64,000 bases of DNA from Lichenicola cladoniae (GTDB lineage Bacteria; Pseudomonadota; Alphaproteobacteria; Acetobacterales; Acetobacteraceae): the NCBI RefSeq assembly GCF_013201075.1, contig NZ_CP053708.1, positions 4,531,501-4,595,500 of the forward strand. Direction: 5' to 3'. Position numbers and translations under genes: made by a program. Each line of letters opens with the position of its first letter. The stretch's first letter is position 1. Of the stretch, positions 1 through 64,000 are shown in pieces. The notes under the pieces are model-generated. The model worked only from the letters and a program-made list of their open reading frames with translations. It was not told the origin of the DNA and searched no databases.

Positions 1-130
1 GGTCGCAGTCGTGATGGTCAGGGGGCGATCTGATTCCCGGTCTGCCGGTCGGTTTCAGCATGTCCATCCCTAAGACCTGCCGATCAGCTCGGTGGGCGCT
101 GGGCGAGGCATTGCCGTCAGCCCGCGGCCA

Positions 131-166
131 GGCGGCACCGGGAGGTTTGTCACCTCCCAGGCCGCC
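131..166 (-). terminator. Inverted repeat downstream of the hydrolase gene, possible terminator
   Basis: The sequence GGGAGGT (140-146) is complementary to ACCTCCC (152-158) across a 5-base loop. GGCGGC (131-136) and GCCGCC (161-166) extend the pairing on both sides. It lies about 100 bases past the stop of the leftward hydrolase gene, so it could end that transcript, but no T-run follows. The remaining 1-262 region shows no gene I can support. Confidence 0.25.
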
Positions 167-262
167 GTCCCGGCCTCCGGCAAGCCAAATCGTCGATCGA
201 CTTTGCGCCGATACTGCGGAAGCGCCCTTAGAGCCTCAGGCCAGGGTCTCGGAGAACAGCTC

Positions 263-958
263 CTACATGGCCGCCCAGGACCGCGCATCGGACTCCGGGC
301 TGTAGCGGATCGCGTCCGGCATGCCGCGCTTGGCGGCCTCCTGATTGGTGAAGCTGTGCACGGTCTTGCCGTACACATGCATCTGCCAGTCGATACCGGC
401 GTCACGCATCTCGGCCTCGAACTCGGCCCGCTGCTCGGCCGGGATCATCGGGTCGTCGGCGCCGATGCAGACCAGGATGCGGGCCCGGATCGCCTTGGCA
501 TCGGATTTCGGCGCCTTTGTCCCGAGGCCGCTATGGAAGCCGACCACCGCCTTGATGTCGGCGCCCGACCGCGCGAGCTCGAGCGACATGGTGCCGCCGA
601 AGCAGAAGCCGATCGAGGCCACGCGGCTGGCATCGACCTCGGTGCGCCCGGTCAGCGCGGCTAGGCCGGCGCCGGCCCGGGCACGGGTGCGGGACGGATC
701 GGCGAACAGCGGCTGCAGCAGGCCGATCGCCTCCTGGAGATCATCGACCATCCGACCCTCGCCGTGCAGGTCGCAGGCCAGCGCTACGAAGCCCATTTCG
801 GACAGGCGCTTGGCTCGCCCGATCGCATGTTCGCTCAGGCCGAACGCCTCGGGAAACACCAGAATGCCCGGACGGGGCGATTCGCTGGGCTCGAAAAACA
901 ACTGGCTGCGCATCGTCAGCCCATCGGCTTCATAGGTCAGGATCTCGTGGGCCATCAT
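263..958 (-). CDS. Dienelactone hydrolase family protein, C-terminally truncated by an amber codon
   Basis: This is an alpha/beta-hydrolase of the dienelactone hydrolase family, cytoplasmic, with unknown substrate. The nucleophile elbow reads GFCFGGT around residues 117-123, so Cys is the nucleophile. An Asp (GADDPM, near 170) and a His (KTVHSFTN, near 200) complete the triad. GAGGAAC upstream of the ATGATG start is a good ribosome site. The frame stops at TAG (263-265) after the conserved SWAAM segment. Reading past it gives ELFSETLA and then TGA (236-238), which looks like the normal family C-terminus. The gene therefore seems to have lost its last eight residues by a nonsense change; the catalytic residues are intact and the enzyme may still fold. 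The family assignment is firm, the substrate is not inferable. Confidence 0.88.
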   Translation of the reverse strand: MMAHEILTYEADGLTMRSQLFFEPSESPRPGILVFPEAFGLSEHAIGRAKRLSEMGFVALACDLHGEGRMVDDLQEAIGLLQPLFADPSRTRARAGAGLAALTGRTEVDASRVASIGFCFGGTMSLELARSGADIKAVVGFHSGLGTKAPKSDAKAIRARILVCIGADDPMIPAEQRAEFEAEMRDAGIDWQMHVYGKTVHSFTNQEAAKRGMPDAIRYSPESDARSWAAM

Positions 959-1305
959 CTCGTTCCTCGAGCAGAACCAGCCCGGATCGAGCCGATCTAT
1001 CAGCCTACGTGACTGATAAAAATAGGGTTTTCAAGCACTGGAACCGCCTCCTGACTTCATCGTCGCGTGATGGCCGGGTGAAGATGATGGTCGGTGCGTC
1101 GGTACCGTGACTCGAATTTGCCTGATTACAGCCATGGTCGGCGTGCTTCTGAAGCAGATGCTGACGCTTAAGGAGGCAGCGGGTGTTGTCTTTTTCGGCG
1201 CTGGGGCTGACTCTCAACCCCCTCGGCATGGCTTATCGACGCTTCGGCATCGAAACCTTACGCACGCCGGACGTTGCTGCTCATCACATACCCGGAGGAA
1301 ATCTC
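959..1305. other. Intergenic region between divergent hydrolase and HU genes
   Basis: These 347 bases separate two divergent genes and must carry the promoters of both. I see no RNA gene or convincing -10/-35 pair. GGAGGA at 1294-1299 is the ribosome site of the HU gene. An open frame continues upstream of the HU start to 1183, but the protein it would add has no HU-like sequence. Confidence 0.4.
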
Positions 1306-1665
1306 GTGAATCACGCCGATCTCGTGGCCAAGGTTGCCTCGAACGCCGACCTGTCCAAGGAAAGCGCTTCGCAGGCGGTGGAAGCCGTTGCAAAGGCCAT
1401 CAGCGAGTCATTGAACGCAGGCGAAGAGGTCCGCTACTCGGGCCTCGGCATCTTCGACATCTCGGCTCGTGCTGCCCGTCAGGGACGCAACCCGCAGACC
1501 GGCGAGGCCATCGCCATCGCCGCCAGCAAGGTTGCCCGCTTCCGTGCCGCCAAGTCGCTGAAGGACACCCTGAACGCCGGTGGCGACGACAAGAAGGCCG
1601 CAAAGCCGGCAGCCGCCAAGGCCGCGCCGAAAGCCGCAGCCAAGCCGGCCCCCAAGAAGAAGTAG
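1306..1665 (+). CDS. hup: HU-family nucleoid protein with lysine/alanine-rich tail
   Basis: This is a DNA-bending, histone-like protein of the HU/IHF family (119 residues). Residues 1-92 are the HU fold: a helical N-terminus, the ALNAGEEVRYSGLGIFDI-type core and the arm motif RQGRNPQTGE. From about residue 95 a tail made almost only of Lys, Ala and Pro follows, ending PAPKKK, resembling the basic tails of mycobacterial HupB. Start choice: GTG at 1306, six bases after GGAGGA; the upstream frame extension lacks family similarity. Its stop codon (1663-1665) directly abuts the stop of the convergent aminotransferase gene. The tail probably adds nonspecific DNA affinity (inference). Confidence 0.9.
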   Translation: MNHADLVAKVASNADLSKESASQAVEAVAKAISESLNAGEEVRYSGLGIFDISARAARQGRNPQTGEAIAIAASKVARFRAAKSLKDTLNAGGDDKKAAKPAAAKAAPKAAAKPAPKKK

Positions 1666-2916
1666 TCAGGCCGACGCGTATCGGGCGAGTGCTGCATCCA
1701 CAGCCTCGCCCGATGGCACCCTGACCCCTTCGCCACGCAGGACTGCCTCGAGCGCTGCCAACGTGGCCATCACGGTATCCTGCCTGCAGTTGTAGCCCAT
1801 CGTGCCGATGCGCCAGATCCGCCCCGCCAGCGGGCCGAACGAACTGCCGATCTCGATCCCGAACTGCACCCGCATCCTGAGGCGCACCCGCTCGCCATCG
1901 ACCCCGTCCGGGATCTCGATGCCGGTGACGTTGTGCATGGCGTACGCCTGGTCGCCGAACAGGGTCAGCCCCATGGCCTGCAGGCCGGCCCTCATCGCCT
2001 CGCCGGCCAGGCGATGCCGGGCGATGCGGTCGACAAGGCCCTCCTCCATCACCAGCCGGGCGCATTCACGGGCGCCGTACAGCATGGTCGTCGCTTCGGT
2101 ATGGTGGTTCAGCCGCCGCTCGGACCAGTAATCCATGATCATCGCCAGGTCGAAGTAGTTCGAGGCAATGCGCCGTCCACCGGCAGGACGGTCGGCGCCC
2201 GAGGCTATCCCCTGCTCGACATGGCGGCGCGAGGCGATGCGCGCGGCCGCCTGGTCCGAGATGGTGACCGGCGCCGAGCCGGACGGGCCGCCGAGGCATT
2301 TCTGCAACCCGGCGGTGACCACATCCGCCCCCCACTCGTCGACCGGAACATCCATGCCCGCCAGGGTCGCCGTCGCATCCAAGTAGAGCATCGCACCATG
2401 CCGGGCGCAGATCCGGCCGATCTCGTGCATCGGCTGGGCGATCGTGGTCGAGGTGTCGCCGAACACCGCCGCCACCACCCGCGGCCGCACCCGGGCCACC
2501 GCCGCCTCGACCGCTGCAGGCGTGACGATCCCGCCCCACTCGCCCTCGACCATCGTCACCTCGGCACCGCAGCGCTCGGCGATCTCGCGCAGCAGCAGCC
2601 CGAACCGACCGGCGCTCAGCACGACGATCGCATCACCTGGTTCCAGCAGCGACACCAGGGCGGCCTCGATCGCGGCCCGCGCGGTGCCGTCGATCAGGAA
2701 GGTCCAGCGGTTCCGCGTCTGGAACACCTGGCGATACAGCGCCATGGTCTCGTTCATGTAGGTGGTGAATTCGGGATCGAACTGGCCCAGCAACTGCGCC
2801 GACATCGCCCGCAGCACGCGCGGATGCGCATTCACCGGCCCAGGCCCCATCAGCAGGCGCGGCGGCGGGTCGATCTCGCCGAAAGACGATGGCGAGGCAG
2901 TCGGGGTTGAGGTCAT
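1666..2916 (-). CDS. PLP-dependent aminotransferase, class V (alanine/serine/ureidoglycine--glyoxylate type)
   Basis: This is a fold-type I, class V aminotransferase of the glyoxylate-aminotransferase group, 416 residues from ATG 2916. The N-terminal motif LLMGPGPVNAHPRVL and the segment LLGQFDPEFTTYMNETMALYR are typical of the group. The PLP lysine is in GLQKCLGGPSG near residue 207, and YLDATATLAG holds the cofactor Asp. The sequence is closest in feel to ureidoglycine-glyoxylate transaminase (PucG), but no purine-catabolism genes lie nearby, so alanine or serine as donor is equally possible. A start 35 codons further upstream is open but encodes a low-complexity extension. It is divergent from the M29 peptidase. 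Confidence 0.85.
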   Translation of the reverse strand: MTSTPTASPSSFGEIDPPPRLLMGPGPVNAHPRVLRAMSAQLLGQFDPEFTTYMNETMALYRQVFQTRNRWTFLIDGTARAAIEAALVSLLEPGDAIVVLSAGRFGLLLREIAERCGAEVTMVEGEWGGIVTPAAVEAAVARVRPRVVAAVFGDTSTTIAQPMHEIGRICARHGAMLYLDATATLAGMDVPVDEWGADVVTAGLQKCLGGPSGSAPVTISDQAAARIASRRHVEQGIASGADRPAGGRRIASNYFDLAMIMDYWSERRLNHHTEATTMLYGARECARLVMEEGLVDRIARHRLAGEAMRAGLQAMGLTLFGDQAYAMHNVTGIEIPDGVDGERVRLRMRVQFGIEIGSSFGPLAGRIWRIGTMGYNCRQDTVMATLAALEAVLRGEGVRVPSGEAVDAALARYASA

Positions 2917-3042
2917 GGTCCATCCATCTTCATGGCCGAAGCCCGGTACCCGCCTTGCCGCGGCTGCCGGCGGTGGCGCGTACGGTTGCGATCCGGGCAA
3001 CAGCGTCTCACATTGGACCACACGACGCTCGGGAGATCAGCA

Positions 3043-4305
3043 ATGGACACGCATGTCAGACCCACGCACCCGGTGCCCCTGACCCATGCGGCGCAGCTCG
3101 ACCGCCTGGCCGAAATCTCCGTCCGGGTCGGGCTGAACCTGGCGCACGGCCAGGAGCTGGTGATCACCGCACCACTGGATGCGGCACCGCTGGTGCGACG
3201 CATCACCGAACATGCGTATCGTGCAGGCGCCACGCTGGTGACCACCTTCTACAGCGACGACGAGAGCAAGCTCGCCCGCTTCAGGTTCGCGCCGGACGAC
3301 GCGTTCGACGTCGCCGCCGGGTGGCTGGCGGACGGCACCGCGCAGGCGTTCCGCGGCAACGCGGCGCGGCTCGCCATCACCGGCGAGAACCCGTCGCTGC
3401 TGGGCGGGCAGGATCCGGACAAGGTGGCACGCGCCAACCGGGCCAATTCGCGCGTCAACCGGCCGTCCCTCGAGCTGATCACCAACTTCGCCATCAACTG
3501 GAACATCGTTGCCTATGCCACGCCGGCCTGGGCCAGGACGGTGTTCCCGAACGAGAGCGAGGCGGTTGCCGTCGAGAAATTGTGGGCGGCGATCTTTGCG
3601 GCGTCGCGCACCGATGGCGACGACCCCGTGGCGGCCTGGGCCGCGCATAATGCGACGCTGGCGACCCGGGGCCGCAGCCTGAACGAGCGCAATTTCTCGG
3701 CGCTGCATTTCCGTGGTCCGGGGACCGACCTGGTGGTCGGTCTGGCGGACGGGCATCTGTGGGCCGGCGGTGCCGAAGCGGCGATGAACGGCATCGTCTG
3801 CAACCCGAACATCCCGACCGAGGAGGTGTTCACCACCCCGCACCGAGCCCGCGTCGACGGGTTCGTGCGCAGCACCAAGCCGCTCTCGTATCAGGGCACG
3901 CTGATCGAGGACATCATGGTCCGGTTCGAGGATGGCCGGATCGTCGAGGCGCATGCGTCGCGCGGCGAGAACGTGCTGACCCGCGTGCTGGGCACCGACG
4001 AAGGTGCGTCCAGGCTCGGCGAGGTGGCCCTGGTGCCGCACTCGTCGCCGATCTCTCAAAGCGGCGTCCTGTTCCAGAACACGCTGTTCGACGAGAACGC
4101 CGCCAGCCACCTGGCGGTCGGGCAGGCCTACACCAAGTGCCTGAGCAATACCGAGGGGCAGGATGCCGCGACCCTGGCGGCACGCGGGGCCAACAGCAGC
4201 CTGATCCATATCGACTGGATGATCGGCTCGAACGAGATCGACGTGGACGGGATCACCCAGTCCGGCGACCATCAGCCGGTCATGCGGCGCGGCGAGTGGG
4301 CGTGA
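3043..4305 (+). CDS. M29-family aminopeptidase (PepS/AmpS type)
   Basis: This is a cytoplasmic di-metal aminopeptidase of MEROPS family M29 (420 residues), which releases N-terminal amino acids from peptides. The ligand segments expected for the family are present in order: NIPTEEVFTTP (Glu), LGEVALVPHSS (Glu), AASHLAVGQAY (His, Tyr) and LIHIDWMIGS (His, Asp). GGGAGA precedes the ATG at 3043 at suitable spacing. It is transcribed divergently from the aminotransferase, with about 126 bases between the starts, and converges on the glycosyltransferase gene. Confidence 0.9.
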   Translation: MDTHVRPTHPVPLTHAAQLDRLAEISVRVGLNLAHGQELVITAPLDAAPLVRRITEHAYRAGATLVTTFYSDDESKLARFRFAPDDAFDVAAGWLADGTAQAFRGNAARLAITGENPSLLGGQDPDKVARANRANSRVNRPSLELITNFAINWNIVAYATPAWARTVFPNESEAVAVEKLWAAIFAASRTDGDDPVAAWAAHNATLATRGRSLNERNFSALHFRGPGTDLVVGLADGHLWAGGAEAAMNGIVCNPNIPTEEVFTTPHRARVDGFVRSTKPLSYQGTLIEDIMVRFEDGRIVEAHASRGENVLTRVLGTDEGASRLGEVALVPHSSPISQSGVLFQNTLFDENAASHLAVGQAYTKCLSNTEGQDAATLAARGANSSLIHIDWMIGSNEIDVDGITQSGDHQPVMRRGEWA

Positions 4306-4320
4306 CCTCCTGATCGCCAG

Positions 4321-5436
4321 CTAGGCACCGAGCAGATCCAGGGTGCGGCCGACGATCAGCGTCTCGTCATAGAGAGTGCAGGCCCTGATACGCCCGGCCT
4401 CGCCCATGCGAGCACGCAGCGGCGCATCCGCCACCAGCCGGCGGAGCGCCGCCGAGAGCGGTGCCACCGCCATCGGCGGCACCAGAAGGCCGGTTTGCTC
4501 CGGCACCACCTGCTCGCGGGGGCCGCGAATATCGGTGGCGATGACCGGCAAGCCGCATAGCATCGCCTCGATCACCGACATCGGCAGCCCCTCGAAATGG
4601 CTGGGCAGGGCAAAGATGTCGGCAGCCGCCAGCAGGTCGGCGATGTCGGTCCGATAGCCGAGCCGGCGCAGGCGGGTTCCGAGCCGGTCGGCATGCGCGG
4701 CAGCGGTGAAGGCGGCTTCCAGGGTCTCGCCATGGTCCGACGGCAGCCGGTCCCCGACAACCCAGAGTTCGGCGTTCGGGACCTGTTCCATCGCCGCCAG
4801 CAATTCGGGATGGCCCTTGTGGCGCACCAGCCGGGACACGACGATGACCACGATCGTCGCCTCCGGAACGCCCAGTTCCGCGCGCAGCCGGGTTCGCGCC
4901 TGCGCATCGGGGTGGAAGCGGGCGGGCGGGCGGCCATTGCCGATCGCGATGGCCTGCGAATGGATGCGAAGCCGGCGGGCGTCGCGGGCTTCCTCTTCCG
5001 AGACGGTGAGAAAGCGATCGGTCACCCGTCCGGCGCACCATTCCAGCACGAGGGCCACGATCCGGCGCGGCCACCTTCCCGGCTGGTTGAACAGGAAGCC
5101 GTGGCACGTGTAGGCGATCACCCGAACCCCGCACAGGCGGGCGGCAAACCGGGCCAGCACGCCGCTGATCGGCATGTGCGCATGCACCAGATCGGGCTGC
5201 TCCGCACGGATCAGCCGCACCAGCGCCCCAAACGCGCGCAACTGGGCGACTGGCGACAGGCTGCGGGCCATCGGCAAGGCCTCGACGCGAAACCCGTCGG
5301 CACGGACATCGGCCAGCAACGGCCCGTCCGCACAGACCCCGACCACCTCGTGACCGCGTGCACGCAGGCCCTGCATCAGCGGCAGCAGGAAATGCCGCAG
5401 CGAGAAATCGACGTTGGTGATCTCGAGGATCTTCAC
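4321..5436 (-). CDS. GT4-family glycosyltransferase
   Basis: This is a retaining glycosyltransferase with GT-B fold (371 residues), expected to move a sugar from a nucleotide donor to a lipid-linked or surface glycan at the inner membrane face. The N-terminal domain opens KILEITNVDFSLRHFL and contains HAHMPISG. The C-terminal domain has VSRLVRHKGHPELL and the family signature EGLPMSVIEAMLCGLPVI, holding the EX7E glutamates. The chosen start is GTG 5436, because it begins the first beta strand and lies 13 bases after the heparinase stop. The open frame to 5670 overlaps that gene and has no similarity. Acceptor and sugar are unknown. Confidence 0.85.
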   Translation of the reverse strand: MKILEITNVDFSLRHFLLPLMQGLRARGHEVVGVCADGPLLADVRADGFRVEALPMARSLSPVAQLRAFGALVRLIRAEQPDLVHAHMPISGVLARFAARLCGVRVIAYTCHGFLFNQPGRWPRRIVALVLEWCAGRVTDRFLTVSEEEARDARRLRIHSQAIAIGNGRPPARFHPDAQARTRLRAELGVPEATIVVIVVSRLVRHKGHPELLAAMEQVPNAELWVVGDRLPSDHGETLEAAFTAAAHADRLGTRLRRLGYRTDIADLLAAADIFALPSHFEGLPMSVIEAMLCGLPVIATDIRGPREQVVPEQTGLLVPPMAVAPLSAALRRLVADAPLRARMGEAGRIRACTLYDETLIVGRTLDLLGA

Positions 5437-5449
5437 CGCGTGGGTCGGC

Positions 5450-7210
5450 TCAGCCCTCGACGCGGCTGATCGCCCAGCGGATCGTCTGCAGCCTGGTTTT
5501 CTCCTCGTCGGGCGCGACCTCGGCCGAGGCATCGGGTGCTTCCACCGGCTCGTCCGGGGCGGCACCCTCAGTGTCGGCGGCAGCCTCGTCAGCGACCGGA
5601 GCAGCAGCCTTGGCGGCCGCAGCGCGCGGCACGACCACGATCTGCGACGTCCGAGCGGGGCTATCCCCACCGAGATAGATGCTTTCCTCGATGCTCAGCC
5701 GGCCGCTATCGGCACGCAGACGCCATACCGAACCGGACGGCAGCGTCATCAGCACGGCACCGCCCTCCTCGTCCGAACCGTCCTGGCCTTCGCGCACCGG
5801 TTTGACGGTCGGATGCAGGTGGAAGCGCAGGGCGAACGCCACCGGATTGTCGGCGGTGACCATGTCCTCGCCGCGCACATCCTCACCGCCGTCGGCGACA
5901 TAGATGCGCCGCTGATGCACCGCGCCGAAGCCGGGCACGTAGCCGTCCTGGCTCAGATCCAGCCAATGCGCCCCGTTCGCCTGCCGGTGATCGATGACCA
6001 CGTTGGCCGGACGCCGCACCACCGTCCCCGCCCGGAACTCCGATGAACTGGTATCGCACACGACAAGGGTCGAATGGGCAGCCGTCGCACGCAGGGCGTC
6101 GCGCCAGGCGGGCAGCACGCCGGCGCCGCAATTGACGATCAGGCGTTCGCGGCCGACCGACATCTCGAACGACAGGGTTCCGGCATGCGCGTCGCCATCG
6201 AAGCCGGACGGCGCCGGCGGGCCTGCATCGAGCAGCAGCAGGCTGCGCCCGGACTGGATGCGGATGAAGCCGCCATCGGGCATATCGGCGGCGACCAGAC
6301 GGCCCCGCGTCGCCTGCGACAGCACCAGGTCGATCTGCGCCGGGCTTTCCTCGTGGCTGCCGTTGAACAGCGCCAGGCCGCCATCGCCGTGACGCAACGC
6401 GCGCAGCACCGGGGTCATGCGGTCGAGGGCAGCTGAGAGCGCCAGAGGTTGCGCGATCTGCCCGGTCTGCATCAGCGCCCGCATCTCGGCGAGTTCGCGC
6501 AAAGCGGCGAATTGCGCCCCCGGGGTGCGCTCGGCATGGCTGCCGTCGGGCAGGATCTGGCGGCCGATCTCCGGGCCGATATGCCGCATGGTCCGGGTCA
6601 GGAAGCCGGCCTGCTCGGGCATCGCCACCGCACAGGCGAGCAACCCCTTCAGGCAGGCTAGGGCGCGGTGGTCATGGATCGCGGTCGGGATATCGGCGGC
6701 CAGGGCCCGGGCATCGACCATCAGCCGGGTCATCAGCCGCTGGCGGAAGGCGTCGTCGGCAGAGGCCGCGAAGAAATCGTAATGGGTGAGCCAGGCGGTG
6801 ACGCGGGATGCCACCACGTAGGGCGTGCGGGCGACCGGGTCGTTCGGTGGGCGCGCCAGCCATTCCGAAGCCAGGGCACGGGCGCGGAGCCGGCCGGCAT
6901 CGGTGCCGAGTGCCCGGAGGTCGCGCAGCCAGGAAAAGCCGTGCGCATGCGCCCGCAGCAGCGGCGGCACCAGGAGGTCGTTCCACTGGCTGGCGGTGCC
7001 CGTGGCGGCAACCGAGCGGTTCGGCTGGAGCTGGCTGATCGCGCCGGAAAAAACCAGCTCGCCCTTCATCAGCCGGGCACCGCGGCCGGTATCGCCGGGC
7101 CACAGGTCACGGATCGAGACGGACGGGGCGTCCGGCACCCGCGAGCCGCCGAGACCGGGGAGCCGGGCTAGCGAGAGGCGTGCGTCACGTGCGATCCGGC
7201 GTACGACCAT
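5450..7210 (-). CDS. Heparinase II/III family protein
   Basis: This 586-residue protein has the alphaproteobacterial heparinase II/III layout: an N-terminal alpha/alpha-toroid (about residues 50-290, with HDHRALACLKG and DGSHAERTPGAQF) and a C-terminal beta-sandwich (about 310-520, with VNCGAGVLPAWRDALRATAAH). The family covers polysaccharide lyases acting on uronic-acid glycans, but members of this chromosomal type have no proven substrate. No clear signal peptide is visible. The last 60 residues are rich in Ala, Glu, Asp and Pro and look disordered. It sits between rpe and a glycosyltransferase in a leftward block, suggesting a cell-envelope glycan role (inference). In many relatives the next gene is purH; here it is the glycosyltransferase. 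Confidence 0.87.
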   Translation of the reverse strand: MVVRRIARDARLSLARLPGLGGSRVPDAPSVSIRDLWPGDTGRGARLMKGELVFSGAISQLQPNRSVAATGTASQWNDLLVPPLLRAHAHGFSWLRDLRALGTDAGRLRARALASEWLARPPNDPVARTPYVVASRVTAWLTHYDFFAASADDAFRQRLMTRLMVDARALAADIPTAIHDHRALACLKGLLACAVAMPEQAGFLTRTMRHIGPEIGRQILPDGSHAERTPGAQFAALRELAEMRALMQTGQIAQPLALSAALDRMTPVLRALRHGDGGLALFNGSHEESPAQIDLVLSQATRGRLVAADMPDGGFIRIQSGRSLLLLDAGPPAPSGFDGDAHAGTLSFEMSVGRERLIVNCGAGVLPAWRDALRATAAHSTLVVCDTSSSEFRAGTVVRRPANVVIDHRQANGAHWLDLSQDGYVPGFGAVHQRRIYVADGGEDVRGEDMVTADNPVAFALRFHLHPTVKPVREGQDGSDEEGGAVLMTLPSGSVWRLRADSGRLSIEESIYLGGDSPARTSQIVVVPRAAAAKAAAPVADEAAADTEGAAPDEPVEAPDASAEVAPDEEKTRLQTIRWAISRVEG

Positions 7211-7285
7211 CAGGGTGCTGCCTTGCCTGACCCTGTTCCGGACCCGCGCCGATACCGGCCGGATCCAGACAACATCGGGGTGGTT

Positions 7286-7972
7286 TCAGTTACCACGCAG
7301 CGCCGCGATCGCCGCTGCATAGTTTGTCTGTCCGAACACCGAGGTGCCGGCGACCAGCGTGTCGGCCCCCGCGGCGATGCATTGGGCTGCGGTCGTCACG
7401 TCGATGCCGCCATCCACCACGATCCGGATGTCCCGCCCGGTCGCGACCACGAGTTCGCGCAGCCGGACGATCTTGGCAAGCTGGCTGTGCAGGAAGCTCT
7501 GGCCGCCGAAACCGGGATTGACCGTCATCACCAGGATCAGGTCGGCGATATCCAGCACCGGCGCCACCGCATCGGCGGGGGTGGCCGGGTTCAGCGCGAT
7601 ACCAGCCTTGAGCCCCAGCGACTTCACCACCTGCAGCGAGCGGTGGGTATTCGGTCCGGCCTCGATATGCAGGTTGATGTGGTCGGCGCCGGCCTCGGCA
7701 AAGGCAGCCAGGTACGGATCGACCGGGGCGATCATCAGATGGACGTCGAAGGTCAGCTTGCTGCGCGGACGCAGCGCCTTGATGAGCTGCGGCCCGAACG
7801 ACAGGTTCGGCACGAAATGCCCGTCCATCACGTCCAGGTGCAGCCAGTCCGCCCCCGCCGCCTCGACCGCGGCGACCTCTTCGGCCGCCCGGCCGAAATC
7901 CGAGGCGAGAAGGCTCGGCGCGATGATCAGGCGCCTGGACGCGGAAGCTGGATAGATCGAGGAAGCGCACAT
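7286..7972 (-). CDS. rpe: Ribulose-phosphate 3-epimerase
   Basis: This is a TIM-barrel enzyme interconverting ribulose 5-phosphate and xylulose 5-phosphate in the pentose phosphate and Calvin pathways. Family motifs are IIAPSLLASDFGR, the metal-binding HLDVMDGHFVPNLSFG, VNPGFGGQSF (phosphate loop) and VDGGI. I used ATG 7972 (228 residues). A GTG at 8008 would add 12 residues and has GGGAG 13 bases upstream, so the start is uncertain. The gene follows rsmB closely (21-57 bases, depending on start) and likely shares its transcript. Confidence 0.93.
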   Translation of the reverse strand: MCASSIYPASASRRLIIAPSLLASDFGRAAEEVAAVEAAGADWLHLDVMDGHFVPNLSFGPQLIKALRPRSKLTFDVHLMIAPVDPYLAAFAEAGADHINLHIEAGPNTHRSLQVVKSLGLKAGIALNPATPADAVAPVLDIADLILVMTVNPGFGGQSFLHSQLAKIVRLRELVVATGRDIRIVVDGGIDVTTAAQCIAAGADTLVAGTSVFGQTNYAAAIAALRGN

Positions 7973-8029
7973 GCGACCGTGTTTAGCAGGAAGTCGCGAG
8001 ACTGACACAAGAGCGCATGAACTCCCGCA

Positions 8030-9334
8030 TCAGCGCCGCACGAACCGGGCGGCAAAGAAACCATCCATGCCACCAAGTTCGGGCCACAGGCCGGGATGGG
8101 TTCGCAACCAGCCTTCCGGCGTCCGCGCCTCGGGCAGTGCCGCCAACTCCTGCGTGGTGAACGGCTCCAGCGACAGTCCGAACCGGTGGGCGGCCTCGGC
8201 GCGCCGGTCACCTTCCTCCGGTTGCAGCGAGCATACCGCATAGACCACCCGCCCGCCCGGACGCAGCATCCGCGCCGCCGCCTCGATCAGCCGGTCCTGG
8301 CCCTCGACCAGGCCCGCAATGTCGGACTGGCGCTTCAGGCGCAGCACGTCCGGATGGCGGCGCGCGGTGCCGGTGGCGCTGCACGGCGCATCGAGCAGGA
8401 TCGCGTCGAGCAGCTCCGGCGGCGTCCAGACCAGGGCATCGGCTTCGACGATCTCGGCCTCGAGCTGCAGGCGGGTGAGGTTCTGGCGCAAACGGCGCAG
8501 GCGGTTTCCGTCGCGTTCGACCGCGAACACCTGCGCACCGGCGGATGCGAGCTGGGCGGTCTTGCCGCCGGGGGCCGCACAGAGATCGGCGATGCGCTCG
8601 CCGGCCTGGGGCGCCAGCAGCCGGGCCGGAATGGCGGCGGCTGCGTCCTGGACCCAGAAGCCGCCCTCCGCATAGCCGTCGAGTTCGGCCACGCGGGTGC
8701 CGGCGGGCAGCCGTACCGAGCCGGTCGGCAGCAGCACCCCGCCCTCCGGCGTCGCACCGCCCGGCCGCAGGGTGAGATCGAGCGGCGCCTCGCGCGCCAG
8801 GCCTTCGGCGATCTGCCGCGCAAGCCCGCCCCAGGACGACCAGAGCCAGGCGGGCACGTCCAGCCTTGGACCGTCGAGTGCATCGAGTGCCGCCACCCCG
8901 GCGCCGGCAACCTTGCGCAGAACCGCGTTCACCAGGCCGGCGAAGGGCGCCAGGCTGCGCTCGCGCATCAGCGACACCACCGTGCCGACCGCGGCATGCG
9001 GGGGGGTTTCGAGGAACAGCAACTGGGCCGCGCCCATCATCAACGCCAGCTTGACGCGCGGCGGCGGCGCCTTGGCCAGGAACGGCTCCAGCACCGCCTC
9101 GAGGGTGCCCATGCGACGCAGCACGGTCGCGGCCAGACGATGCGCCGCCGCACGGTCGCGCGACGGTACCTGGGCGCCCGCCATCCCTGAAGGCCGGGCC
9201 GGATCGGCGTGATCAAGCGCTTCCTCGATCGTGCGCCGTCGTTCGGTGACAGCGACCAGCACGTCGAACGCGATCGTGCGGGTGGGATCGGAACCGGCCT
9301 TGCGGGAGCCGGCATCGCTTAATCGGTTGTTCAT
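8030..9334 (-). CDS. rsmB: 16S rRNA m5C967 methyltransferase RsmB
   Basis: This is an RsmB/NOP-family RNA (cytosine-5) methyltransferase, 434 residues from ATG 9334. The N-terminal NusB-like RNA-binding helical domain covers about residues 15-150. The Rossmann methyltransferase domain covers about 180-434, with the SAM motif DLCAAPGGKTAQLA, motif IV DAPCSATGTARRHPD (general-base Cys) and motif VI VYAVCSLQPEEGD (nucleophile Cys). Both catalytic cysteines are present. It is the first gene of the leftward block with rpe. An upstream GTG-type extension to 9370 is possible but adds no conserved sequence. Confidence 0.92.
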   Translation of the reverse strand: MNNRLSDAGSRKAGSDPTRTIAFDVLVAVTERRRTIEEALDHADPARPSGMAGAQVPSRDRAAAHRLAATVLRRMGTLEAVLEPFLAKAPPPRVKLALMMGAAQLLFLETPPHAAVGTVVSLMRERSLAPFAGLVNAVLRKVAGAGVAALDALDGPRLDVPAWLWSSWGGLARQIAEGLAREAPLDLTLRPGGATPEGGVLLPTGSVRLPAGTRVAELDGYAEGGFWVQDAAAAIPARLLAPQAGERIADLCAAPGGKTAQLASAGAQVFAVERDGNRLRRLRQNLTRLQLEAEIVEADALVWTPPELLDAILLDAPCSATGTARRHPDVLRLKRQSDIAGLVEGQDRLIEAAARMLRPGGRVVYAVCSLQPEEGDRRAEAAHRFGLSLEPFTTQELAALPEARTPEGWLRTHPGLWPELGGMDGFFAARFVRR

Positions 9335-9435
9335 GCGTCCATTATAATATGTCGGCGGGACAGATGGCACGTGGCCGGCCGGCCGACCAGGGCTGTGCCG
9401 GCATGAGCAAGCGCGGATGGCAGGGTGAGCAACGC

Positions 9436-10566
9436 ATGACCGGGACCTGGCCTGCCGGCAAAACGCCGGTGCCGATCGTGCCGGGCGTACACCTGCCGTT
9501 CACCGCGCCGTTGTTGAGCGGTGCACGAGGCCGCCTGCGGGATCGCTCCATCGACTACATCCTGCCCAACCCATCCGGCGGCCGTGGCGCCTATGTGGCG
9601 CTGTGGAGCATGGTGAGCGACTTCGCGACGCCGACCCTGCACGACACGATCCTGGCCGGGCGCCTCGTCGCATTGCCGAGCCTGACGCCGCCCCTGGTGC
9701 GCGCCGCCGCCCGCATCGTCGCCGCGGAGGGATATGCCGGGCGTGCCGCGGCGGTGGCGGCAGTCCGGGCGAAGGCCGCTCTGGATACGGAGGCGCTGCG
9801 GCTCTGGGCGAGCCTGCTGATGGCGCTGATCCGGCGCAGCGACATCCCGGCACACGAACAGTCACTGGTGCCAACCGGGTCGGCCGGGCTGGTGCCCAGC
9901 CAGGCGACCGATGGGTTCCCGGTCCTGGCGCAACGGCTCGGTTGGGATCCGGTGATGTTGTCGGCGGCACTCGAACAGCTCTCGACCGCCTTCGTCCCGA
10001 TCGCCCCCGGCATCGGCGACGCCGGGGGCGGGCGCATCCGGCGGCTGCTTGCCCTGCTGCAGGGCCTGCGCACGTCGCTGCGGGAAGAGCAGGCACACCA
10101 CACCATGCAGCAATCGGCGTGCCTCACGATGATCCTGAACCGGCTCGGGCAGTGCCTCGACCAGGCCGGGACGATACTCGTCTCGGCCGCAGCTGCATTG
10201 GCCGATCCGTCGGCACTGCTCGATCGCTGGCAGAAGAGCCCGTCGGCAGCGGTTGCTCCGATGTCGCTGCTCGAGGCCGGGCTCGACGGGTGGGACCGGA
10301 TCGGCCTGCTCTGGCTCGATGCACGAACCGTTTCCGCCCGGATCGGCCTGATCGATGAGTTCGGCCGGCTGGTGCCGCTGGCGGGATCGTCCCCGGTAAT
10401 CGACAGCGAGGGCATGCCGACGACCGAGCGGATCCCGGCAGTCCGGCCAAGGCCCGTCGCCGGCCACTCCGACCCGTCGCGGTCGAACCCGCTGCCGGCG
10501 GGATCGATCGAACGGAACGAGCGCATCAGGTGCGACGAGCTGGCCCTGGACGACGTGCATGGCTGA
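9436..10566 (+). CDS. Protein of unknown function, first gene of a coupled pair
   Basis: I do not recognise this 376-residue protein. It appears soluble and mostly helical, with no signal peptide or membrane segment. The N-terminal half is hydrophobic-helix rich (for example AAARIVAAEGYAGRAAAVAA). The middle holds ALLQGLRTSLREEQAHHTM and a possible coiled region. The last 70 residues are Pro/Ser/Arg rich and probably disordered. The chosen start is ATG 9436 behind AGGGTGAG; in-frame starts at 9403 and 9349 also exist. Its TGA overlaps the ATG of the next gene by eight bases, so the two are almost certainly co-translated. Codon and base use match the neighbours, which argues for a resident gene. 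Confidence 0.7.
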   Translation: MTGTWPAGKTPVPIVPGVHLPFTAPLLSGARGRLRDRSIDYILPNPSGGRGAYVALWSMVSDFATPTLHDTILAGRLVALPSLTPPLVRAAARIVAAEGYAGRAAAVAAVRAKAALDTEALRLWASLLMALIRRSDIPAHEQSLVPTGSAGLVPSQATDGFPVLAQRLGWDPVMLSAALEQLSTAFVPIAPGIGDAGGGRIRRLLALLQGLRTSLREEQAHHTMQQSACLTMILNRLGQCLDQAGTILVSAAAALADPSALLDRWQKSPSAAVAPMSLLEAGLDGWDRIGLLWLDARTVSARIGLIDEFGRLVPLAGSSPVIDSEGMPTTERIPAVRPRPVAGHSDPSRSNPLPAGSIERNERIRCDELALDDVHG

Positions 10567-11803
10567 TCGCGCAGGACGGGCCGGCAGCACCCGGGGCGAT
10601 ACCCTTCAAGCGTTGTCCGAGGAGTTGCGGCATGCGGACAACCCGAAGCTTCTCGAAATAACCCACATGATCGACCTCTTGCCCGAACGGGGGGCGGCGG
10701 ACCTGCTGCTGGCACCTGTGCGCAACCGGCTTGCCGGCCTGCGGCCGCCACGACAGGTGACCCGCGTCCGCCTGCTGTTCATGCCGTTCGATCCGGTGCT
10801 GGTCGCCGCCGGACACTGGAAGCCGGGCGACCTTGCCATCCCGCGTTCGATCATCAGGCCACTCAGCGCCCTGGTTCTCGACGAGGCGCCGTCGGTTGCC
10901 ATACCCGCAGCCGACGAGGCCGACGAAGCCGCACTGACACGCGCGGGCCGGCCGATCTGGGACGCGGTTGCCGTGCGATTGGCGAACTTCGTCATTCCCG
11001 AAAGCTGGGGCACGACGGCATGGCAGTCGGCGCATGGGCTGACCGTGCCGCTGGTCGGGCAGCTGATCGCGGTGATCCGGCTGGTCCTGAGCCGGGCGGC
11101 CGAGATCCGCTCGTTGCCGCCGCAATCCGACCCGGCCTCGGACCCGGCCATGTCGGCGTTGCTTTCGGATGCGGCACGGACCGGGCCGCTGGGCTGGGGG
11201 ATCATGCTGGCTCTGCTGCTGGACGCTTCGGCACCGGATAGGGTGGCCGCCGCCGCTCTGGCGCTCGCACGCGGCAACCGGTTCGCGGCCGTACTTCATG
11301 CCGGGCTGGATACCGCCGCGTCCGACGCCCTCGACCGGATGAAGACGGTGATCGACGATCCGGTGCCTCCCGATCTGCTCGATCCGAGCAGCCTGGAGGC
11401 CAGGCTCGCCCTGATCCGCCGCGTCGAGGCATTCGGGCGGCTGGCGCATCGTTCGCCGGTCGAGCAGAGACGCGTATCCGGCCTGCGCCAGGCCTTGTCG
11501 GCGGCGAACCGGCTGGCGTTCGAGCACACCCTGCGGGCACGGTTGCCGGGCGCTGAAACAACCGCGTCCGAGCTGACCAGCTCCGCCCGGATCGGCACGC
11601 TCGAGGCCGGGGCCCGCCATCTGCGCCGCTTCGCACAGGCGGCGTCCAGGCTCGGCGACGGCGAGCAGTACGAGCGCCTGCTCCAGGAGGCGGCATCGCG
11701 CTATGCCGGCGCCGACCCGTCATTCACTACCGCCGACCGGATGCGCCTGACCGAATTGCTGATCGGCAGCGACAAGGCGGCGCGGGCGTTCGGCATTGCC
11801 TGA
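10559..11803 (+). CDS. Protein of unknown function, second gene of a coupled pair
   Basis: This 414-residue protein is not recognised. It looks like an all-helical soluble protein with many Ala/Leu/Arg helices, such as LLLDASAPDRVAAAALALARG and the C-terminal GARHLRRFAQAASRLGDGEQY. Helical-repeat architecture is possible. There is no signal peptide, and no catalytic motif stands out. PRQVTRVRLLFMPFDPVLV (about residues 62-80) is the most beta-rich, motif-like segment. It starts inside the stop region of the preceding gene (ATG 10559, eight-base overlap), which implies a joint function and perhaps a complex. Nothing downstream in the same direction is obviously related. Confidence 0.7.
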   Translation: MADRAGRAGSTRGDTLQALSEELRHADNPKLLEITHMIDLLPERGAADLLLAPVRNRLAGLRPPRQVTRVRLLFMPFDPVLVAAGHWKPGDLAIPRSIIRPLSALVLDEAPSVAIPAADEADEAALTRAGRPIWDAVAVRLANFVIPESWGTTAWQSAHGLTVPLVGQLIAVIRLVLSRAAEIRSLPPQSDPASDPAMSALLSDAARTGPLGWGIMLALLLDASAPDRVAAAALALARGNRFAAVLHAGLDTAASDALDRMKTVIDDPVPPDLLDPSSLEARLALIRRVEAFGRLAHRSPVEQRRVSGLRQALSAANRLAFEHTLRARLPGAETTASELTSSARIGTLEAGARHLRRFAQAASRLGDGEQYERLLQEAASRYAGADPSFTTADRMRLTELLIGSDKAARAFGIA

Positions 11804-11913
11804 CCATTGCATTCGCGTCGTCGCCGGTGCCGACCGTCGAACCGGATGCGGGTTGAAGGCTTCTCTCGGACATGGCCTTGACCAAGACGATGCCGCGCAG
11901 GAGCCTGGACGTC

Positions 11914-12714
11914 ATGACGCCTCTCGCATCGAACACCGGCATGGTCGACCCGGACCAGCCCGACCCGCGGATCGGCGCGGCACTGGACCATATTCGCAAC
12001 CGGATCGCGCACGCTGCACGGGAAAGCGGACGTGATCCTGCCGGCGTGACGCTGGTGGCGGTTTCCAAGACCCATCCCGCCTCGGCGGTGGCGGCGGCAC
12101 TGGCATTCGGCCAGATCGTGTTCGGCGAGAACCGTGTGCAGGAAGCCCAGGGCAAGTTCCCCGAACTGCGGACTGCACGATCCGGGCGCGGCGAGCCCGG
12201 TCCGCTGCTGCACCTGATCGGTCCGCTGCAGACCAACAAGGTCGCGGATGCAGTGCAGCTTGCCGACGTGATCGAGACGCTGGACCGCCCACGCCTGGCG
12301 GACGCGATCGAGGCAGCTGCACAGAAGGCCGGCCGCATGCCGGAGTTGCTGATCCAGGTGAATATCGGCGAGGAACCGCAGAAGGCCGGCATCGCGCCGG
12401 ACCAGGCCGACCACTTCATCGAAGCCTGCCACCGGCGCTTCGGCGACGCCCTCACCGGGCTGATGGCGATCCCGCCGGCCGATATCGATCCGGCGCCGTT
12501 CTTTCGCCGGCTGGTGGCCATGGCGGACCGGCACGGACTGGCCCGGCGCTCGATGGGCATGTCGGGCGATTTCGAGCAGGCAATCGCGATGGGAGCGACC
12601 TCGGTCCGGATCGGGACCGCGATCTTCGGCGGCCGGCCGGCCCCGGCATCGACTGCTTCGCCGGACACAATGCCGGCCGGCTCCGGAAGCCGGCTTGCGT
12701 CGCTGCCGGACTAG
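11914..12714 (+). CDS. YggS-family pyridoxal-phosphate homeostasis protein
   Basis: This is a PLP-binding TIM-barrel protein of the YggS/PROSC family (266 residues), which buffers PLP and affects amino and keto acid balance. Motifs are VSKTHPA with the PLP lysine, FGENRVQEA, HLIGPLQTNK, VNIGEEPQKAG, GLMAI and MGMSGDFEQAIAMGATSVRIGTAIFG. I chose ATG 11914 with GGAG nine bases upstream; ATG 11872 and ATG 11941 are alternatives. The usual proC neighbour is absent. Some 60 bases separate it from kup in the same direction. Confidence 0.92.
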   Translation: MTPLASNTGMVDPDQPDPRIGAALDHIRNRIAHAARESGRDPAGVTLVAVSKTHPASAVAAALAFGQIVFGENRVQEAQGKFPELRTARSGRGEPGPLLHLIGPLQTNKVADAVQLADVIETLDRPRLADAIEAAAQKAGRMPELLIQVNIGEEPQKAGIAPDQADHFIEACHRRFGDALTGLMAIPPADIDPAPFFRRLVAMADRHGLARRSMGMSGDFEQAIAMGATSVRIGTAIFGGRPAPASTASPDTMPAGSGSRLASLPD

Positions 12715-12774
12715 GTCGTATGGGGCTGCGTCGGGCACCAAATCGAACGGGCCCCAGGGCCGGAGCGTGGCTGG

Positions 12775-14763
12775 ATGAGTGATGTCGCCGGAGCTTCTGG
12801 CGCGGCCCCGTCTGGCTCTGCCACTGGCGGCGCCGCGGCCGGTGTTCATGACAGTACGACCGAGCCGGCACCCGGTACCGGTCATGGCGGGAAGCGCAAT
12901 CGTGCCGTCACGATCGGCTCGCTGCTCGCGGTGCTGGGCGTCGTTTACGGCGATATCGGCACAAGCCCGCTCTATGCGCTGAAGGCCACGCTGCAGATCG
13001 TCAGCCCGCATGCGAATGCGGTCACCCGCTGGGAGGTGCTCGGCCTCGAGAGCCTGATCTTCTGGTCGCTGGTCCTTGTCGTCACCATCAAATACGTCAC
13101 GTTGATCATGCGTGCGGACAATAACGGCGAGGGCGGCATCCTGGCGCTGATGGCGCTTGCCCAGCGCGTGTCCCCCGGGCCGCAGATGCGGCGCATCCTC
13201 GGCTTCGTTGGCATCATCGGCGCCTGTCTGTTCTTCGGCGACGGAACCATCACGCCGGCGATCTCCGTGCTGTCGGCGGTCGAGGGGCTCGAGGTCAGCA
13301 TGCCCAGCGCCGCCGAGGTGGTGCTGCCGATCGCCGTTGTGGTCATCGTGGCGCTGTTCAGCATGCAGTGGCGCGGGACCGGCAGCGTCGGCCGGATATT
13401 CGGGCCGATCATGCTGCTCTGGTTCGTCAGCATCGGCATCCTTGGTGCAGTTCAGGTGGCGCGGTTTCCCTTCGTGCTGCAGGCGCTGCTGCCGCATCAC
13501 GCCGCGATCTTCATCTGGCACCATGGTTGGCTCGCCTTCGTCGCACTCGGCGCGGTGGTGCTGGCGGTGACCGGTGCCGAGGCGCTTTATGCCGACATGG
13601 GCCATTTCGGGCGCAGGCCGATCAGGGTCGCCTGGCTCGGCCTCGTCCTGCCCGCGCTGGCCCTCAACTATCTTGGCCAGGGCGCACTCATCATCGAGCA
13701 TCCGGGCGCGATGGCGAACCCGTTCTTCCTGCTGTGCCCGCACTGGCTGCGCCTGCCGATGGTCATCCTGGCTACAATGGCCACCGTCATCGCCAGCCAG
13801 GCGATGATCACCGGCGCCTACTCCATCGCCCGCCAGATGGTGCAGCTCGGCTACTTCCCGCGGATGCGCGTGCTGCACACCAATGCCGACGAGGAAGGCC
13901 AGATCTATGTGCCACAGGTGAACTGGGCGCTGCTGGTCGGCGTGCTGGTGCTGGTGCTGTCGTTCCGGTCCTCGGATGCGCTGGCCTCCGCCTACGGCAT
14001 CGCGGTGACCGGCACCTTCATGTGCACCTGCGTGCTGGCGATGGTGGTATTCCGCCGGATCTACCGCTGGTCGAAGTTCGCCGCCCTGGGGACGTTCGGC
14101 ACCTTCTTCGTGATCGACGGCGTCTTCTTTGCCGCCAATGCACTCAAGATCCCGCAGGGCGGCTGGGTGCCTTTAATGCTTGGCACGGTGCTGGCCACCC
14201 TGATGACGACATGGAAAACCGGTCGCGGCCTGATCCTGGCGCGCTGGAAGCAGGACAGCCTGCCGCTCGCCTCGTTCCTGGCGCGCCTGCCGCAGTCGCG
14301 CACCCTGCGCGTGCCCGGCATCGCCATCTTCCTGACAGCGAACGCCGACTTCGTCCCGGCCTCGCTGCTGCACAACCTGAAGCATAACAAGGTGCTGCAC
14401 GAGCGCATCCTGTTCGTCACCGCCCAGAACCTGGACCAGCCGGAAGCCGACGCCGGCGGCCGCATGATGGTCGAGGAGATGGCGCCGGGGATCCACCGGG
14501 TGACGCTTCGGTACGGCTTCATGGAAAGCCCGAACCTGCCGCGTGCGCTCGAGGAGCTTCGCGCGCACGGCGTCGCGTTCGACCCGATGCAGGCGTCCTA
14601 CTTCGTCAACCGCGAAGTTCTCGTGCGGGCGGCGATCCCGAAGATGCCGCTCTGGCGGATGTCGCTGTTCCTGGTCATGGCGCGCAACGCGGTGCCGGCG
14701 ATCGAATTCTTTCGTATTCCGTCCGATCGCGTGGTGGAGCTCGGCGTCCGCGTCGCCATCTGA
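12775..14763 (+). CDS. kup: Kup-type potassium uptake protein
   Basis: This is a proton-coupled potassium transporter of the KUP/HAK family in the inner membrane (662 residues). The N-terminal signature [16 protein letters not shown] falls at about residues 49-64. About twelve membrane helices follow to residue 450, with [14 protein letters not shown] and [14 protein letters not shown] as conserved family segments. A C-terminal cytoplasmic domain (about 480-662) includes [17 protein letters not shown]. The N-terminal 35 residues are Gly/Ala/Thr rich and variable. HemW starts six bases after its stop. Confidence 0.95.
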
Positions 14764-14768
14764 CCGGA

Positions 14769-15944
14769 ATGGGTCTCGCCCTCTACATCCACTGGCCGTT
14801 CTGCCTGGCCAAATGTCCCTATTGCGACTTCAACAGCCATGTCCGGGACGCCATCCCGCAGGCCCGGTTCGCCCGGGCCCTTCGTACCGAGCTCGCGACC
14901 GAGGCTGCGCGGCTGGGCCGCCGGCCGCTCTCGTCGATCTTTTTCGGTGGCGGCACCCCGAGCCTGATGGAGCCGCAGACGGTCGCCGACCTGATCGCCG
15001 ATGCCTGCCGCCTGTTCGAGCCGATGCCGGACCTGGAAATCACCCTCGAAGCCAATCCGACCAGCGTCGAGCTCGGCAAGCTGAACGGCTTCCGGGCGGC
15101 CGGGGTGAACCGGATCTCGCTCGGCGTGCAGAGCCTGGAGGCCGAGGCGCTGCGGATGCTGGGGCGCGAGCACTCCGCCACGCAGGCGGTCGCGGCCCTG
15201 GAAACGGCGCGCGCCATATTCCCGCGCATCTCGTTCGACCTTATCTATGCAAGGCCCGGCCAGACCGTCGAAGCCTGGCGCACGGAACTCGACCGCGCGC
15301 TGGCCTTGGCCTCGGACCATCTCTCGCTCTACCAGCTGACCATCGAGCCCGGCACCCGCTTCGAGGCGCTGCATCGGCAGGGGCTGATCGCGATGCCGGA
15401 CGAGGAACTCGGCGCCGCGCTGTATGAGGAGACCGCCGAGGTGGCCGCCCGACACGGTCTGCTCGCCTACGAGGTCTCGAACTATGCCCGGCCCGGTTCG
15501 GAAAGCCGGCACAACCTCGCCTACTGGCGCTACGCCGATTATGTCGGCATCGGCCCCGGCGCGCACGGCCGCATCACGCTGCCGGACGTCGAGGGTGGAG
15601 CTCCCGCGCCATCGCCTGCCATCTATGCGACGCGCCGGCACCGTGCTCCGGAACCGTGGGCGGAGCGGGTCGAACGGCTGGGCCACGGCCTTACCGACGA
15701 GACGCGGCTGATCGCACCGGAGCCGGCGCGCGAAATGCTGCTGATGGGGCTGCGCCTTTCCGAGGGAATCGACGCCGCGCGTTTCGCCGCCCGCACCGGC
15801 ACCACGTTGATCGATGCGGTCGAGCCGGTGATCCTCGAGGCGGCGATCGAGGAGGATTATCTCCGGTGGCACGATGGTTGCCTCGTGGCGACCTCGGCCG
15901 GACGGCTTCGGCTGGAGGCGCTCCTCGGAGCGCTGGTGCGTTAG
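14769..15944 (+). CDS. hemW: Radical SAM protein HemW
   Basis: HemW-family radical SAM protein (391 residues), related to oxygen-independent coproporphyrinogen oxidase HemN but thought to act as a heme chaperone for respiratory enzymes. The 4Fe-4S motif is Cys12-x3-Cys16-x2-Cys19 in FCLAKCPYCDF. SIFFGGGTPSLM is the SAM-binding GGGTP segment, NRISLGVQSL follows, and the C-terminal HemN_C domain spans about 310-385. The heme-binding role is family knowledge. Its close link to kup rather than rdgB is a local arrangement. A heme chaperone fits a genome with the multiheme respiratory cluster seen later in this window. Confidence 0.92.
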   Translation: MGLALYIHWPFCLAKCPYCDFNSHVRDAIPQARFARALRTELATEAARLGRRPLSSIFFGGGTPSLMEPQTVADLIADACRLFEPMPDLEITLEANPTSVELGKLNGFRAAGVNRISLGVQSLEAEALRMLGREHSATQAVAALETARAIFPRISFDLIYARPGQTVEAWRTELDRALALASDHLSLYQLTIEPGTRFEALHRQGLIAMPDEELGAALYEETAEVAARHGLLAYEVSNYARPGSESRHNLAYWRYADYVGIGPGAHGRITLPDVEGGAPAPSPAIYATRRHRAPEPWAERVERLGHGLTDETRLIAPEPAREMLLMGLRLSEGIDAARFAARTGTTLIDAVEPVILEAAIEEDYLRWHDGCLVATSAGRLRLEALLGALVR

Positions 15945-15954
15945 GGGATAATCG

Positions 15955-17064
15955 GTGGTTCGGACGAGTTTGATGACCGGAGTTCTGGTGGCGGGGATTG
16001 TTGCGGGGCTTATGGCTGGCGTCGCGACGCCGGCGGCGCATGCAGCGGCCCCGATCTATGTCATCGAGGATAACGACTTCCTGGGCCCCGGCGGCTCGGA
16101 CGTTCAATCGGCGCTGCCGCTGCTCGCCAACCCCGACGTCACGCTGCTCGGCCTGACCGTCGCGACCGGCGACGCCTGGGAAAATGCCGAGGCCGCCCAT
16201 ATCCTGCGCTTCCTCGAGATCGCCGGCCGGCCGGACGTGCCGGTCGCCGACGGCGCGGTCTATCCGCTGGTCAACAGCGTCGCCCGCATGCGCGAATGGG
16301 AGCATCGGTTCGGGCCGATCCAGTGGAAGGGCGCCTGGGGAGAGACCGGCTCGATCGACCACATCCCGGCGGTCGAGCCGCCGATCGGTCCGTTGAAGGC
16401 CGGCGCGCCTCATATCCACACCATCGCCGAGCCGGCGGCCCTGTTCCTGATCCGCCAGGTGCACGCGCATCCGCACCAGGTGACGATCGTCGAGGCCGGG
16501 CCGATGACCAACCTCGCCCTCGCCATCCGCCTCGACCCGACCTTCGCCGCCACCGCGAAGCAGCTGGTGTTCATGGGCGCGCTGATCGACACCAACATGA
16601 TGGCGGTGACCGGCAACGCGGACTTCGCCTCCGACTTCAACTTCATCTTCGATCCGGAAGCGGCCCACATCGTGCTCACCGCCGACTGGCCGAAAATCGT
16701 CTCCCTCGGCAACGTGTCGAACGGCGTGATGATGACGCCCGCGCTGATGGACCGGATCGCCGCGGTCAAGACGCCGCTCACCACCTACCTCAAGCAGTAT
16801 TTCGCGCCGCTGCCGCTGTGGGACGAGATGGCCGGGGCCGTCGCAGTCGATCCGTCCCTGATCACGAAGTCGGTCGATGCAATCATGGACGTGGACCTGA
16901 CCGATGGGGTGAATTATGGCCATGCGCATGTCTGGACCGCCGCGTTGGCTCCGAAGGGGATGGGCCTGCGTGCCGTCACGATCGTGCAGGACATCGACAC
17001 CAAACGGTTCGTGGACGGCTTCGTGAAGGACGCGCAGTTCACCCCGCCCCATCCGACACACTGA
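15955..17064 (+). CDS. Exported nucleoside hydrolase-like protein
   Basis: This 369-residue protein belongs to the inosine-uridine nucleoside hydrolase superfamily, which cleaves N-glycosidic bonds. The first 30 residues form a signal peptide ending TPAAHA, so it is probably periplasmic. The classical Ca-binding DxDPGxDD loop is replaced by EDNDFLGPGGSD (about residues 37-48), an expanded version that lacks the second Asp of the final DD pair. VGPMTNLALA-like text (EAGPMTNLALAIRLDP) and ADFASDFNFIFDPEAA are conserved downstream blocks. GTG 15955 is chosen as start, preceded by AGGGGA. A signal peptide on this family suggests salvage of external nucleosides (inference). Confidence 0.82.
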   Translation: MVRTSLMTGVLVAGIVAGLMAGVATPAAHAAAPIYVIEDNDFLGPGGSDVQSALPLLANPDVTLLGLTVATGDAWENAEAAHILRFLEIAGRPDVPVADGAVYPLVNSVARMREWEHRFGPIQWKGAWGETGSIDHIPAVEPPIGPLKAGAPHIHTIAEPAALFLIRQVHAHPHQVTIVEAGPMTNLALAIRLDPTFAATAKQLVFMGALIDTNMMAVTGNADFASDFNFIFDPEAAHIVLTADWPKIVSLGNVSNGVMMTPALMDRIAAVKTPLTTYLKQYFAPLPLWDEMAGAVAVDPSLITKSVDAIMDVDLTDGVNYGHAHVWTAALAPKGMGLRAVTIVQDIDTKRFVDGFVKDAQFTPPHPTH

Positions 17065-17075
17065 CGGGAGCGCTC

Positions 17076-17792
17076 ATGACCAACGATGCAGCATCGGCCA
17101 GCGGCGAAGGCCGGACCGCCCTTCTGGTCGGCACCTCGCGAGGGCTAGGCCTCGGGTTGGTGCAGCAGCACCTCGCGCGCGGCTGGCGGGTGATCGCCAC
17201 CGTGCGCGACCACTCGCCCGCGCTGCAGGCGCTGGCCGAACAGGCGGGCGACCGGCTCTCGATCGAGATCCTGGACATCAACCTGCCGGCACAACTCGAG
17301 AGCCTCGGCCAGCGTCTTGCGGGCACCCGGCTCGACCTGCTGTTCGTGATCGCTGGCGTGGCACACGACCCGGCGCAGACAATCGGCACGATCGCGGACG
17401 ACGAGTTCATCCACATCCTGCGCACCAACACGCTGAGCCCGATGCGTGTGGTGGAACGGCTCGAGGCACTGGTGCCGTCGTCCGGCACGATCGCGGTCAT
17501 GTCGTCCAGCCTCGGCAGCATCTCCCTGAACGAGTCCGGGGGCTACGAAACCTACCGCGCCAGCAAGGCGGCACTGGACATGCTGCTCCGATCGGTTGCC
17601 GCACGACGCAGCAAGAGCCGGCGCACCTTCCTGGCGGTTGATCCCGGCTGGGTGCGCACCGACATGGGTGGTCCGGACGCAACTCTCGACGTGGACACCA
17701 GCACCATCGGCATGACCGACATGCTGGAAGCCCGGCGCGGCACCCCGGGCGTGTTCTTCGTGACCTATCGCAACGAGGAGCTGGGCTGGTAG
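17076..17792 (+). CDS. Short-chain dehydrogenase/reductase
   Basis: This is a classical SDR with Rossmann fold (238 residues). The cofactor motif is VGTSRGLGLGL, with Ser/Arg after the first Gly suggesting NADP preference. SSSLGSIS carries the catalytic Ser, and YETYRASKAAL the Tyr-x3-Lys. DPGWVRTDMGG is the usual post-catalytic segment. The NNAG motif is degenerate (FVIAGVA). ATG 17076 lies five bases after GGGAG and 11 bases past the nucleoside hydrolase stop, so the two are likely co-transcribed. Substrate unknown; the sequence resembles the C-factor/CsgA-like branch of short SDRs. Confidence 0.88.
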   Translation: MTNDAASASGEGRTALLVGTSRGLGLGLVQQHLARGWRVIATVRDHSPALQALAEQAGDRLSIEILDINLPAQLESLGQRLAGTRLDLLFVIAGVAHDPAQTIGTIADDEFIHILRTNTLSPMRVVERLEALVPSSGTIAVMSSSLGSISLNESGGYETYRASKAALDMLLRSVAARRSKSRRTFLAVDPGWVRTDMGGPDATLDVDTSTIGMTDMLEARRGTPGVFFVTYRNEELGW

Positions 17793-17817
17793 TCCAGCTT
17801 CCGCCCGGGGCCTCCGC

Positions 17818-18249
17818 ATGGCGCTGAACCTGATCAAGCTGGCCGTCGGCGTCGCCACGCCGGAAGCCCTGGCCGAGCGCCAGGCCATGCGGTCGCACGA
17901 GACCGGCGCCCATGACGGGCGACCGTTCTTTCGCACCCGCAGCTTCCCGCGCCGCGCCGCCGAAGTGCTGGATGGCGGCTCGATCTACTGGGTCACGGCC
18001 GGGATGCTGCTGTGCCGGCAGGAAATCCACGACATCGTCCAGGACCGGCGCGACGACGGCACGCCCTGCACCGGCGTCGTGCTGCATGCGTCGATCGTTC
18101 CCGTGGTGCCACGCGCGGTCCGGGCCTTCCAGGGCTGGCGGTATCTCACGGAACCCGACGCACCGGTCGACCTGGTCGGGAACCCGGCAACCGGCGATGA
18201 ACTGCCGCTCGCGCTGCGCCGTGAGTTGCTGGCGCTTTGCCTGCTTTGA
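17818..18249 (+). CDS. DUF1489 family protein
   Basis: This 143-residue protein matches the alphaproteobacterial DUF1489 pattern: it starts MALNLIKLAVGV, has the block FRTRSFPRRAAEVLDGGSIYWVTAGMLLCRQ, and ends LPLALRRELLALCLL. The function is not established in what I know. It is probably cytoplasmic. It lies 25 bases after the SDR gene and may be the last gene of that transcript. A palindromic repeat starts eight bases after its stop. Confidence 0.85.
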   Translation: MALNLIKLAVGVATPEALAERQAMRSHETGAHDGRPFFRTRSFPRRAAEVLDGGSIYWVTAGMLLCRQEIHDIVQDRRDDGTPCTGVVLHASIVPVVPRAVRAFQGWRYLTEPDAPVDLVGNPATGDELPLALRRELLALCLL

Positions 18250-18256
18250 GGGAAGG

Positions 18257-18299
18257 CCAGGGGCCCTGCCCCTGGACCCCGCCAAAGGCTGGCCTTTGG
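18257..18299. repeat. REP-like element of two adjacent palindromes
   Basis: Two near-perfect hairpins stand side by side after the DUF1489 stop. CCAGGGGC (18257-18264) pairs with GCCCCTGG (18268-18275) across a 3-base loop, and CCAAAGGC (18282-18289) pairs with GCCTTTGG (18292-18299) across 2 bases. This composition is like the dispersed palindromic repeats common in Acetobacteraceae genomes (recollection, not checked). It may also stop or stabilise the upstream transcript. The rest of 18250-18447 shows nothing further. Confidence 0.6.
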
Positions 18300-18447
18300 G
18301 ATCTGCTTGCAAGGTTGGCGGGTTGCGGCCCTGGATCAACGAACGGCGGCAAGTGACTGTGGCTGATCGGCAAGTGTGGCCGGGATTCGCTGCCGGGTTG
18401 CACGCACTGGTTGATTAGGAGGCGCCGGTTCGCCACGATGCCGGATC

Positions 18448-19713
18448 ATGGCCGCCGCTCAGACGCAGGATGATTTCCAACCCGGACGCGACCTGCGCGC
18501 CCTATGGCTGTTGCCGTTGCTCTGCATGTTGGCAGCCTGCGGCGGCGGGAATTCGGCGCGGATGACCAGCTATTCCCCCGCCAGCATGAGCTACCCTGAA
18601 CCGGGGCCACCGGAAGATCCCTGGCGGCCCTACATCCGGGACGCTTCCGGACGCTTCAGCGTGCCGCAGCAATGGATCCGGGCGGTGATGCACCAGGAGT
18701 CCGGCGGCCACGAATACCTGCACGGACGGCCGATCACCTCCGGCGCCGGTGCCATGGGACTGATGCAGCTGATGCCGGCGACCTACGCCGACCTGCAGGC
18801 CCAATACAACCTCGGCAACGACCCGTTCGAGCCGCATGACAACATCCTGGCCGGCACCGCCTACATCCGGCAGATGTACCAGAAATACGGCGCCCCGGCG
18901 TTTCTCGCGGCCTATAACGCCGGCCCGCAACGGCTCGACGACTACCTGTCCAGCGGACGCTCGCTGCCGAACGAGACGGTCGATTACGTGGCCTCGATCG
19001 CACCCAACCTTGGGACCGAACTCGCCATGAGCGGCCCGCTCGCCGCATACGCCAGTGGCGGATCTCCCGGTCGATACAGTCCGACCAGTTATGCACCGGT
19101 CCGGCTGGCATCCTATCGGGTCGCGACCCGCCGCCGCAGCGGCGGGGGTGCCTGCTGGCACGATCCGGACGCTGCTTACGATCCCGATGCGCCGTGCCAG
19201 GCGGCGCCGCCCGCGCCGATCCAGGTTGCGCAGGCTGCACCCTACGTGCCGGTCCAGTCGGCGATCGCCTACACACCGCCGCCATCCTATTCGGGATCGA
19301 CCGGTTCCGGCTCTTCCTATGGCGGTGCGGGCTGCATTCGTGACCCCGATGCCGCCTACGATTCAGCCTGCAGTCCCCGCCCGGCGCGGTCCTATGCGCC
19401 GAGGCCGACATTCGCTGCCGCCGTGATCCCGGTATCGGCGGTGTCAGGCCCGCCATCCTTCGGCAGCTGGACGATCCAGGTGGGTGCATTCGACACTGTC
19501 GACCAGGCGCGCTTTGCCACCACCATGGCGCGGCAGGCGGATTTCACCCGGCTTGCCGGTACCCAGAGCGTCGTGCAGCAGACGACTCCCTTCGGCCACG
19601 GCGTACTGTATCGTGCGCGTCTGGCCGGTCTCGCCCGTGGCGATGCCGGAAGCGCCTGCGCCACCCTAAAGGCGCAGAACATTCCCTGCATGGTGGTCAC
19701 GCCAGGCGGCTGA
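18448..19713 (+). CDS. Lytic transglycosylase lipoprotein with C-terminal SPOR domain
   Basis: This is a membrane-anchored peptidoglycan lytic transglycosylase of the SLT/MltC-like fold (421 residues). A lipobox MLAAC puts the lipidated Cys at residue 31. The SLT domain (about 65-175) has the catalytic Glu84 in MHQESGG, GAMGLMQLMPATY and AAYNAGP. A low-complexity linker (about 200-335) contains two Cys-flanked copies of DPDAAYD (WHDPDAAYDPDAPC and CIRDPDAAYDSAC). The SPOR domain (about 345-421, GSWTIQVGAFDTVDQAR) should bind denuded peptidoglycan at the septum. The combination suggests a role in cell separation. The linker is unusual. Confidence 0.9.
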   Translation: MAAAQTQDDFQPGRDLRALWLLPLLCMLAACGGGNSARMTSYSPASMSYPEPGPPEDPWRPYIRDASGRFSVPQQWIRAVMHQESGGHEYLHGRPITSGAGAMGLMQLMPATYADLQAQYNLGNDPFEPHDNILAGTAYIRQMYQKYGAPAFLAAYNAGPQRLDDYLSSGRSLPNETVDYVASIAPNLGTELAMSGPLAAYASGGSPGRYSPTSYAPVRLASYRVATRRRSGGGACWHDPDAAYDPDAPCQAAPPAPIQVAQAAPYVPVQSAIAYTPPPSYSGSTGSGSSYGGAGCIRDPDAAYDSACSPRPARSYAPRPTFAAAVIPVSAVSGPPSFGSWTIQVGAFDTVDQARFATTMARQADFTRLAGTQSVVQQTTPFGHGVLYRARLAGLARGDAGSACATLKAQNIPCMVVTPGG

Positions 19714-19761
19714 ACCGCGTCGTCCAGCAGCCGTTTGCGTCGTGCCTTCAAGGAGAACGAC

Positions 19762-20166
19762 ATGACCGAGATCAGGACACTGCAGCCGCATGATCCGCTT
19801 CCCGACGGCCCTGCCATCGTGTTGATGCGCCGGTTCGAGGAGGAGGACCCGATCCGTGCGATGATCGAGTTGATCGTCATCCACCGGAACCAGTCCGAGG
19901 AGACCAGTCGCCTGCTGACCGAGGCCGGTGAACCGCTGCCATGGGACGATGCGACGACGCTGGCGGCGGGACAGGCGAAGCAGGCCGGCCTGCATCATGT
20001 CTATCACGTGGACCGGACCGCGGGCCCGCGCGAGCGCGAGATCGCCGAGCATGGCGGAGATCACTCGGTCGCAATGGACACGCTCGACGACGACGACCTC
20101 GAAGACGGGGTGAAGGGCAGCGACATGCGCGACATGAAGCTGAACGAGGCGCCCCGGAAGTTCTGA
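19762..20166 (+). CDS. Small acidic protein of unknown function
   Basis: This 134-residue, strongly acidic, soluble protein has no recognised family. A well-placed AAGGAGA precedes ATG 19762, which decides the start against an upstream ATG at 19735. The N-terminal part (IVLMRRFEEEDPIRAMIELIVIHRNQSEETSRLL) looks helical. The C-terminal part holds a run of acidic residues (TLDDDDLEDG). It sits 48 bases after the transglycosylase and converges on the ene-reductase gene. Confidence 0.65.
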   Translation: MTEIRTLQPHDPLPDGPAIVLMRRFEEEDPIRAMIELIVIHRNQSEETSRLLTEAGEPLPWDDATTLAAGQAKQAGLHHVYHVDRTAGPREREIAEHGGDHSVAMDTLDDDDLEDGVKGSDMRDMKLNEAPRKF

Positions 20167-20274
20167 CCGGCGGTCTCGACCGGGGCGTCGTCGCTCCGGC
20201 ATCCGGTTGGTTTCGAGAACGGCATCCGCTCGTTTCCCGATCCGACCGGATGACGCCATCCTCGGCACGATGCG

Positions 20275-21396
20275 CTAGACGGCGATCCGGATCTGCCCGT
20301 CCATGCCCGGCCAGTCGGAATAACCGACCGAATTACCACCGTACCAATATTCCTTGGGCGACTCCGCCAGCGGTCCGCCGTTGCGAAGCCGATCGACCAG
20401 ATCCGGGTTGGCAATGAAATTGCGGCCGAAACTGAAAGCGTCGGCCGAGTTCTCAGCGATCGCCTTTTCGGCCAGTTCGGTCGTGTAGTTGTTGTTGCCG
20501 ATCCAGGCACCCGAAAAGCGTTTGCGGAGTGCTGCGAAATCCACGTCGGCCGGATGATCGCGGGTCTGCTGGGTGACGCCCTCGATGGTGTGGACGTAGG
20601 CCAGTCCGAGCGCCGACAGCGCATCGAGGTAGGTGCCGTAGGTTCCCATGACGTCGCGGTCGAGCGGTGTCACGCCGGGCATGGTGGTGGTCGGCGAGAT
20701 CCGGATGCCGACCCGGTCGCCGCCACCCCAGGCGTCGATCACCACGCGAGCAACCTCAAGCGGGAAGCGCAGGCGGTTTTCCAGCGAACCGCCATACTGG
20801 TCGGTGCGGAGATTGGTACTGTCGCGCAGGAACTGCTCGAGCAGGTAGTTGTTGGCCGAATGGATCTCGACACCATCGAAGCCGGCCTCGCGCGCACAGG
20901 TCGCCGCATGGCGATAATCCTCGACGATCGCCTGCGTCTCGCCGGTCGACAAGGCACGCGGTGTCACATGGTCCTGCATGCCCTCGTTGGTGAAGGCCTG
21001 GCCGGTCGGCTTGATGGCCGAGGGTGCCACGGGCAATGCGCCTCCGGGCTGCAGGCTCGGATGTGAAATCCGGCCGGTGTGCCACAGCTGCAACACGATC
21101 AGGCCGCCCACAGAATGCACGGCACGGGTCACGCGCTGCCACGCGGTCACCTGCGCCGCGTTCCAGATGCCCGGGGTGAGCGCGTAGCCGCGCGCCTGGG
21201 CCGAGATGTTGGTCGCCTCCGACACGATCAGGCCGGCGCTGGCGCGCTGCGCGTAGTAGACGGCAGCGTAGTCGGGCGGGATGCCGTCGTCGCTGGAACG
21301 GCTGCGGGTCAGCGGCGCCATGACGATGCGGTTGCGGAGCGCCAACGCACCGATCTGGAACGGTTGGAACAGCGGGCTGTCGGGGCTGGTGGACAT
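20275..21396 (-). CDS. Old-yellow-enzyme family alkene reductase (NemA-like)
   Basis: This is an FMN-dependent ene-reductase (373 residues) of the N-ethylmaleimide/xenobiotic reductase group, reducing activated C=C bonds or nitro compounds with NAD(P)H. FMN and active-site segments are RIVMAPLTRSRS, VLQLWHTGRISHP, the substrate-binding His/Asn in IHSANNYLLEQF, and the hallmark TDQYGGSLENR. ATG 21396 has GAGGAAAC just upstream, which excludes the longer open frame to 21582. It is divergent from the large SARP-like regulator gene (201 bases between starts), so that protein may control it. Confidence 0.92.
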   Translation of the reverse strand: MSTSPDSPLFQPFQIGALALRNRIVMAPLTRSRSSDDGIPPDYAAVYYAQRASAGLIVSEATNISAQARGYALTPGIWNAAQVTAWQRVTRAVHSVGGLIVLQLWHTGRISHPSLQPGGALPVAPSAIKPTGQAFTNEGMQDHVTPRALSTGETQAIVEDYRHAATCAREAGFDGVEIHSANNYLLEQFLRDSTNLRTDQYGGSLENRLRFPLEVARVVIDAWGGGDRVGIRISPTTTMPGVTPLDRDVMGTYGTYLDALSALGLAYVHTIEGVTQQTRDHPADVDFAALRKRFSGAWIGNNNYTTELAEKAIAENSADAFSFGRNFIANPDLVDRLRNGGPLAESPKEYWYGGNSVGYSDWPGMDGQIRIAV

Positions 21397-21597
21397 CTTG
21401 TTTCCTCGAAACGGCGAGTTGGTCCTGCGCATCCGGCCTGTCATGGTGACACGCCGAAGCCTGGGGCAATGGATCCAGCCGCGGATTGGGTATGGTTCGC
21501 GTGTCGGCAACGCGAACCGGTCGCCCAAGGTGCAGTGCCATTGTTTTTTACCAACGATGACGTCCGAGTGAGTTTCTGCCATGATCCATAGTCAACG

Positions 21598-23829
21598 ATG
21601 CACATGGGCACAGGGGTGATGTTGGATACGCTGCGGCCTGGGCTTCCAAAGACCGATGCGGTGCTGCTGCGGCTCCAGCTGATCGGCCGAATGCAGGCGA
21701 CGACGCTCAACAACGAGAGCGTCCTGCCGCTCGGTCGCAAGACCCGCGGACTGCTGGCGATCCTGGCTCTGTCCGGGCGGCGCCCGGTGCTGCGTTCGAA
21801 GCTGGCCGAACTTTTGTGGAGTCGCCGCTCCGAGGAGCAGGCCAGGGCATCCCTGCGTCAGGAAATCCATCGCCTGCTGGAAGCGCTGTCCCCGATCGGG
21901 ACGGACATCATCACCGTCGAACGCCACACCCTGGCTCTCAAGCCGGCCCTGACTTCGGTCGATGCCGAACGTATCCGAAACGCCAACGCCAACCAGGCCG
22001 AGAGTTTGCCGCCGATCGACGGCATTCTGCTCGACGAACTGACCGGTACCGACCCGGCGCTCGACCAGTGGCTCGACCAGGAACGCACCCGCCTGCGCGA
22101 GCACGCGATCGGGCTGTTCGAGACCATGCTGCGTCGCCAGCGCGACACGCGCGGCATGCTTGCCGCCGCACGCCAGTTGCTGCTGCTGGACGGGCTTCAT
22201 GAAGGTGCATGGCGCGCACAGATCCAGGGTCTGCTTGCCCAGGGCGAGACCGGGCTTGCGTTCCAGAGCGCCCAGCGTTGTGCGAGCGCCTTCGCCGCAC
22301 GCAATGCCGTCGAACCCGGCCCGGAAACCCGCCTGCTGCTTTCGGAACTCCTGCGCGGCAACGGCGCAGCCAACTCGTACCCTGCGGCCGATTCGCACCC
22401 TTCGGTCGCGGGCGCATCGAGCCTGGACGGGGCGGCTTCTGCGCCCATGTCCGTGCCGACATCATCGGGCGACCAGCCGGATGGACCCGCCAGCCACGGC
22501 GCGTCGCTCGACGCCAGTTCACAGCAGCCCGCGCGGTTCGGCGAGGGTTTCAACCGGCTGCGACGCACGACAGTGCAGGGTCTGCCGTTCGTCGCCGTCC
22601 TGCCGTTGCTCGACCTGAACGACAGCGCCGCGTTCAGCACGATCGCGCAAGGTCTTGCCGATGATCTGGTGTCCGGGCTTGTGCAGTATGGCGGCGTCAA
22701 GCTGCTGCAGGGCAGCGAGCTGCAGGAGAGCCTGGCCGAAGGCCGCGACGATGCCGTGCTTCGGCGCAATTTCGGCCTCGACTACATACTGGACGGCACG
22801 CTCCAGCGTACCGGCGGCCGGATCCGGGTCATCCTGCGCCTGACCGATATCCGCCAGTACGGCCAGATCGTCTGGGCCCAGCGCTTCGACCTGCCCGAAG
22901 GCGACGTGCTGACGCTGCAGGACATGATCACCACCCGGGTTCTGGCGCAGCTCCCCTGGGAGATCATGCTGGTCGAGAGCCGCCGCCTGCATCACCGTCC
23001 GGCCGCGGAACTCGATTCGCACGGGCTCGTCATGCGCGCGGTGTCCTACATCCTGCGGATCGACCGCATCCAGAACGACCATGCCTGCGCCCTGCTGCGC
23101 CAGTCGATAGAGCTCGATGGCAATCATCCGCTGGCGCACATGATCATGAGCCTGGCTTGCCTCGTTCGCTTCATGCAGCGCTGGGACGACCCGGCGGTCA
23201 TGGCGAGCCGTGTCGACGCCGAGACCAGCGCGGTGCTGGAACGGGATTCGACCATCAATGGCGGGCTGACCATGAGCGGCCTGATCAGGAGCGAGGTACA
23301 CGACGAGCCGGAAGCCGCGCTGATCCTTCTCGAGCGCGCGCTGGCGGCGCATCCGTCGGCCGCTGCCGGCTGGGCGGCCATGGCGTTTGCCCAGGTCAGG
23401 CTGGGCCGGCTGGACGAGGCGGAGCAGAACTTCCACCACTACAAGACGCTGTTCCCGACCCATCCCATGGAGGTCATGCTCGACCAGCCCAGTATCATGA
23501 TCCCGCTCCTGCAGGGGCGGTTCGAGGATGCGGCGCGGATCGGAGCGGTGCTGGTGGAAATGCGCCCAGGGTTCGCTCCGAACCTCGTGCCCTACCTGGC
23601 CACCCTCGGCCATCTGGGCCGCGTGGCGGAGGCGGAGAGGATCCGTACGCGCCTGCAGACCATGTTGCCGGCGGACGGGATCGCCTCGCTGGTACACGGC
23701 GCCGGCCTGCGCGTGACCGAGCATCGCCAGCGTCTCGAGGATGGTCTCCGATTGGCCGGCATCAGCCTGTCGCTCTCCGTTCCGGGTGAGCCGGCCGGGC
23801 CGCTTGGCGTGGCACGGCGAGCAGGATAG
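21598..23829 (+). CDS. SARP/BTAD-type transcriptional regulator with TolB-like and TPR regions
   Basis: This 743-residue protein has a SARP-like architecture. An N-terminal winged-helix segment (about 25-100; LAILALSGRRPVLRSKLAELLWS, ARASLRQEIHRLLEAL) is followed by a bacterial transcriptional activator helical domain (about 130-255). After a Ser/Pro/Ala linker comes a TolB-like/adenylate-cyclase-associated domain (about 320-440, FVAVLPLLDLNDSAAFSTIAQGLADDLVSGL) and then TPR-like repeats (about 470-720). Such proteins act as cytoplasmic transcription activators; the signal is unknown. Starts at 21598, 21604 and 21619 are all open, and no strong ribosome site separates them. It is divergent from the ene-reductase, a possible target. 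Confidence 0.8.
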   Translation: MHMGTGVMLDTLRPGLPKTDAVLLRLQLIGRMQATTLNNESVLPLGRKTRGLLAILALSGRRPVLRSKLAELLWSRRSEEQARASLRQEIHRLLEALSPIGTDIITVERHTLALKPALTSVDAERIRNANANQAESLPPIDGILLDELTGTDPALDQWLDQERTRLREHAIGLFETMLRRQRDTRGMLAAARQLLLLDGLHEGAWRAQIQGLLAQGETGLAFQSAQRCASAFAARNAVEPGPETRLLLSELLRGNGAANSYPAADSHPSVAGASSLDGAASAPMSVPTSSGDQPDGPASHGASLDASSQQPARFGEGFNRLRRTTVQGLPFVAVLPLLDLNDSAAFSTIAQGLADDLVSGLVQYGGVKLLQGSELQESLAEGRDDAVLRRNFGLDYILDGTLQRTGGRIRVILRLTDIRQYGQIVWAQRFDLPEGDVLTLQDMITTRVLAQLPWEIMLVESRRLHHRPAAELDSHGLVMRAVSYILRIDRIQNDHACALLRQSIELDGNHPLAHMIMSLACLVRFMQRWDDPAVMASRVDAETSAVLERDSTINGGLTMSGLIRSEVHDEPEAALILLERALAAHPSAAAGWAAMAFAQVRLGRLDEAEQNFHHYKTLFPTHPMEVMLDQPSIMIPLLQGRFEDAARIGAVLVEMRPGFAPNLVPYLATLGHLGRVAEAERIRTRLQTMLPADGIASLVHGAGLRVTEHRQRLEDGLRLAGISLSLSVPGEPAGPLGVARRAG

Positions 23830-23902
23830 ATAAGCCACCCTTCCCGCATGGCTCCCCGTCACCACGCGGGACCGGCCTCCTCCAGGTCCCCCCAGAGGCT
23901 TC

Positions 23903-24424
23903 ATGAACAACGGCTCGATATTTCTCCGCCCGTTCCCTCCCGCCATGCTCGCACTGGTCTGCCTGGGCAGCCTTGCCGCATGCCATGGTTCCGGTGGCCG
24001 CAGCCAGGCGGTGGCCGGCGATACGGCCGCGCTGGCGACACCGACGCACGAAAACCACCTGATGGGCGAGGATCGCAGCGCCACCGCCGGTGACCAGACC
24101 GCGGTCGGGGTGAATGCCTATCTGTGGCGTGGCGCGATCGACACATTGTCGTTCATGCCGTTCGCATCGGCAGAACCGGCCGGCGGCATCATCATCACCG
24201 ACTGGTACAGCCCACCGACCACCAGTGGCGAGCGCTTCAAGGCCAACGCCTACATCCTGGGCAAGCAGCTCCGGTCGGACGCGATCCGGGTGTCGATCTT
24301 CCGCCAGATCCAGCAGGACGGTCAGTGGGTGGATGCGCCGGTTGCCGCCAACACTGCCGCCGACATCACCAGCAAGATCCTGGCCCGGGCCCGCCAGCTG
24401 CGCACCGACGCCGGCGCCGGTTAG
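23903..24424 (+). CDS. DUF3576 lipoprotein
   Basis: This 173-residue predicted lipoprotein has lipobox GSLAAC (Cys near residue 27). The DUF3576 domain covers about residues 60-165 (VNAYLWRGAIDTLSFMPFASAEPAGGIIITDWY, and FRQIQQDGQWVDAPV). In alphaproteobacteria this family is regularly placed just upstream of leuS, as here. It is expected to be an outer- or inner-membrane-attached periplasmic protein. AGAGG precedes the ATG. The function is not established; the link with lptE downstream hints at an envelope role. Confidence 0.88.
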   Translation: MNNGSIFLRPFPPAMLALVCLGSLAACHGSGGRSQAVAGDTAALATPTHENHLMGEDRSATAGDQTAVGVNAYLWRGAIDTLSFMPFASAEPAGGIIITDWYSPPTTSGERFKANAYILGKQLRSDAIRVSIFRQIQQDGQWVDAPVAANTAADITSKILARARQLRTDAGAG

Positions 24425-24451
24425 GTCGGCGACCAGGGCGGGCTGCGTTCC

Positions 24452-24489
24452 ATGAGCGACAGCGATTTACACCCCATGAGCGACAGCGA
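24452..24489 (+). repeat. Duplicated translation start region of leuS
   Basis: The 14-base stretch ATGAGCGACAGCGA occurs at 24452-24465 and again at 24476-24489, in the same frame and 24 bases apart. Either ATG can start leuS, giving [14 protein letters not shown] or MSDSEP. Neither copy has a strong Shine-Dalgarno sequence. Confidence 0.85.
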
Positions 24490-27109
24490 ACCGCGGCCGG
24501 CTGGCGAGATAGAGACGCGCTACAGTTTCTGTGAGGCGGAGCCGCGCTGGCAGACCGCCTGGAACGACAGCGCCTGCTTCGACGTGCCCGACGTTCCGCC
24601 CGCGGACCGGCCCAAATACTACGTGCTCGAGATGTTCCCGTATCCGAGCGGCCAGCTGCATATGGGTCACGTCCGCAACTACACCCTCGGCGACGTGGTC
24701 GCCCGCTACAAGCGCGCCCGGGGCCATGCGGTGCTGCATCCGATGGGCTGGGACGCGTTCGGCCTGCCGGCGGAGAATGCCGCCCGCGAGCGCGGCATCA
24801 ACCCGGCAGACTGGACGCTCGCCAACATCGAGACGATGCGCGGCACCCTGAAGCGGCTCGGCCTGTCGCTGAACTGGGATCGCGAGATCGCCACCTGCCT
24901 GCCGGATTACTATGGCCAGCAGCAGAAGCTGTTCCTGGACATGGCGGCGGCCGGCCTGGTCGAGCGCCGCGATGCGCTGGTGAACTGGGACCCAGTCGAC
25001 CAGACCGTGCTGGCCAACGAGCAGGTGGTCGACGGGCGAGGCTGGCGATCCGGCGCGGTCGTCGAAAAGAAGCGGCTCAGCCAGTGGTTCTTCCGGATCA
25101 CCGAGTTCGCCCCCGACCTGCTTGCGGCACTCGACGGGCTCGACGAGTGGCCGGAGCGGGTACGCCTGATGCAGGCGCACTGGATCGGCCGCAGCGAGGG
25201 CGCGCGGGTGCACTTCCCGCTGGCACATCCGCCGGCCGGGCTCGATCCCGACCTGAACGGGCTCGAGGTCTACACCACCCGCCCGGACACGCTGTTCGGC
25301 ATGTCGTTCCTGGCGATCGCGCCGGAGCATCCGCTGGCGGCCCATGTCGCCCTGAGCGATCCGAAGGCTGCTTCCTTCATCGCCGAATGCCGCAGCCTCG
25401 GCACCAGCGAGGCGTCGATCGAGAGCGCGGTCAAGCGCGGCTACGATACCGGCCTGCGCGTTGCCCACCCGTTCATGCCGGAGGCCACCTTCCCGGTCTG
25501 GATCGCCAACTTCGTGCTGATGGAATACGGCACCGGGGCGATCTTCGGCTGTCCCTGCGGCGACCAGCGCGACCTCGATTTCGCACGTCTCTACGATCTT
25601 CCGGTGCCGGTGGTGGTGCTTCCGCCGGGCGAGGAGGAAGCCGGCTTCTCGATCGGGCGGGTGACCCATGACGGACCCGGCACCCTGATCAACTCCGGCT
25701 TCATGGACGGCCTGTCCACGGAAGCCGGTCGCAAGGTGGCGATCGAGCGGCTCGAGGCGATGGGCGTCGGCCGCGGGGTGGTGAACTGGCGCCTGCGCGA
25801 CTGGGGAATTTCGCGCCAGCGCTACTGGGGTTGCCCGATCCCGATCATCCATTGCGCGAGTTGCGGCCCGGTGCCGGTGCCGGACGACCAGCTGCCGGTG
25901 CGCCTGCCCGACGACCCCGATTTCTCGGTCCCCGGAAACGCGCTCGACCATCATCCGACCTGGAAGCATGTGGACTGCCCGTGTTGCGGCCAGCCGGCGA
26001 CGCGCGAAACCGACACCTGCGACACGTTCGTCGACAGCTCCTGGTACTTCGCGCGCTTCACCTCGCCGCGGGCGCTCACGCCCACGGTACGCGCCGCGTC
26101 CGACGCTTGGCTGCCGGTGGACCAGTATATCGGCGGCATCGAGCACGCGATCCTGCACCTGCTGTATGCGCGCTTCTTCACCCGGGCGATGCATGCGACC
26201 GGCCATCTCGGACTGGACGAGCCGTTCGCGCGGCTGTTCACCCAGGGCATGGTGAATCACGAGAGCTACCGCGATCCCGACGGCACCTGGCTCCATCCGG
26301 AAGAGATCGACCGAAGCAGCACCGGCGCGGTGCGCCGCGACAATGGCGCGGCAGTGCAGGTCGGCCGGGTCGAGAAGATGTCCAAATCGAAGCGCAACAC
26401 GGTGTCGCCCGAGGCGATCATCGACCGGTTCGGCGCCGATACCGCGCGCTGGTTCGTGCTGTCCGACAGCCCGCCGGAGCGGGACATGGAATGGACCGAG
26501 GCCGGCGTCGCCGGGGCGGCGCGCTTCACCCAGCGGCTGTTCCGGCTGGTCGGCGCGGTGGCCGCGGACACGCACCCATCGGCCGCGCCGGAGAGTTTCG
26601 GCGAACCGGCGGACACATTGCGCCGCGCCACCCATCGCACCATCGCGGCCGTGACCGAGGCGCTGGAGGCCTTCACCTTCAACGTGGCCGTGGCGCGCCT
26701 GCACGAGCTTGCATCGGCGATCGCGGACGCCGCCCAGGCCACGCCGGCGGCCGACCTCGATTGGGCGCGCCGCGAGGCTGCCGGCACCCTCTGCCTGCTG
26801 GTGGCACCGATGATGCCGCATCTCGCCGAGGAACTGCTGGCCCTGCTCGACCCCGATGCGGCACTTGCCGCAGTGCAGCCCTGGCCGATCGCGGACCCGC
26901 TCCTGGTGGCGGCCCGGCGCGTGACCATCGCGGTGCAGATCATGGGCAAGCTGCGCGGCACCATCGAAGCCCGGCCCGACGAGGCCGGCGACGTGGTGAT
27001 CGCCGCCGCCGAGGCGGAACCCAACGTCGCGCGCTCGCTCGAAGGCCGGCGCGTGGTCAAGCGCATTCACGTGCCCAACCGGATCGTCAACTTCGTGGTG
27101 GCAGGATGA
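24452..27109 (+). CDS. leuS: Leucyl-tRNA synthetase
   Basis: This is a class Ia aminoacyl-tRNA synthetase charging tRNA-Leu (885 residues from the first ATG, 877 from the second). The HIGH motif is HMGH at residues 70-73, after MFPYPSGQL. The CP1 editing domain (about 235-430) contains [20 protein letters not shown] Cys-rich zinc-like insert follows ([10 protein letters not shown] and [18 protein letters not shown]). KMSKS is at 642-646. The anticodon-binding domain and the small C-terminal domain complete the normal length. Its stop overlaps the lptE start as ATGA. Confidence 0.97.
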
Positions 27110-27759
27110 TCAGTCGTACGCCGCTCGCCGTCGTGCTGATGCTGCCGCTGGCCGTGTCCGCATGCGGCTTTCATCCGCTCTATGGCGATGGCAACGAGGC
27201 AGCCTCCGCGAAGCTGCCGGACATCTTCGTGCAGAGCATTCCGGATCGCGCCGGCCAGGAACTTCGCCTGGCGCTGCAGCAGCGGCTTGCCGGCACCAGC
27301 GAGGCGGAACCGCAGGGCTACCTGCTCGCGGTCAGCCTGGCCTCGTCGTCGGAGTCCATCGGTATCCACGGCGACAACACGTCCGAGCGCAACCGCGTGG
27401 TCGGCCGGGCGCACTGGAGCCTGTCGGCGGTCTCACCCGCGACCACCCCGGTTGCCAGCGGCGATGTCCGCAGTGTCGATGGCTACAACGTCATCAACGA
27501 GCAGTATTTTGCGGCCAGCATCGCCAGCGAGACCACCCAACAGCGTATCGCCAACAATCTGGCCGATGCGATCACTCTGCAGCTCGCCACCTGGTTCACC
27601 AACCATCGCCCGCCCGCGACGGCTGCGAAACGTGCCTCGACCGCCTCCTTCCTCACCCCCAGCAACGTACCGGGGGACACCGACCAGACGCCGCTCACCA
27701 CACCGGGCGAGGATGGCCTGCCGTCCAGCGCGATCGGTCGCAGCAATCCGACCCCGTGA
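27106..27759 (+). CDS. lptE: LPS-assembly lipoprotein LptE
   Basis: LptE is an outer-membrane lipoprotein that plugs the LptD barrel during lipopolysaccharide insertion. The protein (217 residues) starts at ATG 27106, overlapping the leuS stop by four bases. The signal peptide ends at lipobox AVSAC, and the mature N-terminus reads CGFHPLYG, the LptE hallmark. A beta/alpha domain runs to about residue 165 ([20 protein letters not shown]). The last 50 residues are Thr/Pro/Ser rich and probably disordered, longer than in enterobacterial LptE. The order leuS-lptE-holA is the usual one. Confidence 0.92.
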
Positions 27760-27780
27760 CCGGGCTGCCCCGGTAGCTCG

Positions 27781-28815
27781 ATGAAGGTCGATGCGCGGCA
27801 GGCCGGGCGGCTGCTGAGTGCGCCCGGAGCTTTGCGCGCCATCCTGCTGCATGGCGAGGATACTGGCCTGATCCGCGAGCGCGCCGCCGATGCGGTGCGC
27901 GCGGCGGCGGGTACGCTCGATGATCCGTTCCGTGTCGCCACCCTCTCCCGCGATGCGCACGAACGCCTGGAGGAGGAGGTTACCGCGCTCTCCCTGACCG
28001 GCGGCCGGCGCGTGGTGTGGGTTCGCGATGCCACCGACGCGCTGGTGGCGCCGCTGAAGCGCGCCCTCGGAAAGCCGGGCGATACCCTGGTGGTGCTGGA
28101 GGGACCGGGCCTGGTCTCGCGTTCCAAGCTGCGCGCGCAGGTCGAGGCGATGCCGGACGGCGCGTCGATCGCCTGCTACCCGGAAGAGGGGCGGGCGCTG
28201 GAGGCGCAGGTGTCGCAGATGCTGGGCGCGAACAAGGTGCGGATCGACCCGGACGCGCTGGTCTGGCTGTGCTCCCGGCTCGGTGCCGACCGTGCGGCGA
28301 CGCGGGGCGAGGTGGAAAAGCTGGTGCTGTATGCAGGCGGCGCCGGGGATGGCGAGGGAAGCATCACGCTGGAGGATGCGATGGCCTGCACCGGCGATGC
28401 CGCCGGCGCCTCGCTGGACGATGCCGCATTCGCCGCGACCGCCGGCGACCGGGCCGGCGCCGACCTCGCGATCGAGCGCACGTTGGCCGAGGGGTCGAGC
28501 CCGATCGCGGTGGCGCGTGCGCTGTCGGGCCATCTGCACCGGTTGCGGCTCGCGCGGCTGGTCATGGAAGAAAGCGGCCAGGGCGCGCAGGACGCGATGC
28601 GGGCCTTGCGTCCGCCCGTGTTCTTCAAGCGGACGCAGGCCTTCGCGCAGGCGCTGTCGCTATGGAGTGCCGCCGGCCTGCTGCGGGCAGCCGAGCAGAC
28701 CCAGGCGCTCGAACTTGCCTGCAAACAGACCGGATCGCCCGACCTGGTGCTGTGCAAGCGGCACCTGGCAGTGATCGTAGGCCAGGCGCAGGCGAGCCGA
28801 GGCGTCCGGCATTGA
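27781..28815 (+). CDS. holA: DNA polymerase III delta subunit
   Basis: HolA is the clamp-loader delta subunit that opens the beta sliding clamp (344 residues, normal length). Recognised segments are an AAA+-like N-terminal domain (AILLHGEDTGLIRERAADAVRA), LLDE-type strand substituted by GDTLVVLEGPG, a middle domain with ALVWLCSRLGADRAATRGEVEKLVLYAG, and a C-terminal collar with FFKRTQAFAQALSLWSAAGL. It lies 21 bases past lptE. Position after leuS-lptE supports the call. Confidence 0.93.
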   Translation: MKVDARQAGRLLSAPGALRAILLHGEDTGLIRERAADAVRAAAGTLDDPFRVATLSRDAHERLEEEVTALSLTGGRRVVWVRDATDALVAPLKRALGKPGDTLVVLEGPGLVSRSKLRAQVEAMPDGASIACYPEEGRALEAQVSQMLGANKVRIDPDALVWLCSRLGADRAATRGEVEKLVLYAGGAGDGEGSITLEDAMACTGDAAGASLDDAAFAATAGDRAGADLAIERTLAEGSSPIAVARALSGHLHRLRLARLVMEESGQGAQDAMRALRPPVFFKRTQAFAQALSLWSAAGLLRAAEQTQALELACKQTGSPDLVLCKRHLAVIVGQAQASRGVRH

Positions 28816-28864
28816 CGGAGCATGTTGCCCGGAGCTCGGGCGTCGGCCTATAAGCGGCCTGGTT

Positions 28865-29173
28865 GTCCGCGTAGCTCAGCCGGATAGAGCACAGGATTCC
28901 TTGTCACCAACTGGGCGTCACGATGGGAAACCGCGTGATGGATCCGCTCAAAGTCGGGGAAAGCTGAGGCGCTCTATGCGCCGTGCCAATCCCGAGCCAA
29001 GCCCATCCGAAAGGATGGGAAGGTGTAGAGACTGGACGGGCGGCACCTAAGGGTTCCGGCCTAGGGTGAAGGGACAGTCCAGACCACGAACGCCACCCCA
29101 ACGGGTGGCGGCGGCGAAAGTCGAAGTGGGATGAATCCTGGGGCCGTGGGTTCGAATCCCGCCGCGGACACCA
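28865..29173 (+). tRNA. tRNA-Arg(CCU) gene interrupted by a group I intron
   Basis: Two exons, 28865-28901 and 29134-29173, join into a 77-base tRNA with an encoded CCA. The acceptor stem GTCCGCG pairs with CGCGGAC, the D stem GCTC with GAGC, and the anticodon stem CAGGA with TCCTG around loop TTCCTAA, giving anticodon CCT. The T stem GTGGG pairs with CCCGC around TTCGAAT. The discriminator is A and CCA follows (29171-29173). The insertion lies just after the last anticodon base. Interruption of tRNA-Arg(CCU) by a self-splicing intron is known from Agrobacterium and relatives. The gene begins 49 bases after holA. Confidence 0.93.
28902..29133 (+). ncRNA. Group I self-splicing intron in tRNA-Arg(CCU)
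   Basis: This 232-base intron lacks any endonuclease frame. The 5' exon ends in U and the intron ends in G (29133), as group I splicing needs. A candidate internal guide GGGAA (28925-28929) pairs with exon bases UUCCU (28897-28901), including the splice-site U-G wobble. Core matches to the Azoarcus-type intron include GAGCCAAGC (28994-29002), AAGGTGTAGAGACTGGACGG (29020-29039) and GGTGAAGGGACAGTCCAG. P7 can form from GACTG (29030-29034) and CAGTC (29075-29079). Supporting hairpins are CCCATCC-GAAA-GGATGGG (29002-29019) and an 8-base-pair stem at 29091-29110. Subgroup IC3 is likely (inference). Confidence 0.92.
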
Positions 29174-29213
29174 ATTTTCCCGATGACGACTAGCGCTTGC
29201 CGGGATCGAAAGC

Positions 29214-29249
29214 CCGGCGCCGACCGGAACAGGAAGGGCGCCGGTTTAT
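29214..29249. terminator. Probable intrinsic terminator between tRNA-Arg and TonB receptor
   Basis: CCGGCGCC (29214-29221) pairs with GGCGCCGG (29237-29244) over a 15-base loop, followed on the plus strand by TTTAT. It would end the rightward tRNA transcript. The leftward receptor gene stops at 29255, so the hairpin could serve it as well. Confidence 0.5.
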
Positions 29250-29254
29250 CTTGC

Positions 29255-32224
29255 TCAGAACTTGCCGGTGACACCGAAGCGGAACGCGCGGCCGAGGATA
29301 CCGGCGGTGGCCCAGGCCGGGTTGTACTGGTAGCCGCCATATGTGCCGGTATCGAGCGGCGGCCCCTTGTCGAAGACGTTGTAGATGTTGGTGTAGAGGT
29401 TGAGCCTGTTGGTCAGCGCATAGTTGATGGTCAGGTCGACGTCCACGAAGCTGGCGACGCCACAGCGCAGCGGATCGCCCGAAAAACCCTGCTGTGCCAT
29501 GCTGCAATCATTCAGCGTGCCGCCTCCAGTAACGTCTTCGGCGGTGAGCTTGTAGCCGCTGGTGTAGTTCATCGTCGCAGTCACCGCGAGGCGCTTGTAG
29601 GTGAAGGTATTGGCCCAGTTGGCGCGCCAGCGCGGCGTGCCGGAAGCTGAGCTGATGTTGGCTGGTCCGAGCGAGCCGGCATAGGACTGAAGGCCGGTGC
29701 CCGGGTATGTGATGGTATAGCCGAGGATGTAGGTCGCCTGGCCTGTGCTGGTCCATTTGATGTCCTGCAACGGGCGCGGCAGCGGGATGCGGGCCCCGAG
29801 CGCCAGGTCGATCCCGGACGTCACCAGTTTGGCGGCATTGATGTAGCCGAGATTGACGATCCCGGGACGCAGGATGGTGGCTTCCGGATGATCCGGATCG
29901 GCAACGTCGGGCGTCACGCTGATGCCGGAGGGGTATTCCTTGTTGGTGAAGTAGTTCGCCACCGGTCCGCTATAATCGGCCGTCGTGATGAAGTTGATCT
30001 TCTTGATATGGTAATAGTCCGCGGTCACGTTCAGCCAGGGCAGCGGGGTCAGCACGGTGCCGCCGGTGAAGCTGGTCGATTTTTCCGGTTTCAGCGCGGG
30101 ATTGCCGACGCTGTTCAGCCCGAGGTTATAGGTTGACGCATAGGTATCCGGCCCGGTGCCGGAGCTGTTCTGGTGCTGAGCCAGGAAAGCGGCATCGGTC
30201 GGTGTGTAGCTGATGTAACCGACTCCCGGCACCGCGTTGGTTTCCGGGAAGCTCGGTACCCGGAAACCCTTGGAGAAGGTGCCGCGGAACATGACCTTGT
30301 CGATCGGCCTCAGGATCACGCCGATCTTGGGCGCGAAATTGCTGAACCCTTCCGAATAGTTGTCGTAGCGGCCGGAGACGTTCACGTTGATCTGCTTGAT
30401 GAACGGGATGTCGGCCTCGAAATAGCCCGATCCCACCCGGCGGCTGCCGACGGCGCCGAAGCTCCTGAGCTGCGACAGATACTGCGCATTCGGGTTGGAC
30501 GGATCGTCCGGATTGGGGGTCGGGTCGTTGACCGATTCGTAACGTGCGTTGCCGCCAATACCCAAAGTCACCATGCCACCGGGCAGGCTGAACAATCCTT
30601 TCGAGAGCGTGACGTCGAGCGAATATTCCTGGCTGCTGTCGTTCTGCACCGATTTCGGCGCGATCGCATTGCGGACCGCGGCGCTGTTCTTCGACGGATC
30701 GACGAAATTATAGCTGCCTGTATTCACCGCGTTCAGGATGCCGGCGAAGGTCGGCACCCCGGTGACGGTCCGCTGCAGCGTATCGACCATGCCGACAAAG
30801 GACGCGTTGTACATCCAGTCGCCGCCCCAGCCCGAGTCGATCGACCCGTTGAGGCCGGTGGAGCCGCGATAGGTCTGGTTGAGGACCAGGTTCGTCGTAT
30901 TGAGATCGGCGAACCGGTAGTAGATCTGCGCCGGCAGGCCTTGCGCCGCGAACGGATTGTTCGGATTGAGCGTGCCGTTGGCAAGGTTTACGGGCAGCAC
31001 GATGTCTGTCAGGTCCGCATCGCCGGACGCGCTCTTCTGGCGGATCGAGCTCGGTCCCGAGACCGATCCGGTTGTAAAGACCTGGTTCTGGGCATAGCTG
31101 AACATCGCATAGGCCTGCGCCCGGTCGCTCAAATTCGCAGTACCACGCAAGTTAACGCTGATTCGCCGGTCGCTTGGGAACAGCAGCCGATAGTCGCCGA
31201 CCGTGTTCTGTTCGCAGACCGTGCCTTGTGCGACCACGTGTGTCGCGAGACCATTGCATCCGAGCGTCGGGCTGATCGGCTGCAGCAGGCCGGTGCTTCC
31301 ATCGGCGTTGACCGGCCGCACCTGGGCGACGCGCGTCGAGCCGATGCCTGAAATAGTGCCGTCGTTCTGGATGCCGTTCTCGTTGCCGTTCGACCCGGAC
31401 AGGCCGCGTAGGTCTCCGGTATCGTAGGGATAGCCACGGTCGCGGTTATAGATGATGTCGTCGTTCTGGTACTCGCCGTTCAGATAGACGTTGTAGCCAT
31501 CGCGATTGAGGTCGCCGACGCCGTAGGTCGCATACAGTCGCTGATGGCCGCCGTCGGCGCGCTGGCTGAGGCCGCCTTCCGCGCCGCCCTCGAATCCCTC
31601 GATCTGCTTGCGGGTGATGATGTTGACCACGCCGGCCACCGCGTCGGCGCCGTAGGTCGCGGATGCGCTATCCTGCTGCACGTCGATGGTCTGCACGATC
31701 GATTGCGGGATCGTATTGAGATCGACGAAGTTGCGCTGGCCGTCATCCGCCAGCGGGTAATAGGCGGCGCGCTGGCCGTCGATCAGCACCAGAGTCGAGT
31801 CGACCGTCAGGCCACGCAACGAGGCGCCGCTCGCGCCGATGGCGAAGGCACCGTTGCCGGAAAATGCGGCCGGCAGGCTGCCGCCGTTATTGGACGAGAC
31901 CTGCGAGAGCGCGGCAGCGACCGTGGTGATGCCGCGGACCTGCATGTCCTTGGCGGTCAGATGCGTGACGGGCGAAGCGCCCGACAAGTTCGGGTTGCGC
32001 AGGATGGAGCCGGTGACGGTGACAGTCTCGGCGGCGTCCTTGGTCGGTGCCGCGTCCTGTTTCAGCGCGGACGTAGCCGATGTCGTGCCGGCCGTGGTGC
32101 TGTCGATCGCCTGCTTGCCGGGGACAACAGGGGCCTGGGCGAGCGCCGGCGTGGCGATGCCAAGCGCAATGCACCCGGCGGTGGACAGCAGGAGAAGGTT
32201 TCGAAAGCCAACGAAAGCACTCAT
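29255..32224 (-). CDS. TonB-dependent outer membrane receptor
   Basis: This 989-residue outer-membrane receptor should import a substrate with TonB/ExbBD energy. The signal peptide ends ATPALA before residue 31. The plug domain covers about 65-200 (ETVTVTGSILRNPNL, LIDGQRAAYY, DSASATYGADAVAGVVNIIT). The barrel runs to the C-terminal phenylalanine (RFGVTGKF), which is the outer-membrane assembly signal. ATG 32224 is chosen because the signal peptide begins there; the longer frame to 32347 has no export features. The sequence resembles the large receptors of sphingomonads and acetic acid bacteria rather than classical siderophore receptors. No transporter partner is adjacent, so the substrate is open. 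Confidence 0.92.
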   Translation of the reverse strand: MSAFVGFRNLLLLSTAGCIALGIATPALAQAPVVPGKQAIDSTTAGTTSATSALKQDAAPTKDAAETVTVTGSILRNPNLSGASPVTHLTAKDMQVRGITTVAAALSQVSSNNGGSLPAAFSGNGAFAIGASGASLRGLTVDSTLVLIDGQRAAYYPLADDGQRNFVDLNTIPQSIVQTIDVQQDSASATYGADAVAGVVNIITRKQIEGFEGGAEGGLSQRADGGHQRLYATYGVGDLNRDGYNVYLNGEYQNDDIIYNRDRGYPYDTGDLRGLSGSNGNENGIQNDGTISGIGSTRVAQVRPVNADGSTGLLQPISPTLGCNGLATHVVAQGTVCEQNTVGDYRLLFPSDRRISVNLRGTANLSDRAQAYAMFSYAQNQVFTTGSVSGPSSIRQKSASGDADLTDIVLPVNLANGTLNPNNPFAAQGLPAQIYYRFADLNTTNLVLNQTYRGSTGLNGSIDSGWGGDWMYNASFVGMVDTLQRTVTGVPTFAGILNAVNTGSYNFVDPSKNSAAVRNAIAPKSVQNDSSQEYSLDVTLSKGLFSLPGGMVTLGIGGNARYESVNDPTPNPDDPSNPNAQYLSQLRSFGAVGSRRVGSGYFEADIPFIKQINVNVSGRYDNYSEGFSNFAPKIGVILRPIDKVMFRGTFSKGFRVPSFPETNAVPGVGYISYTPTDAAFLAQHQNSSGTGPDTYASTYNLGLNSVGNPALKPEKSTSFTGGTVLTPLPWLNVTADYYHIKKINFITTADYSGPVANYFTNKEYPSGISVTPDVADPDHPEATILRPGIVNLGYINAAKLVTSGIDLALGARIPLPRPLQDIKWTSTGQATYILGYTITYPGTGLQSYAGSLGPANISSASGTPRWRANWANTFTYKRLAVTATMNYTSGYKLTAEDVTGGGTLNDCSMAQQGFSGDPLRCGVASFVDVDLTINYALTNRLNLYTNIYNVFDKGPPLDTGTYGGYQYNPAWATAGILGRAFRFGVTGKF

Positions 32225-33158
32225 AGGCCTTGGGTCTCCGGTCTCTCGGGGGCATGCGCCGCAGGACACCGCGTTACGCAGAGCAACATTTGGTTGCAGA
32301 CCGATCAAAATCGTTCCAGCACCGATCCGCAATGCGCAACCTGCCATTCATAGCCCATGGCAATACGGTAGTTGTTTTTGTGCAACAGTGCCATGCGTTG
32401 GTTGCGCGACAAGCAGGGTGACGGCTGAGCCGCTGTCTCTGCCGCAACCGCTTCTTCGCCTTTACTTGAGGCTAAATACCGAAGGGAGCGGCCGTCGGTG
32501 CGACCGCAACCACCGGTGTGCCGTCATGCATGACGCCCCGACCCCGCCACCATCGCGAAAGCAATTGCTGCGATGGCTGATAGCTCAAGAGAGGAAGCAG
32601 CGCGCGCCTGGTGCGTCGCGCTCCCGGCTGGTACGCGTGCCGTTGGCTCCAGGACTACCAGGAACCGAATATATGTTGTCGAGCAGGCCATCGTGGCTTT
32701 GTGCTCGCGCTTGCATATCGAAAAGCCCTTTTGACGGCGCGGCCACAACCTTGAATGATGCTGACCTTCAATCGACGTGCTCGATAAGTCCCCGAGCACC
32801 TTAACCCCGCGCGAACCACCAGCTGGCAGCATGCAAAGGTCTCTGCTTTCCGAACTTTGTTACGGGCGGTCAGAGAACTAATGCCAGGTCGGACCATCCA
32901 ATCCATCAGCCGGGTAGCCATCGACCGGTTGAGGCCCCCACTCGCGCACCCTGTGCCTGAAGTTGCTGACACTCGTGCTCATGGTGCCCTGCTCAGACAG
33001 AAGCGACGAACGCTGGCGTGGTGCCACCGGCTCGGCTCCTGATGCCATCCCGCCGGACGCCTTTCGGCGCAGTCCCGCAACTCACGACTTGGGTCCGATG
33101 AACTTAGCCGTCCGACCGGACTTGGAAGGGTCGTAGTTCCGTTCCAGAGGATCAGCTG
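32225..33158. other. Gene-poor region upstream of TonB receptor and SDR
   Basis: These 934 bases hold no gene I can support. Short open frames exist on both strands (for example minus 32655-32972), but none has a recognisable motif or ribosome site, and codon use is unlike the neighbours. The region must include the receptor promoter at its left end and the SDR promoter at its right end. It could contain decayed coding sequence. Confidence 0.45.
32356..32395. promoter_or_regulatory. Nested inverted repeat upstream of the TonB receptor
   Basis: CATGGCA (32356-32362) is mirrored by TGCCATG (32389-32395), and inside it GTTG (32371-32374) by CAAC (32383-32386) around a T-rich centre. It lies about 130 bases upstream of the receptor start, a suitable place for an operator, but no known regulator site is recognised. 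It may also be chance. Confidence 0.3.
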
Positions 33159-34151
33159 ATGCCAAAGATCGCAGTCATCACCGGCGCAGGCGCCGGCGTG
33201 GGGCGGGCGACCGCGGAAGAGTTCGCACGCCAGGGCTACGATGTCGCCCTGCTCTCCCGCGACGAGGACCGGCTCGAGCGGGCTGTCGGCCAGCTTCGCC
33301 TCCATGGCATCCGCGCTCTCCCGATCCCGACCGATGTCGCCGACGCCGAAGCTGTCGAGGCCGCGGCGACGCGGGTCGAGGAAGAACTCGGGCCGATCGA
33401 CGTTTGGGTGAATGTCGCGATGGCCACGGTGTTCGCGCCGGTCAGCAAGCTGACCGCAGCCGAGTTCGAGCGCGGCACCAAGGTCACCTATCTTGGACAG
33501 GTGCACGGCACGATGGCGGCCCTGTCGCGCATGCGGACGCGGAACCGGGGCACCATCGTCAATGTAGGCTCGGCGCTAGGCTATCGGTCGGTGCCGTTGC
33601 AGTCGATCTATTGCGGAGCGAAATTCGCCATACGCGGATTCACCGACAGCCTCCGTTCGGAAATCATCCACGACAAGCTCGATGTGCACCTGACCATGGT
33701 CGACCTGCCGGCGATCAACACGCCCCAGTTCGACTGGGCAATGAACAAGATGGGCTTCAAGGCCAAGCCGGTGGCGCCGATCTACCAGCCAGAGGTTCCG
33801 GCGCGTGCAATATTCTTTGCAGCCACACACAAGCGACGGCAAATCTGGGTCGGCTATCCGACCGTGCAGGCGATCCTCGCCAACAGGATCGCGCCCGGGC
33901 TGATCGATCGCTATCTGGCCAAGGCCGGCTATAGCGGACAGCTGACCGGCACGCCGCTTGCCCCGGATGCGCCGGCAAACCTGTATGAGCCGGTACCTGG
34001 CGATTACGGCGCGCATGGCCGGTTCGACAAGAGGTCGAAAACCGGAAGCTGGGAAATGTTCACCGATCGTCACCGCATGGCATTCTGGGCAGCCGCCGGA
34101 ATCGGACTGGTGGCCGGCATCCACCTGATCGCCAGGCGACTGGACGTCTGA
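33159..34151 (+). CDS. SDR-family oxidoreductase with C-terminal membrane segment
   Basis: This 330-residue protein has a classical SDR domain in residues 1-230: cofactor motif TGAGAGVGRA, NVAMATVF in place of NNAG, catalytic Ser in VNVGSALGYRS, and YCGAKFA as Tyr-x3-Lys. It is followed by an extension of about 100 residues with a hydrophobic helix near the end (FWAAAGIGLVAGIHLIA, about 308-324). AGAGGATC precedes the ATG. The stop overlaps the GH15 start as TGATG, so the pair is co-translated. The substrate is unknown. The C-terminal anchor suggests association with the inner membrane. Confidence 0.87.
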   Translation: MPKIAVITGAGAGVGRATAEEFARQGYDVALLSRDEDRLERAVGQLRLHGIRALPIPTDVADAEAVEAAATRVEEELGPIDVWVNVAMATVFAPVSKLTAAEFERGTKVTYLGQVHGTMAALSRMRTRNRGTIVNVGSALGYRSVPLQSIYCGAKFAIRGFTDSLRSEIIHDKLDVHLTMVDLPAINTPQFDWAMNKMGFKAKPVAPIYQPEVPARAIFFAATHKRRQIWVGYPTVQAILANRIAPGLIDRYLAKAGYSGQLTGTPLAPDAPANLYEPVPGDYGAHGRFDKRSKTGSWEMFTDRHRMAFWAAAGIGLVAGIHLIARRLDV

Positions 34152-35944
34152 TGAGCAATCCCATCGAGGATTACGCACTGATCGGCGACGGCGAGACCGC
34201 AGCGCTGGTCAGCCGCGAGGGATCGATCGACTGGCTATGCTGGCCACGCTTCGACGACGATTCCTGTTTCGCGGCGCTGCTCGGCACGCCGGAGAATGGG
34301 CGCTGGCTGCTCAGGCCGGCCGTGACGGTCGTGTCAAGCAGCCGGCGCTACCAGCCCGATACGCTGGTGATGGAGACCGACCTGGAGACAGCGGATGGAG
34401 CGATCCGGTTGATCGATTTCATGCCGATGCGGGAAGGATCGACATCTTCGCTGGTACGAGTGGTTGTCGGGCTTCGTGGACAAGTGGTCAGCCGCATGGA
34501 GCTGCAACTGAGGTTCGACTACGGCACGCTGCCGCCCTGGAGCGAGCAGACCGCGGACGGAATTGTCGCGAAGGTCGGGCCCGACCTGATCGTTCTGCAC
34601 GCACCCGTGGCGATCGAGGTGCAGCAGCATATGAGCCAAGCGACATTCACTGTCGAAGTGGGGCAGCGCCTCGCCTTCGTGCTGAGCTACAGCCCGGCAC
34701 ATCTGCCGGTGCCATCGCGGATCGATGCGGAACGGGCGCTCACTATCACCCAGTCGTTCTGGCGTGAATGGTCCGGCCGCTTCGATGACAGCAGAACCCA
34801 GTGGCCGGAAGCGGTGCGCCGTTCGCTGATCACCCTGAAGGCAATGATCCACCGGCCGAGCGGCGGCCTGGTCGCCGCCCCGACCACATCGCTGCCCGAA
34901 GCGCCCGGCGGCAAGATGAACTGGGACTACCGCTATTGCTGGCTGCGCGACGCGACGTTCACCCTCGGCGCGCTGCTCAATGCCGGCTACCGGCACGAGG
35001 CGGAGCAATGGCGCGACTGGCTGCTGCGGGTGATCGCCGGATCTCCCGAACGGGTGCGGATCATGTACCGGATCGACGGCGCCCGGCATCTGAGCGAATG
35101 GTCGGTCGACGACCTGCCTGGCTATCGCCATGCGGTCCCGGTCCGGGTCGGCAACGCAGCGTCCACCCAGCACCAGATCGACGTGTTCGGCGAAGTGCTC
35201 GATTGTCTTAGTCTGGCTCGCGAAGGCGGCGTGCCGGCATCGGCCCAGCAGGCTTTCGCCGAGCGCAGGATCGTCGAGCATCTCGAGAACGTCTGGAACA
35301 CCAAGGGATCCGGCGTGTGGGAGTCCCGCGACGAGTTGCGGCAATATACCTATTCCAAGGCCATGGCATGGGTCGGCATCGATCGGTTCCTGCGGGAGTA
35401 TGGCGAGCGCCTGTCGGCATCGGGGGATGAAGATGCGGCCCTGGTCCATCGATTGTCGGCTCTGCGCCAGACCATTCACGACGAGGTCTGTCGCGAGGGC
35501 TGGAACGAGGGGCTCGGCACCTTCACCCAGTATTATGGCGGCCAGGAAATCGACGCGAGCCTGCTGCTGATGCCGCTCGTCGGGTTCCTGCCGGCAGACG
35601 ATCCGCGCATGAGATCGACGATCGACACCATCCAGCGAGAGCTCAGCGAGGACGGCCTGATCCGGCGCATGAAGGCAAAGTCCGATGGCCCCAATGAAGG
35701 TGCATTTCTTGCCTGCTCCTTCTGGATGGCGGACTGCCTCAACCTGCTGGGCCGAACCGATGAGGCCAAGGCCCAGCTTGAGCGAGCGTTGTCGGTCCGC
35801 AACGATGTCGGATTGCTGTCCGAAGAATACGACGTACCGGGTAGACACCTTGCCGGCAACTTTCCGCAGGCGCTTAGCCACCTGGCGCTAGTCAATACCG
35901 CCCTGGGGCTATCCGGCCCCGTACTGAATCGCGGCGGCGCATAA
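34151..35944 (+). CDS. Glycoside hydrolase family 15 protein
   Basis: This 597-residue GH15 protein belongs to the glucoamylase/trehalase-like clade of bacteria, which hydrolyses alpha-glucosides such as trehalose or maltosaccharides. An N-terminal beta-sandwich domain covers about 1-220 (IEDYALIGDGETAALVSREGSIDWLCWPRFD). The alpha/alpha-toroid (about 235-597) contains NWDYRYCWLRDATFTL, KAMAWVGIDR and GPNEGAFLACSFWMADCL with conserved acidic residues. There is no signal peptide, so it is cytoplasmic. It overlaps the SDR gene by one base. GH15 enzymes of this type are often trehalases in actinobacteria and acidophiles (family knowledge). Confidence 0.92.
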   Translation: MSNPIEDYALIGDGETAALVSREGSIDWLCWPRFDDDSCFAALLGTPENGRWLLRPAVTVVSSSRRYQPDTLVMETDLETADGAIRLIDFMPMREGSTSSLVRVVVGLRGQVVSRMELQLRFDYGTLPPWSEQTADGIVAKVGPDLIVLHAPVAIEVQQHMSQATFTVEVGQRLAFVLSYSPAHLPVPSRIDAERALTITQSFWREWSGRFDDSRTQWPEAVRRSLITLKAMIHRPSGGLVAAPTTSLPEAPGGKMNWDYRYCWLRDATFTLGALLNAGYRHEAEQWRDWLLRVIAGSPERVRIMYRIDGARHLSEWSVDDLPGYRHAVPVRVGNAASTQHQIDVFGEVLDCLSLAREGGVPASAQQAFAERRIVEHLENVWNTKGSGVWESRDELRQYTYSKAMAWVGIDRFLREYGERLSASGDEDAALVHRLSALRQTIHDEVCREGWNEGLGTFTQYYGGQEIDASLLLMPLVGFLPADDPRMRSTIDTIQRELSEDGLIRRMKAKSDGPNEGAFLACSFWMADCLNLLGRTDEAKAQLERALSVRNDVGLLSEEYDVPGRHLAGNFPQALSHLALVNTALGLSGPVLNRGGA

Positions 35945-36277
35945 CGGGATACGATAATTCTGGTTGCGCCGAAATCACCGCCACACTTTTAAGTGACCAT
36001 TAAAGTCAAACATGGTTGATCTATTATGGATCAGATCCGGGTCGTACCGCCGAAGCGTTTGCCATTCGGGGTCGGCCATGCGAGCTTCTTCGAGGCGGAG
36101 CCGGAAGGAAAATCGGGTGTTATATCGCTCTCTTCCTTGCGCGGACTGGGTGCGCAGAATGGGTGTATTATATAACGCACCGCTATCGGGACTCACGCGA
36201 GCGTGAACATTGACCGAATGCAGGCTTCAACGATTGCTTGCAACGCGATGCTCCTGCCGCTGCACTGCTCCTGATCG
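35945..36277. other. Intergenic region upstream of the respiratory operon
   Basis: These 333 bases are visibly richer in A and T than the surroundings and should carry the promoter of the act-cox operon. A TATATAA-type stretch lies at about 36171-36177. Near 35982-36012 the sequence ACTTTTAAGTGACCATTAAAGT looks like an imperfect inverted repeat and recalls terminal repeats of IS21-type elements, but no transposase gene remains. No RNA gene was seen. Confidence 0.4.
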
Positions 36278-36937
36278 ATGCGGCAGCTATTCGCCCCCGG
36301 CGCGGACGCGATCCTTCGCCTGGTATTCCTTGTTCTGGCCGTCATGGTCGTCGGAGGGCTGGCTGTCGTCAACGGTGTTTCCCGATCCGACTATTTCTAT
36401 GGTGTCGGGGTGGCACCCGAGCAGCCGGTCCCGTTCAGCCACAAACATCATTCCGGCGAACTCGGGCTCGACTGCCGCTACTGCCATACGTCGGTGGAGG
36501 TTGCGGCGACATCCGGGATCCCGCCGACCTGGACCTGCATGACCTGTCATTCGCAGATCTGGACCGGGTCGCAGATGCTGGCGCCGGTCCGCGAGAGCCT
36601 GGCCAACAACCGGCCGCTGCACTGGGCGCGCGTCAACCGGCTGCCCGAATACGTTTATTATAACCACTCGATCCACGTGACCAAAGGCATCGGCTGCTCG
36701 AGCTGCCACGGCGCGATGGACACGATGCAACTGACCTACCGGGCCAACGCCTTCAAGATGGAGTTCTGCATCACCTGCCATCGGAACCCGGAGAAGTTCA
36801 TCCGGCCAGCGGCGGAAGTGTGGAACATGTCGTGGAAGCCGGCGGCGGATCAGGCCGTACTCGGCAAGATGCTGGTCATGCAGAACCATATCCGTCCGGC
36901 AGCCCAACTCACCGACTGCTCGATATGCCATCGATGA
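36278..36937 (+). CDS. actA: Alternative complex III pentaheme cytochrome subunit ActA
   Basis: ActA is the multiheme c-type cytochrome of alternative complex III, a quinol:electron-acceptor oxidoreductase. This 219-residue protein has one N-terminal membrane helix (about 10-32) and five heme-binding motifs in order: CRYCH, CMTCH, CSSCH, CITCH and CSICH. The heme domain is therefore periplasmic. The count of five and the operon order match ActA of Rhodothermus-type complexes. No strong ribosome site is visible before the ATG. It opens an operon that runs through to coxD. Confidence 0.92.
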   Translation: MRQLFAPGADAILRLVFLVLAVMVVGGLAVVNGVSRSDYFYGVGVAPEQPVPFSHKHHSGELGLDCRYCHTSVEVAATSGIPPTWTCMTCHSQIWTGSQMLAPVRESLANNRPLHWARVNRLPEYVYYNHSIHVTKGIGCSSCHGAMDTMQLTYRANAFKMEFCITCHRNPEKFIRPAAEVWNMSWKPAADQAVLGKMLVMQNHIRPAAQLTDCSICHR

Positions 36938-36968
36938 CACAGCCCAGCCACGAAGGGATCATCTGATC

Positions 36969-39947
36969 ATGGCAGCCGATCCGGACGATATCGGCGCACT
37001 CCGTGCAGCTCTGCGAGCACGCGGCGGTGCCGGCGGTCCGACCGCGTGGCGCAGCCTGGAAGACCTGGCCGGGACGCCCGCCTTCCGCCGTTTCCTGAAG
37101 GCCGAGTATCCGGGCGTCGCCAATGTTGCAGGCCCGGGCTCGACGCTGCTCGGCAGCCCGATCGATCGCCGGCGCTTCTTCCGGGTCATGGCTGCCTCGC
37201 TGGCACTGGCCGGGCTCGCCGGTTGCGACGACGACAGCGACACCGATGGCCGCACCGAGGAAATACCCTACGTCCGCGACCCCGCGCATATCATTGCCAG
37301 CACGAACACGCGGTATGCCACGGCGACGCTGACCGACGGGTTCGCCAACGGCGTGCATGTCGTCACCCGCAACGGACGCCCGCACAAGATCGAGAGCAAC
37401 ACCGAGCATCCCTGGACACGTGGCGGGACCGACGTGCTCGGACAGGCCTCGATCCTCGGACTTTACGATCCGTTCCGCTCGCAGACCGTGCTGCGGTCCG
37501 GCCGGCCCACCGACTGGGACACGTTCCGGGCGATGATGCTGGCGCCGATCGCCGTCGCGCGGGCGCGGCAGGGCGACGGATTGCGCCTGCTGACCGGGCC
37601 GATTACCTCGCCGTCCCTGGCGGCGCAGATCGCCCGGTTCCACACCGAACTTCCCGGCCTGCACTGGCACAGCCACGAACCAATCTCGCGTGCCCCGATA
37701 CGCGACGGCAGCCAGCAGGCGTTCGGCCGATCGCTGGAAACACGCTGGCGCTTCGACAAGGCCCATGTCGTTGTGGCGCTCGACGGGGATTTCCTCGATC
37801 CTGGCCCGCAGCAGGTCGGCGCCTCGCGCGACTGGATCGAGGCACGCCGCGCATCCGCCAGGTCCGCAACCCTGTTGACGCTGCATTCGTTCAGCCCGAC
37901 GCCCAGCCTGACCAGCGCGAAGGCCGATTATCACGCACCGATGTCCGCGCGCGAAATCGCCAGCCTTGCCGACTGTCTCGCCACCGGCCAGGCCTGGACC
38001 GGCCCGGCATCGGCGGCGGTGCAGCAGGCGATCGCCGCGCTGGAAGGCGCCCGGGGCCAGGGCATCGTGCATGTCGGCGTGTCGCAACCGGCTTCGGTGC
38101 ATGCGGCTGTCCATCGCGCCAATGCCCGCCTTGGGAATCTCGGTGCGAGCGTGCTGCAAACCGAGAGCCCGGTCGCGGCAGCCGAGGATGTCGCATCGCT
38201 GCTGGCCGCGATGCAGGCGGGACAGGTGCAGACGCTGGTGATGATCGGCACCAACCCGCTCTACGACATGCCGGCCGATCTCGATTTCGCAGCCCGGCTC
38301 GAACATGTACCGCTCAAGATCCATGCTGGCGACTACGCGGACGAGACCGCGGAATCCTGCGACTGGCACCTTCCGCTGGCTCATCCGCTGGAGGCCTGGG
38401 GCGATGCACGCGCCTTCGACGGCACCGTGTCGCTGATGCAGCCGACGATCGCGCCGTTCTATGAAGGAAGGTCGCCGCAGGAGATCCTGTCGTTGCTGAC
38501 CGACCCCGAGCCGCAAAGCGGTCAGGCGCTGCTGAAGGCCTATTGGGGAACCCAGTGGGGCGACGCCACCGACAATCGCTGGCATTTGTCGCTACGCCGG
38601 GGCTTCGTTGCCGACAGCGCGTTCGCGCCGGTGCCGGTGTCGCTTATCCGGGCAAGCACCTCGCCGGTGGCCGCACCCGACGCCGCCGGGCTCGAACTGC
38701 TGTTCCGTCCAGACCCGAGCATCCGCGACGGCGCCAGCATCAACGCCAACAATGCGTGGCTGCAGGAACTTCCCAAGCCGCTCAGCAAGATCGTCTGGGA
38801 AAACGTGGTGGCGATCTCGCCGCGCCTGGCGCAGCGCGAGGGGCTCGGCAATGGCGACCTGGTGACGCTGGAGGCCGGTGGACATCGCATCGAGGCACCG
38901 GTCTGGATCACGCCGGGACAGGCGGAGAACACCCTGACGATGACGCTGGGGTATGGCCGGCGCACCGCCGACATGCTGGCGACAAATCTCGGCTACGACG
39001 CCTATGCGTTGCAGCGCGGCGCCACGCCCTGGGGCCGCGACGACGCGACGCTGCGGAGAACCGGCCGCCGCGCGCAGATCGCGACGACGCAGGACCATTC
39101 CTCGATGGAAGGCCACGAGTTCGTCCGGATGCAGCAGCCCGGTGCGCGCCAGAACGACGAGGCCTCGCTGAAACCGGCCACGCTGTATGCCTCGGGCGGA
39201 GTCGAGAAGCCGGGCGATGGCCGTGCCTGGGGCATGGTGATCGATCTCGACAGCTGCATCGGCTGCAATGCCTGCGTGGTCGCCTGCCAGTCCGAGAACA
39301 ACATCGCCGTGGTCGGCAAGGACCAGGTGATGCAGGGGCGCGAAATGCACTGGCTGCGGATCGACCGCTATTACGAAGGCGATCTCGATGCGCCTGATAC
39401 GCGGTTCCAGCCGGTGCCGTGCATGCATTGCGAGGACGCGCCCTGCGAAGTCGGCTGCCCGGTGGAAGCCACGCTGCACGACCATGAAGGGCTGAACCTT
39501 ATGGTCTACAACCGGTGCGTCGGCACCCGCGCGTGCTCCGGCTACTGCCCGTACAAGGTGCGGCACTTCAACTACCTGGATTATTCCGCCGGCGCGAAAC
39601 CATCGATACAGGCCGGGCGCAATCCCGACGTCACCGTCCGCGCCATCGGCGTGATGGAGAAATGCACCTACTGCGTGCAGCGGATCGCCGAGGCGCGGAT
39701 CGACAGCGACAAGTCCGGACAGCCGATTGCGGATGGCGTGGTACAGACCGCCTGCCAGACATCGTGCCCGACCCGCGCGATCAGTTTCGGCAACCTGGAG
39801 GACCCGACCGCGCAGGTCACGGCGCAACGGCGTGACGACCGGAACTACGCCCTGCTCGGCGAACTCGGGGTCAAGCCGCGCACCACCTATCTCGCCGGGC
39901 TATTGCCGCCGGCGACGACGCAGCCTGCGACCGACGGCAAGTCGTGA
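36969..39947 (+). CDS. actB: Alternative complex III molybdopterin-like/iron-sulfur subunit ActB
   Basis: ActB is a periplasmic fusion of a molybdopterin-oxidoreductase-like domain, which in this complex carries no Mo cofactor, and a ferredoxin-like domain (992 residues). A twin-arginine-like motif DRRRFFRVMAASLALAG lies near residues 57-75. The catalytic-like domain spans about 90-680. The iron-sulfur part (about 750-950) has CIGCNACVVACQ, CMHCEDAPCEVGCP, CVGTRACSGYCP and CTYCVQR...CQTSCP, enough for four clusters. AAGGGA lies ahead of ATG 36969. It forms the electron-transfer core between quinol and the ActA/ActE hemes. Confidence 0.93.
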   Translation: MAADPDDIGALRAALRARGGAGGPTAWRSLEDLAGTPAFRRFLKAEYPGVANVAGPGSTLLGSPIDRRRFFRVMAASLALAGLAGCDDDSDTDGRTEEIPYVRDPAHIIASTNTRYATATLTDGFANGVHVVTRNGRPHKIESNTEHPWTRGGTDVLGQASILGLYDPFRSQTVLRSGRPTDWDTFRAMMLAPIAVARARQGDGLRLLTGPITSPSLAAQIARFHTELPGLHWHSHEPISRAPIRDGSQQAFGRSLETRWRFDKAHVVVALDGDFLDPGPQQVGASRDWIEARRASARSATLLTLHSFSPTPSLTSAKADYHAPMSAREIASLADCLATGQAWTGPASAAVQQAIAALEGARGQGIVHVGVSQPASVHAAVHRANARLGNLGASVLQTESPVAAAEDVASLLAAMQAGQVQTLVMIGTNPLYDMPADLDFAARLEHVPLKIHAGDYADETAESCDWHLPLAHPLEAWGDARAFDGTVSLMQPTIAPFYEGRSPQEILSLLTDPEPQSGQALLKAYWGTQWGDATDNRWHLSLRRGFVADSAFAPVPVSLIRASTSPVAAPDAAGLELLFRPDPSIRDGASINANNAWLQELPKPLSKIVWENVVAISPRLAQREGLGNGDLVTLEAGGHRIEAPVWITPGQAENTLTMTLGYGRRTADMLATNLGYDAYALQRGATPWGRDDATLRRTGRRAQIATTQDHSSMEGHEFVRMQQPGARQNDEASLKPATLYASGGVEKPGDGRAWGMVIDLDSCIGCNACVVACQSENNIAVVGKDQVMQGREMHWLRIDRYYEGDLDAPDTRFQPVPCMHCEDAPCEVGCPVEATLHDHEGLNLMVYNRCVGTRACSGYCPYKVRHFNYLDYSAGAKPSIQAGRNPDVTVRAIGVMEKCTYCVQRIAEARIDSDKSGQPIADGVVQTACQTSCPTRAISFGNLEDPTAQVTAQRRDDRNYALLGELGVKPRTTYLAGLLPPATTQPATDGKS

Positions 39948-41914
39948 CCATGAAGAACGACATGCCGTCCGGCACCACTGCGTTCCTGGACCCGCAGGAG
40001 ACCTACGAGAGCATCGGCCTGCAGGTGGAGCAGGCGACGTTCGGCGGTATCGGCCTGACATGGTGGCTGGCGCTGCTGGCAGCACTCGGATTGATCGGTG
40101 TCCTCGTCGTATCCGTGCTCTGGCTGCTGTATGAAGGCGTCGGCATCTGGGGCAACAACGTCCCGGTCACCTGGGCGCTCGACATTGTCGGATACGACTG
40201 GTGGATCGGCCTCGCGACCGGCTCGCTCGGGATCTCGGTCATCCTGTTGCTGCTGAACCAGGGATGGCGCAGCTCGATCAGCCGTATCAGCGAAACCGTC
40301 GCGGTGCTGGCGGCGGTCGCGGCCGCGATCTACCCGATCATCCATCTGGGGCGGCCATGGTTCTTCTACTGGAACCTGCCCTATCCGAACACGCTGCTGT
40401 TGTGGCCGCAGTTTCGCAGTCCGCTGTACTGGGACGCGATCGACATCGTCAGCTACCTGACCATCAGCGTATCGTTCTGGTATCTCGGCATGCTGCCGGA
40501 TTTCGCCAGCCTTCGCGATCGCGCCATCGACCGCATGCATGCCGAGGATGCGGGCAAGTTCGCGAAACGGGTGGCCCAAGCCTATGGCGTCGCAGCACTG
40601 GGCTGGCGCGGTTCGGCGGCGCATTGGCATCGCTGGAGCCTGGCGCTGCGCACCATCGGCCTGCTCGGGCTGATCGTCGTCGTCTCGTTGCAGACCGGCG
40701 CCGCAGTGATGTTTGCGGGCAGTCTCGAGCCGGGCTGGCACGACACGATGATGCCGGTCACCTTCGTTATCGACGCGCTGTTTTCCGGGATCGCCGCGAC
40801 AGCGGTGGTCATCGTCTTGCTGCGCAGCGCCTTCTCGCTCGGCGGCCTGATCACGAGTGCCCATCTCGACCGGCTGGCCTGGCTGCTGCTCGGGTTCGGG
40901 CTTGCCGATCTCTATTGCCTGGCCACCGAGAATTTCGGCACCCTGATCACCGGCGACAGCTACGCGATGTCGGCCCTCGGGCAGCGAGTGCATGGGCCGC
41001 ATGCCTGGGCGTTCTGGATCATGCTGCTCGCGGCGATCGTGCCGGTGCAGCTGTTCTGGCTGCGTGGTGCGCGAAAAGCCGCACCGTTGCTGCTGCTCGT
41101 CGGGCTGTCGGTCTGCATCGGCAGTTGGGCCGACCATTTCATGGTCATCGTCGCCACGCTGCAGCGCGATTTCCTGCCGTCCGTCGACAAGGGCTACAGC
41201 ATCGGCATCTGGGGCGCCGCCACCTTCGCCGGCTCCTGCGGCCTGTTCCTGTTCCTGCTGCTGCTCGGGCTTCGGGTGCTGCCGATCCTGTCGCTGGTCG
41301 AGACGCGCAGGCTGACCCATCCGGGTGCGGAATCCACACGCACGCCGGTCGCCTCCGACACGCTCGACCTGCCCAAGGATGCACCGATCTGGGGCGTGGC
41401 CGGTGAGTTTGCAGAAGCCTCGGACATGATTGACGCAGCTCGGTCCCTGCGCGGCCGCAGGCTCGGCCGCGTCGACCTCTATTCGCCGCTGCCGGTTACC
41501 GACGCGCCCGCGGTGCTCGGAATGTCGCGCCGGCCGATCCAGCCCTTTGCCGTGGCCGGGGTGATCGTCGGTGCGGCCGCGATGATGGGGATGTGCCTCT
41601 ACGCCACCGGCTACGACTACGTCTTCAACATCGGCGGACGGCCGCGTTTTTCCTGGCCGGCCTTCATGGTGCCCACGGTCTCGTTCGCGATGATGGCCGG
41701 CACGATCGCCACGGTGGCCGCGATGCTGTTCCAGAACCGGCTGCCCCGGCTCAACCACCCGGCCTTCAACATCCCCGGGATCGGCGGTGCCAGCCGGGAC
41801 CGGTTCTTCCTGGTGGTCGAGAAGCAGGGCGAGGACTTCGATGCCGGCCGCGTGGAACTCGCCTTCCAGGCGCTGCCGGAGCGTCCGCTCGTGGTGCATC
41901 GGGTGCGGCGATGA
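39944..41914 (+). CDS. actC: Fused ActC-ActD subunit of alternative complex III
   Basis: One 656-residue protein carries two normally separate subunits. Residues 1 to about 455 are ActC, an NrfD/PsrC-like quinol-binding membrane protein with about ten helices (WWLALLAALGLIGVLVVSVL; HGPHAWAFWIMLLAAIVPVQ). A linker follows. From about residue 480 to the end is the ActD/DUF3341 domain (APIWGVAGEF, LRGRRLGRVDLYSPLPV, two helices, and FFLVVEKQGEDFD). GTG 39944 overlaps the actB stop; ATG 39950 is the alternative. No internal stop, ribosome site or restart ATG is evident at the junction, so a true fusion is likely. It overlaps actE by four bases. Confidence 0.9.
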   Translation: MTMKNDMPSGTTAFLDPQETYESIGLQVEQATFGGIGLTWWLALLAALGLIGVLVVSVLWLLYEGVGIWGNNVPVTWALDIVGYDWWIGLATGSLGISVILLLLNQGWRSSISRISETVAVLAAVAAAIYPIIHLGRPWFFYWNLPYPNTLLLWPQFRSPLYWDAIDIVSYLTISVSFWYLGMLPDFASLRDRAIDRMHAEDAGKFAKRVAQAYGVAALGWRGSAAHWHRWSLALRTIGLLGLIVVVSLQTGAAVMFAGSLEPGWHDTMMPVTFVIDALFSGIAATAVVIVLLRSAFSLGGLITSAHLDRLAWLLLGFGLADLYCLATENFGTLITGDSYAMSALGQRVHGPHAWAFWIMLLAAIVPVQLFWLRGARKAAPLLLLVGLSVCIGSWADHFMVIVATLQRDFLPSVDKGYSIGIWGAATFAGSCGLFLFLLLLGLRVLPILSLVETRRLTHPGAESTRTPVASDTLDLPKDAPIWGVAGEFAEASDMIDAARSLRGRRLGRVDLYSPLPVTDAPAVLGMSRRPIQPFAVAGVIVGAAAMMGMCLYATGYDYVFNIGGRPRFSWPAFMVPTVSFAMMAGTIATVAAMLFQNRLPRLNHPAFNIPGIGGASRDRFFLVVEKQGEDFDAGRVELAFQALPERPLVVHRVRR

Positions 41915-42471
41915 TCCGACGCCGGCCGCGCACGCGCATGACCCTGCTGCTGCTCCCGGTGCTGGCTTTGCTGCCGGCGGGCTGCAAGCGGCATGACATG
42001 TATAGCCAGGGCAAGGCAAAAACCTGGGACGCCAGCCGGTTCTTTCCCAACCAGCAATCGATGCGCCTGCCGCCCGAGGGCGCGGTGCCGGTCGAGGAAG
42101 CCAATCCCGACGTCGCACAGCCGCCTGTGGCTACCCAGGCGATGCTCGAACGCGGCGAGCAGCGCTTCAACATATTCTGCGCGCCCTGCCATGCGCGCAG
42201 CGGCGACGGCGACGGCATGATCGTGCAGCGCGGCTTCCCGCACCCGCCCTCGTTCAACGGCGACCGGCTGCGCCAGGCATCGGCCCAGCATTTCTATGAC
42301 GTCATCACCAATGGATACGGCGTCATGTACAGCTACGGCGAGCGGGTGAGCTCCGCCGATCGCTGGGCGGTGATCGCCTATATCCGTGCATTGCAGCGCA
42401 GCCAGGGGACTCCCGTATCCGCACTGACCGCGCAGGACCACGCGGCACTCGACGCGGTGCCTACGCAATGA
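41911..42471 (+). CDS. actE: Alternative complex III cytochrome c lipoprotein ActE
   Basis: ActE is the monoheme cytochrome c subunit of alternative complex III. This 186-residue protein has a signal sequence with lipobox LPAGC (Cys near 25), so it is a periplasmic membrane-attached lipoprotein. The MYSQGKAKTWDASRFFPN block is typical of ActE. The heme site is CAPCH near residue 91, followed by the axial-Met region (NGYGVMYSYGERV). It starts by ATGA overlap with the actCD stop and ends by ATGA overlap with actF. It is the likely exit point for electrons to the neighbouring caa3 oxidase (inference). Confidence 0.92.
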   Translation: MIRRRPRTRMTLLLLPVLALLPAGCKRHDMYSQGKAKTWDASRFFPNQQSMRLPPEGAVPVEEANPDVAQPPVATQAMLERGEQRFNIFCAPCHARSGDGDGMIVQRGFPHPPSFNGDRLRQASAQHFYDVITNGYGVMYSYGERVSSADRWAVIAYIRALQRSQGTPVSALTAQDHAALDAVPTQ

Positions 42472-43511
42472 ACCGCCGGCCGTTGCTGATTCTGGGGACC
42501 GGGCTGGTGCTGCTGCTGGTGCTGCTCGTTGTCGGCCTGGCTGGCGTGCGGGTGATGCCATCGTATCTTTCTGCCTGGCTGTTCGTGATGTCGGTGCCGA
42601 TGGGCGCCTTGCTGCTGGTCAGCGGCCTGGAGGCCCTCGGAACGCAGGCGATGCCGGCGTCGGACCATTCGCCAACGCTGGCGACGCTGCTGCCGCCCTT
42701 ACAGATGTTGCTGCCGCTGCTGCCCGTGGTTGCAATGTGCGGCCTGCCAATCCTGCTGCTGTCTCCCACCCTCTACGACCCGGCCGCATGGCCCGCCGGG
42801 GGGATCGGCCGCGGCTGGTTTGCGCATGGTCCGTTCAGCGTGCGGATGGTGGTGTTTCTCGCGGCCTGGAGCGTTCTGGCTCTGCTATTCAGCGTACCGG
42901 CGCGGTCCGGCAGCCGTCCCGGCCTCGCCGGCTTCACCTTCGCGATCGTGCTCGTAACCGGCACCCTTGCGGCGTTCGACTGGACGATGGCGGTCCAGCC
43001 GGGCATTGCCTCGTCCTCGTTTGGATTGCTGGTGCTGGCCGGCGGCGCGGTCTCGGCCGTTGCCGTTGCCAGCCTGCTGCCGGTTCCGGGTTCGCGCAGC
43101 TTCGCAATACCCCTGCTGTCGATGCTGGCAATCTGGATGTTCCTGCATTTCAGCCAGTTCCTGGTGATCTGGTCGGCAAATAAGCCCGACGAGGCGACCT
43201 GGTATCTGCAGCGGATCGGCGGGTTCGGTGCAGTCTGGCTGTGGTTCGCGACGCTGATGTTCGTGCTGGCCCTGGTGCTGTTGCTGCCGAACCGCGAGGC
43301 CTGGCGACGACCTGTAACGATCGTTGCCAGCCTGGCGCTGCTGGTCCGGCTGCTCGAAAGCTTCTGGCTGATCACCCCGGCTTTTCGCGGCAGCTTTTCC
43401 GTGTCGATCGTCGATGTGCTTGCCGTGTGCGGCCTGGTTGCGGTGGTCGTCGGCGTTCGAATCGGTGGCTGGCTGCCGGCAGGCAGGGGACATCGTCATG
43501 TCCGCACCTGA
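42468..43511 (+). CDS. actF: Alternative complex III membrane subunit ActF
   Basis: ActF is the second large quinol-side membrane subunit, structurally like the ActC core. This 347-residue protein shows about nine to ten hydrophobic helices, beginning LLILGTGLVLLLVLLVVGLA and including FLHFSQFLVIWSANKPDEATWY, a conserved block of this family. It has no heme motif. The start overlaps the actE stop as ATGA, and the end overlaps the next gene by 14 bases. Confidence 0.88.
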   Translation: MNRRPLLILGTGLVLLLVLLVVGLAGVRVMPSYLSAWLFVMSVPMGALLLVSGLEALGTQAMPASDHSPTLATLLPPLQMLLPLLPVVAMCGLPILLLSPTLYDPAAWPAGGIGRGWFAHGPFSVRMVVFLAAWSVLALLFSVPARSGSRPGLAGFTFAIVLVTGTLAAFDWTMAVQPGIASSSFGLLVLAGGAVSAVAVASLLPVPGSRSFAIPLLSMLAIWMFLHFSQFLVIWSANKPDEATWYLQRIGGFGAVWLWFATLMFVLALVLLLPNREAWRRPVTIVASLALLVRLLESFWLITPAFRGSFSVSIVDVLAVCGLVAVVVGVRIGGWLPAGRGHRHVRT

Positions 43512-44046
43512 ACAGAAACAAGGTCATCGCCGTCGCAACGGGATGGTGCTGCTGTTCGCCGGCGCCATCGGCGGGGTAAGCGCGCTGGTGATGGGAAAGG
43601 CCGCCCGACGCCGGTTCCAGGCGACCGGCGACGACCCGTTCGGCGAGGAAACCGGTCGCGGCGAGCCCGCGACGCCGCCCGCTCGACAGGCCCTCGAGAA
43701 GGGGTTCGAGACCGAGGATATGAGTGCGGCCACGATGGGCATGCTGACGGTCGGGCTCGGGGTCGCGATCGCTGTCGCGATCTGGCTGATGGTGATCATG
43801 CTGCAGGGCTTCAGGGCGGATCGTCGCGAGGCGCCACCGCTTACGGCACAGCAGACCGCGCCGCTCGAACCGCCATCGCCGCGTGTGCAGAAGGACCCGC
43901 TGGGCGATATCGCGGCGCTACGGCAGCGCGAAAACGTGCTGCTGAACCACTATGGATGGGTGGATGCGACCCACCAGCGTGCCCGTATCCCGATCGGCGT
44001 CGCGGTGAGCCGTACCATCGGCCAGAGGCTCGATAGCGCGCCATGA
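43498..44046 (+). CDS. Membrane protein with YGWVD/RIPI motif, act-cox operon
   Basis: This 182-residue protein has two hydrophobic segments (about 17-34 and 78-100) and a C-terminal soluble tail with LNHYGWVDATHQRARIPIGVAV. The YGWVD...RIPI pattern recurs in small proteins next to cytochrome oxidase or alternative complex III operons (recollection). The start ATG 43498 follows AGGGGA and lies inside the actF end. Its own end overlaps coxB by four bases. It has no metal-binding motif, and the operon contains no Sco or CtaG gene. A role in assembly or as an accessory subunit linking the two complexes is inference. Confidence 0.7.
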   Translation: MSAPEQKQGHRRRNGMVLLFAGAIGGVSALVMGKAARRRFQATGDDPFGEETGRGEPATPPARQALEKGFETEDMSAATMGMLTVGLGVAIAVAIWLMVIMLQGFRADRREAPPLTAQQTAPLEPPSPRVQKDPLGDIAALRQRENVLLNHYGWVDATHQRARIPIGVAVSRTIGQRLDSAP

Positions 44047-45034
44047 ACGGGCAATCCCCGGGCCCGTCGGATTACCCGCTGCTGCTGTGGCCGCAGGCGG
44101 CATCGGCGGACGCGGTGCAGTCGGACCACCTGATCTGGAGCTTCACGCTCCTGACCCTGGTGCTGACGGTGCCGATATTCCTGTCGATCGCCTGGTTCGC
44201 CTTTCACTTCCGGGCCGGCAAGGAAGCGCACCGGCAATATTCGGACAAGCGAAGCCGCCTGCTCGAGGTGAGCTGGATGCTGATCCCGTTCCTGCTCACG
44301 CTCGGGTTCTTCTACTGGGGCGCCAAGCTGTTCGACCGGCACAAGCACGCACCGGCGAATGCGCTCCGGATCGAGGCGATCGGCCGGCAATGGATGTGGA
44401 AGTTCCAGCATCCGGGTGGGCAGGCCGAGATCAACGACCTGCATGTGCCGACCGGCCAGCCGATCCTGATCAACATGATCTCGCAGGACGTCATCCACGC
44501 ATTGTACCTTCCGGCGCTGCGCATCCAGATGGAGACGTTGCCGGGCCGCTATACCCAGCTCTGGTTCAAGGCCGACAAGCCCGGCGTGTATCGGCTCTAT
44601 TGCTCGGAGTATTGCGGCACCGATCACTCCAAGATGGACGGCCTGCTGACGATCATGACACCGACCGACTATTCAAACTGGCTCCGTCGCAGCGGTAACT
44701 CAACGTCGCTCGCATCGCAGGGCAAGATGCTGTTCTCGTCCTATGGTTGCGCCGGCTGTCATGACCAGGGCTCGGTCGTCCGGGCGCCGTCGCTGGCCGG
44801 CCTGTTCGGCAGCCCGGTGCCGCTCGAGGCGGGCGGCACGCTCATCGCCGGCGACGGCTATATCCGCGACAAAATTCTCTATCCCGATCACAACCTGATC
44901 GCCGGATACAAGCAGGTGATGCCGTCCTTCAAGGGCGTGGTGCAGGAGGGCGACCTCGTACTGCTCACTGCCTACATCAAGTCGCTTCCCGCACCCGGCG
45001 CCGCCGGCTCGACCCCCGGACCGGAGAAGACCCA

Positions 45035-45038
<4 letters not shown>
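44043..45038 (+). CDS. coxB: Cytochrome c oxidase subunit II with fused cytochrome c domain (caa3 type)
   Basis: This 331-residue subunit II accepts electrons at the periplasmic face. Two N-terminal helices (about 30-55 and 75-97) anchor a cupredoxin domain. The CuA ligands are visible as His in DVIHALYL, and Cys, Cys, His and Met in [14 protein letters not shown]-terminal cytochrome c domain (about 225-320) has CAGCH and a Met-containing VMPSFKG segment, defining the caa3 class. ATGA overlaps join it to both neighbours. There is no separate cytochrome c gene in the operon, so the fused domain may take electrons directly from alternative complex III. Confidence 0.95.
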
Positions 45039-46701
<1,663 letters not shown>

Positions 46702-46705
<4 letters not shown>

Positions 46706-47382
46706 GCGGCACGGTCGCCCATCTCAATACCGGTCCGACAGCGGAAGTCGGGCTCGAGCGCGAGGAACATTTCACCACCGACGGGCAGCAGATCCATGCC
46801 GCGAAATTCGGCCTGTGGTGCTGGCTGCTGACCGAACTCCTGCTGTTCGCGGGCCTGTTCCTGACGGCTCTGGTCCTGCGCATCATGCATCCGCAGGCGG
46901 TCACCGAGGTCGCCAAGCACCTGAAGTTCTGGATCGGCGCCACCAATACCGCCGTGCTGATCGTGTCCAGTTTCACCATGTCCGGGGCGATCGAGCTGTC
47001 CCGCCTCGGCTGGCAGCGCGGTATGGTGCGCTGCATGTTGGCGACCGCAGCGCTCGGATCGCTGTTCCTGGTGCTGAAGGGATACGAGTATTACGAGGAC
47101 TGGGACGAGCACATGATGCCGTTCCTGTCGTCGCGTCCGTACGTGTTGACACAGGACCCATCCAGCAGGCTCTTTACCGACCTCTACTATATAACTACCG
47201 GGCTGCACGGGCTGCATCTGTTGACCGGCGTGTCGATCCTGCTGGTCATGACATGGATGGCGAGCCGGCCCGGCTTCCTCGGCCGGCGTCAGAACCGGAT
47301 CGAGATCTTCGGCCTGTACTGGCACTTCATCGACCTGATCTGGATTATCGTGTTCCCGGTCCTCTACGTGTTGAACCGCTGA
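46702..47382 (+). CDS. coxC: Cytochrome c oxidase subunit III
   Basis: This heme-copper oxidase subunit III (226 residues) has five predicted helices ([41 protein letters not shown]-type end [17 protein letters not shown]). [12 protein letters not shown] is a family block. It stabilises subunit I and the oxygen-entry path. A GTG start at 46702 overlaps the coxA stop. The length matches short caa3-type subunit III lacking the two extra N-terminal helices. Confidence 0.93.
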
Positions 47383-47687
47383 TGGCACTCGTCGCGCTTA
47401 CCGAAGCAGACCGCCGCCTGCTCTGGTCCAAGATGCGTACGCCGGCGATCGTGCTGGTCGTGCTGCTGCTCATGCTCGGCACGATCGTGCTGCTGGGCGC
47501 CTGGCTGCCGTTCCGACAGGCCTGGATCATCGAAGCAGTGCTTACCCTGCTCATGGTCGGGACAGTGTTGATCGTCTCGATGGAGCTCGGCGCGGAGCCC
47601 CCGATCATCCGCTTCTTCGCCGTCGTCGGCTTCTTCTGGGTCGCCATCCTGTTCGGGATGACGCTGCTGGACTATTTCACGCGCTGA
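47382..47687 (+). CDS. coxD: Cytochrome c oxidase subunit IV
   Basis: This small hydrophobic protein (101 residues) has three helices (AIVLVVLLLMLGTIVLLGAW; IEAVLTLLMVGTVLIVSM; FFAVVGFFWVAILFGMTLLD), matching the prokaryotic caa3 subunit IV layout and position after coxC. The ATG shares its A with the coxC stop (TGATG). It is the last gene of the operon. The next gene, on the opposite strand, ends 19 bases away. Confidence 0.88.
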   Translation: MALVALTEADRRLLWSKMRTPAIVLVVLLLMLGTIVLLGAWLPFRQAWIIEAVLTLLMVGTVLIVSMELGAEPPIIRFFAVVGFFWVAILFGMTLLDYFTR

Positions 47688-47706
47688 CAGTCGCGACCGC
47701 GATGGA

Positions 47707-48342
47707 TCAACGCTGCTGGATCGCCTGCGCCTGACCCGGCTGCGGCTGCGGGACGGGCGACGTCCGATGTGAAAAGCATCCGGCCTCATAGCAACCAATC
47801 AGCGCGACCGCGCCGATGCCGATCGCCACCTTGGTACCGGTCGACATCCCGTGCGATGCAGGCTCGTTGTCCCGACCCGGCCGGCCATCGCCGTCTGTCG
47901 TGTTTCCCAGGGGCCCGAGCGTCACGTTCACGCGCTGGGCCTGCTGTGGCCCGCCCCCGGCCGGCATGTAGTCGACAGCCACCTGACGGCCGGGCGGTAT
48001 CGCTGCGACATAGGCGGCGAAGGTCACGATGCTGGGAAACACCCGGCGATCGATGGCGATGATCTGGTCGCCGACGTCGAACCCAGCCTGGGCACCGGCC
48101 GATCCGGGCCGGACCGCCTTCACCCTCATGATTTCGAAGATCATGCCACCGTCCGAGATCTGCTGGGCTCGCTCGACATCCAGGCCGAGCCTTCCGCCGC
48201 TGTGCGGAAGGCTGGACGCCTCCTGGGGCGAAAGGAGCTGATATCCCATCCGGTTTTCGGCCCGAGCCGGTTGCGGCAGCAACTGCGGAAACAGGAAGGA
48301 TGCCGCCACAAGCGGGCCGACGATGCGTGGTGTCATTTCCAT
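47707..48342 (-). CDS. Exported PDZ-domain protein
   Basis: This 211-residue protein has a signal peptide ending QPARA (about residue 28) and one PDZ domain (about 70-145: MRVKAVRPGSAGAQAGFDVGDQIIAIDRRVF, and VAVDYMPAGGG). There is no protease domain. A short hydrophobic stretch (VAIGIGAVALIGCYEAGCF, about 170-188) and a Pro/Gln-rich tail follow. It is probably a periplasmic or membrane-attached scaffold binding protein C-termini. The start at ATG 48342 could instead be ATG 48336. It converges on the cox operon. Confidence 0.82.
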   Translation of the reverse strand: MEMTPRIVGPLVAASFLFPQLLPQPARAENRMGYQLLSPQEASSLPHSGGRLGLDVERAQQISDGGMIFEIMRVKAVRPGSAGAQAGFDVGDQIIAIDRRVFPSIVTFAAYVAAIPPGRQVAVDYMPAGGGPQQAQRVNVTLGPLGNTTDGDGRPGRDNEPASHGMSTGTKVAIGIGAVALIGCYEAGCFSHRTSPVPQPQPGQAQAIQQR

Positions 48343-48455
48343 TCGTCCCGATGAGTCCGGCGCTCTCGATCAAGCGCGATGAACGACGATGGCTCCGGAA
48401 CAAACCCTGCGATCGGCGGCCGGTGCCAGTATTCCGAATGGGCCCGATCGGCAGG

Positions 48456-48875
48456 CTAGACCGAGACGGTGCCTTCGTCCGGTATCTGGCCGTTCGGTGT
48501 CATGCCATGGACGGCGTTCGGCAGATGCTGGCTGAGCTGGGACAGGAAGTCGCTGGGCTGCATGCCGGCCTGGCTCGCCATGCTCTGGACCTGGTCCTGA
48601 CCGAACACGCTCTGCAGTTGCCCGGGTGATACCGACTGGTTGGCACCGTTGCCGATCCAGGATTCGGCAATATGGCCGAGGCCGGCCTGCTGGAAGCTGG
48701 ACAGCAAGCCACCGATGCCACCGGCCATGCCCTGGCCGCCCGCCATTCCACCCATACCCTGTCCGCCGGCCTGGTTGCCGCCGCCAAGCATGTTCATCAG
48801 GATGCCACCGATCGGGGAGGCGCCACCGCCGGAACCGCCCATCAGGCCGCCAATCACCGAATCAAGAAGTCCCAT
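48456..48875 (-). CDS. YidB family (DUF937) protein
   Basis: This 139-residue glycine- and methionine-rich protein matches YidB/DUF937: N-terminal MGLLDSVIGGLMGG, the block GGLLSSFQQAGLGHIAESWIG, and VSPGQLQSVFGQDQVQSMA with the C-terminal PSDFLSQLSQHLPNAV. The Gly/Met-rich middle carries short repeats (GGQGMGGMAGGQGMAGG). It is soluble with no signal peptide; the function is not established. The 256 bases upstream (48876-49131) hold no gene. Confidence 0.9.
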   Translation of the reverse strand: MGLLDSVIGGLMGGSGGGASPIGGILMNMLGGGNQAGGQGMGGMAGGQGMAGGIGGLLSSFQQAGLGHIAESWIGNGANQSVSPGQLQSVFGQDQVQSMASQAGMQPSDFLSQLSQHLPNAVHGMTPNGQIPDEGTVSV

Positions 48876-49131
48876 AGTCGCAGCCCTAATGGTTGATGTT
48901 CATTGACTAGAACCGAGCCCGGCAAGGTCTCGAAGACGATTCAACACTGTGCAAAACCGTCCGGTCCCGCCCTTCCGATTTACTGAAATCCGTCCGGCCT
49001 TCGATATAATGGCCGTTTTCCAGTCAAACCTGGGGGACAGTCCTGTAACCCGAAGGCTGCGGAGAGGTTTCAGCGGCTCGACGATAGTTTCCGTCGTGAC
49101 ACTGGCCGTGCTCCGCCACCGGCAGGATTGT

Positions 49132-49611
49132 CTACTGCGTATCGAGCGGGACCGCGGTGATCGAGTTGTAGGGGCTGCCCCCCGTCGTCAACGCCTTGGT
49201 CGACCAGGCCAGATAGAGCAGTACGCGCTTGTCGCGGTCATAGATCCGGGACACGCGCAGCTCCTTGAAAAAGAACGAGGTGCTCTGGCCGAAAACGACC
49301 TCATTATCGGGCAGGTTGCCCGTGGGGATCGGCTTACCGGTCGCGCGGCACGCGAGCGAGAAGCGCGACGGGTCGGTCGCCAGCCCAAGCGAGCCTTTCA
49401 CGCCACCGGTTTCCGCGTGCGAGAGGTAGCACGACACGCCGCTGACCTTGGGGTCGTCGTAGCGATCGACCACGATCTTGTCGTTTCGGCCCACCAGTCG
49501 GAAGGTCGTGCTGACCGCACCGATCCGGACGCCATCGTCGGCCAGGGCGGCGGGAATGGTCGCGAGCAGGGCCAGCGTCGCGCCGGCACTTATGCGCTTC
49601 AGACGTGTCAT
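49132..49611 (-). CDS. creA: CreA family exported protein
   Basis: This 159-residue protein has a signal peptide (ALLATIPAALA, cleavage near residue 24). It also has the CreA pattern: VSTTFRLVGRNDKIVVDRYDDPKVSGVSCYLSHAETGG, SLACRATGKP and RVLLYLAWSTKAL. CreA is a conserved periplasmic protein with no proven activity. The ATG at 49611 overlaps the stop of the upstream GMC oxidoreductase as ATGA, so the two are co-translated, which is an uncommon pairing. Confidence 0.9.
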   Translation of the reverse strand: MTRLKRISAGATLALLATIPAALADDGVRIGAVSTTFRLVGRNDKIVVDRYDDPKVSGVSCYLSHAETGGVKGSLGLATDPSRFSLACRATGKPIPTGNLPDNEVVFGQSTSFFFKELRVSRIYDRDKRVLLYLAWSTKALTTGGSPYNSITAVPLDTQ

Positions 49612-51185
49612 GCGTTCAGCCTGCCCTTGATATGATCCGCGACGCGGAGTGCGTTGGCGATGATGGTCAGTGTCGGGTTCACCGCGCCGATCGACGGAAA
49701 GAAGCTGGCGTCGGTGATATAGAGGTTGTCGAGCTGGTGCGCCTTGCAGTCGAGATCGAGCACCGACGATTTCGGATCGGGACCGAAGCGGCAGGTCCCG
49801 GCCTGGTGCGCGGTCCCACCGATCGGGATATCCTTGCCGAGATACAGGTTCCGGTCGATCAGCCCCGGCCACGCCCCCATCGGTGCCACGATCTTCTTCA
49901 GCTTGGCCCGCAGACGCCTGGCCGCCTCCTCGCTGCTCTCCTCGACCTCCAGCACGACCCTGTCGCCATCGTAGCGGACGCGGTTTTCCGGCCGCGGCAG
50001 GTCCTCGCTTTGCAGCCAGAAATCCATCGAATGCCGGGCCATCATCTCGAACGGCATCTCCGGCATCCATGACAGGAAGCCCGGCAATGCCTCGCCGCGA
50101 ATCTGCTCGCCATGCGACGCGGCGCACATCTGGATCAGGCCGAGCGGAAACTCCCAGTCGTCGGCTCCGAAATAATAGTCGCTGAGCGCCAGCGTCTTCT
50201 GGAACACGGTGTCGTTCGGCTCCTTCAGCAGCGCCATCACCACCGACATGGTATGACGCATGTAATTACGGCCGACCTGGTCCGAGCCGTTCGCGAGTCC
50301 GGTGGAATGGGTGTCGGACGCGGATCGCAGCAACAGCAGCGCCGAGCTGAGCGCCCCGGCGGCCACCACGACGATATCAGCGGAATACTGCTCGTCCCGG
50401 TTCTCGCGGCGTACATGGACACGGCTGACGCTCCGGCCGCTGGCATCGGTTTCCAGCTTCGTCACGTAGGCGCCGGTCAGCAGCGTGAAGTTCGGATACG
50501 CTGCGCGCGTCGGATCGACGCAGATCACCTGCGCATCCGCCTTGGCATTCACCGCGCAGGGGAAGCCGTCGAACGCATCGCATCGTATGCACGGGCTGTA
50601 GGTCGTGGCGCTGCCGTCGGGGTTCTGGTCGAGCTTGATGCCGAGCGGCAGATGGAACGGATGCAGGCCCTGCCGCTGCAGCACATCGCTCAGCTCCTGC
50701 ACGCGCGGCTCGTGCTTGACCGGCGGGTAGGCGTACGGTGCGCTCGACCATGGCTCGGTCGGATCCTCGCCACGCTGGCCATGCACGTGGAACAGCGTCT
50801 CGGCCTGGGTATAATATGGCTCGAACACGTCGTAGCCGACTGGCCAGGCCGGCGAGAGTCCGTCCTTGTGCTGGATTTCGCCGAAGTCGCGCTCTCGCAG
50901 CCGAAACAGGGCGGAGCCATAGACCTTGGAATTGCCGCCGACATAGTAATGCAGGCCTGGATGAAAACTCTCACCCTTCCGGCCGTACCAGGTTTCAGTA
51001 GCCTGATAGGTCCCGTCGACGAACACGGTCTTGGAGTCCCAGTTGCTTCTCGACCGCGGCAGGTAGTCGCCGCGCTCGAGCATCAGGATGCGCTTGCCGG
51101 TTGGCGCCAGCCGTTGCGCCAGGGCACCGCCGCCAGGTCCGCTACCAATGACGATAATGTCGTAATGGTCGCCAGTCGCTGCCAT
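49608..51185 (-). CDS. GMC-family FAD-dependent oxidoreductase
   Basis: This 525-residue flavoprotein belongs to the glucose-methanol-choline family and oxidises an alcohol or sugar. The FAD-binding GSGPGGGALAQRLA is at residues 14-27, ERGD at 37-40, and the second FAD segment HYYVGGNSKVYGSALFRLRE near 79-98. The catalytic pair is His460 (GGTAHQAGTCRFG) and Asn503 (AVNPTLTI). A cluster Cys199-x2-Cys202-x7-Cys210 (CIRCDAFDGFPC) is of interest as a possible iron-sulfur or structural site. No signal peptide is present. It is divergent from the sulfite-oxidase-like gene and coupled to creA. Confidence 0.92.
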   Translation of the reverse strand: MAATGDHYDIIVIGSGPGGGALAQRLAPTGKRILMLERGDYLPRSRSNWDSKTVFVDGTYQATETWYGRKGESFHPGLHYYVGGNSKVYGSALFRLRERDFGEIQHKDGLSPAWPVGYDVFEPYYTQAETLFHVHGQRGEDPTEPWSSAPYAYPPVKHEPRVQELSDVLQRQGLHPFHLPLGIKLDQNPDGSATTYSPCIRCDAFDGFPCAVNAKADAQVICVDPTRAAYPNFTLLTGAYVTKLETDASGRSVSRVHVRRENRDEQYSADIVVVAAGALSSALLLLRSASDTHSTGLANGSDQVGRNYMRHTMSVVMALLKEPNDTVFQKTLALSDYYFGADDWEFPLGLIQMCAASHGEQIRGEALPGFLSWMPEMPFEMMARHSMDFWLQSEDLPRPENRVRYDGDRVVLEVEESSEEAARRLRAKLKKIVAPMGAWPGLIDRNLYLGKDIPIGGTAHQAGTCRFGPDPKSSVLDLDCKAHQLDNLYITDASFFPSIGAVNPTLTIIANALRVADHIKGRLNA

Positions 51186-51284
51186 GATCCGTTATCTTCC
51201 AGTTCTCGAATTTGTCAGGTGATCAACCTCTGGGTTGCGATCCGGTTCGCAGGGCCCGGTCGGGTCAAAATCACGCCACCGTCG

Positions 51285-52451
51285 ATGCAGGACGCACCTT
51301 GCGGCGCCCATGACGTTAGGAGCCATGGAAAAGCGACCGCAACCGGAGACACGAGCATCCCTAGTCCATTCGCCTCCAGGCACGACCTGATCGTCCACTC
51401 CCACGAGCCCTATAATGCCGAGCCGAGACTCGACCGGCTCAGGGCGGCGTCGATAACCCGGCAGTCGGACTTCTATGTCCGCAGCCATGGCAATATCCCG
51501 CAGCTGGACGGGGCCGGACACCGATTGAAGGTCGGTGGCCTCGTGCGGACACCTCTCGAACTGACGGTCGATAACCTCAGGACCCGGTTCACCGAGCGAT
51601 CGGTCATGGCTGTCATGCAATGCGCCGGCAACCGCCGCGCCGATATGCAGGGGGTGAAACCAACCTCCGGGGATCCCTGGGCGCCGGGTGCGATCGGCAA
51701 TGCTGTCTGGACCGGCGTCTCGCTGCGCGACGTGCTGCATGCGGCGGCTGCCGAAGCCGATCCGGCCCTGCATGTGGCATTCGACGCCTGCGACGATGTG
51801 GACATGCAAGGGGAAGGGCACTTCAAGTACGGCGTTTCGATCCCGATGCCCAAGGCGGTTTCACCGGACGTGTTGCTTGCCTATGCAATGAATGGCGAGG
51901 CACTGGCTCCGGAACACGGCTACCCGTTGCGTGTCGTGGTGCCGGGCTTTGCCGGCGTGCGCAGCCCGAAATGGCTGTCGCGGATCACCGTGCAGGATGC
52001 GCCATCCGACAATCATATGCAGGCCCGGGACTACAAGCTGCTGCCCGCGGATGTCACCGAGGGCACCGTCGACTGGGACCAGGGCGTCACGATCTACGAC
52101 ATGCCGCTCAATTCGGCGATCTGCGAGCCTGCGGCAAACTCGGTTCTGGATGCCGGACGAACCACCCTGCGCGGCTATGCGGTCGTGACGGCACGCACGA
52201 TCGTCCGCGTCGACGTTTCGATCGATGGAGGCAGGAGCTGGAGCCAGGCCAAGCTCGAGCACGACGCCGCCGCACTCTGGAGCTGGACCTTCTGGAGCAT
52301 CACCCTCGATCTTCAGGAAGGCTCGCATGAGCTGGTCGTCAGGGCCTGGGACTCAGCCGGTCAAACCCAGCCGGCACAGCCGGACGATGTCTGGAACTTC
52401 AAGGGCTATCTGAGCGCCGCCTGGCACCGCATCCAGGTGTCGGCACGCTGA
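51285..52451 (+). CDS. Sulfite oxidase family molybdenum-cofactor enzyme
   Basis: This is an oxidoreductase with the sulfite-oxidase fold (388 residues from ATG 51285). The Moco domain (about 30-240) includes LIVHSHEPYNAEPRLDRL, the cofactor Cys in MAVMQCAGNRRADM, and YGVSIPMPKA. The dimerisation Mo-co_dimer domain runs from about 265 to the end (RVDVSIDGGRSWSQAKL; WSWTFWSITLDL). No signal peptide or heme motif is present, so it is likely cytoplasmic or lacks a cytochrome domain. The start is uncertain; an in-frame GTG at 51219 is possible. It faces a TDT-family exporter whose relatives export sulfite. Confidence 0.88.
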   Translation: MQDAPCGAHDVRSHGKATATGDTSIPSPFASRHDLIVHSHEPYNAEPRLDRLRAASITRQSDFYVRSHGNIPQLDGAGHRLKVGGLVRTPLELTVDNLRTRFTERSVMAVMQCAGNRRADMQGVKPTSGDPWAPGAIGNAVWTGVSLRDVLHAAAAEADPALHVAFDACDDVDMQGEGHFKYGVSIPMPKAVSPDVLLAYAMNGEALAPEHGYPLRVVVPGFAGVRSPKWLSRITVQDAPSDNHMQARDYKLLPADVTEGTVDWDQGVTIYDMPLNSAICEPAANSVLDAGRTTLRGYAVVTARTIVRVDVSIDGGRSWSQAKLEHDAAALWSWTFWSITLDLQEGSHELVVRAWDSAGQTQPAQPDDVWNFKGYLSAAWHRIQVSAR

Positions 52452-52556
52452 AATCTTCTCCATCATCCGCGACCGGTACAACCGATCGGGACCACGCTCG
52501 GGCGTTCGTTCCGGTCGAGGATCCATGGACCACGCTGCTCGCACGGCGGCAGACCG

Positions 52557-53732
52557 TCAGGCGATATCCGCTTCATCGGTGATGGGGGCGACGTTGCTCA
52601 TCAGGCAGGGCGAGAAGAACAGGTCGCCACGCCAGGCGCCCAACGCCGTGCGGCTGAATACAATGATCCACAGCATCAACAGCAACCCGACCAGGACAAT
52701 GCCGGCGTTGGCGAGGATGGCCAGATGGGTTTGCCGTGCGAGCGCCAGCGTTGCCACTGCATAGACTCCGAGCGGGAATGTGAATCCCCACCAGCCTATA
52801 TTGAACGGCATGCCGTCGCGCAGGTATCGGATCGTGACCATGATTGCCAGGGCCAGCCACCAGATTCCGTAGCCCCACAGCATGGTGCCGCCGATCACGC
52901 CGATCGCCTGGGCCACGATGCCGACCGATTGCATGCCGACAGCTGCAAATACCGAGGGCGCATCCTGTCCAAGCAGCAGCAGCCCCAGAGCGCCGGTACC
53001 GATCGGACCAAGTGCGAGCCATGCGGACGCTGCCATATCCTTGTGTGGCAGCTTGTGCAGGATCAGGCGCAACACCAGGACGACCAGGATGCTCAACGCC
53101 AGCGGCACCGAGAACGCCCAGAGCGCATAGCTGAGCATCAGTATCCTGAACGCCACCTGCGGATCGGCCAGATGCGGGACGAGTTGAGCTCCGCTCGCGG
53201 CGGCGACCTCGGCTGCCACCACCGGCAACAACCAAACCGCCGTCATCTTTTCGATGCTGTGTTCCTGGCTGGTGAACATCAGAAAGGGGATCACCAACCC
53301 CGACGCCAGAGACATCGCCACGTCCACCCACCAGAGCGCATGTGCGATCGGCAGGGATGCCGGCCCGATGACCGACGCTCCAAAAACGAGGAAGCCGTTG
53401 ATGATGGTGGCCAGCCCCATCGGTATGGCGCCGAAGAACATCGACATAACGGAATGACCGAAAATGCGCTTGGCACCGTCGAAAAAAAATATCCAGCGCG
53501 CGGCATAGAGTCCGCTGAACAGCACGAACAGGACGATGTCGAACAACCAGAGGCCGCACGCCAGCTGATGAAGGCCGGGTATCGATACCGGAATCTGGTT
53601 CAGCGCCAGGGCAAGAATGCCGGTGCCCATCGTCGCCGTGAACCAGTTCGGGGTGAATTGACGCACCAGTTCGCGGGAACTGCTCAGCCGGGTGAGCGGG
53701 CGGGGAAAAATAAGTATTGGGGAGGGAGTCAT
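52557..53732 (-). CDS. TDT-family transporter (SLAC1/TehA/Ssu1-like)
   Basis: This is an integral membrane protein of the tellurite-resistance/dicarboxylate transporter family (391 residues) with ten predicted helices, starting FTPNWFTATMGTGILALALNQIP. The opening motif is close to that of the sulfite pumps of this family, and relatives carry malate or anions. ATG 53732 is used; a TTG at 53747 is possible. The gene converges on the sulfite-oxidase-like gene, 105 bases apart, which favours sulfite or a related anion as cargo (inference). Confidence 0.88.
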   Translation of the reverse strand: MTPSPILIFPRPLTRLSSSRELVRQFTPNWFTATMGTGILALALNQIPVSIPGLHQLACGLWLFDIVLFVLFSGLYAARWIFFFDGAKRIFGHSVMSMFFGAIPMGLATIINGFLVFGASVIGPASLPIAHALWWVDVAMSLASGLVIPFLMFTSQEHSIEKMTAVWLLPVVAAEVAAASGAQLVPHLADPQVAFRILMLSYALWAFSVPLALSILVVLVLRLILHKLPHKDMAASAWLALGPIGTGALGLLLLGQDAPSVFAAVGMQSVGIVAQAIGVIGGTMLWGYGIWWLALAIMVTIRYLRDGMPFNIGWWGFTFPLGVYAVATLALARQTHLAILANAGIVLVGLLLMLWIIVFSRTALGAWRGDLFFSPCLMSNVAPITDEADIA

Positions 53733-53934
53733 CGGTTTCCGGTCCAAACCTGTCGGCTGCTATGCCCGCGCGAGCATGCTCTAATAGAACCTTTCTGATG
53801 AATACACGAAAGGTCAGGAGCGTTTGCTTTTTGGGACGGCTCGATTTGCAGCCGTCCACCGGGCCGGAGGCAATAATTAGTGAGTTGTCTATGCAACTGA
53901 ACTCGATCGCCATCGATTATTACGACAGAAAGCC

Positions 53935-53961
53935 TTGTCGCTTGCACGTCCAGGCTATACT
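53935..53961 (+). promoter_or_regulatory. Candidate sigma-70 promoter of the AT-hook gene
   Basis: TTGTCG (53935-53940) and TATACT (53956-53961) with a 15-base spacer lie 34 bases ahead of the ATG at 53995. The spacer is short of the optimum, so strength is uncertain. AGGA lies between the predicted start site and the ATG. Confidence 0.35.
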
Positions 53962-53994
53962 CACCGGCAACGTCTCATCATTACAGGATTTATA

Positions 53995-54444
53995 ATGGCT
54001 CGCACGACCACGAAGACGACTCGGGCTCCTGCCAAGCGGACTCCCGAGCCGGCACCGAAGAAGCGGGTTGGCCGTCCGGTCGGTTCCAAGAACCGCGTTC
54101 CGGCTCCCGTAACGAAGGCAAGAAGCGCCCCCGCTCCGGTAAAGCGCACTGCGGCTCGCAAGCCCGCTCCGGCTGCGCCGAAGCTGAACAAGGCCGAACT
54201 CGAAGCGCAGGTCGTGAAGCTCGAGCGCACCATTGCCCGCCTGCGCAAGCAGAATGCGGAGATGAAGCAGACTGCCCGCCAGCCTGCTCCGACCCCCGAG
54301 CCCGCCCCGACGGTCGCAGCGACACCCGAGAAGAAGTCGAAGCGTACCGCCGCCGCCACGCCGAAGACCCGTCGTTCGTCGAAGCGCGATGCCGCGCAGG
54401 ACACCGACACCTCTGCCGAGTCCGACGTAAACTCCGAGGACTAA
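53995..54444 (+). CDS. Basic AT-hook/coiled-coil protein, probable nucleoid-associated
   Basis: This 149-residue protein is made mainly of Ala, Pro, Lys, Arg and Thr. It carries an AT-hook-like motif KKRVGRPVGSKN at about 21-32, whose GRP core contacts the AT minor groove in that class. A central predicted coiled coil lies at about 64-92 (LNKAELEAQVVKLERTIARL and onward). A second basic Pro/Ala region and an acidic tail (DTDTSAESDVNSED) follow. It resembles histone H1-like bacterial proteins in composition but matches no family I can name. Its own promoter candidate and a strong terminator make it a single-gene unit. DNA binding and self-association are inferences. Confidence 0.78.
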   Translation: MARTTTKTTRAPAKRTPEPAPKKRVGRPVGSKNRVPAPVTKARSAPAPVKRTAARKPAPAAPKLNKAELEAQVVKLERTIARLRKQNAEMKQTARQPAPTPEPAPTVAATPEKKSKRTAAATPKTRRSSKRDAAQDTDTSAESDVNSED

Positions 54445-54459
54445 GGTTATTTCAAGACC

Positions 54460-54491
54460 TGCCGAGGCTGTCGTCATCGACAGCCTCGGCA
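54460..54491 (+). terminator. Intrinsic terminator after the AT-hook gene
   Basis: A perfect 14-base-pair stem is formed by 54460-54473 and 54478-54491 with loop TCAT, followed by GCACCTTTCGCTT. It begins 16 bases past the stop codon. The T-tract is short, but stem strength and position support termination. Confidence 0.75.
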
Positions 54492-55280
54492 GCACCTTTC
54501 GCTTCTGACAGTCGCAGCCCCATTTCGCCCCGGCCCTCTATCGGAGTGCCCAGCTATCCAGCGAAACACAGGTCACGCGATGGGCGCCGAGCCAGCTGGA
54601 AGCCCGGGCAGGGTAATCAGGCAAAAGCAGCGCCCTTTATGGTCAGGACTATTCGGGATGCCAGCTGCCTGAACAGCTGAGCGTCAAAGCTCTCATGCCG
54701 CGACCTCGGTTGGTCGACGAACCGGTCGATTGTGACAAAGTATGGAAGCGGCCACCGGGATGAATTTCGTCCGAACCCGCCCACCAATCTCAAAAACACA
54801 GCTGCTCGATTGCTCGCCGATATAACGACCAGCGCCAGGCATTCCTGCTTCTTCAGCAGGACCTTGCACGACTGGCGGGTCTCATCGCACAGCCATGCTC
54901 AACCTGCTGCTGACCGCTGCCTTTGTTCCCGGGATCGTAGCCGAGCTGATGATTTCAGCCATAGGACTTAATCCGACTCCCGCCGCCGTTCCGCAGCTGG
55001 ACGGTGTTGTGCCACTGCTCGCGACCAGCGTCATAACGACAATCGGGCGGCATCGCGGCATGCTACGAGCTGCTGCGTCATCACCCGCTATAGGCAAATC
55101 GTTGCGGTCCGGGCACGGCGGCGATTGCAGTCTCTGCCGATACGCGTTTCATTCTCGACGCAGTCAACCAAGGTCATGCTGACGCGGAGCTACTCAGAAC
55201 GTGGCCTTCGAGACGCTCGCTTCAGGCCCGATACCAGCGGTCGACCCTTTCGGCTCGACCGCTGGGAGTAATCGGAAAGA
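54492..55280. other. Region with no recognised gene
   Basis: About 790 bases without a supportable gene. The best open frame (plus 54895-55182) begins with a hydrophobic stretch but loses protein-like character after 25 codons and has no ribosome site. Base composition is lower in GC than nearby genes. Decayed coding sequence or an untranslated RNA cannot be excluded. The right end contains the end of the Spy-like gene transcript. Confidence 0.4.
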
Positions 55281-55754
55281 TCAGTCGGACGGCGTTTCGC
55301 CAGCCTGGTGCAACGCGTGTTCCTGATCGTGCAAAGCGGTCAGTTGCGCATGGATGCTTGCGGCCTTGGCGATCTGATCCGAGGTCAACAGGTTGCGGAC
55401 GGCGATCTCGCTCGCAACATGCTTCGCACCGAGCTGCTGCATGAGCGACGTCTCCTGCTGCTCCAGCGGCGCAATCGTCGCCTCGGTCACGTCGCCGGCC
55501 GACAGCAAAGTCGTCTCGATCTGTTCGTGGATCGCATGAATCTGGTCCCGAAGGCTCTTCGAGTCCTGATGCTCGGCCTTCATCAGTGCATGCACCTTGG
55601 TTTTCTGGGTGTCGGTCAGCGTCACGCCGTCGAGCAACCCGTCGCCGTGGTGCCAGCCACCGGGCCCGCCGCCATGACCGGGCTGTGCGAAGGCGGCTCC
55701 GGCACTTGCGACGCCGAGCACGGCCGCGGCAGCAATTATCTTGAAGGTGAACAT
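55281..55754 (-). CDS. Spy/CpxP-like periplasmic protein
   Basis: This 157-residue exported protein has a signal peptide ending AGAAFA (about residue 23), a Gly/His-rich start (QPGHGGGPGGWHHGDG), and then helices with the LTxxQ-like pattern typical of Spy/CpxP periplasmic chaperones: GVTLTDTQKTKVHALM and NLLTSDQIAKAASIHAQLTAL. Such proteins protect periplasmic proteins under envelope or metal stress. ATG 55754 is chosen behind AAGGAAG; the open frame to 55805 lacks signal features. No two-component system adjoins it. The Psp envelope-stress operon lies about 7 kb away. Confidence 0.82.
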   Translation of the reverse strand: MFTFKIIAAAAVLGVASAGAAFAQPGHGGGPGGWHHGDGLLDGVTLTDTQKTKVHALMKAEHQDSKSLRDQIHAIHEQIETTLLSAGDVTEATIAPLEQQETSLMQQLGAKHVASEIAVRNLLTSDQIAKAASIHAQLTALHDQEHALHQAGETPSD

Positions 55755-56020
55755 CCTGGGGCTTCCTTGGGCTGATCCATCCCGACACGCGGGACCTGCA
55801 CCCATGATGCCAACAAGTTGTAACGACCCCTATCGCGTTCAGAAACCGATTGTAACCTCGCGACCTCCCCCCTCTGCCCGCCGGTGCTGCCTCCATGGGG
55901 GACGATCCTGCCCGCGCCGGCGGTGCATTCCAGCCACGATTTGATACCCGGACCCAGCTTGTGGAGAATGCGCAAAACCGGGCAGTCGATCGCAGGACGC
56001 GCCCCAGGAGAAGACGCCAG

Positions 56021-58291
56021 ATGGACGAGAACTTCCGCCGCGCGGCGCTGGACTACCATCGGTTGCCGAGACCCGGGAAGCTGGCGGTGGTTCCCACCAA
56101 GCGCATGGCCACCCAACGTGACCTGGCGCTCGCCTATTCGCCGGGCGTTGCGGCTGCCTGCGAGGAGATCAAGGCCAACCCCGATACGGCCCGTGACTAT
56201 ACAGCGCGCGGCAACCTGGTCGGGGTGATCACCAATGGCACCGCGGTGCTGGGTCTCGGCAATATCGGGCCGCTGGCCTCGAAGCCGGTGATGGAGGGCA
56301 AGGCGGTCCTGTTCAAGAAGTTCGCCGATATCGACGTGTTCGATATCGAGATCGAGGAACAGGACCCGGATCGTTTCGTCGATATCGTGGCGTCGCTGGA
56401 GCCGACGTTCGGCGCCATCAACCTCGAGGACATCAAGGCGCCGGAGTGCTTCGCGATCGAGCGAGCGTTGCGCAAGCGCATGCGCATTCCGGTGTTCCAT
56501 GACGACCAGCATGGCACCGCCATCGTCTGCGCCGCCGCCATCACCAACGGGCTGATGCTGCAGGGCAAGACGCTTTCCGACGTCAGGCTGGTCACCTCCG
56601 GTGCCGGTGCGGCGGCGCTGGCCTGCGTGGATCTGCTGGTGGCGATGGGGCTGCGGCCCGAGAACGTGACCCTCACCGACGTCAAGGGCGTCGTGTTTGC
56701 CGGGCGCGATACCGACATGGGCGAGAACATGGCCCGCTACGCGCACGCGACGGACGCCCGCACTCTGGCCGAGGTGCTGCCGGGCGCGGACGTATTTCTC
56801 GGGCTGTCGGCGCCGCGCGTGCTCAAGCCCGCGTGGCTGGAAACGATGGCGGCGAAACCGTTCATCCTGGCGCTCGCCAATCCGGAGCCGGAAATCCTGC
56901 CCGACCTCGCGCGTGCCGTACGGCCGGACGCGATCATCGCCACCGGCCGGTCCGACTACCCGAACCAGGTCAATAATGTCCTGTGCTTTCCGTTCATTTT
57001 TCGCGGCGCCCTGGATGTCGGTGCGCGCGAAATCAACGAGGCGATGAAGGTCGCCGCCGTCGAGGCGATTGCCGAACTGGCACGCATCGAGGCGAGCGAA
57101 GTGGTCGCTGCGGCCTATGGCGGCGATGCCCCGGTCTTCGGTCCGGAATACATCATCCCGGCACCGTTCGACCCGCGCCTGATCCTGGTGGTGGCGCCGG
57201 CGGTGGCGAAGGCGGCGATGGATAGCGGCGTTGCCGAGCGGCCGATCCTGGATTTCGACGCCTACCGCGAAGACCTGAACGACGTCGTGTATCGCTCGGG
57301 TCAGGTGATGCGACCGGTCTTCGAGGCAGCCCGCAAATCGCCGAAGCGCATCGCCTATGCCGAAGGCGAGGACGAACGCACGCTGCGTGCCGCCCAGACG
57401 GTGGTCGATGACCGCATTGCCCGCCCGGTGCTGCTGGGACGCCGCCACGTGATCGAGGCGAAGCTGCGCAGTCTCGGCCTGAGGCTCGATCTCGACCATG
57501 ATGTCGAGGTGATCGATCCCGACACCTCGGACCTATTCGATCCGCTGGTCGAAGAATACCAGCAGCTGGTCGGACGGCGCGGCCTGCCGATGCAGGCGGC
57601 CGGGCGTGCGTTGCGGCGGCGACCGACGATTTCGGCCTCGATGCTGCTTCGGGCCGGACTGGTGGATGCGGCCGTGGTTGGCGGTCTCAACAGCTGGTGG
57701 CAACAGGTCAAGTACGTGCTGCCGGTGATACCGCCCTTGAAGTCGGCCAACCGGATCTACGCGCTGACCGCGCTGATCCAGGGCAACGGCGCGTTGTTCT
57801 TCTGCGACACCCACATGGTGGTCGATCCGACCCCGGACCAGCTTTGCGAGATGACGCTGCTGGCGGCGGAGGCGGTCCGGATGTTCGGGATCGTGCCGCG
57901 TGCGGCATTGCTCTCGCACTCGAACTTCGGTTCCAGCGACAGCCCGTCGGCGCGGAAGATGCGCAGCGCACTGGCGCTGATCAGGGCGGCCGCTCCCGAT
58001 CTCGAAGTGGATGGCGAGATGCAGGCCGACACCGCCCTCAGCGAGGCGCTCCGGATGCGGACAGTGCCGGACAGCAGGCTGACCGGATCGGCAAACCTGC
58101 TGATCATGCCGTCGCTCGATGCGGCCAACATCAGTTTCTCGCTGCTGAAGGCCGCAGCCGAGGGCCTGCAGGTCGGGCCGATCCTGCTCGGGGTGAGCAA
58201 GCCGATCCATGTGCTGACCCAGAGCGTGACCGCGCGCGGCATCGTCAACCTGACGGCGCTGATCGGCGCACAACTGGTGGCGACGCCCTGA
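56021..58291 (+). CDS. maeB: NADP-dependent malic enzyme, MaeB type
   Basis: MaeB converts malate to pyruvate, CO2 and NADPH. The 756-residue length is normal for the two-domain form. The malic enzyme domain (about 1-425) has [53 protein letters not shown] and [10 protein letters not shown] with the NADP site. The C-terminal phosphotransacetylase-like domain (about 430-756), catalytically inactive and regulatory in relatives, has [13 protein letters not shown] and [24 protein letters not shown] lies ten bases ahead of ATG 56021. The stop codon overlaps the probable CTG start of pcp. Confidence 0.95.
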
Positions 58292-58932
58292 CCCGCATCC
58301 TGGTGACTGCGTTCGAGCCATTCGGCGGCGAGACGGTCAACCCGTCGCAGACGGCGGTCGCCGTGCTGCGCGGGTTGGCGCTTCCGGGGATCGAGCTGCG
58401 CACCTTGTCCCTGCCGACCTGCTTCGGGCAGTCGCTGGCATTGATCGAGCGCACGCTCGATGACTGGCCGGCCGATGCTGTGCTGGCGGTTGGCCTGGCC
58501 GGCGGACGATCCGGGCTGAGCGTCGAGCGGGTCGCGATCAACCTCGACGATGCAAGGATCCCGGACAATGCCGGGCAGCAGCCGATCGACCAGCCGGTGG
58601 TGGCAGGCGCACCGGCAGCCTATTTCAGCGCGCTCCCGGTCAAGGCGATGGTTGCCGCCATCCGGGACGCCGGTATCGACGCCGCGGTGTCGCACAGTGC
58701 CGGCACGTTCGTCTGCAACCATGTGTTCTTCGGCCTGAGCCATATGGCGGCGACACGCAGGGCCGGCCTGCGCTGCGGTTTCATCCACATTCCCTGGGCG
58801 CCGGAACAGGCCGAGCATCATGGCGGGCCGTCGCTGGATGCGGCGGGCGTGGCGCGAGGGCTTGCCGCCGCGTTGATGGCGATCGAGACCGGTGCACCCG
58901 AACCGACCGTTTCGGAAGGCGCGCTGTCGTAA
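58288..58932 (+). CDS. pcp: Pyrrolidone-carboxylate peptidase, probable CTG start
   Basis: This is a cysteine peptidase of family C15 that removes N-terminal pyroglutamate. With CTG 58288 as start the protein is 214 residues, the usual size. The catalytic residues fall at Glu80 (GGRSGLSVERVAIN), Cys143 (SHSAGTFVCNH) and His167 (FIHIPWAPEQ), which matches family numbering closely. There is no in-frame ATG, GTG or TTG at the expected N-terminus. The first is GTG 58303, which would remove half of the first beta strand (TRILV). The CTG overlaps the maeB TGA exactly like an ATGA junction, with GGTGG seven bases upstream. Function is firm, start inferred. Confidence 0.88.
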   Translation: MTRILVTAFEPFGGETVNPSQTAVAVLRGLALPGIELRTLSLPTCFGQSLALIERTLDDWPADAVLAVGLAGGRSGLSVERVAINLDDARIPDNAGQQPIDQPVVAGAPAAYFSALPVKAMVAAIRDAGIDAAVSHSAGTFVCNHVFFGLSHMAATRRAGLRCGFIHIPWAPEQAEHHGGPSLDAAGVARGLAAALMAIETGAPEPTVSEGALS

Positions 58933-58975
58933 AACATCGGGTTCGTATCGCAGGTTCTTCCTGCGATAATGGCCC

Positions 58976-59614
58976 ATGAACGACTTCATCATTGCCCACA
59001 CCGCTATCGCCACCGCGCCGCTGGTCCCGGAAATCCGCCTGCATCTCGCCACCGATATCACCCCGATCTGGCAGGCGTCCGAGGACTGGCTGCAGAAAAC
59101 CGGGATCGAGCCACCGTTCTGGGCATTCGCCTGGCCCGGCGGCCAGGTGATTGCCCGGCATGTGCTGGATCATCCCGAGACGGTCGCGGGACGGCGTGTC
59201 CTCGATTTCGCGGCGGGTGGCGGAATTGCCGCGATCGCCTGCGCGCGGGCCGGTGCGGCCCACGTCGAGGCTGCCGAGATCGACCCTCTGGCGATTGCCG
59301 CGATCGGCATCAACGCAGCGCTGAACGAGGTCGCGGTGTCACCGCTTGCCCAGGATGTGGTTGGCGCCGCGGCTCGCTGGGACCTGATCCTGTGCGGGGA
59401 CGTCTGCTACGAGGCGCCGATGACGCGCCACATCCTGCCTTGGCTTCGAACGATGGCGGCAACGATAGAGGTGTGGGTCGCCGATCCGGGGCGAGCCTAC
59501 CTGCCGGCCGATGGACTGGTGGAAATCGGCAGCTGGAACGTGGAGACATCGCTTGAGCTGGAGGATCGCACGATGCGGCCGACACGCCTGTTCAGGTTGC
59601 AACTGGAACGATGA
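58976..59614 (+). CDS. METTL20-like protein lysine methyltransferase
   Basis: This is a class I SAM methyltransferase (212 residues) of the seven-beta-strand group. PPFWAFAWPGGQVIARHVLD, VLDFAAGGGIAAIACARAGA (SAM motif I), AAEIDPLA and LCGDVCYE after strand 4 closely resemble bacterial METTL20/ETFB lysine methyltransferases. Those modify the electron-transfer flavoprotein beta subunit and, in Agrobacterium, ribosomal L7/L12 (family knowledge). No ETF genes are adjacent, so the substrate is inferred. It lies 43 bases after pcp in the same direction. Confidence 0.85.
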   Translation: MNDFIIAHTAIATAPLVPEIRLHLATDITPIWQASEDWLQKTGIEPPFWAFAWPGGQVIARHVLDHPETVAGRRVLDFAAGGGIAAIACARAGAAHVEAAEIDPLAIAAIGINAALNEVAVSPLAQDVVGAAARWDLILCGDVCYEAPMTRHILPWLRTMAATIEVWVADPGRAYLPADGLVEIGSWNVETSLELEDRTMRPTRLFRLQLER

Positions 59615-59825
59615 TCAACCCCGGCATCCACCGTGATCGGTAATTTTCACGGCGGACGCAGCCATAGCGTGCTGTCTTGCGTTGCTGTCCGGAACACGCT
59701 TCACGTCTTCGGGATCCCTTTCACGCGGTCTGAATTTTGCCTGATTCTATCGCGATGTTGTCGTTCGAAGCGAGATCGCGACACGAGACCGGAAGCGGCT
59801 TGCAACCAATAGATCGAGGTTAGTC

Positions 59826-60140
59826 ATGAAGAAGTTTCTTACAGTGCCGATCGCCCTGGCAGTGTCCCTCGGTGCCGCCATGCCGATCGCGCCTGCGTCG
59901 GCCGAGCCGGGCGGATGCCTCAAATACGGTGCCGCCGGCGCCGTTGGTGGCCATCTCGCGCATCATGGCGTGCTGGGCGCGGCAGGTGGTTGTGCCACGG
60001 GCATGTATGTCCGCCATCGCTACCGGAAGCAGCAGCGCCACGATGCGGCTGCGTATCGCCAGGGCCAGACACAGCAGAATGCGAATCCCCAGTATCAGAA
60101 CGGGAACCAGGACCAGACGACCAACAATCAGCTGCGGTAG
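59826..60140 (+). CDS. Small secreted glycine-rich protein
   Basis: This 104-residue protein has a clear signal peptide (MKKFLTVPIALAVSLGAAMP, cleavage after PASA near 26). The mature part has GAAGAVGGHLAHHGVLGAAGGCATG, a short glycine-zipper-like hydrophobic segment, then YVRHRYRKQQRH and an Asn/Gln-rich tail. No family is recognised. The zipper resembles outer-membrane-associated Gly-zipper proteins. Two cysteines (CLKYG and GGCATG) might form a disulfide. It is a single gene ended by a strong terminator. Confidence 0.75.
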   Translation: MKKFLTVPIALAVSLGAAMPIAPASAEPGGCLKYGAAGAVGGHLAHHGVLGAAGGCATGMYVRHRYRKQQRHDAAAYRQGQTQQNANPQYQNGNQDQTTNNQLR

Positions 60141-60162
60141 AGAGCCGGTATATTCGACAAAC

Positions 60163-60194
60163 AACAGGCCGCCTTCGGGCGGCCTGTTTCGTTT
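60163..60194. terminator. Strong intrinsic terminator between convergent genes
   Basis: CAGGCCGCC (60165-60173) and GGCGGCCTG (60178-60186) form a nine-base-pair stem with a TTCG tetraloop. AA ahead and TT behind extend the stem, and TTTCGTTT follows. It should stop the rightward small-protein transcript, and probably also the leftward psp transcript arriving from 60227. Confidence 0.9.
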
Positions 60195-60226
60195 CATGTG
60201 CAGGATCGACATTTCATGTGAAACGA

Positions 60227-61333
60227 TCAGTCGTCGTCACCATCCTCGTTGTTCCCACCTGTCCGGGTCAGGGTGCCGGTAACGTGTGGCACCGAAACAT
60301 CACCGGTACCGTGATGGATCACCGTCCCGCTGCCTACGATGGCCTGTACCACAAGGTCGCCGGAGCCACGCCGGGCCGCGGCCAGCTTGCCGATCGTGCC
60401 GGCGCGTATGGTGATGTCGCCCGATCCACCACCGGTCAGCCGGACAGCGTCGGCCGTTACCGACGCGATGGTGATGTCGCCGCTGCCCGACGTGCCGGCA
60501 TCGAGGCCACCGGTAACCATGCCCATCGTCAAATCACCGCTCCCGGCAAGTTGGACCTGCGCATTGTCGATCACCGCATCGCCCGTGGAGAAATCACTGC
60601 TGCCGGCGGCGGTAGCCGACATGCTCGAAACATGTCCATGCCTGATCTGCAGTTCGCCGGAACCGGACAAAACCACGTCCAGTCTGCCGGAGATGTCGTC
60701 GATGATCACATCGCCACTTCCACGCTGGTGGTCCGAAAGACCTCCCACGCCCGCCAGCCGAACCGTGCCGCTGCCCAGACCGTCGATCGCGACCGGGCCG
60801 GTGAAACGGCCGCCGTGGATCTCGATGTCGCCGTGCTGCACGACGCGGAGAGATCGGCCCGGATCTACCTGAAGGGTGAAGTCGGCATCGCTGCCACCGC
60901 GGCAGGAGCTGGGCTGGGTGACCGTGCCGCCGGCGGTGGTGACGGCCTGTAGCGTCTCTTCCTGGCCTTGCCTGACCGACAGGGTTGCCTCGTTGCCGAG
61001 ATCCGTCGCCGGCATGAGCGTCACGGATGTGGCGCAGGACAGATCCAGGGTCAGCGTGTCGCCTTCGATCGCAAACCGCCGTGACGGACCGCCGGGCAAG
61101 GATTGCGGCAGCTCTGAGATAACGACCCGCGGCAGCTTGATATCGGACAACGCCTTGTCGATCCTCAGGTCGAAAGGGTCCGATGTGTGCTGGCGACGAG
61201 ATTCGCGATGCGCGGGTCCGCTGAACAGCATCCAGGGCAGTGCCACGATGCCGACGATCAGGAACGCGGCACGACGACGACGCATCCGGATATCGTCGGC
61301 ACGCGCGAAATCGTGGATCGGGAACAACGGCAT
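60227..61333 (-). CDS. Membrane-anchored beta-helix (GIN/DUF2807-like) protein, fourth psp gene
   Basis: This 368-residue protein has an N-terminal signal anchor (AAFLIVGIVALPWMLF, about 22-37). Its exported part, from about residue 205, carries eight turns of about 20 residues, each opening with GSGD or a variant (GSGDVII, GSGELQI, GSSDFST, GSGDLTM, GSGDITI twice, GSGDLVV, GTGDVSV). This pattern is what GIN/DUF2807 parallel beta-helices show. The tail is acidic (NNEDGDDD). It starts four bases after the pspC stop, so it belongs to the psp operon. It is not one of the classical Psp proteins; a periplasmic sensor or scaffold role is inference. Confidence 0.8.
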   Translation of the reverse strand: MPLFPIHDFARADDIRMRRRRAAFLIVGIVALPWMLFSGPAHRESRRQHTSDPFDLRIDKALSDIKLPRVVISELPQSLPGGPSRRFAIEGDTLTLDLSCATSVTLMPATDLGNEATLSVRQGQEETLQAVTTAGGTVTQPSSCRGGSDADFTLQVDPGRSLRVVQHGDIEIHGGRFTGPVAIDGLGSGTVRLAGVGGLSDHQRGSGDVIIDDISGRLDVVLSGSGELQIRHGHVSSMSATAAGSSDFSTGDAVIDNAQVQLAGSGDLTMGMVTGGLDAGTSGSGDITIASVTADAVRLTGGGSGDITIRAGTIGKLAAARRGSGDLVVQAIVGSGTVIHHGTGDVSVPHVTGTLTRTGGNNEDGDDD

Positions 61334-61337
61334 GCGC

Positions 61338-61742
61338 CTACTTGCCCATCCGGCCGAAACCGCGATGCAGCTCGAAATCCGACGAGGTCACGAACGCCTC
61401 TATATTCTTGAGCCTCGGTTCCAGTGTCTCGAAACGATGTTGTAGCAACGCCCAGCTTTGGCCGAGCGGTGCGCCGGCACCCGAACTCCGGCGTTGGCTG
61501 CTGGATTGCCCGGCGCTCTCGTAGCGGGAGCGCTGTGCAGGCAGGCGCCGGCGCAGCAACATCGCCAGCGCTAGATAGGCAAGCCCGGTGGGCAGGATCA
61601 TGAAGATCACCGAGATGGCCCTGATCAACGGCAGCGGGAGATCGAGATCCTCGGCCAGGCCGGCGCAGATGCCGGCAGCGACCGCGCCCTTGTCCTGGCG
61701 CCAGAAGCGGGGCGGGATGCCGTGGGGGAACGGGTCGTTCAT
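61338..61742 (-). CDS. pspC: Phage shock protein C
   Basis: This PspC-domain inner-membrane protein (134 residues) has the PspC block at about 12-68: RFWRQDKGAVAAGICAGLAE, DLPLPLIRAISVIFMIL, TGLAYLALAMLL. A C-terminal cytoplasmic or periplasmic tail contains a predicted helix (HRFETLEPRLKNIEAFV). In Psp systems PspB and PspC sense envelope damage and recruit PspA. It is placed between pspB and the beta-helix gene with small gaps. Confidence 0.9.
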   Translation of the reverse strand: MNDPFPHGIPPRFWRQDKGAVAAGICAGLAEDLDLPLPLIRAISVIFMILPTGLAYLALAMLLRRRLPAQRSRYESAGQSSSQRRSSGAGAPLGQSWALLQHRFETLEPRLKNIEAFVTSSDFELHRGFGRMGK

Positions 61743-61758
61743 GACTGCACTCCCCGCC

Positions 61759-62040
61759 TCACAGTGGCATCCGGCTACGCCAGCCGGCGAGTTCGGTATC
61801 CAGGATGCGCTCCAGGTTCTCGACCCGCTGTTCCATGCGCCGGGCGATCTCGTTCATGTCCTGCAGCACGCGCTGGTCCTCGACGCCGAGCCCCTGGGCG
61901 CCGATCGCCCTGATCGTGCGGTCGTGCCTCAGCTTCACGATCCAGGCGACCAAGGCAAACGGCGCGATGACCGCGATCAGACCAACAAAATCCACGATAT
62001 GATTCCCGCCAAGAACGGCTGCTAGAGGGACGATATCCAT
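61759..62040 (-). CDS. pspB: Phage shock protein B
   Basis: This 93-residue protein has one N-terminal helix (FVGLIAVIAPFALVAWIVKL) followed by a coiled-coil segment (EDQRVLQDMNEIARRMEQRV), the PspB layout. The start is ATG 62040, because AAGGG lies nine bases upstream; the GTG at 62046 is too close to that site. It sits 18 bases after pspA and 16 bases before pspC. Confidence 0.88.
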   Translation of the reverse strand: MDIVPLAAVLGGNHIVDFVGLIAVIAPFALVAWIVKLRHDRTIRAIGAQGLGVEDQRVLQDMNEIARRMEQRVENLERILDTELAGWRSRMPL

Positions 62041-62058
62041 ACGCACATACCCTTAAGA

Positions 62059-62736
62059 TCAGGAACCCGGCGCCTCGATACGGCCACGCAGCCTGGCTTT
62101 CATCGCATCGAGCTCGCTATCGACCGCGGTGTCGGCCTCGAGCCCCTCGATTTCCTGCTCCAGCGTGCGCTTGCCGAGATCATACGACTCCGCGCGCCCT
62201 TCCAGGGCATCCAGATTGCGCTCGATCTGCTCGAAGCGGCCGAATGCATCGCTGATGCGTCCATCGTGCAGGCGCTCGCGCAGCTTCACCCGCGAGGTGG
62301 CGATGCTGGTTCGGGACAGCAGCGCCTGCTCACGCGACTTGGCGTCGGCGAGCTTGGCCTGCAGCTTGGCGATGTCGTCGTTCTGGTGCGACAGCCCGGT
62401 CATGATCTGCGACAGCTGGCCCTGCAGAGCCTCGCGCGTCTTGATCAGGTGGGTTCGCGCCTGCAGGGCACCACGCGCCAGATCTTCGCGACCATGCGTC
62501 AGGGCGAGCTCGGCCTTGCGCTCCCATTCCGCCTCGTCACGGGCCAGGGTGCCGATCCGCCGTTCGATCTCCTTGCGCTCGGCGATGGTCTGGACGGCGG
62601 AAGAGCGCACCTCGACCAGGGTATCCTCCATCTCCTGGATGATCAGGCGGATGATCTTCTTCGGATCCTCGGCGCCGGCGACGATGGCGTTGATGTTGGA
62701 GTTCACTATGTCGGACAGGCGGGAGAAGATGCTCAT
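62059..62736 (-). CDS. pspA: Phage shock protein A
   Basis: This 225-residue PspA/IM30 family protein is almost entirely coiled coil. The N-terminal amphipathic helix MSIFSRLSDIVNSNINAIV binds membranes, and ALTHGREDLARGALQ is the family block. PspA restrains the activator PspF in unstressed cells and polymerises on damaged inner membrane. ATG 62736 follows GGAGG by five bases. It is the first gene of the leftward operon, 54 bases from the -12 element of a sigma-54 promoter. Confidence 0.96.
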   Translation of the reverse strand: MSIFSRLSDIVNSNINAIVAGAEDPKKIIRLIIQEMEDTLVEVRSSAVQTIAERKEIERRIGTLARDEAEWERKAELALTHGREDLARGALQARTHLIKTREALQGQLSQIMTGLSHQNDDIAKLQAKLADAKSREQALLSRTSIATSRVKLRERLHDGRISDAFGRFEQIERNLDALEGRAESYDLGKRTLEQEIEGLEADTAVDSELDAMKARLRGRIEAPGS

Positions 62737-62789
62737 GGCGGCCTCCATCACGAGGGTCGGACGCGAAGCTCGTCCTTGATGTTCGGAAG

Positions 62790-62805
62790 AGCAGCTTCCG
62801 TGCCA
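62790..62805 (-). promoter_or_regulatory. Sigma-54 promoter of the psp operon
   Basis: Read on the minus strand from 62805, the sequence is TGGCAC-GGAAG-CTGCT. The -24 element TGGCAC is perfect, the GG and GC dinucleotides are ten bases apart as required, and the -12 element has one change from TTGCT. A start site near 62778 would leave a leader of about 40 bases before pspA. It lies between pspA and divergent pspF, as expected for a PspF-driven promoter. Confidence 0.85.
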
Positions 62806-62930
62806 ACTTGCCGCGGCTTGAGCAGACTGTCCAACCGATTGATTCGCTTGACTGAATTCTGCGGCTTGCACTGCCGGTCGATGCCAGCGACAGTAACAAA
62901 TAAGGCCTCGATGGCCCGGAGACCCACATA

Positions 62931-63983
62931 TTGGCGCGTTCGGCCATCCTGCCTGCTGATAATACGACGCCGATCGGGGAAGCGACAGCCTTTCGCGAAA
63001 TGCTGGCACATATCTCTCTTGCCGCCCCACTGAACCGGCCGGTCCTGGTGGTGGGCGAGCGTGGTACCGGAAAGGAATTGGTGGCGAGCCGCCTCGCCTA
63101 TCTGTCGTTGCGCTGGGACAAGCCGTTCATCAAGCTGAACTGCGCCGTGCTCGGCGAAGCCCTGCTCGACAGCGAGCTGTTCGGCCACGAGGCCGGGTCG
63201 TTCACCGGCGCCTCACGCCGCCGGGCCGGACGGTTCGAGCTGGCCGACGGCGGTACGCTGTTCCTGGACGAGATCGCGACCGCGTCGATGGCCGTGCAGG
63301 AGAAGCTGCTGCGCGTTATCGAATATGGTACGTTCGAGCGCGTCGGCGGCAATGATCCGCAGCAGGTGGATGTGCGCGTAGTCGCCGCCACCCATGCCGA
63401 CCTGCCGGCACTGGTCAGGGCCGACCGGTTCCGCGCCGACCTGCTGGACAGGCTCGCGTTCGACGTGGTCGTGGTGCCGCCGCTGCGCGATCGTCCCGAG
63501 GATATCCCGCTGCTTGCCGGCCACTTTGCACTGCGCATGACGCGCGAACTGGGTCGCGACCTGTTCGCCGGGTTTGCCCCGGACGCGATGGCAACGCTGA
63601 AGTCGCACGAATGGCCCGGCAACGTCCGCGAATTGCGGAATGCGGTCGAGCGCAGCGTCTATCGAATGCAGGACCCGAAAAAGCCGCTGTCCCGGATCGT
63701 GCTCGACCCGTTTCCGAAAAGCTCGGCGCCGGCGGCGGTGGCAACGTCATCGGCGCCGTCCGTTTCCAGACCGGTGGCAGCCGATCCGGTCTCGGGAGAC
63801 TTCCTTTCCCGCACGAGACAATACGAGTCCCGGCTGCTGAGCGAGGCCATGGAAGCGAGCCGGTTCAACCAGCGCGTCGCCGCCACATCCCTCGGCCTCA
63901 CCTATTACCAGCTTCGCCACTACCTCAAGGTGCACGGGCTGCCGGGGCGCCAATCAGGCGTCCCGGTGGCGCGCGAACCGTGA
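62931..63983 (+). CDS. pspF: Psp operon sigma-54 activator PspF
   Basis: PspF is an AAA+ enhancer-binding protein that activates sigma-54 RNA polymerase without a receiver domain (350 residues). Walker A is GERGTGKE (about 43-50). The sigma-54-contact loop reads GSFTGA instead of the usual GAFTGA. Walker B is GGTLFLDEIA, and RADLLDRLAFDV and SHEWPGNVREL complete the core. The Fis-type HTH is at the C-terminus (AATSLGLTYYQLRHYLKVHG). The start is TTG 62931, eight bases after GGAG; no ATG fits. PspA binding is expected to inhibit it. It is complete, ending 17 bases before the window edge. Confidence 0.94.
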   Translation: MARSAILPADNTTPIGEATAFREMLAHISLAAPLNRPVLVVGERGTGKELVASRLAYLSLRWDKPFIKLNCAVLGEALLDSELFGHEAGSFTGASRRRAGRFELADGGTLFLDEIATASMAVQEKLLRVIEYGTFERVGGNDPQQVDVRVVAATHADLPALVRADRFRADLLDRLAFDVVVVPPLRDRPEDIPLLAGHFALRMTRELGRDLFAGFAPDAMATLKSHEWPGNVRELRNAVERSVYRMQDPKKPLSRIVLDPFPKSSAPAAVATSSAPSVSRPVAADPVSGDFLSRTRQYESRLLSEAMEASRFNQRVAATSLGLTYYQLRHYLKVHGLPGRQSGVPVAREP

Positions 63984-64000
63984 GCTACATGATCTTGTTG

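Follow-up and report, generated by a model that had tools for sequence, protein, structure and literature searches.

A single tRNA-Arg(CCU) gene was found in the genome of Lichenicola cladoniae. It is interrupted between bases 36 and 37 by a group I intron that has no reading frame, and we are highly confident that this intron splices itself out through its guide GGG and its P7 helix and is inherited together with the gene. The window analysed here is a stretch of 64,000 nucleotides (NCBI RefSeq assembly GCF_013201075.1, contig NZ_CP053708.1, positions 4,531,501 to 4,595,500 of the forward strand), and all coordinates refer to it. The directly observed evidence consists of the sequence, the insertion site, the covariation of the fold, a search of the genome in which no other CCU gene was found, and the agreement of the intron with the neighbouring HolA.

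The split tRNA-Arg(CCU) gene

When positions 28865-28901 and 29134-29173 of the forward strand were joined, plain ARAGORN read a complete 77-nt tRNA-Arg(cct), so the full cloverleaf with anticodon CCU proposed in an earlier note on this DNA was right to the base. The last bases of the 5' exon are the anticodon CCU, and the CCA end is encoded in the 3' exon. The insertion point lies between bases 36 and 37, with anticodon base 36 directly 5' of it. The insert (28902-29133, forward strand, 232 nt) is preceded by U and ends in G. No promoter or terminator was found in a scan of 28600-29350.

For the unspliced window plain ARAGORN reported no tRNA, and its intron mode labelled the gene tRNA-His(AUG). 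An automatic annotation could thus overlook the gene or give it the wrong name. The same label was given to L125, the sole congener scanned, and most other intron genes of the Acetobacteraceae were read in intron mode as tRNA-Arg(cct). That the gene yields a tRNA-His(AUG) by splicing three bases off is hardly credible. Intron mode gave this reading for the window and for L124, L125 and L122, and a GAT is present that could act as its guide, but the joined exons are Arg(cct) in plain ARAGORN and the genome already has a tRNA-His(GUG). Moreover, every row with a His reading also allowed Arg(CCU), and many Arg rows had no His reading; the His identity was rejected on these grounds. The gene is thus taken as tRNA-Arg(CCU). 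Its omission by plain ARAGORN resembles an effect described in the accessible part of PMC8450103, where bacterial tRNA genes for fMet and Ile2 escape tRNAscan-SE because of group I introns.

The genome assembly comprises 6.06 Mb in 8 contigs (100% complete, 4.62% contamination). Among 45 tRNA matches, 44 were above the cut-off, and when all 44 were read no second tRNA-Arg(CCU) was found. The pattern for an intron-free tRNA-Arg(CCU), with one mismatch allowed, also had no match in this genome (G000). Another gene of this kind, together with an unspliced RNA, had been named in the earlier note as grounds against the intron; no such gene appeared in either search. tRNA-Ile(GAU) and tRNA-Ala(UGC) were not among the tRNAs found. 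Genes for these two are commonly part of rRNA operons, so both may be absent from the assembly, and the tRNA list may have a few gaps.

A cmscan search of 28700-29300 (601 bases) gave a match to the Rfam group I model RF00028 at 28889-29090 (model positions 1-253, 34.5 bits, E 4.1e-07). The score is below the curated cut-off of 50 bits, which is a curation threshold and no biological feature, and the Rfam search of the window at the gathering threshold had no match. When the whole genome was searched with RF00028, nothing but this locus (E 9.8e-07) matched at E up to 1. Some match at E up to 1 was also seen in 8 of 14 control genomes, two of them above the cut-off, so this limit alone is unspecific. 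Six of 17 related loci matched at E up to 0.01 (L246, L202, L187, L197, L255 and L254), only L246 exceeded the cut-off, and the four congeners of the window had no match at that limit. The generic model is therefore weak for this intron lineage, and our case is built on covariation within the lineage itself. A match to HOTTIP_1 in the search of 28700-29300 (E 0.7) and two matches to microRNA families in L154, all under their cut-offs, were dismissed as chance.

The identification of the 232-base insert as a group I intron in tRNA-Arg(CCU), as first proposed from the letters alone, therefore agrees with the RF00028 match, the covariation and the joined exons; the covariance search that the earlier note had suggested was significant, though below the curated cut-off. 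Its statement that an endonuclease is absent also held. None fits, the longest stop-free stretch being 75 codons in 232 nt, and an encoded homing endonuclease, the mark of self-mobile group I introns, is missing. The insert is a small, well-preserved, protein-free RNA within the gene for the tRNA-Arg reading AGG, and very probably excises itself. In this genome, the sole tRNA-Arg(CCU) gene that was found is overlooked or misnamed when one relies on the Rfam cut-off and on ARAGORN.

Fold, covariation and proposed splicing

Helices were drawn by hand on the window, following the arrangement known from small group I introns of tRNA genes, and their pairs were counted in the 27 rows of a plain sequence alignment, namely the window and 26 of the 45 real loci, picked to thin near-copies. 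Two-sided changes were present in 44 of the 88 drawn pairs, compared to 23.1 +/- 2.2 after shuffling, and none of 500 shuffles equalled the observed number. These 88 pairs comprised 21 in tRNA stems (9 with two-sided changes) and 67 in P1 and the intron (35 with two-sided changes). As drawn, 94.5% of cells paired, compared to 32.6-41.7% when the 3' partners were slid by 1-3 columns. The best covariation was found in P2, P6a and P9.1. No variation occurred in the 27 rows at P1, P4, P6 and four of the five P7 pairs, so the test is silent on them.

The internal guide GGG (28913-28915) forms P1 with the CCU at 28899-28901, with a U-G pair at the splice site; guide and U-G were invariant in 27/27 rows. 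The terminal G was read in the window and was imposed by the extraction in relatives. A guide for the 5' exon had been claimed earlier and is now located. GGGAA at 28925-28929, which looks complementary to UUCCU, was rejected as the guide, being part of the P2/L2 hairpin. This hairpin (28917-28939; P2 28917-28922/28934-28939, inner pairs 28925-28926/28931-28932, GAAA loop 28927-28930) had two-sided changes in 5 of 8 pairs. P3 was drawn between 28944-28949 and 29038-29043. The constant P4 (28954-28959/28990-28995) surrounds P5 (28963-28964/28985-28986) and P5a (28968-28972/28978-28982), in which 77.2% of cells pair. P6 (28997-28998/29022-29023) carries P6a (29002-29008/29013-29019), where all seven pairs showed two-sided changes. 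In the P8 hairpin (29044-29068) the outer pairs covary and the inner pairs form in 71.8% of cells; the drawn inner parts of P8 and P5a match the window more closely than its relatives. P9 (29084-29087/29126-29129) encloses P9.1 (29092-29098/29103-29109), with two-sided changes in 7/7 pairs, and a hairpin capped by GAAA (29112-29115/29120-29123). All these elements are on the forward strand. Folded to minimum energy, the gene as a whole was more stable than shuffles (z -4.27); the resulting structure mixed exon and intron pairs and contained neither P7 nor P3. Such folds cannot represent the pseudoknot.

P7, the expected guanosine-binding helix, was located as GACTG at 29030-29034 with CAGTC at 29075-29079, as the earlier note had it. 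Its last pair, which follows GACU, was compared in 111 distinct cores including that of the window and was G-C in 76 and A-U in 33, with U-A in one (L009) and an unpaired G/A in one (L150) that may be a faulty parse. The exchange was also found within tRNA-Arg(CCU) introns (L141, L143 and L255), and this pair is the only one of P7 with covariation support. The compensatory change suggested earlier from a remembered A-U in Azoarcus is therefore seen among natural relatives. A conserved core of P3 to P8 with P7 is present, as indicated by the RF00028 match, the counted pairs and the P7 exchange.

Group I splicing proceeds by two transesterifications, the first started by an external guanosine and the second helped by P10, according to the accessible text of PMC3984707. 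The corresponding parts are present in the window, and we propose these two steps for it. In the transcript the exons would fold as tRNA arms and the intron as a P1-P9 core. The guide GGG would pair with the anticodon CCU, the U-G pair marking the 5' splice site, and a free guanosine held in P7 would attack this site. The freed exon would then attack after the terminal G and close the anticodon loop. A possible P10 strand (A, C, U at 28910-28912, forward strand) faces the 3' exon bases 29134-29136. In the window and the four congeners ACU has one mismatch against the exon AAU (middle C-A), and most aligned relatives have AUU before the guide, which could pair with AAU (middle U-A). The gene is presumably transcribed, and a tRNA for AGG would be supplied by self-splicing.

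The P10 mismatch could also be read as a sign of a degenerate intron, in which case the gene would give no tRNA and AGG would be read by tRNA-Arg(UCU) via wobble. A tRNA-Arg(UCU) is present in the genome, and AGG is rare, accounting for 4 of 152 arginine codons in three genes of the window. We consider this very unlikely, because none of the drawn helices is broken in the window, the splice-site bases are constant in 27/27 rows and the intron is kept in all five genomes of the genus. Judged by its sequence, the intron looks functional and is ordinary for its family.

Distribution, gene neighbourhood and inheritance

A degenerate pattern run over GTDB genome contigs gave 47 loci, of which 45 were tRNA-Arg(CCU) introns and two (L022 and L034) were discarded as chance matches without tRNA exons around them. 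The window itself misses this pattern because its spacer is longer. Most loci belonged to the Acetobacteraceae and the rest to the Rhizobiales, the Rhodobacterales and one Rhodospirillaceae MAG. L026 and L035 were cut at the locus end and omitted from extraction. In all 43 fully read rows the terminal intron G was followed by the join of CCT to AATC, a form required by the extraction. Insertion at 36/37 of tRNA-Arg(CCU), the mark of the alphaproteobacterial intron lineage, was found in the window as well. Outside the genus, identity to the window intron ranged from 68 to 87%, and the most similar intron was L016 from Primorskyibacter (Rhodobacterales, 87%).

A core model of 139 positions, R1, also matches introns in other tRNAs, and its figures are therefore no count of Arg(CCU) introns. 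It matched in 185 of 397 Acetobacteraceae genomes (56 of 102 genera), in 5/5 genomes of the window's genus, and in 48 of 385 and 36 of 359 genomes drawn from the class and the phylum, both draws including kin. The strict Arg(CCU) intron pattern, which misses variants, was found in 77 of the 397 Acetobacteraceae genomes, and the intron-free tRNA-Arg(CCU) pattern with one mismatch in 205. The latter is an upper figure, since it includes intron genes with an exon-like intron start (L158, L159) and another anticodon (L169). Three genomes (G022, G271 and G275) were on both lists, and their intron-free matches extend into the intron itself; no intron-free copy was seen in any of the 77 genomes with the strict pattern. 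The intron is common in the Acetobacteraceae. An unusually long tRNA-Arg(CCU) intron of 314 nt (L148) was seen near a leuS match in an Acetobacteraceae genome of 2.0 Mb (G066).

The tRNA gene begins 49 nt after an ORF (27781-28815, forward strand) which we take from its translation to be holA (DNA polymerase III delta), with presumed leuS and lptE upstream, and which served as a synteny marker. On the other side, a TonB-dependent-receptor-like ORF of 1030 aa (29255-32347, reverse strand, named from its translation) is convergent with the tRNA gene. Of 45 named intron loci, 29 have holA next to the intron gene, as do 4/4 congeners, so that all five genomes of the genus share this place. It was not adjacent in the other 16 of the 45, some of which, for example L035, end at that point; in the Acetobacter loci L013 and L033 it is elsewhere, and it was beside the intron gene in none of eight loci from other families.

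Distances between introns agreed closely with those between HolA proteins (Mantel r 0.93, equalled in 0 of 2000 permutations) in 41 of 64 loci, all beside holA, which had a long HolA match and from which identical genes had been removed. This agreement and the shared place behind holA support vertical inheritance, and the earlier suggestion of a vertical or old intron is borne out within the Acetobacteraceae. At the least, intron and gene would have passed down together within the clade in which they stay behind holA. A recent horizontal arrival in the lineage, for example from the Rhodobacterales, is improbable against this concordance. It would suit L016 as the closest intron outside the genus, and few deep forks of the intron tree were resolved. 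However, the tree joined the window with its four congeners (97/98 support) and placed the Rhodobacterales and Rhizobiales rows together in a group of their own, apart from the window's genus (82/87).

Two further observations could favour such an arrival. Firstly, the holA locus was recovered in 29 of 30 chosen genomes (G311, which R1 matched, and 29 that it did not), and no plain tRNA was found within about 1.5 kb of these 29 loci. The one hit of intron mode there, in L207, was a tRNA-Gly interrupted by 430 bases; it was taken for chance. Secondly, the acceptor stem differed. GTCCGCG was present in 34 of 35 Acetobacteraceae intron genes (L001 has GTCTGCG), and GTCTCCG in 27 intron-free genes among the 30 matches listed (L157-L186), which cover a few genera only; none of these 27 tRNA-Arg(CCU) genes had holA beside it. 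Vertical inheritance within the clade remains the preferred reading, and the differences in place and acceptor stem between intron-bearing and intron-free genes hint that the whole tRNA-Arg(CCU) gene may have been displaced or relocated, rather than the intron gained or lost in place.

Sister introns and comparison with known systems

The R1 loci were scanned for sites with an anticodon stem, a U before and a G at the end of the intron, and a matching guide. As the guide was demanded by the scan, the sister sites show consistency and no independent proof of retargeting. Fourteen of 107 loci, namely 13 intron loci and the intron-free L157, were left without assignment. Sister introns were found in tRNA-Leu(UAA) with guide GAG, in tRNA-Thr(GGU) of other Acetobacteraceae with guide GCC (L187, G024:C23; L198, G112:C23; L205, G021:C92), in Lys(CUU) with guide GGA (L145, L150, L153), in Lys(UUU) with guide GAG (L146), in Arg(UCU) with guide GGA (L246), and before the anticodon of a CAU tRNA with guide GGU (L244, L254). 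L197 appeared by eye to be an Arg(UCU) gene split at another place, with guide GAG. The three Thr(GGU) introns formed a single clade (97/93).

A tree of the cores, with a subset of the tRNA-Arg(CCU) rows and without L130, L188, L240, L243, L253 and L197 (no core), clustered by tRNA site, requiring 9 changes for 7 sites (minimum 6, shuffled mean 29.8). The labels of L134, L142, L195, L197 and L201 were set by eye. Few deep forks were resolved. In a joint reading which we put forward tentatively, one proteobacterial family of tiny protein-free introns may have moved among at least six tRNA sites (Arg CCU, Leu UAA, Thr GGU, Lys CUU, Lys UUU and Arg UCU) by rewriting its three-base guide in a manner like reverse splicing, and may then have been inherited vertically, the intron-bearing gene of the Acetobacteraceae perhaps having displaced the intron-free one whole.

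The wider interest lies in these sister introns of the Leu(UAA), Thr(GGU), Lys and Arg(UCU) tRNA genes. Having guides for different anticodon loops, they make spread by reverse splicing testable on related pairs, and the introns add a natural collection of small tRNA ribozymes with strong covariation. The window intron by itself leaves the general picture unchanged: bacterial introns of its kind have long been known, it adds one more to them, and it is ordinary for the Acetobacteraceae. A literature search, with most subscription journals outside its reach, found no paper on it. The accessible text of PMC13153191 concerns an rRNA intron, and solved structures of the Azoarcus intron are mentioned in that of PMC3984707.

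The closest known systems are compared as follows. Reinhold-Hurek and Shub reportedly described in 1992 a group I intron in the tRNA-Arg(CCU) of Agrobacterium tumefaciens, which, compared by description only, is like that of the window in its tRNA, its small size and its lack of a reading frame. Rhizobiaceae introns among our loci (L028, L038 and L045) have the identical 36/37 site and the same core, but belong to another order and are 77-81% identical to the window's. The tRNA-Leu(UAA) introns of bacteria and plastids, which R1 also finds in the Acetobacteraceae and the class, differ in their site between bases 34 and 35 and in their guide GAG. The window intron has GAAA loops in L2 and the P9 region and may belong to subgroup IC3, the subgroup of the Azoarcus intron. 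The helix layout and the two GAAA loops of the Azoarcus intron agree with the window's, whereas the tRNA is another, the natural guide is GUG instead of GGG, no P9.1 hairpin is known and the last P7 pair is A-U instead of G-C. For the tRNA-Ile(CAU) intron of Azoarcus sp. BH72, the accessible part of PMC6274277 gives a 3-nt guide, a required G-U pair at the splice site and the natural triplet CAU, and the window intron is alike in its three-base guide and its splice-site U-G.
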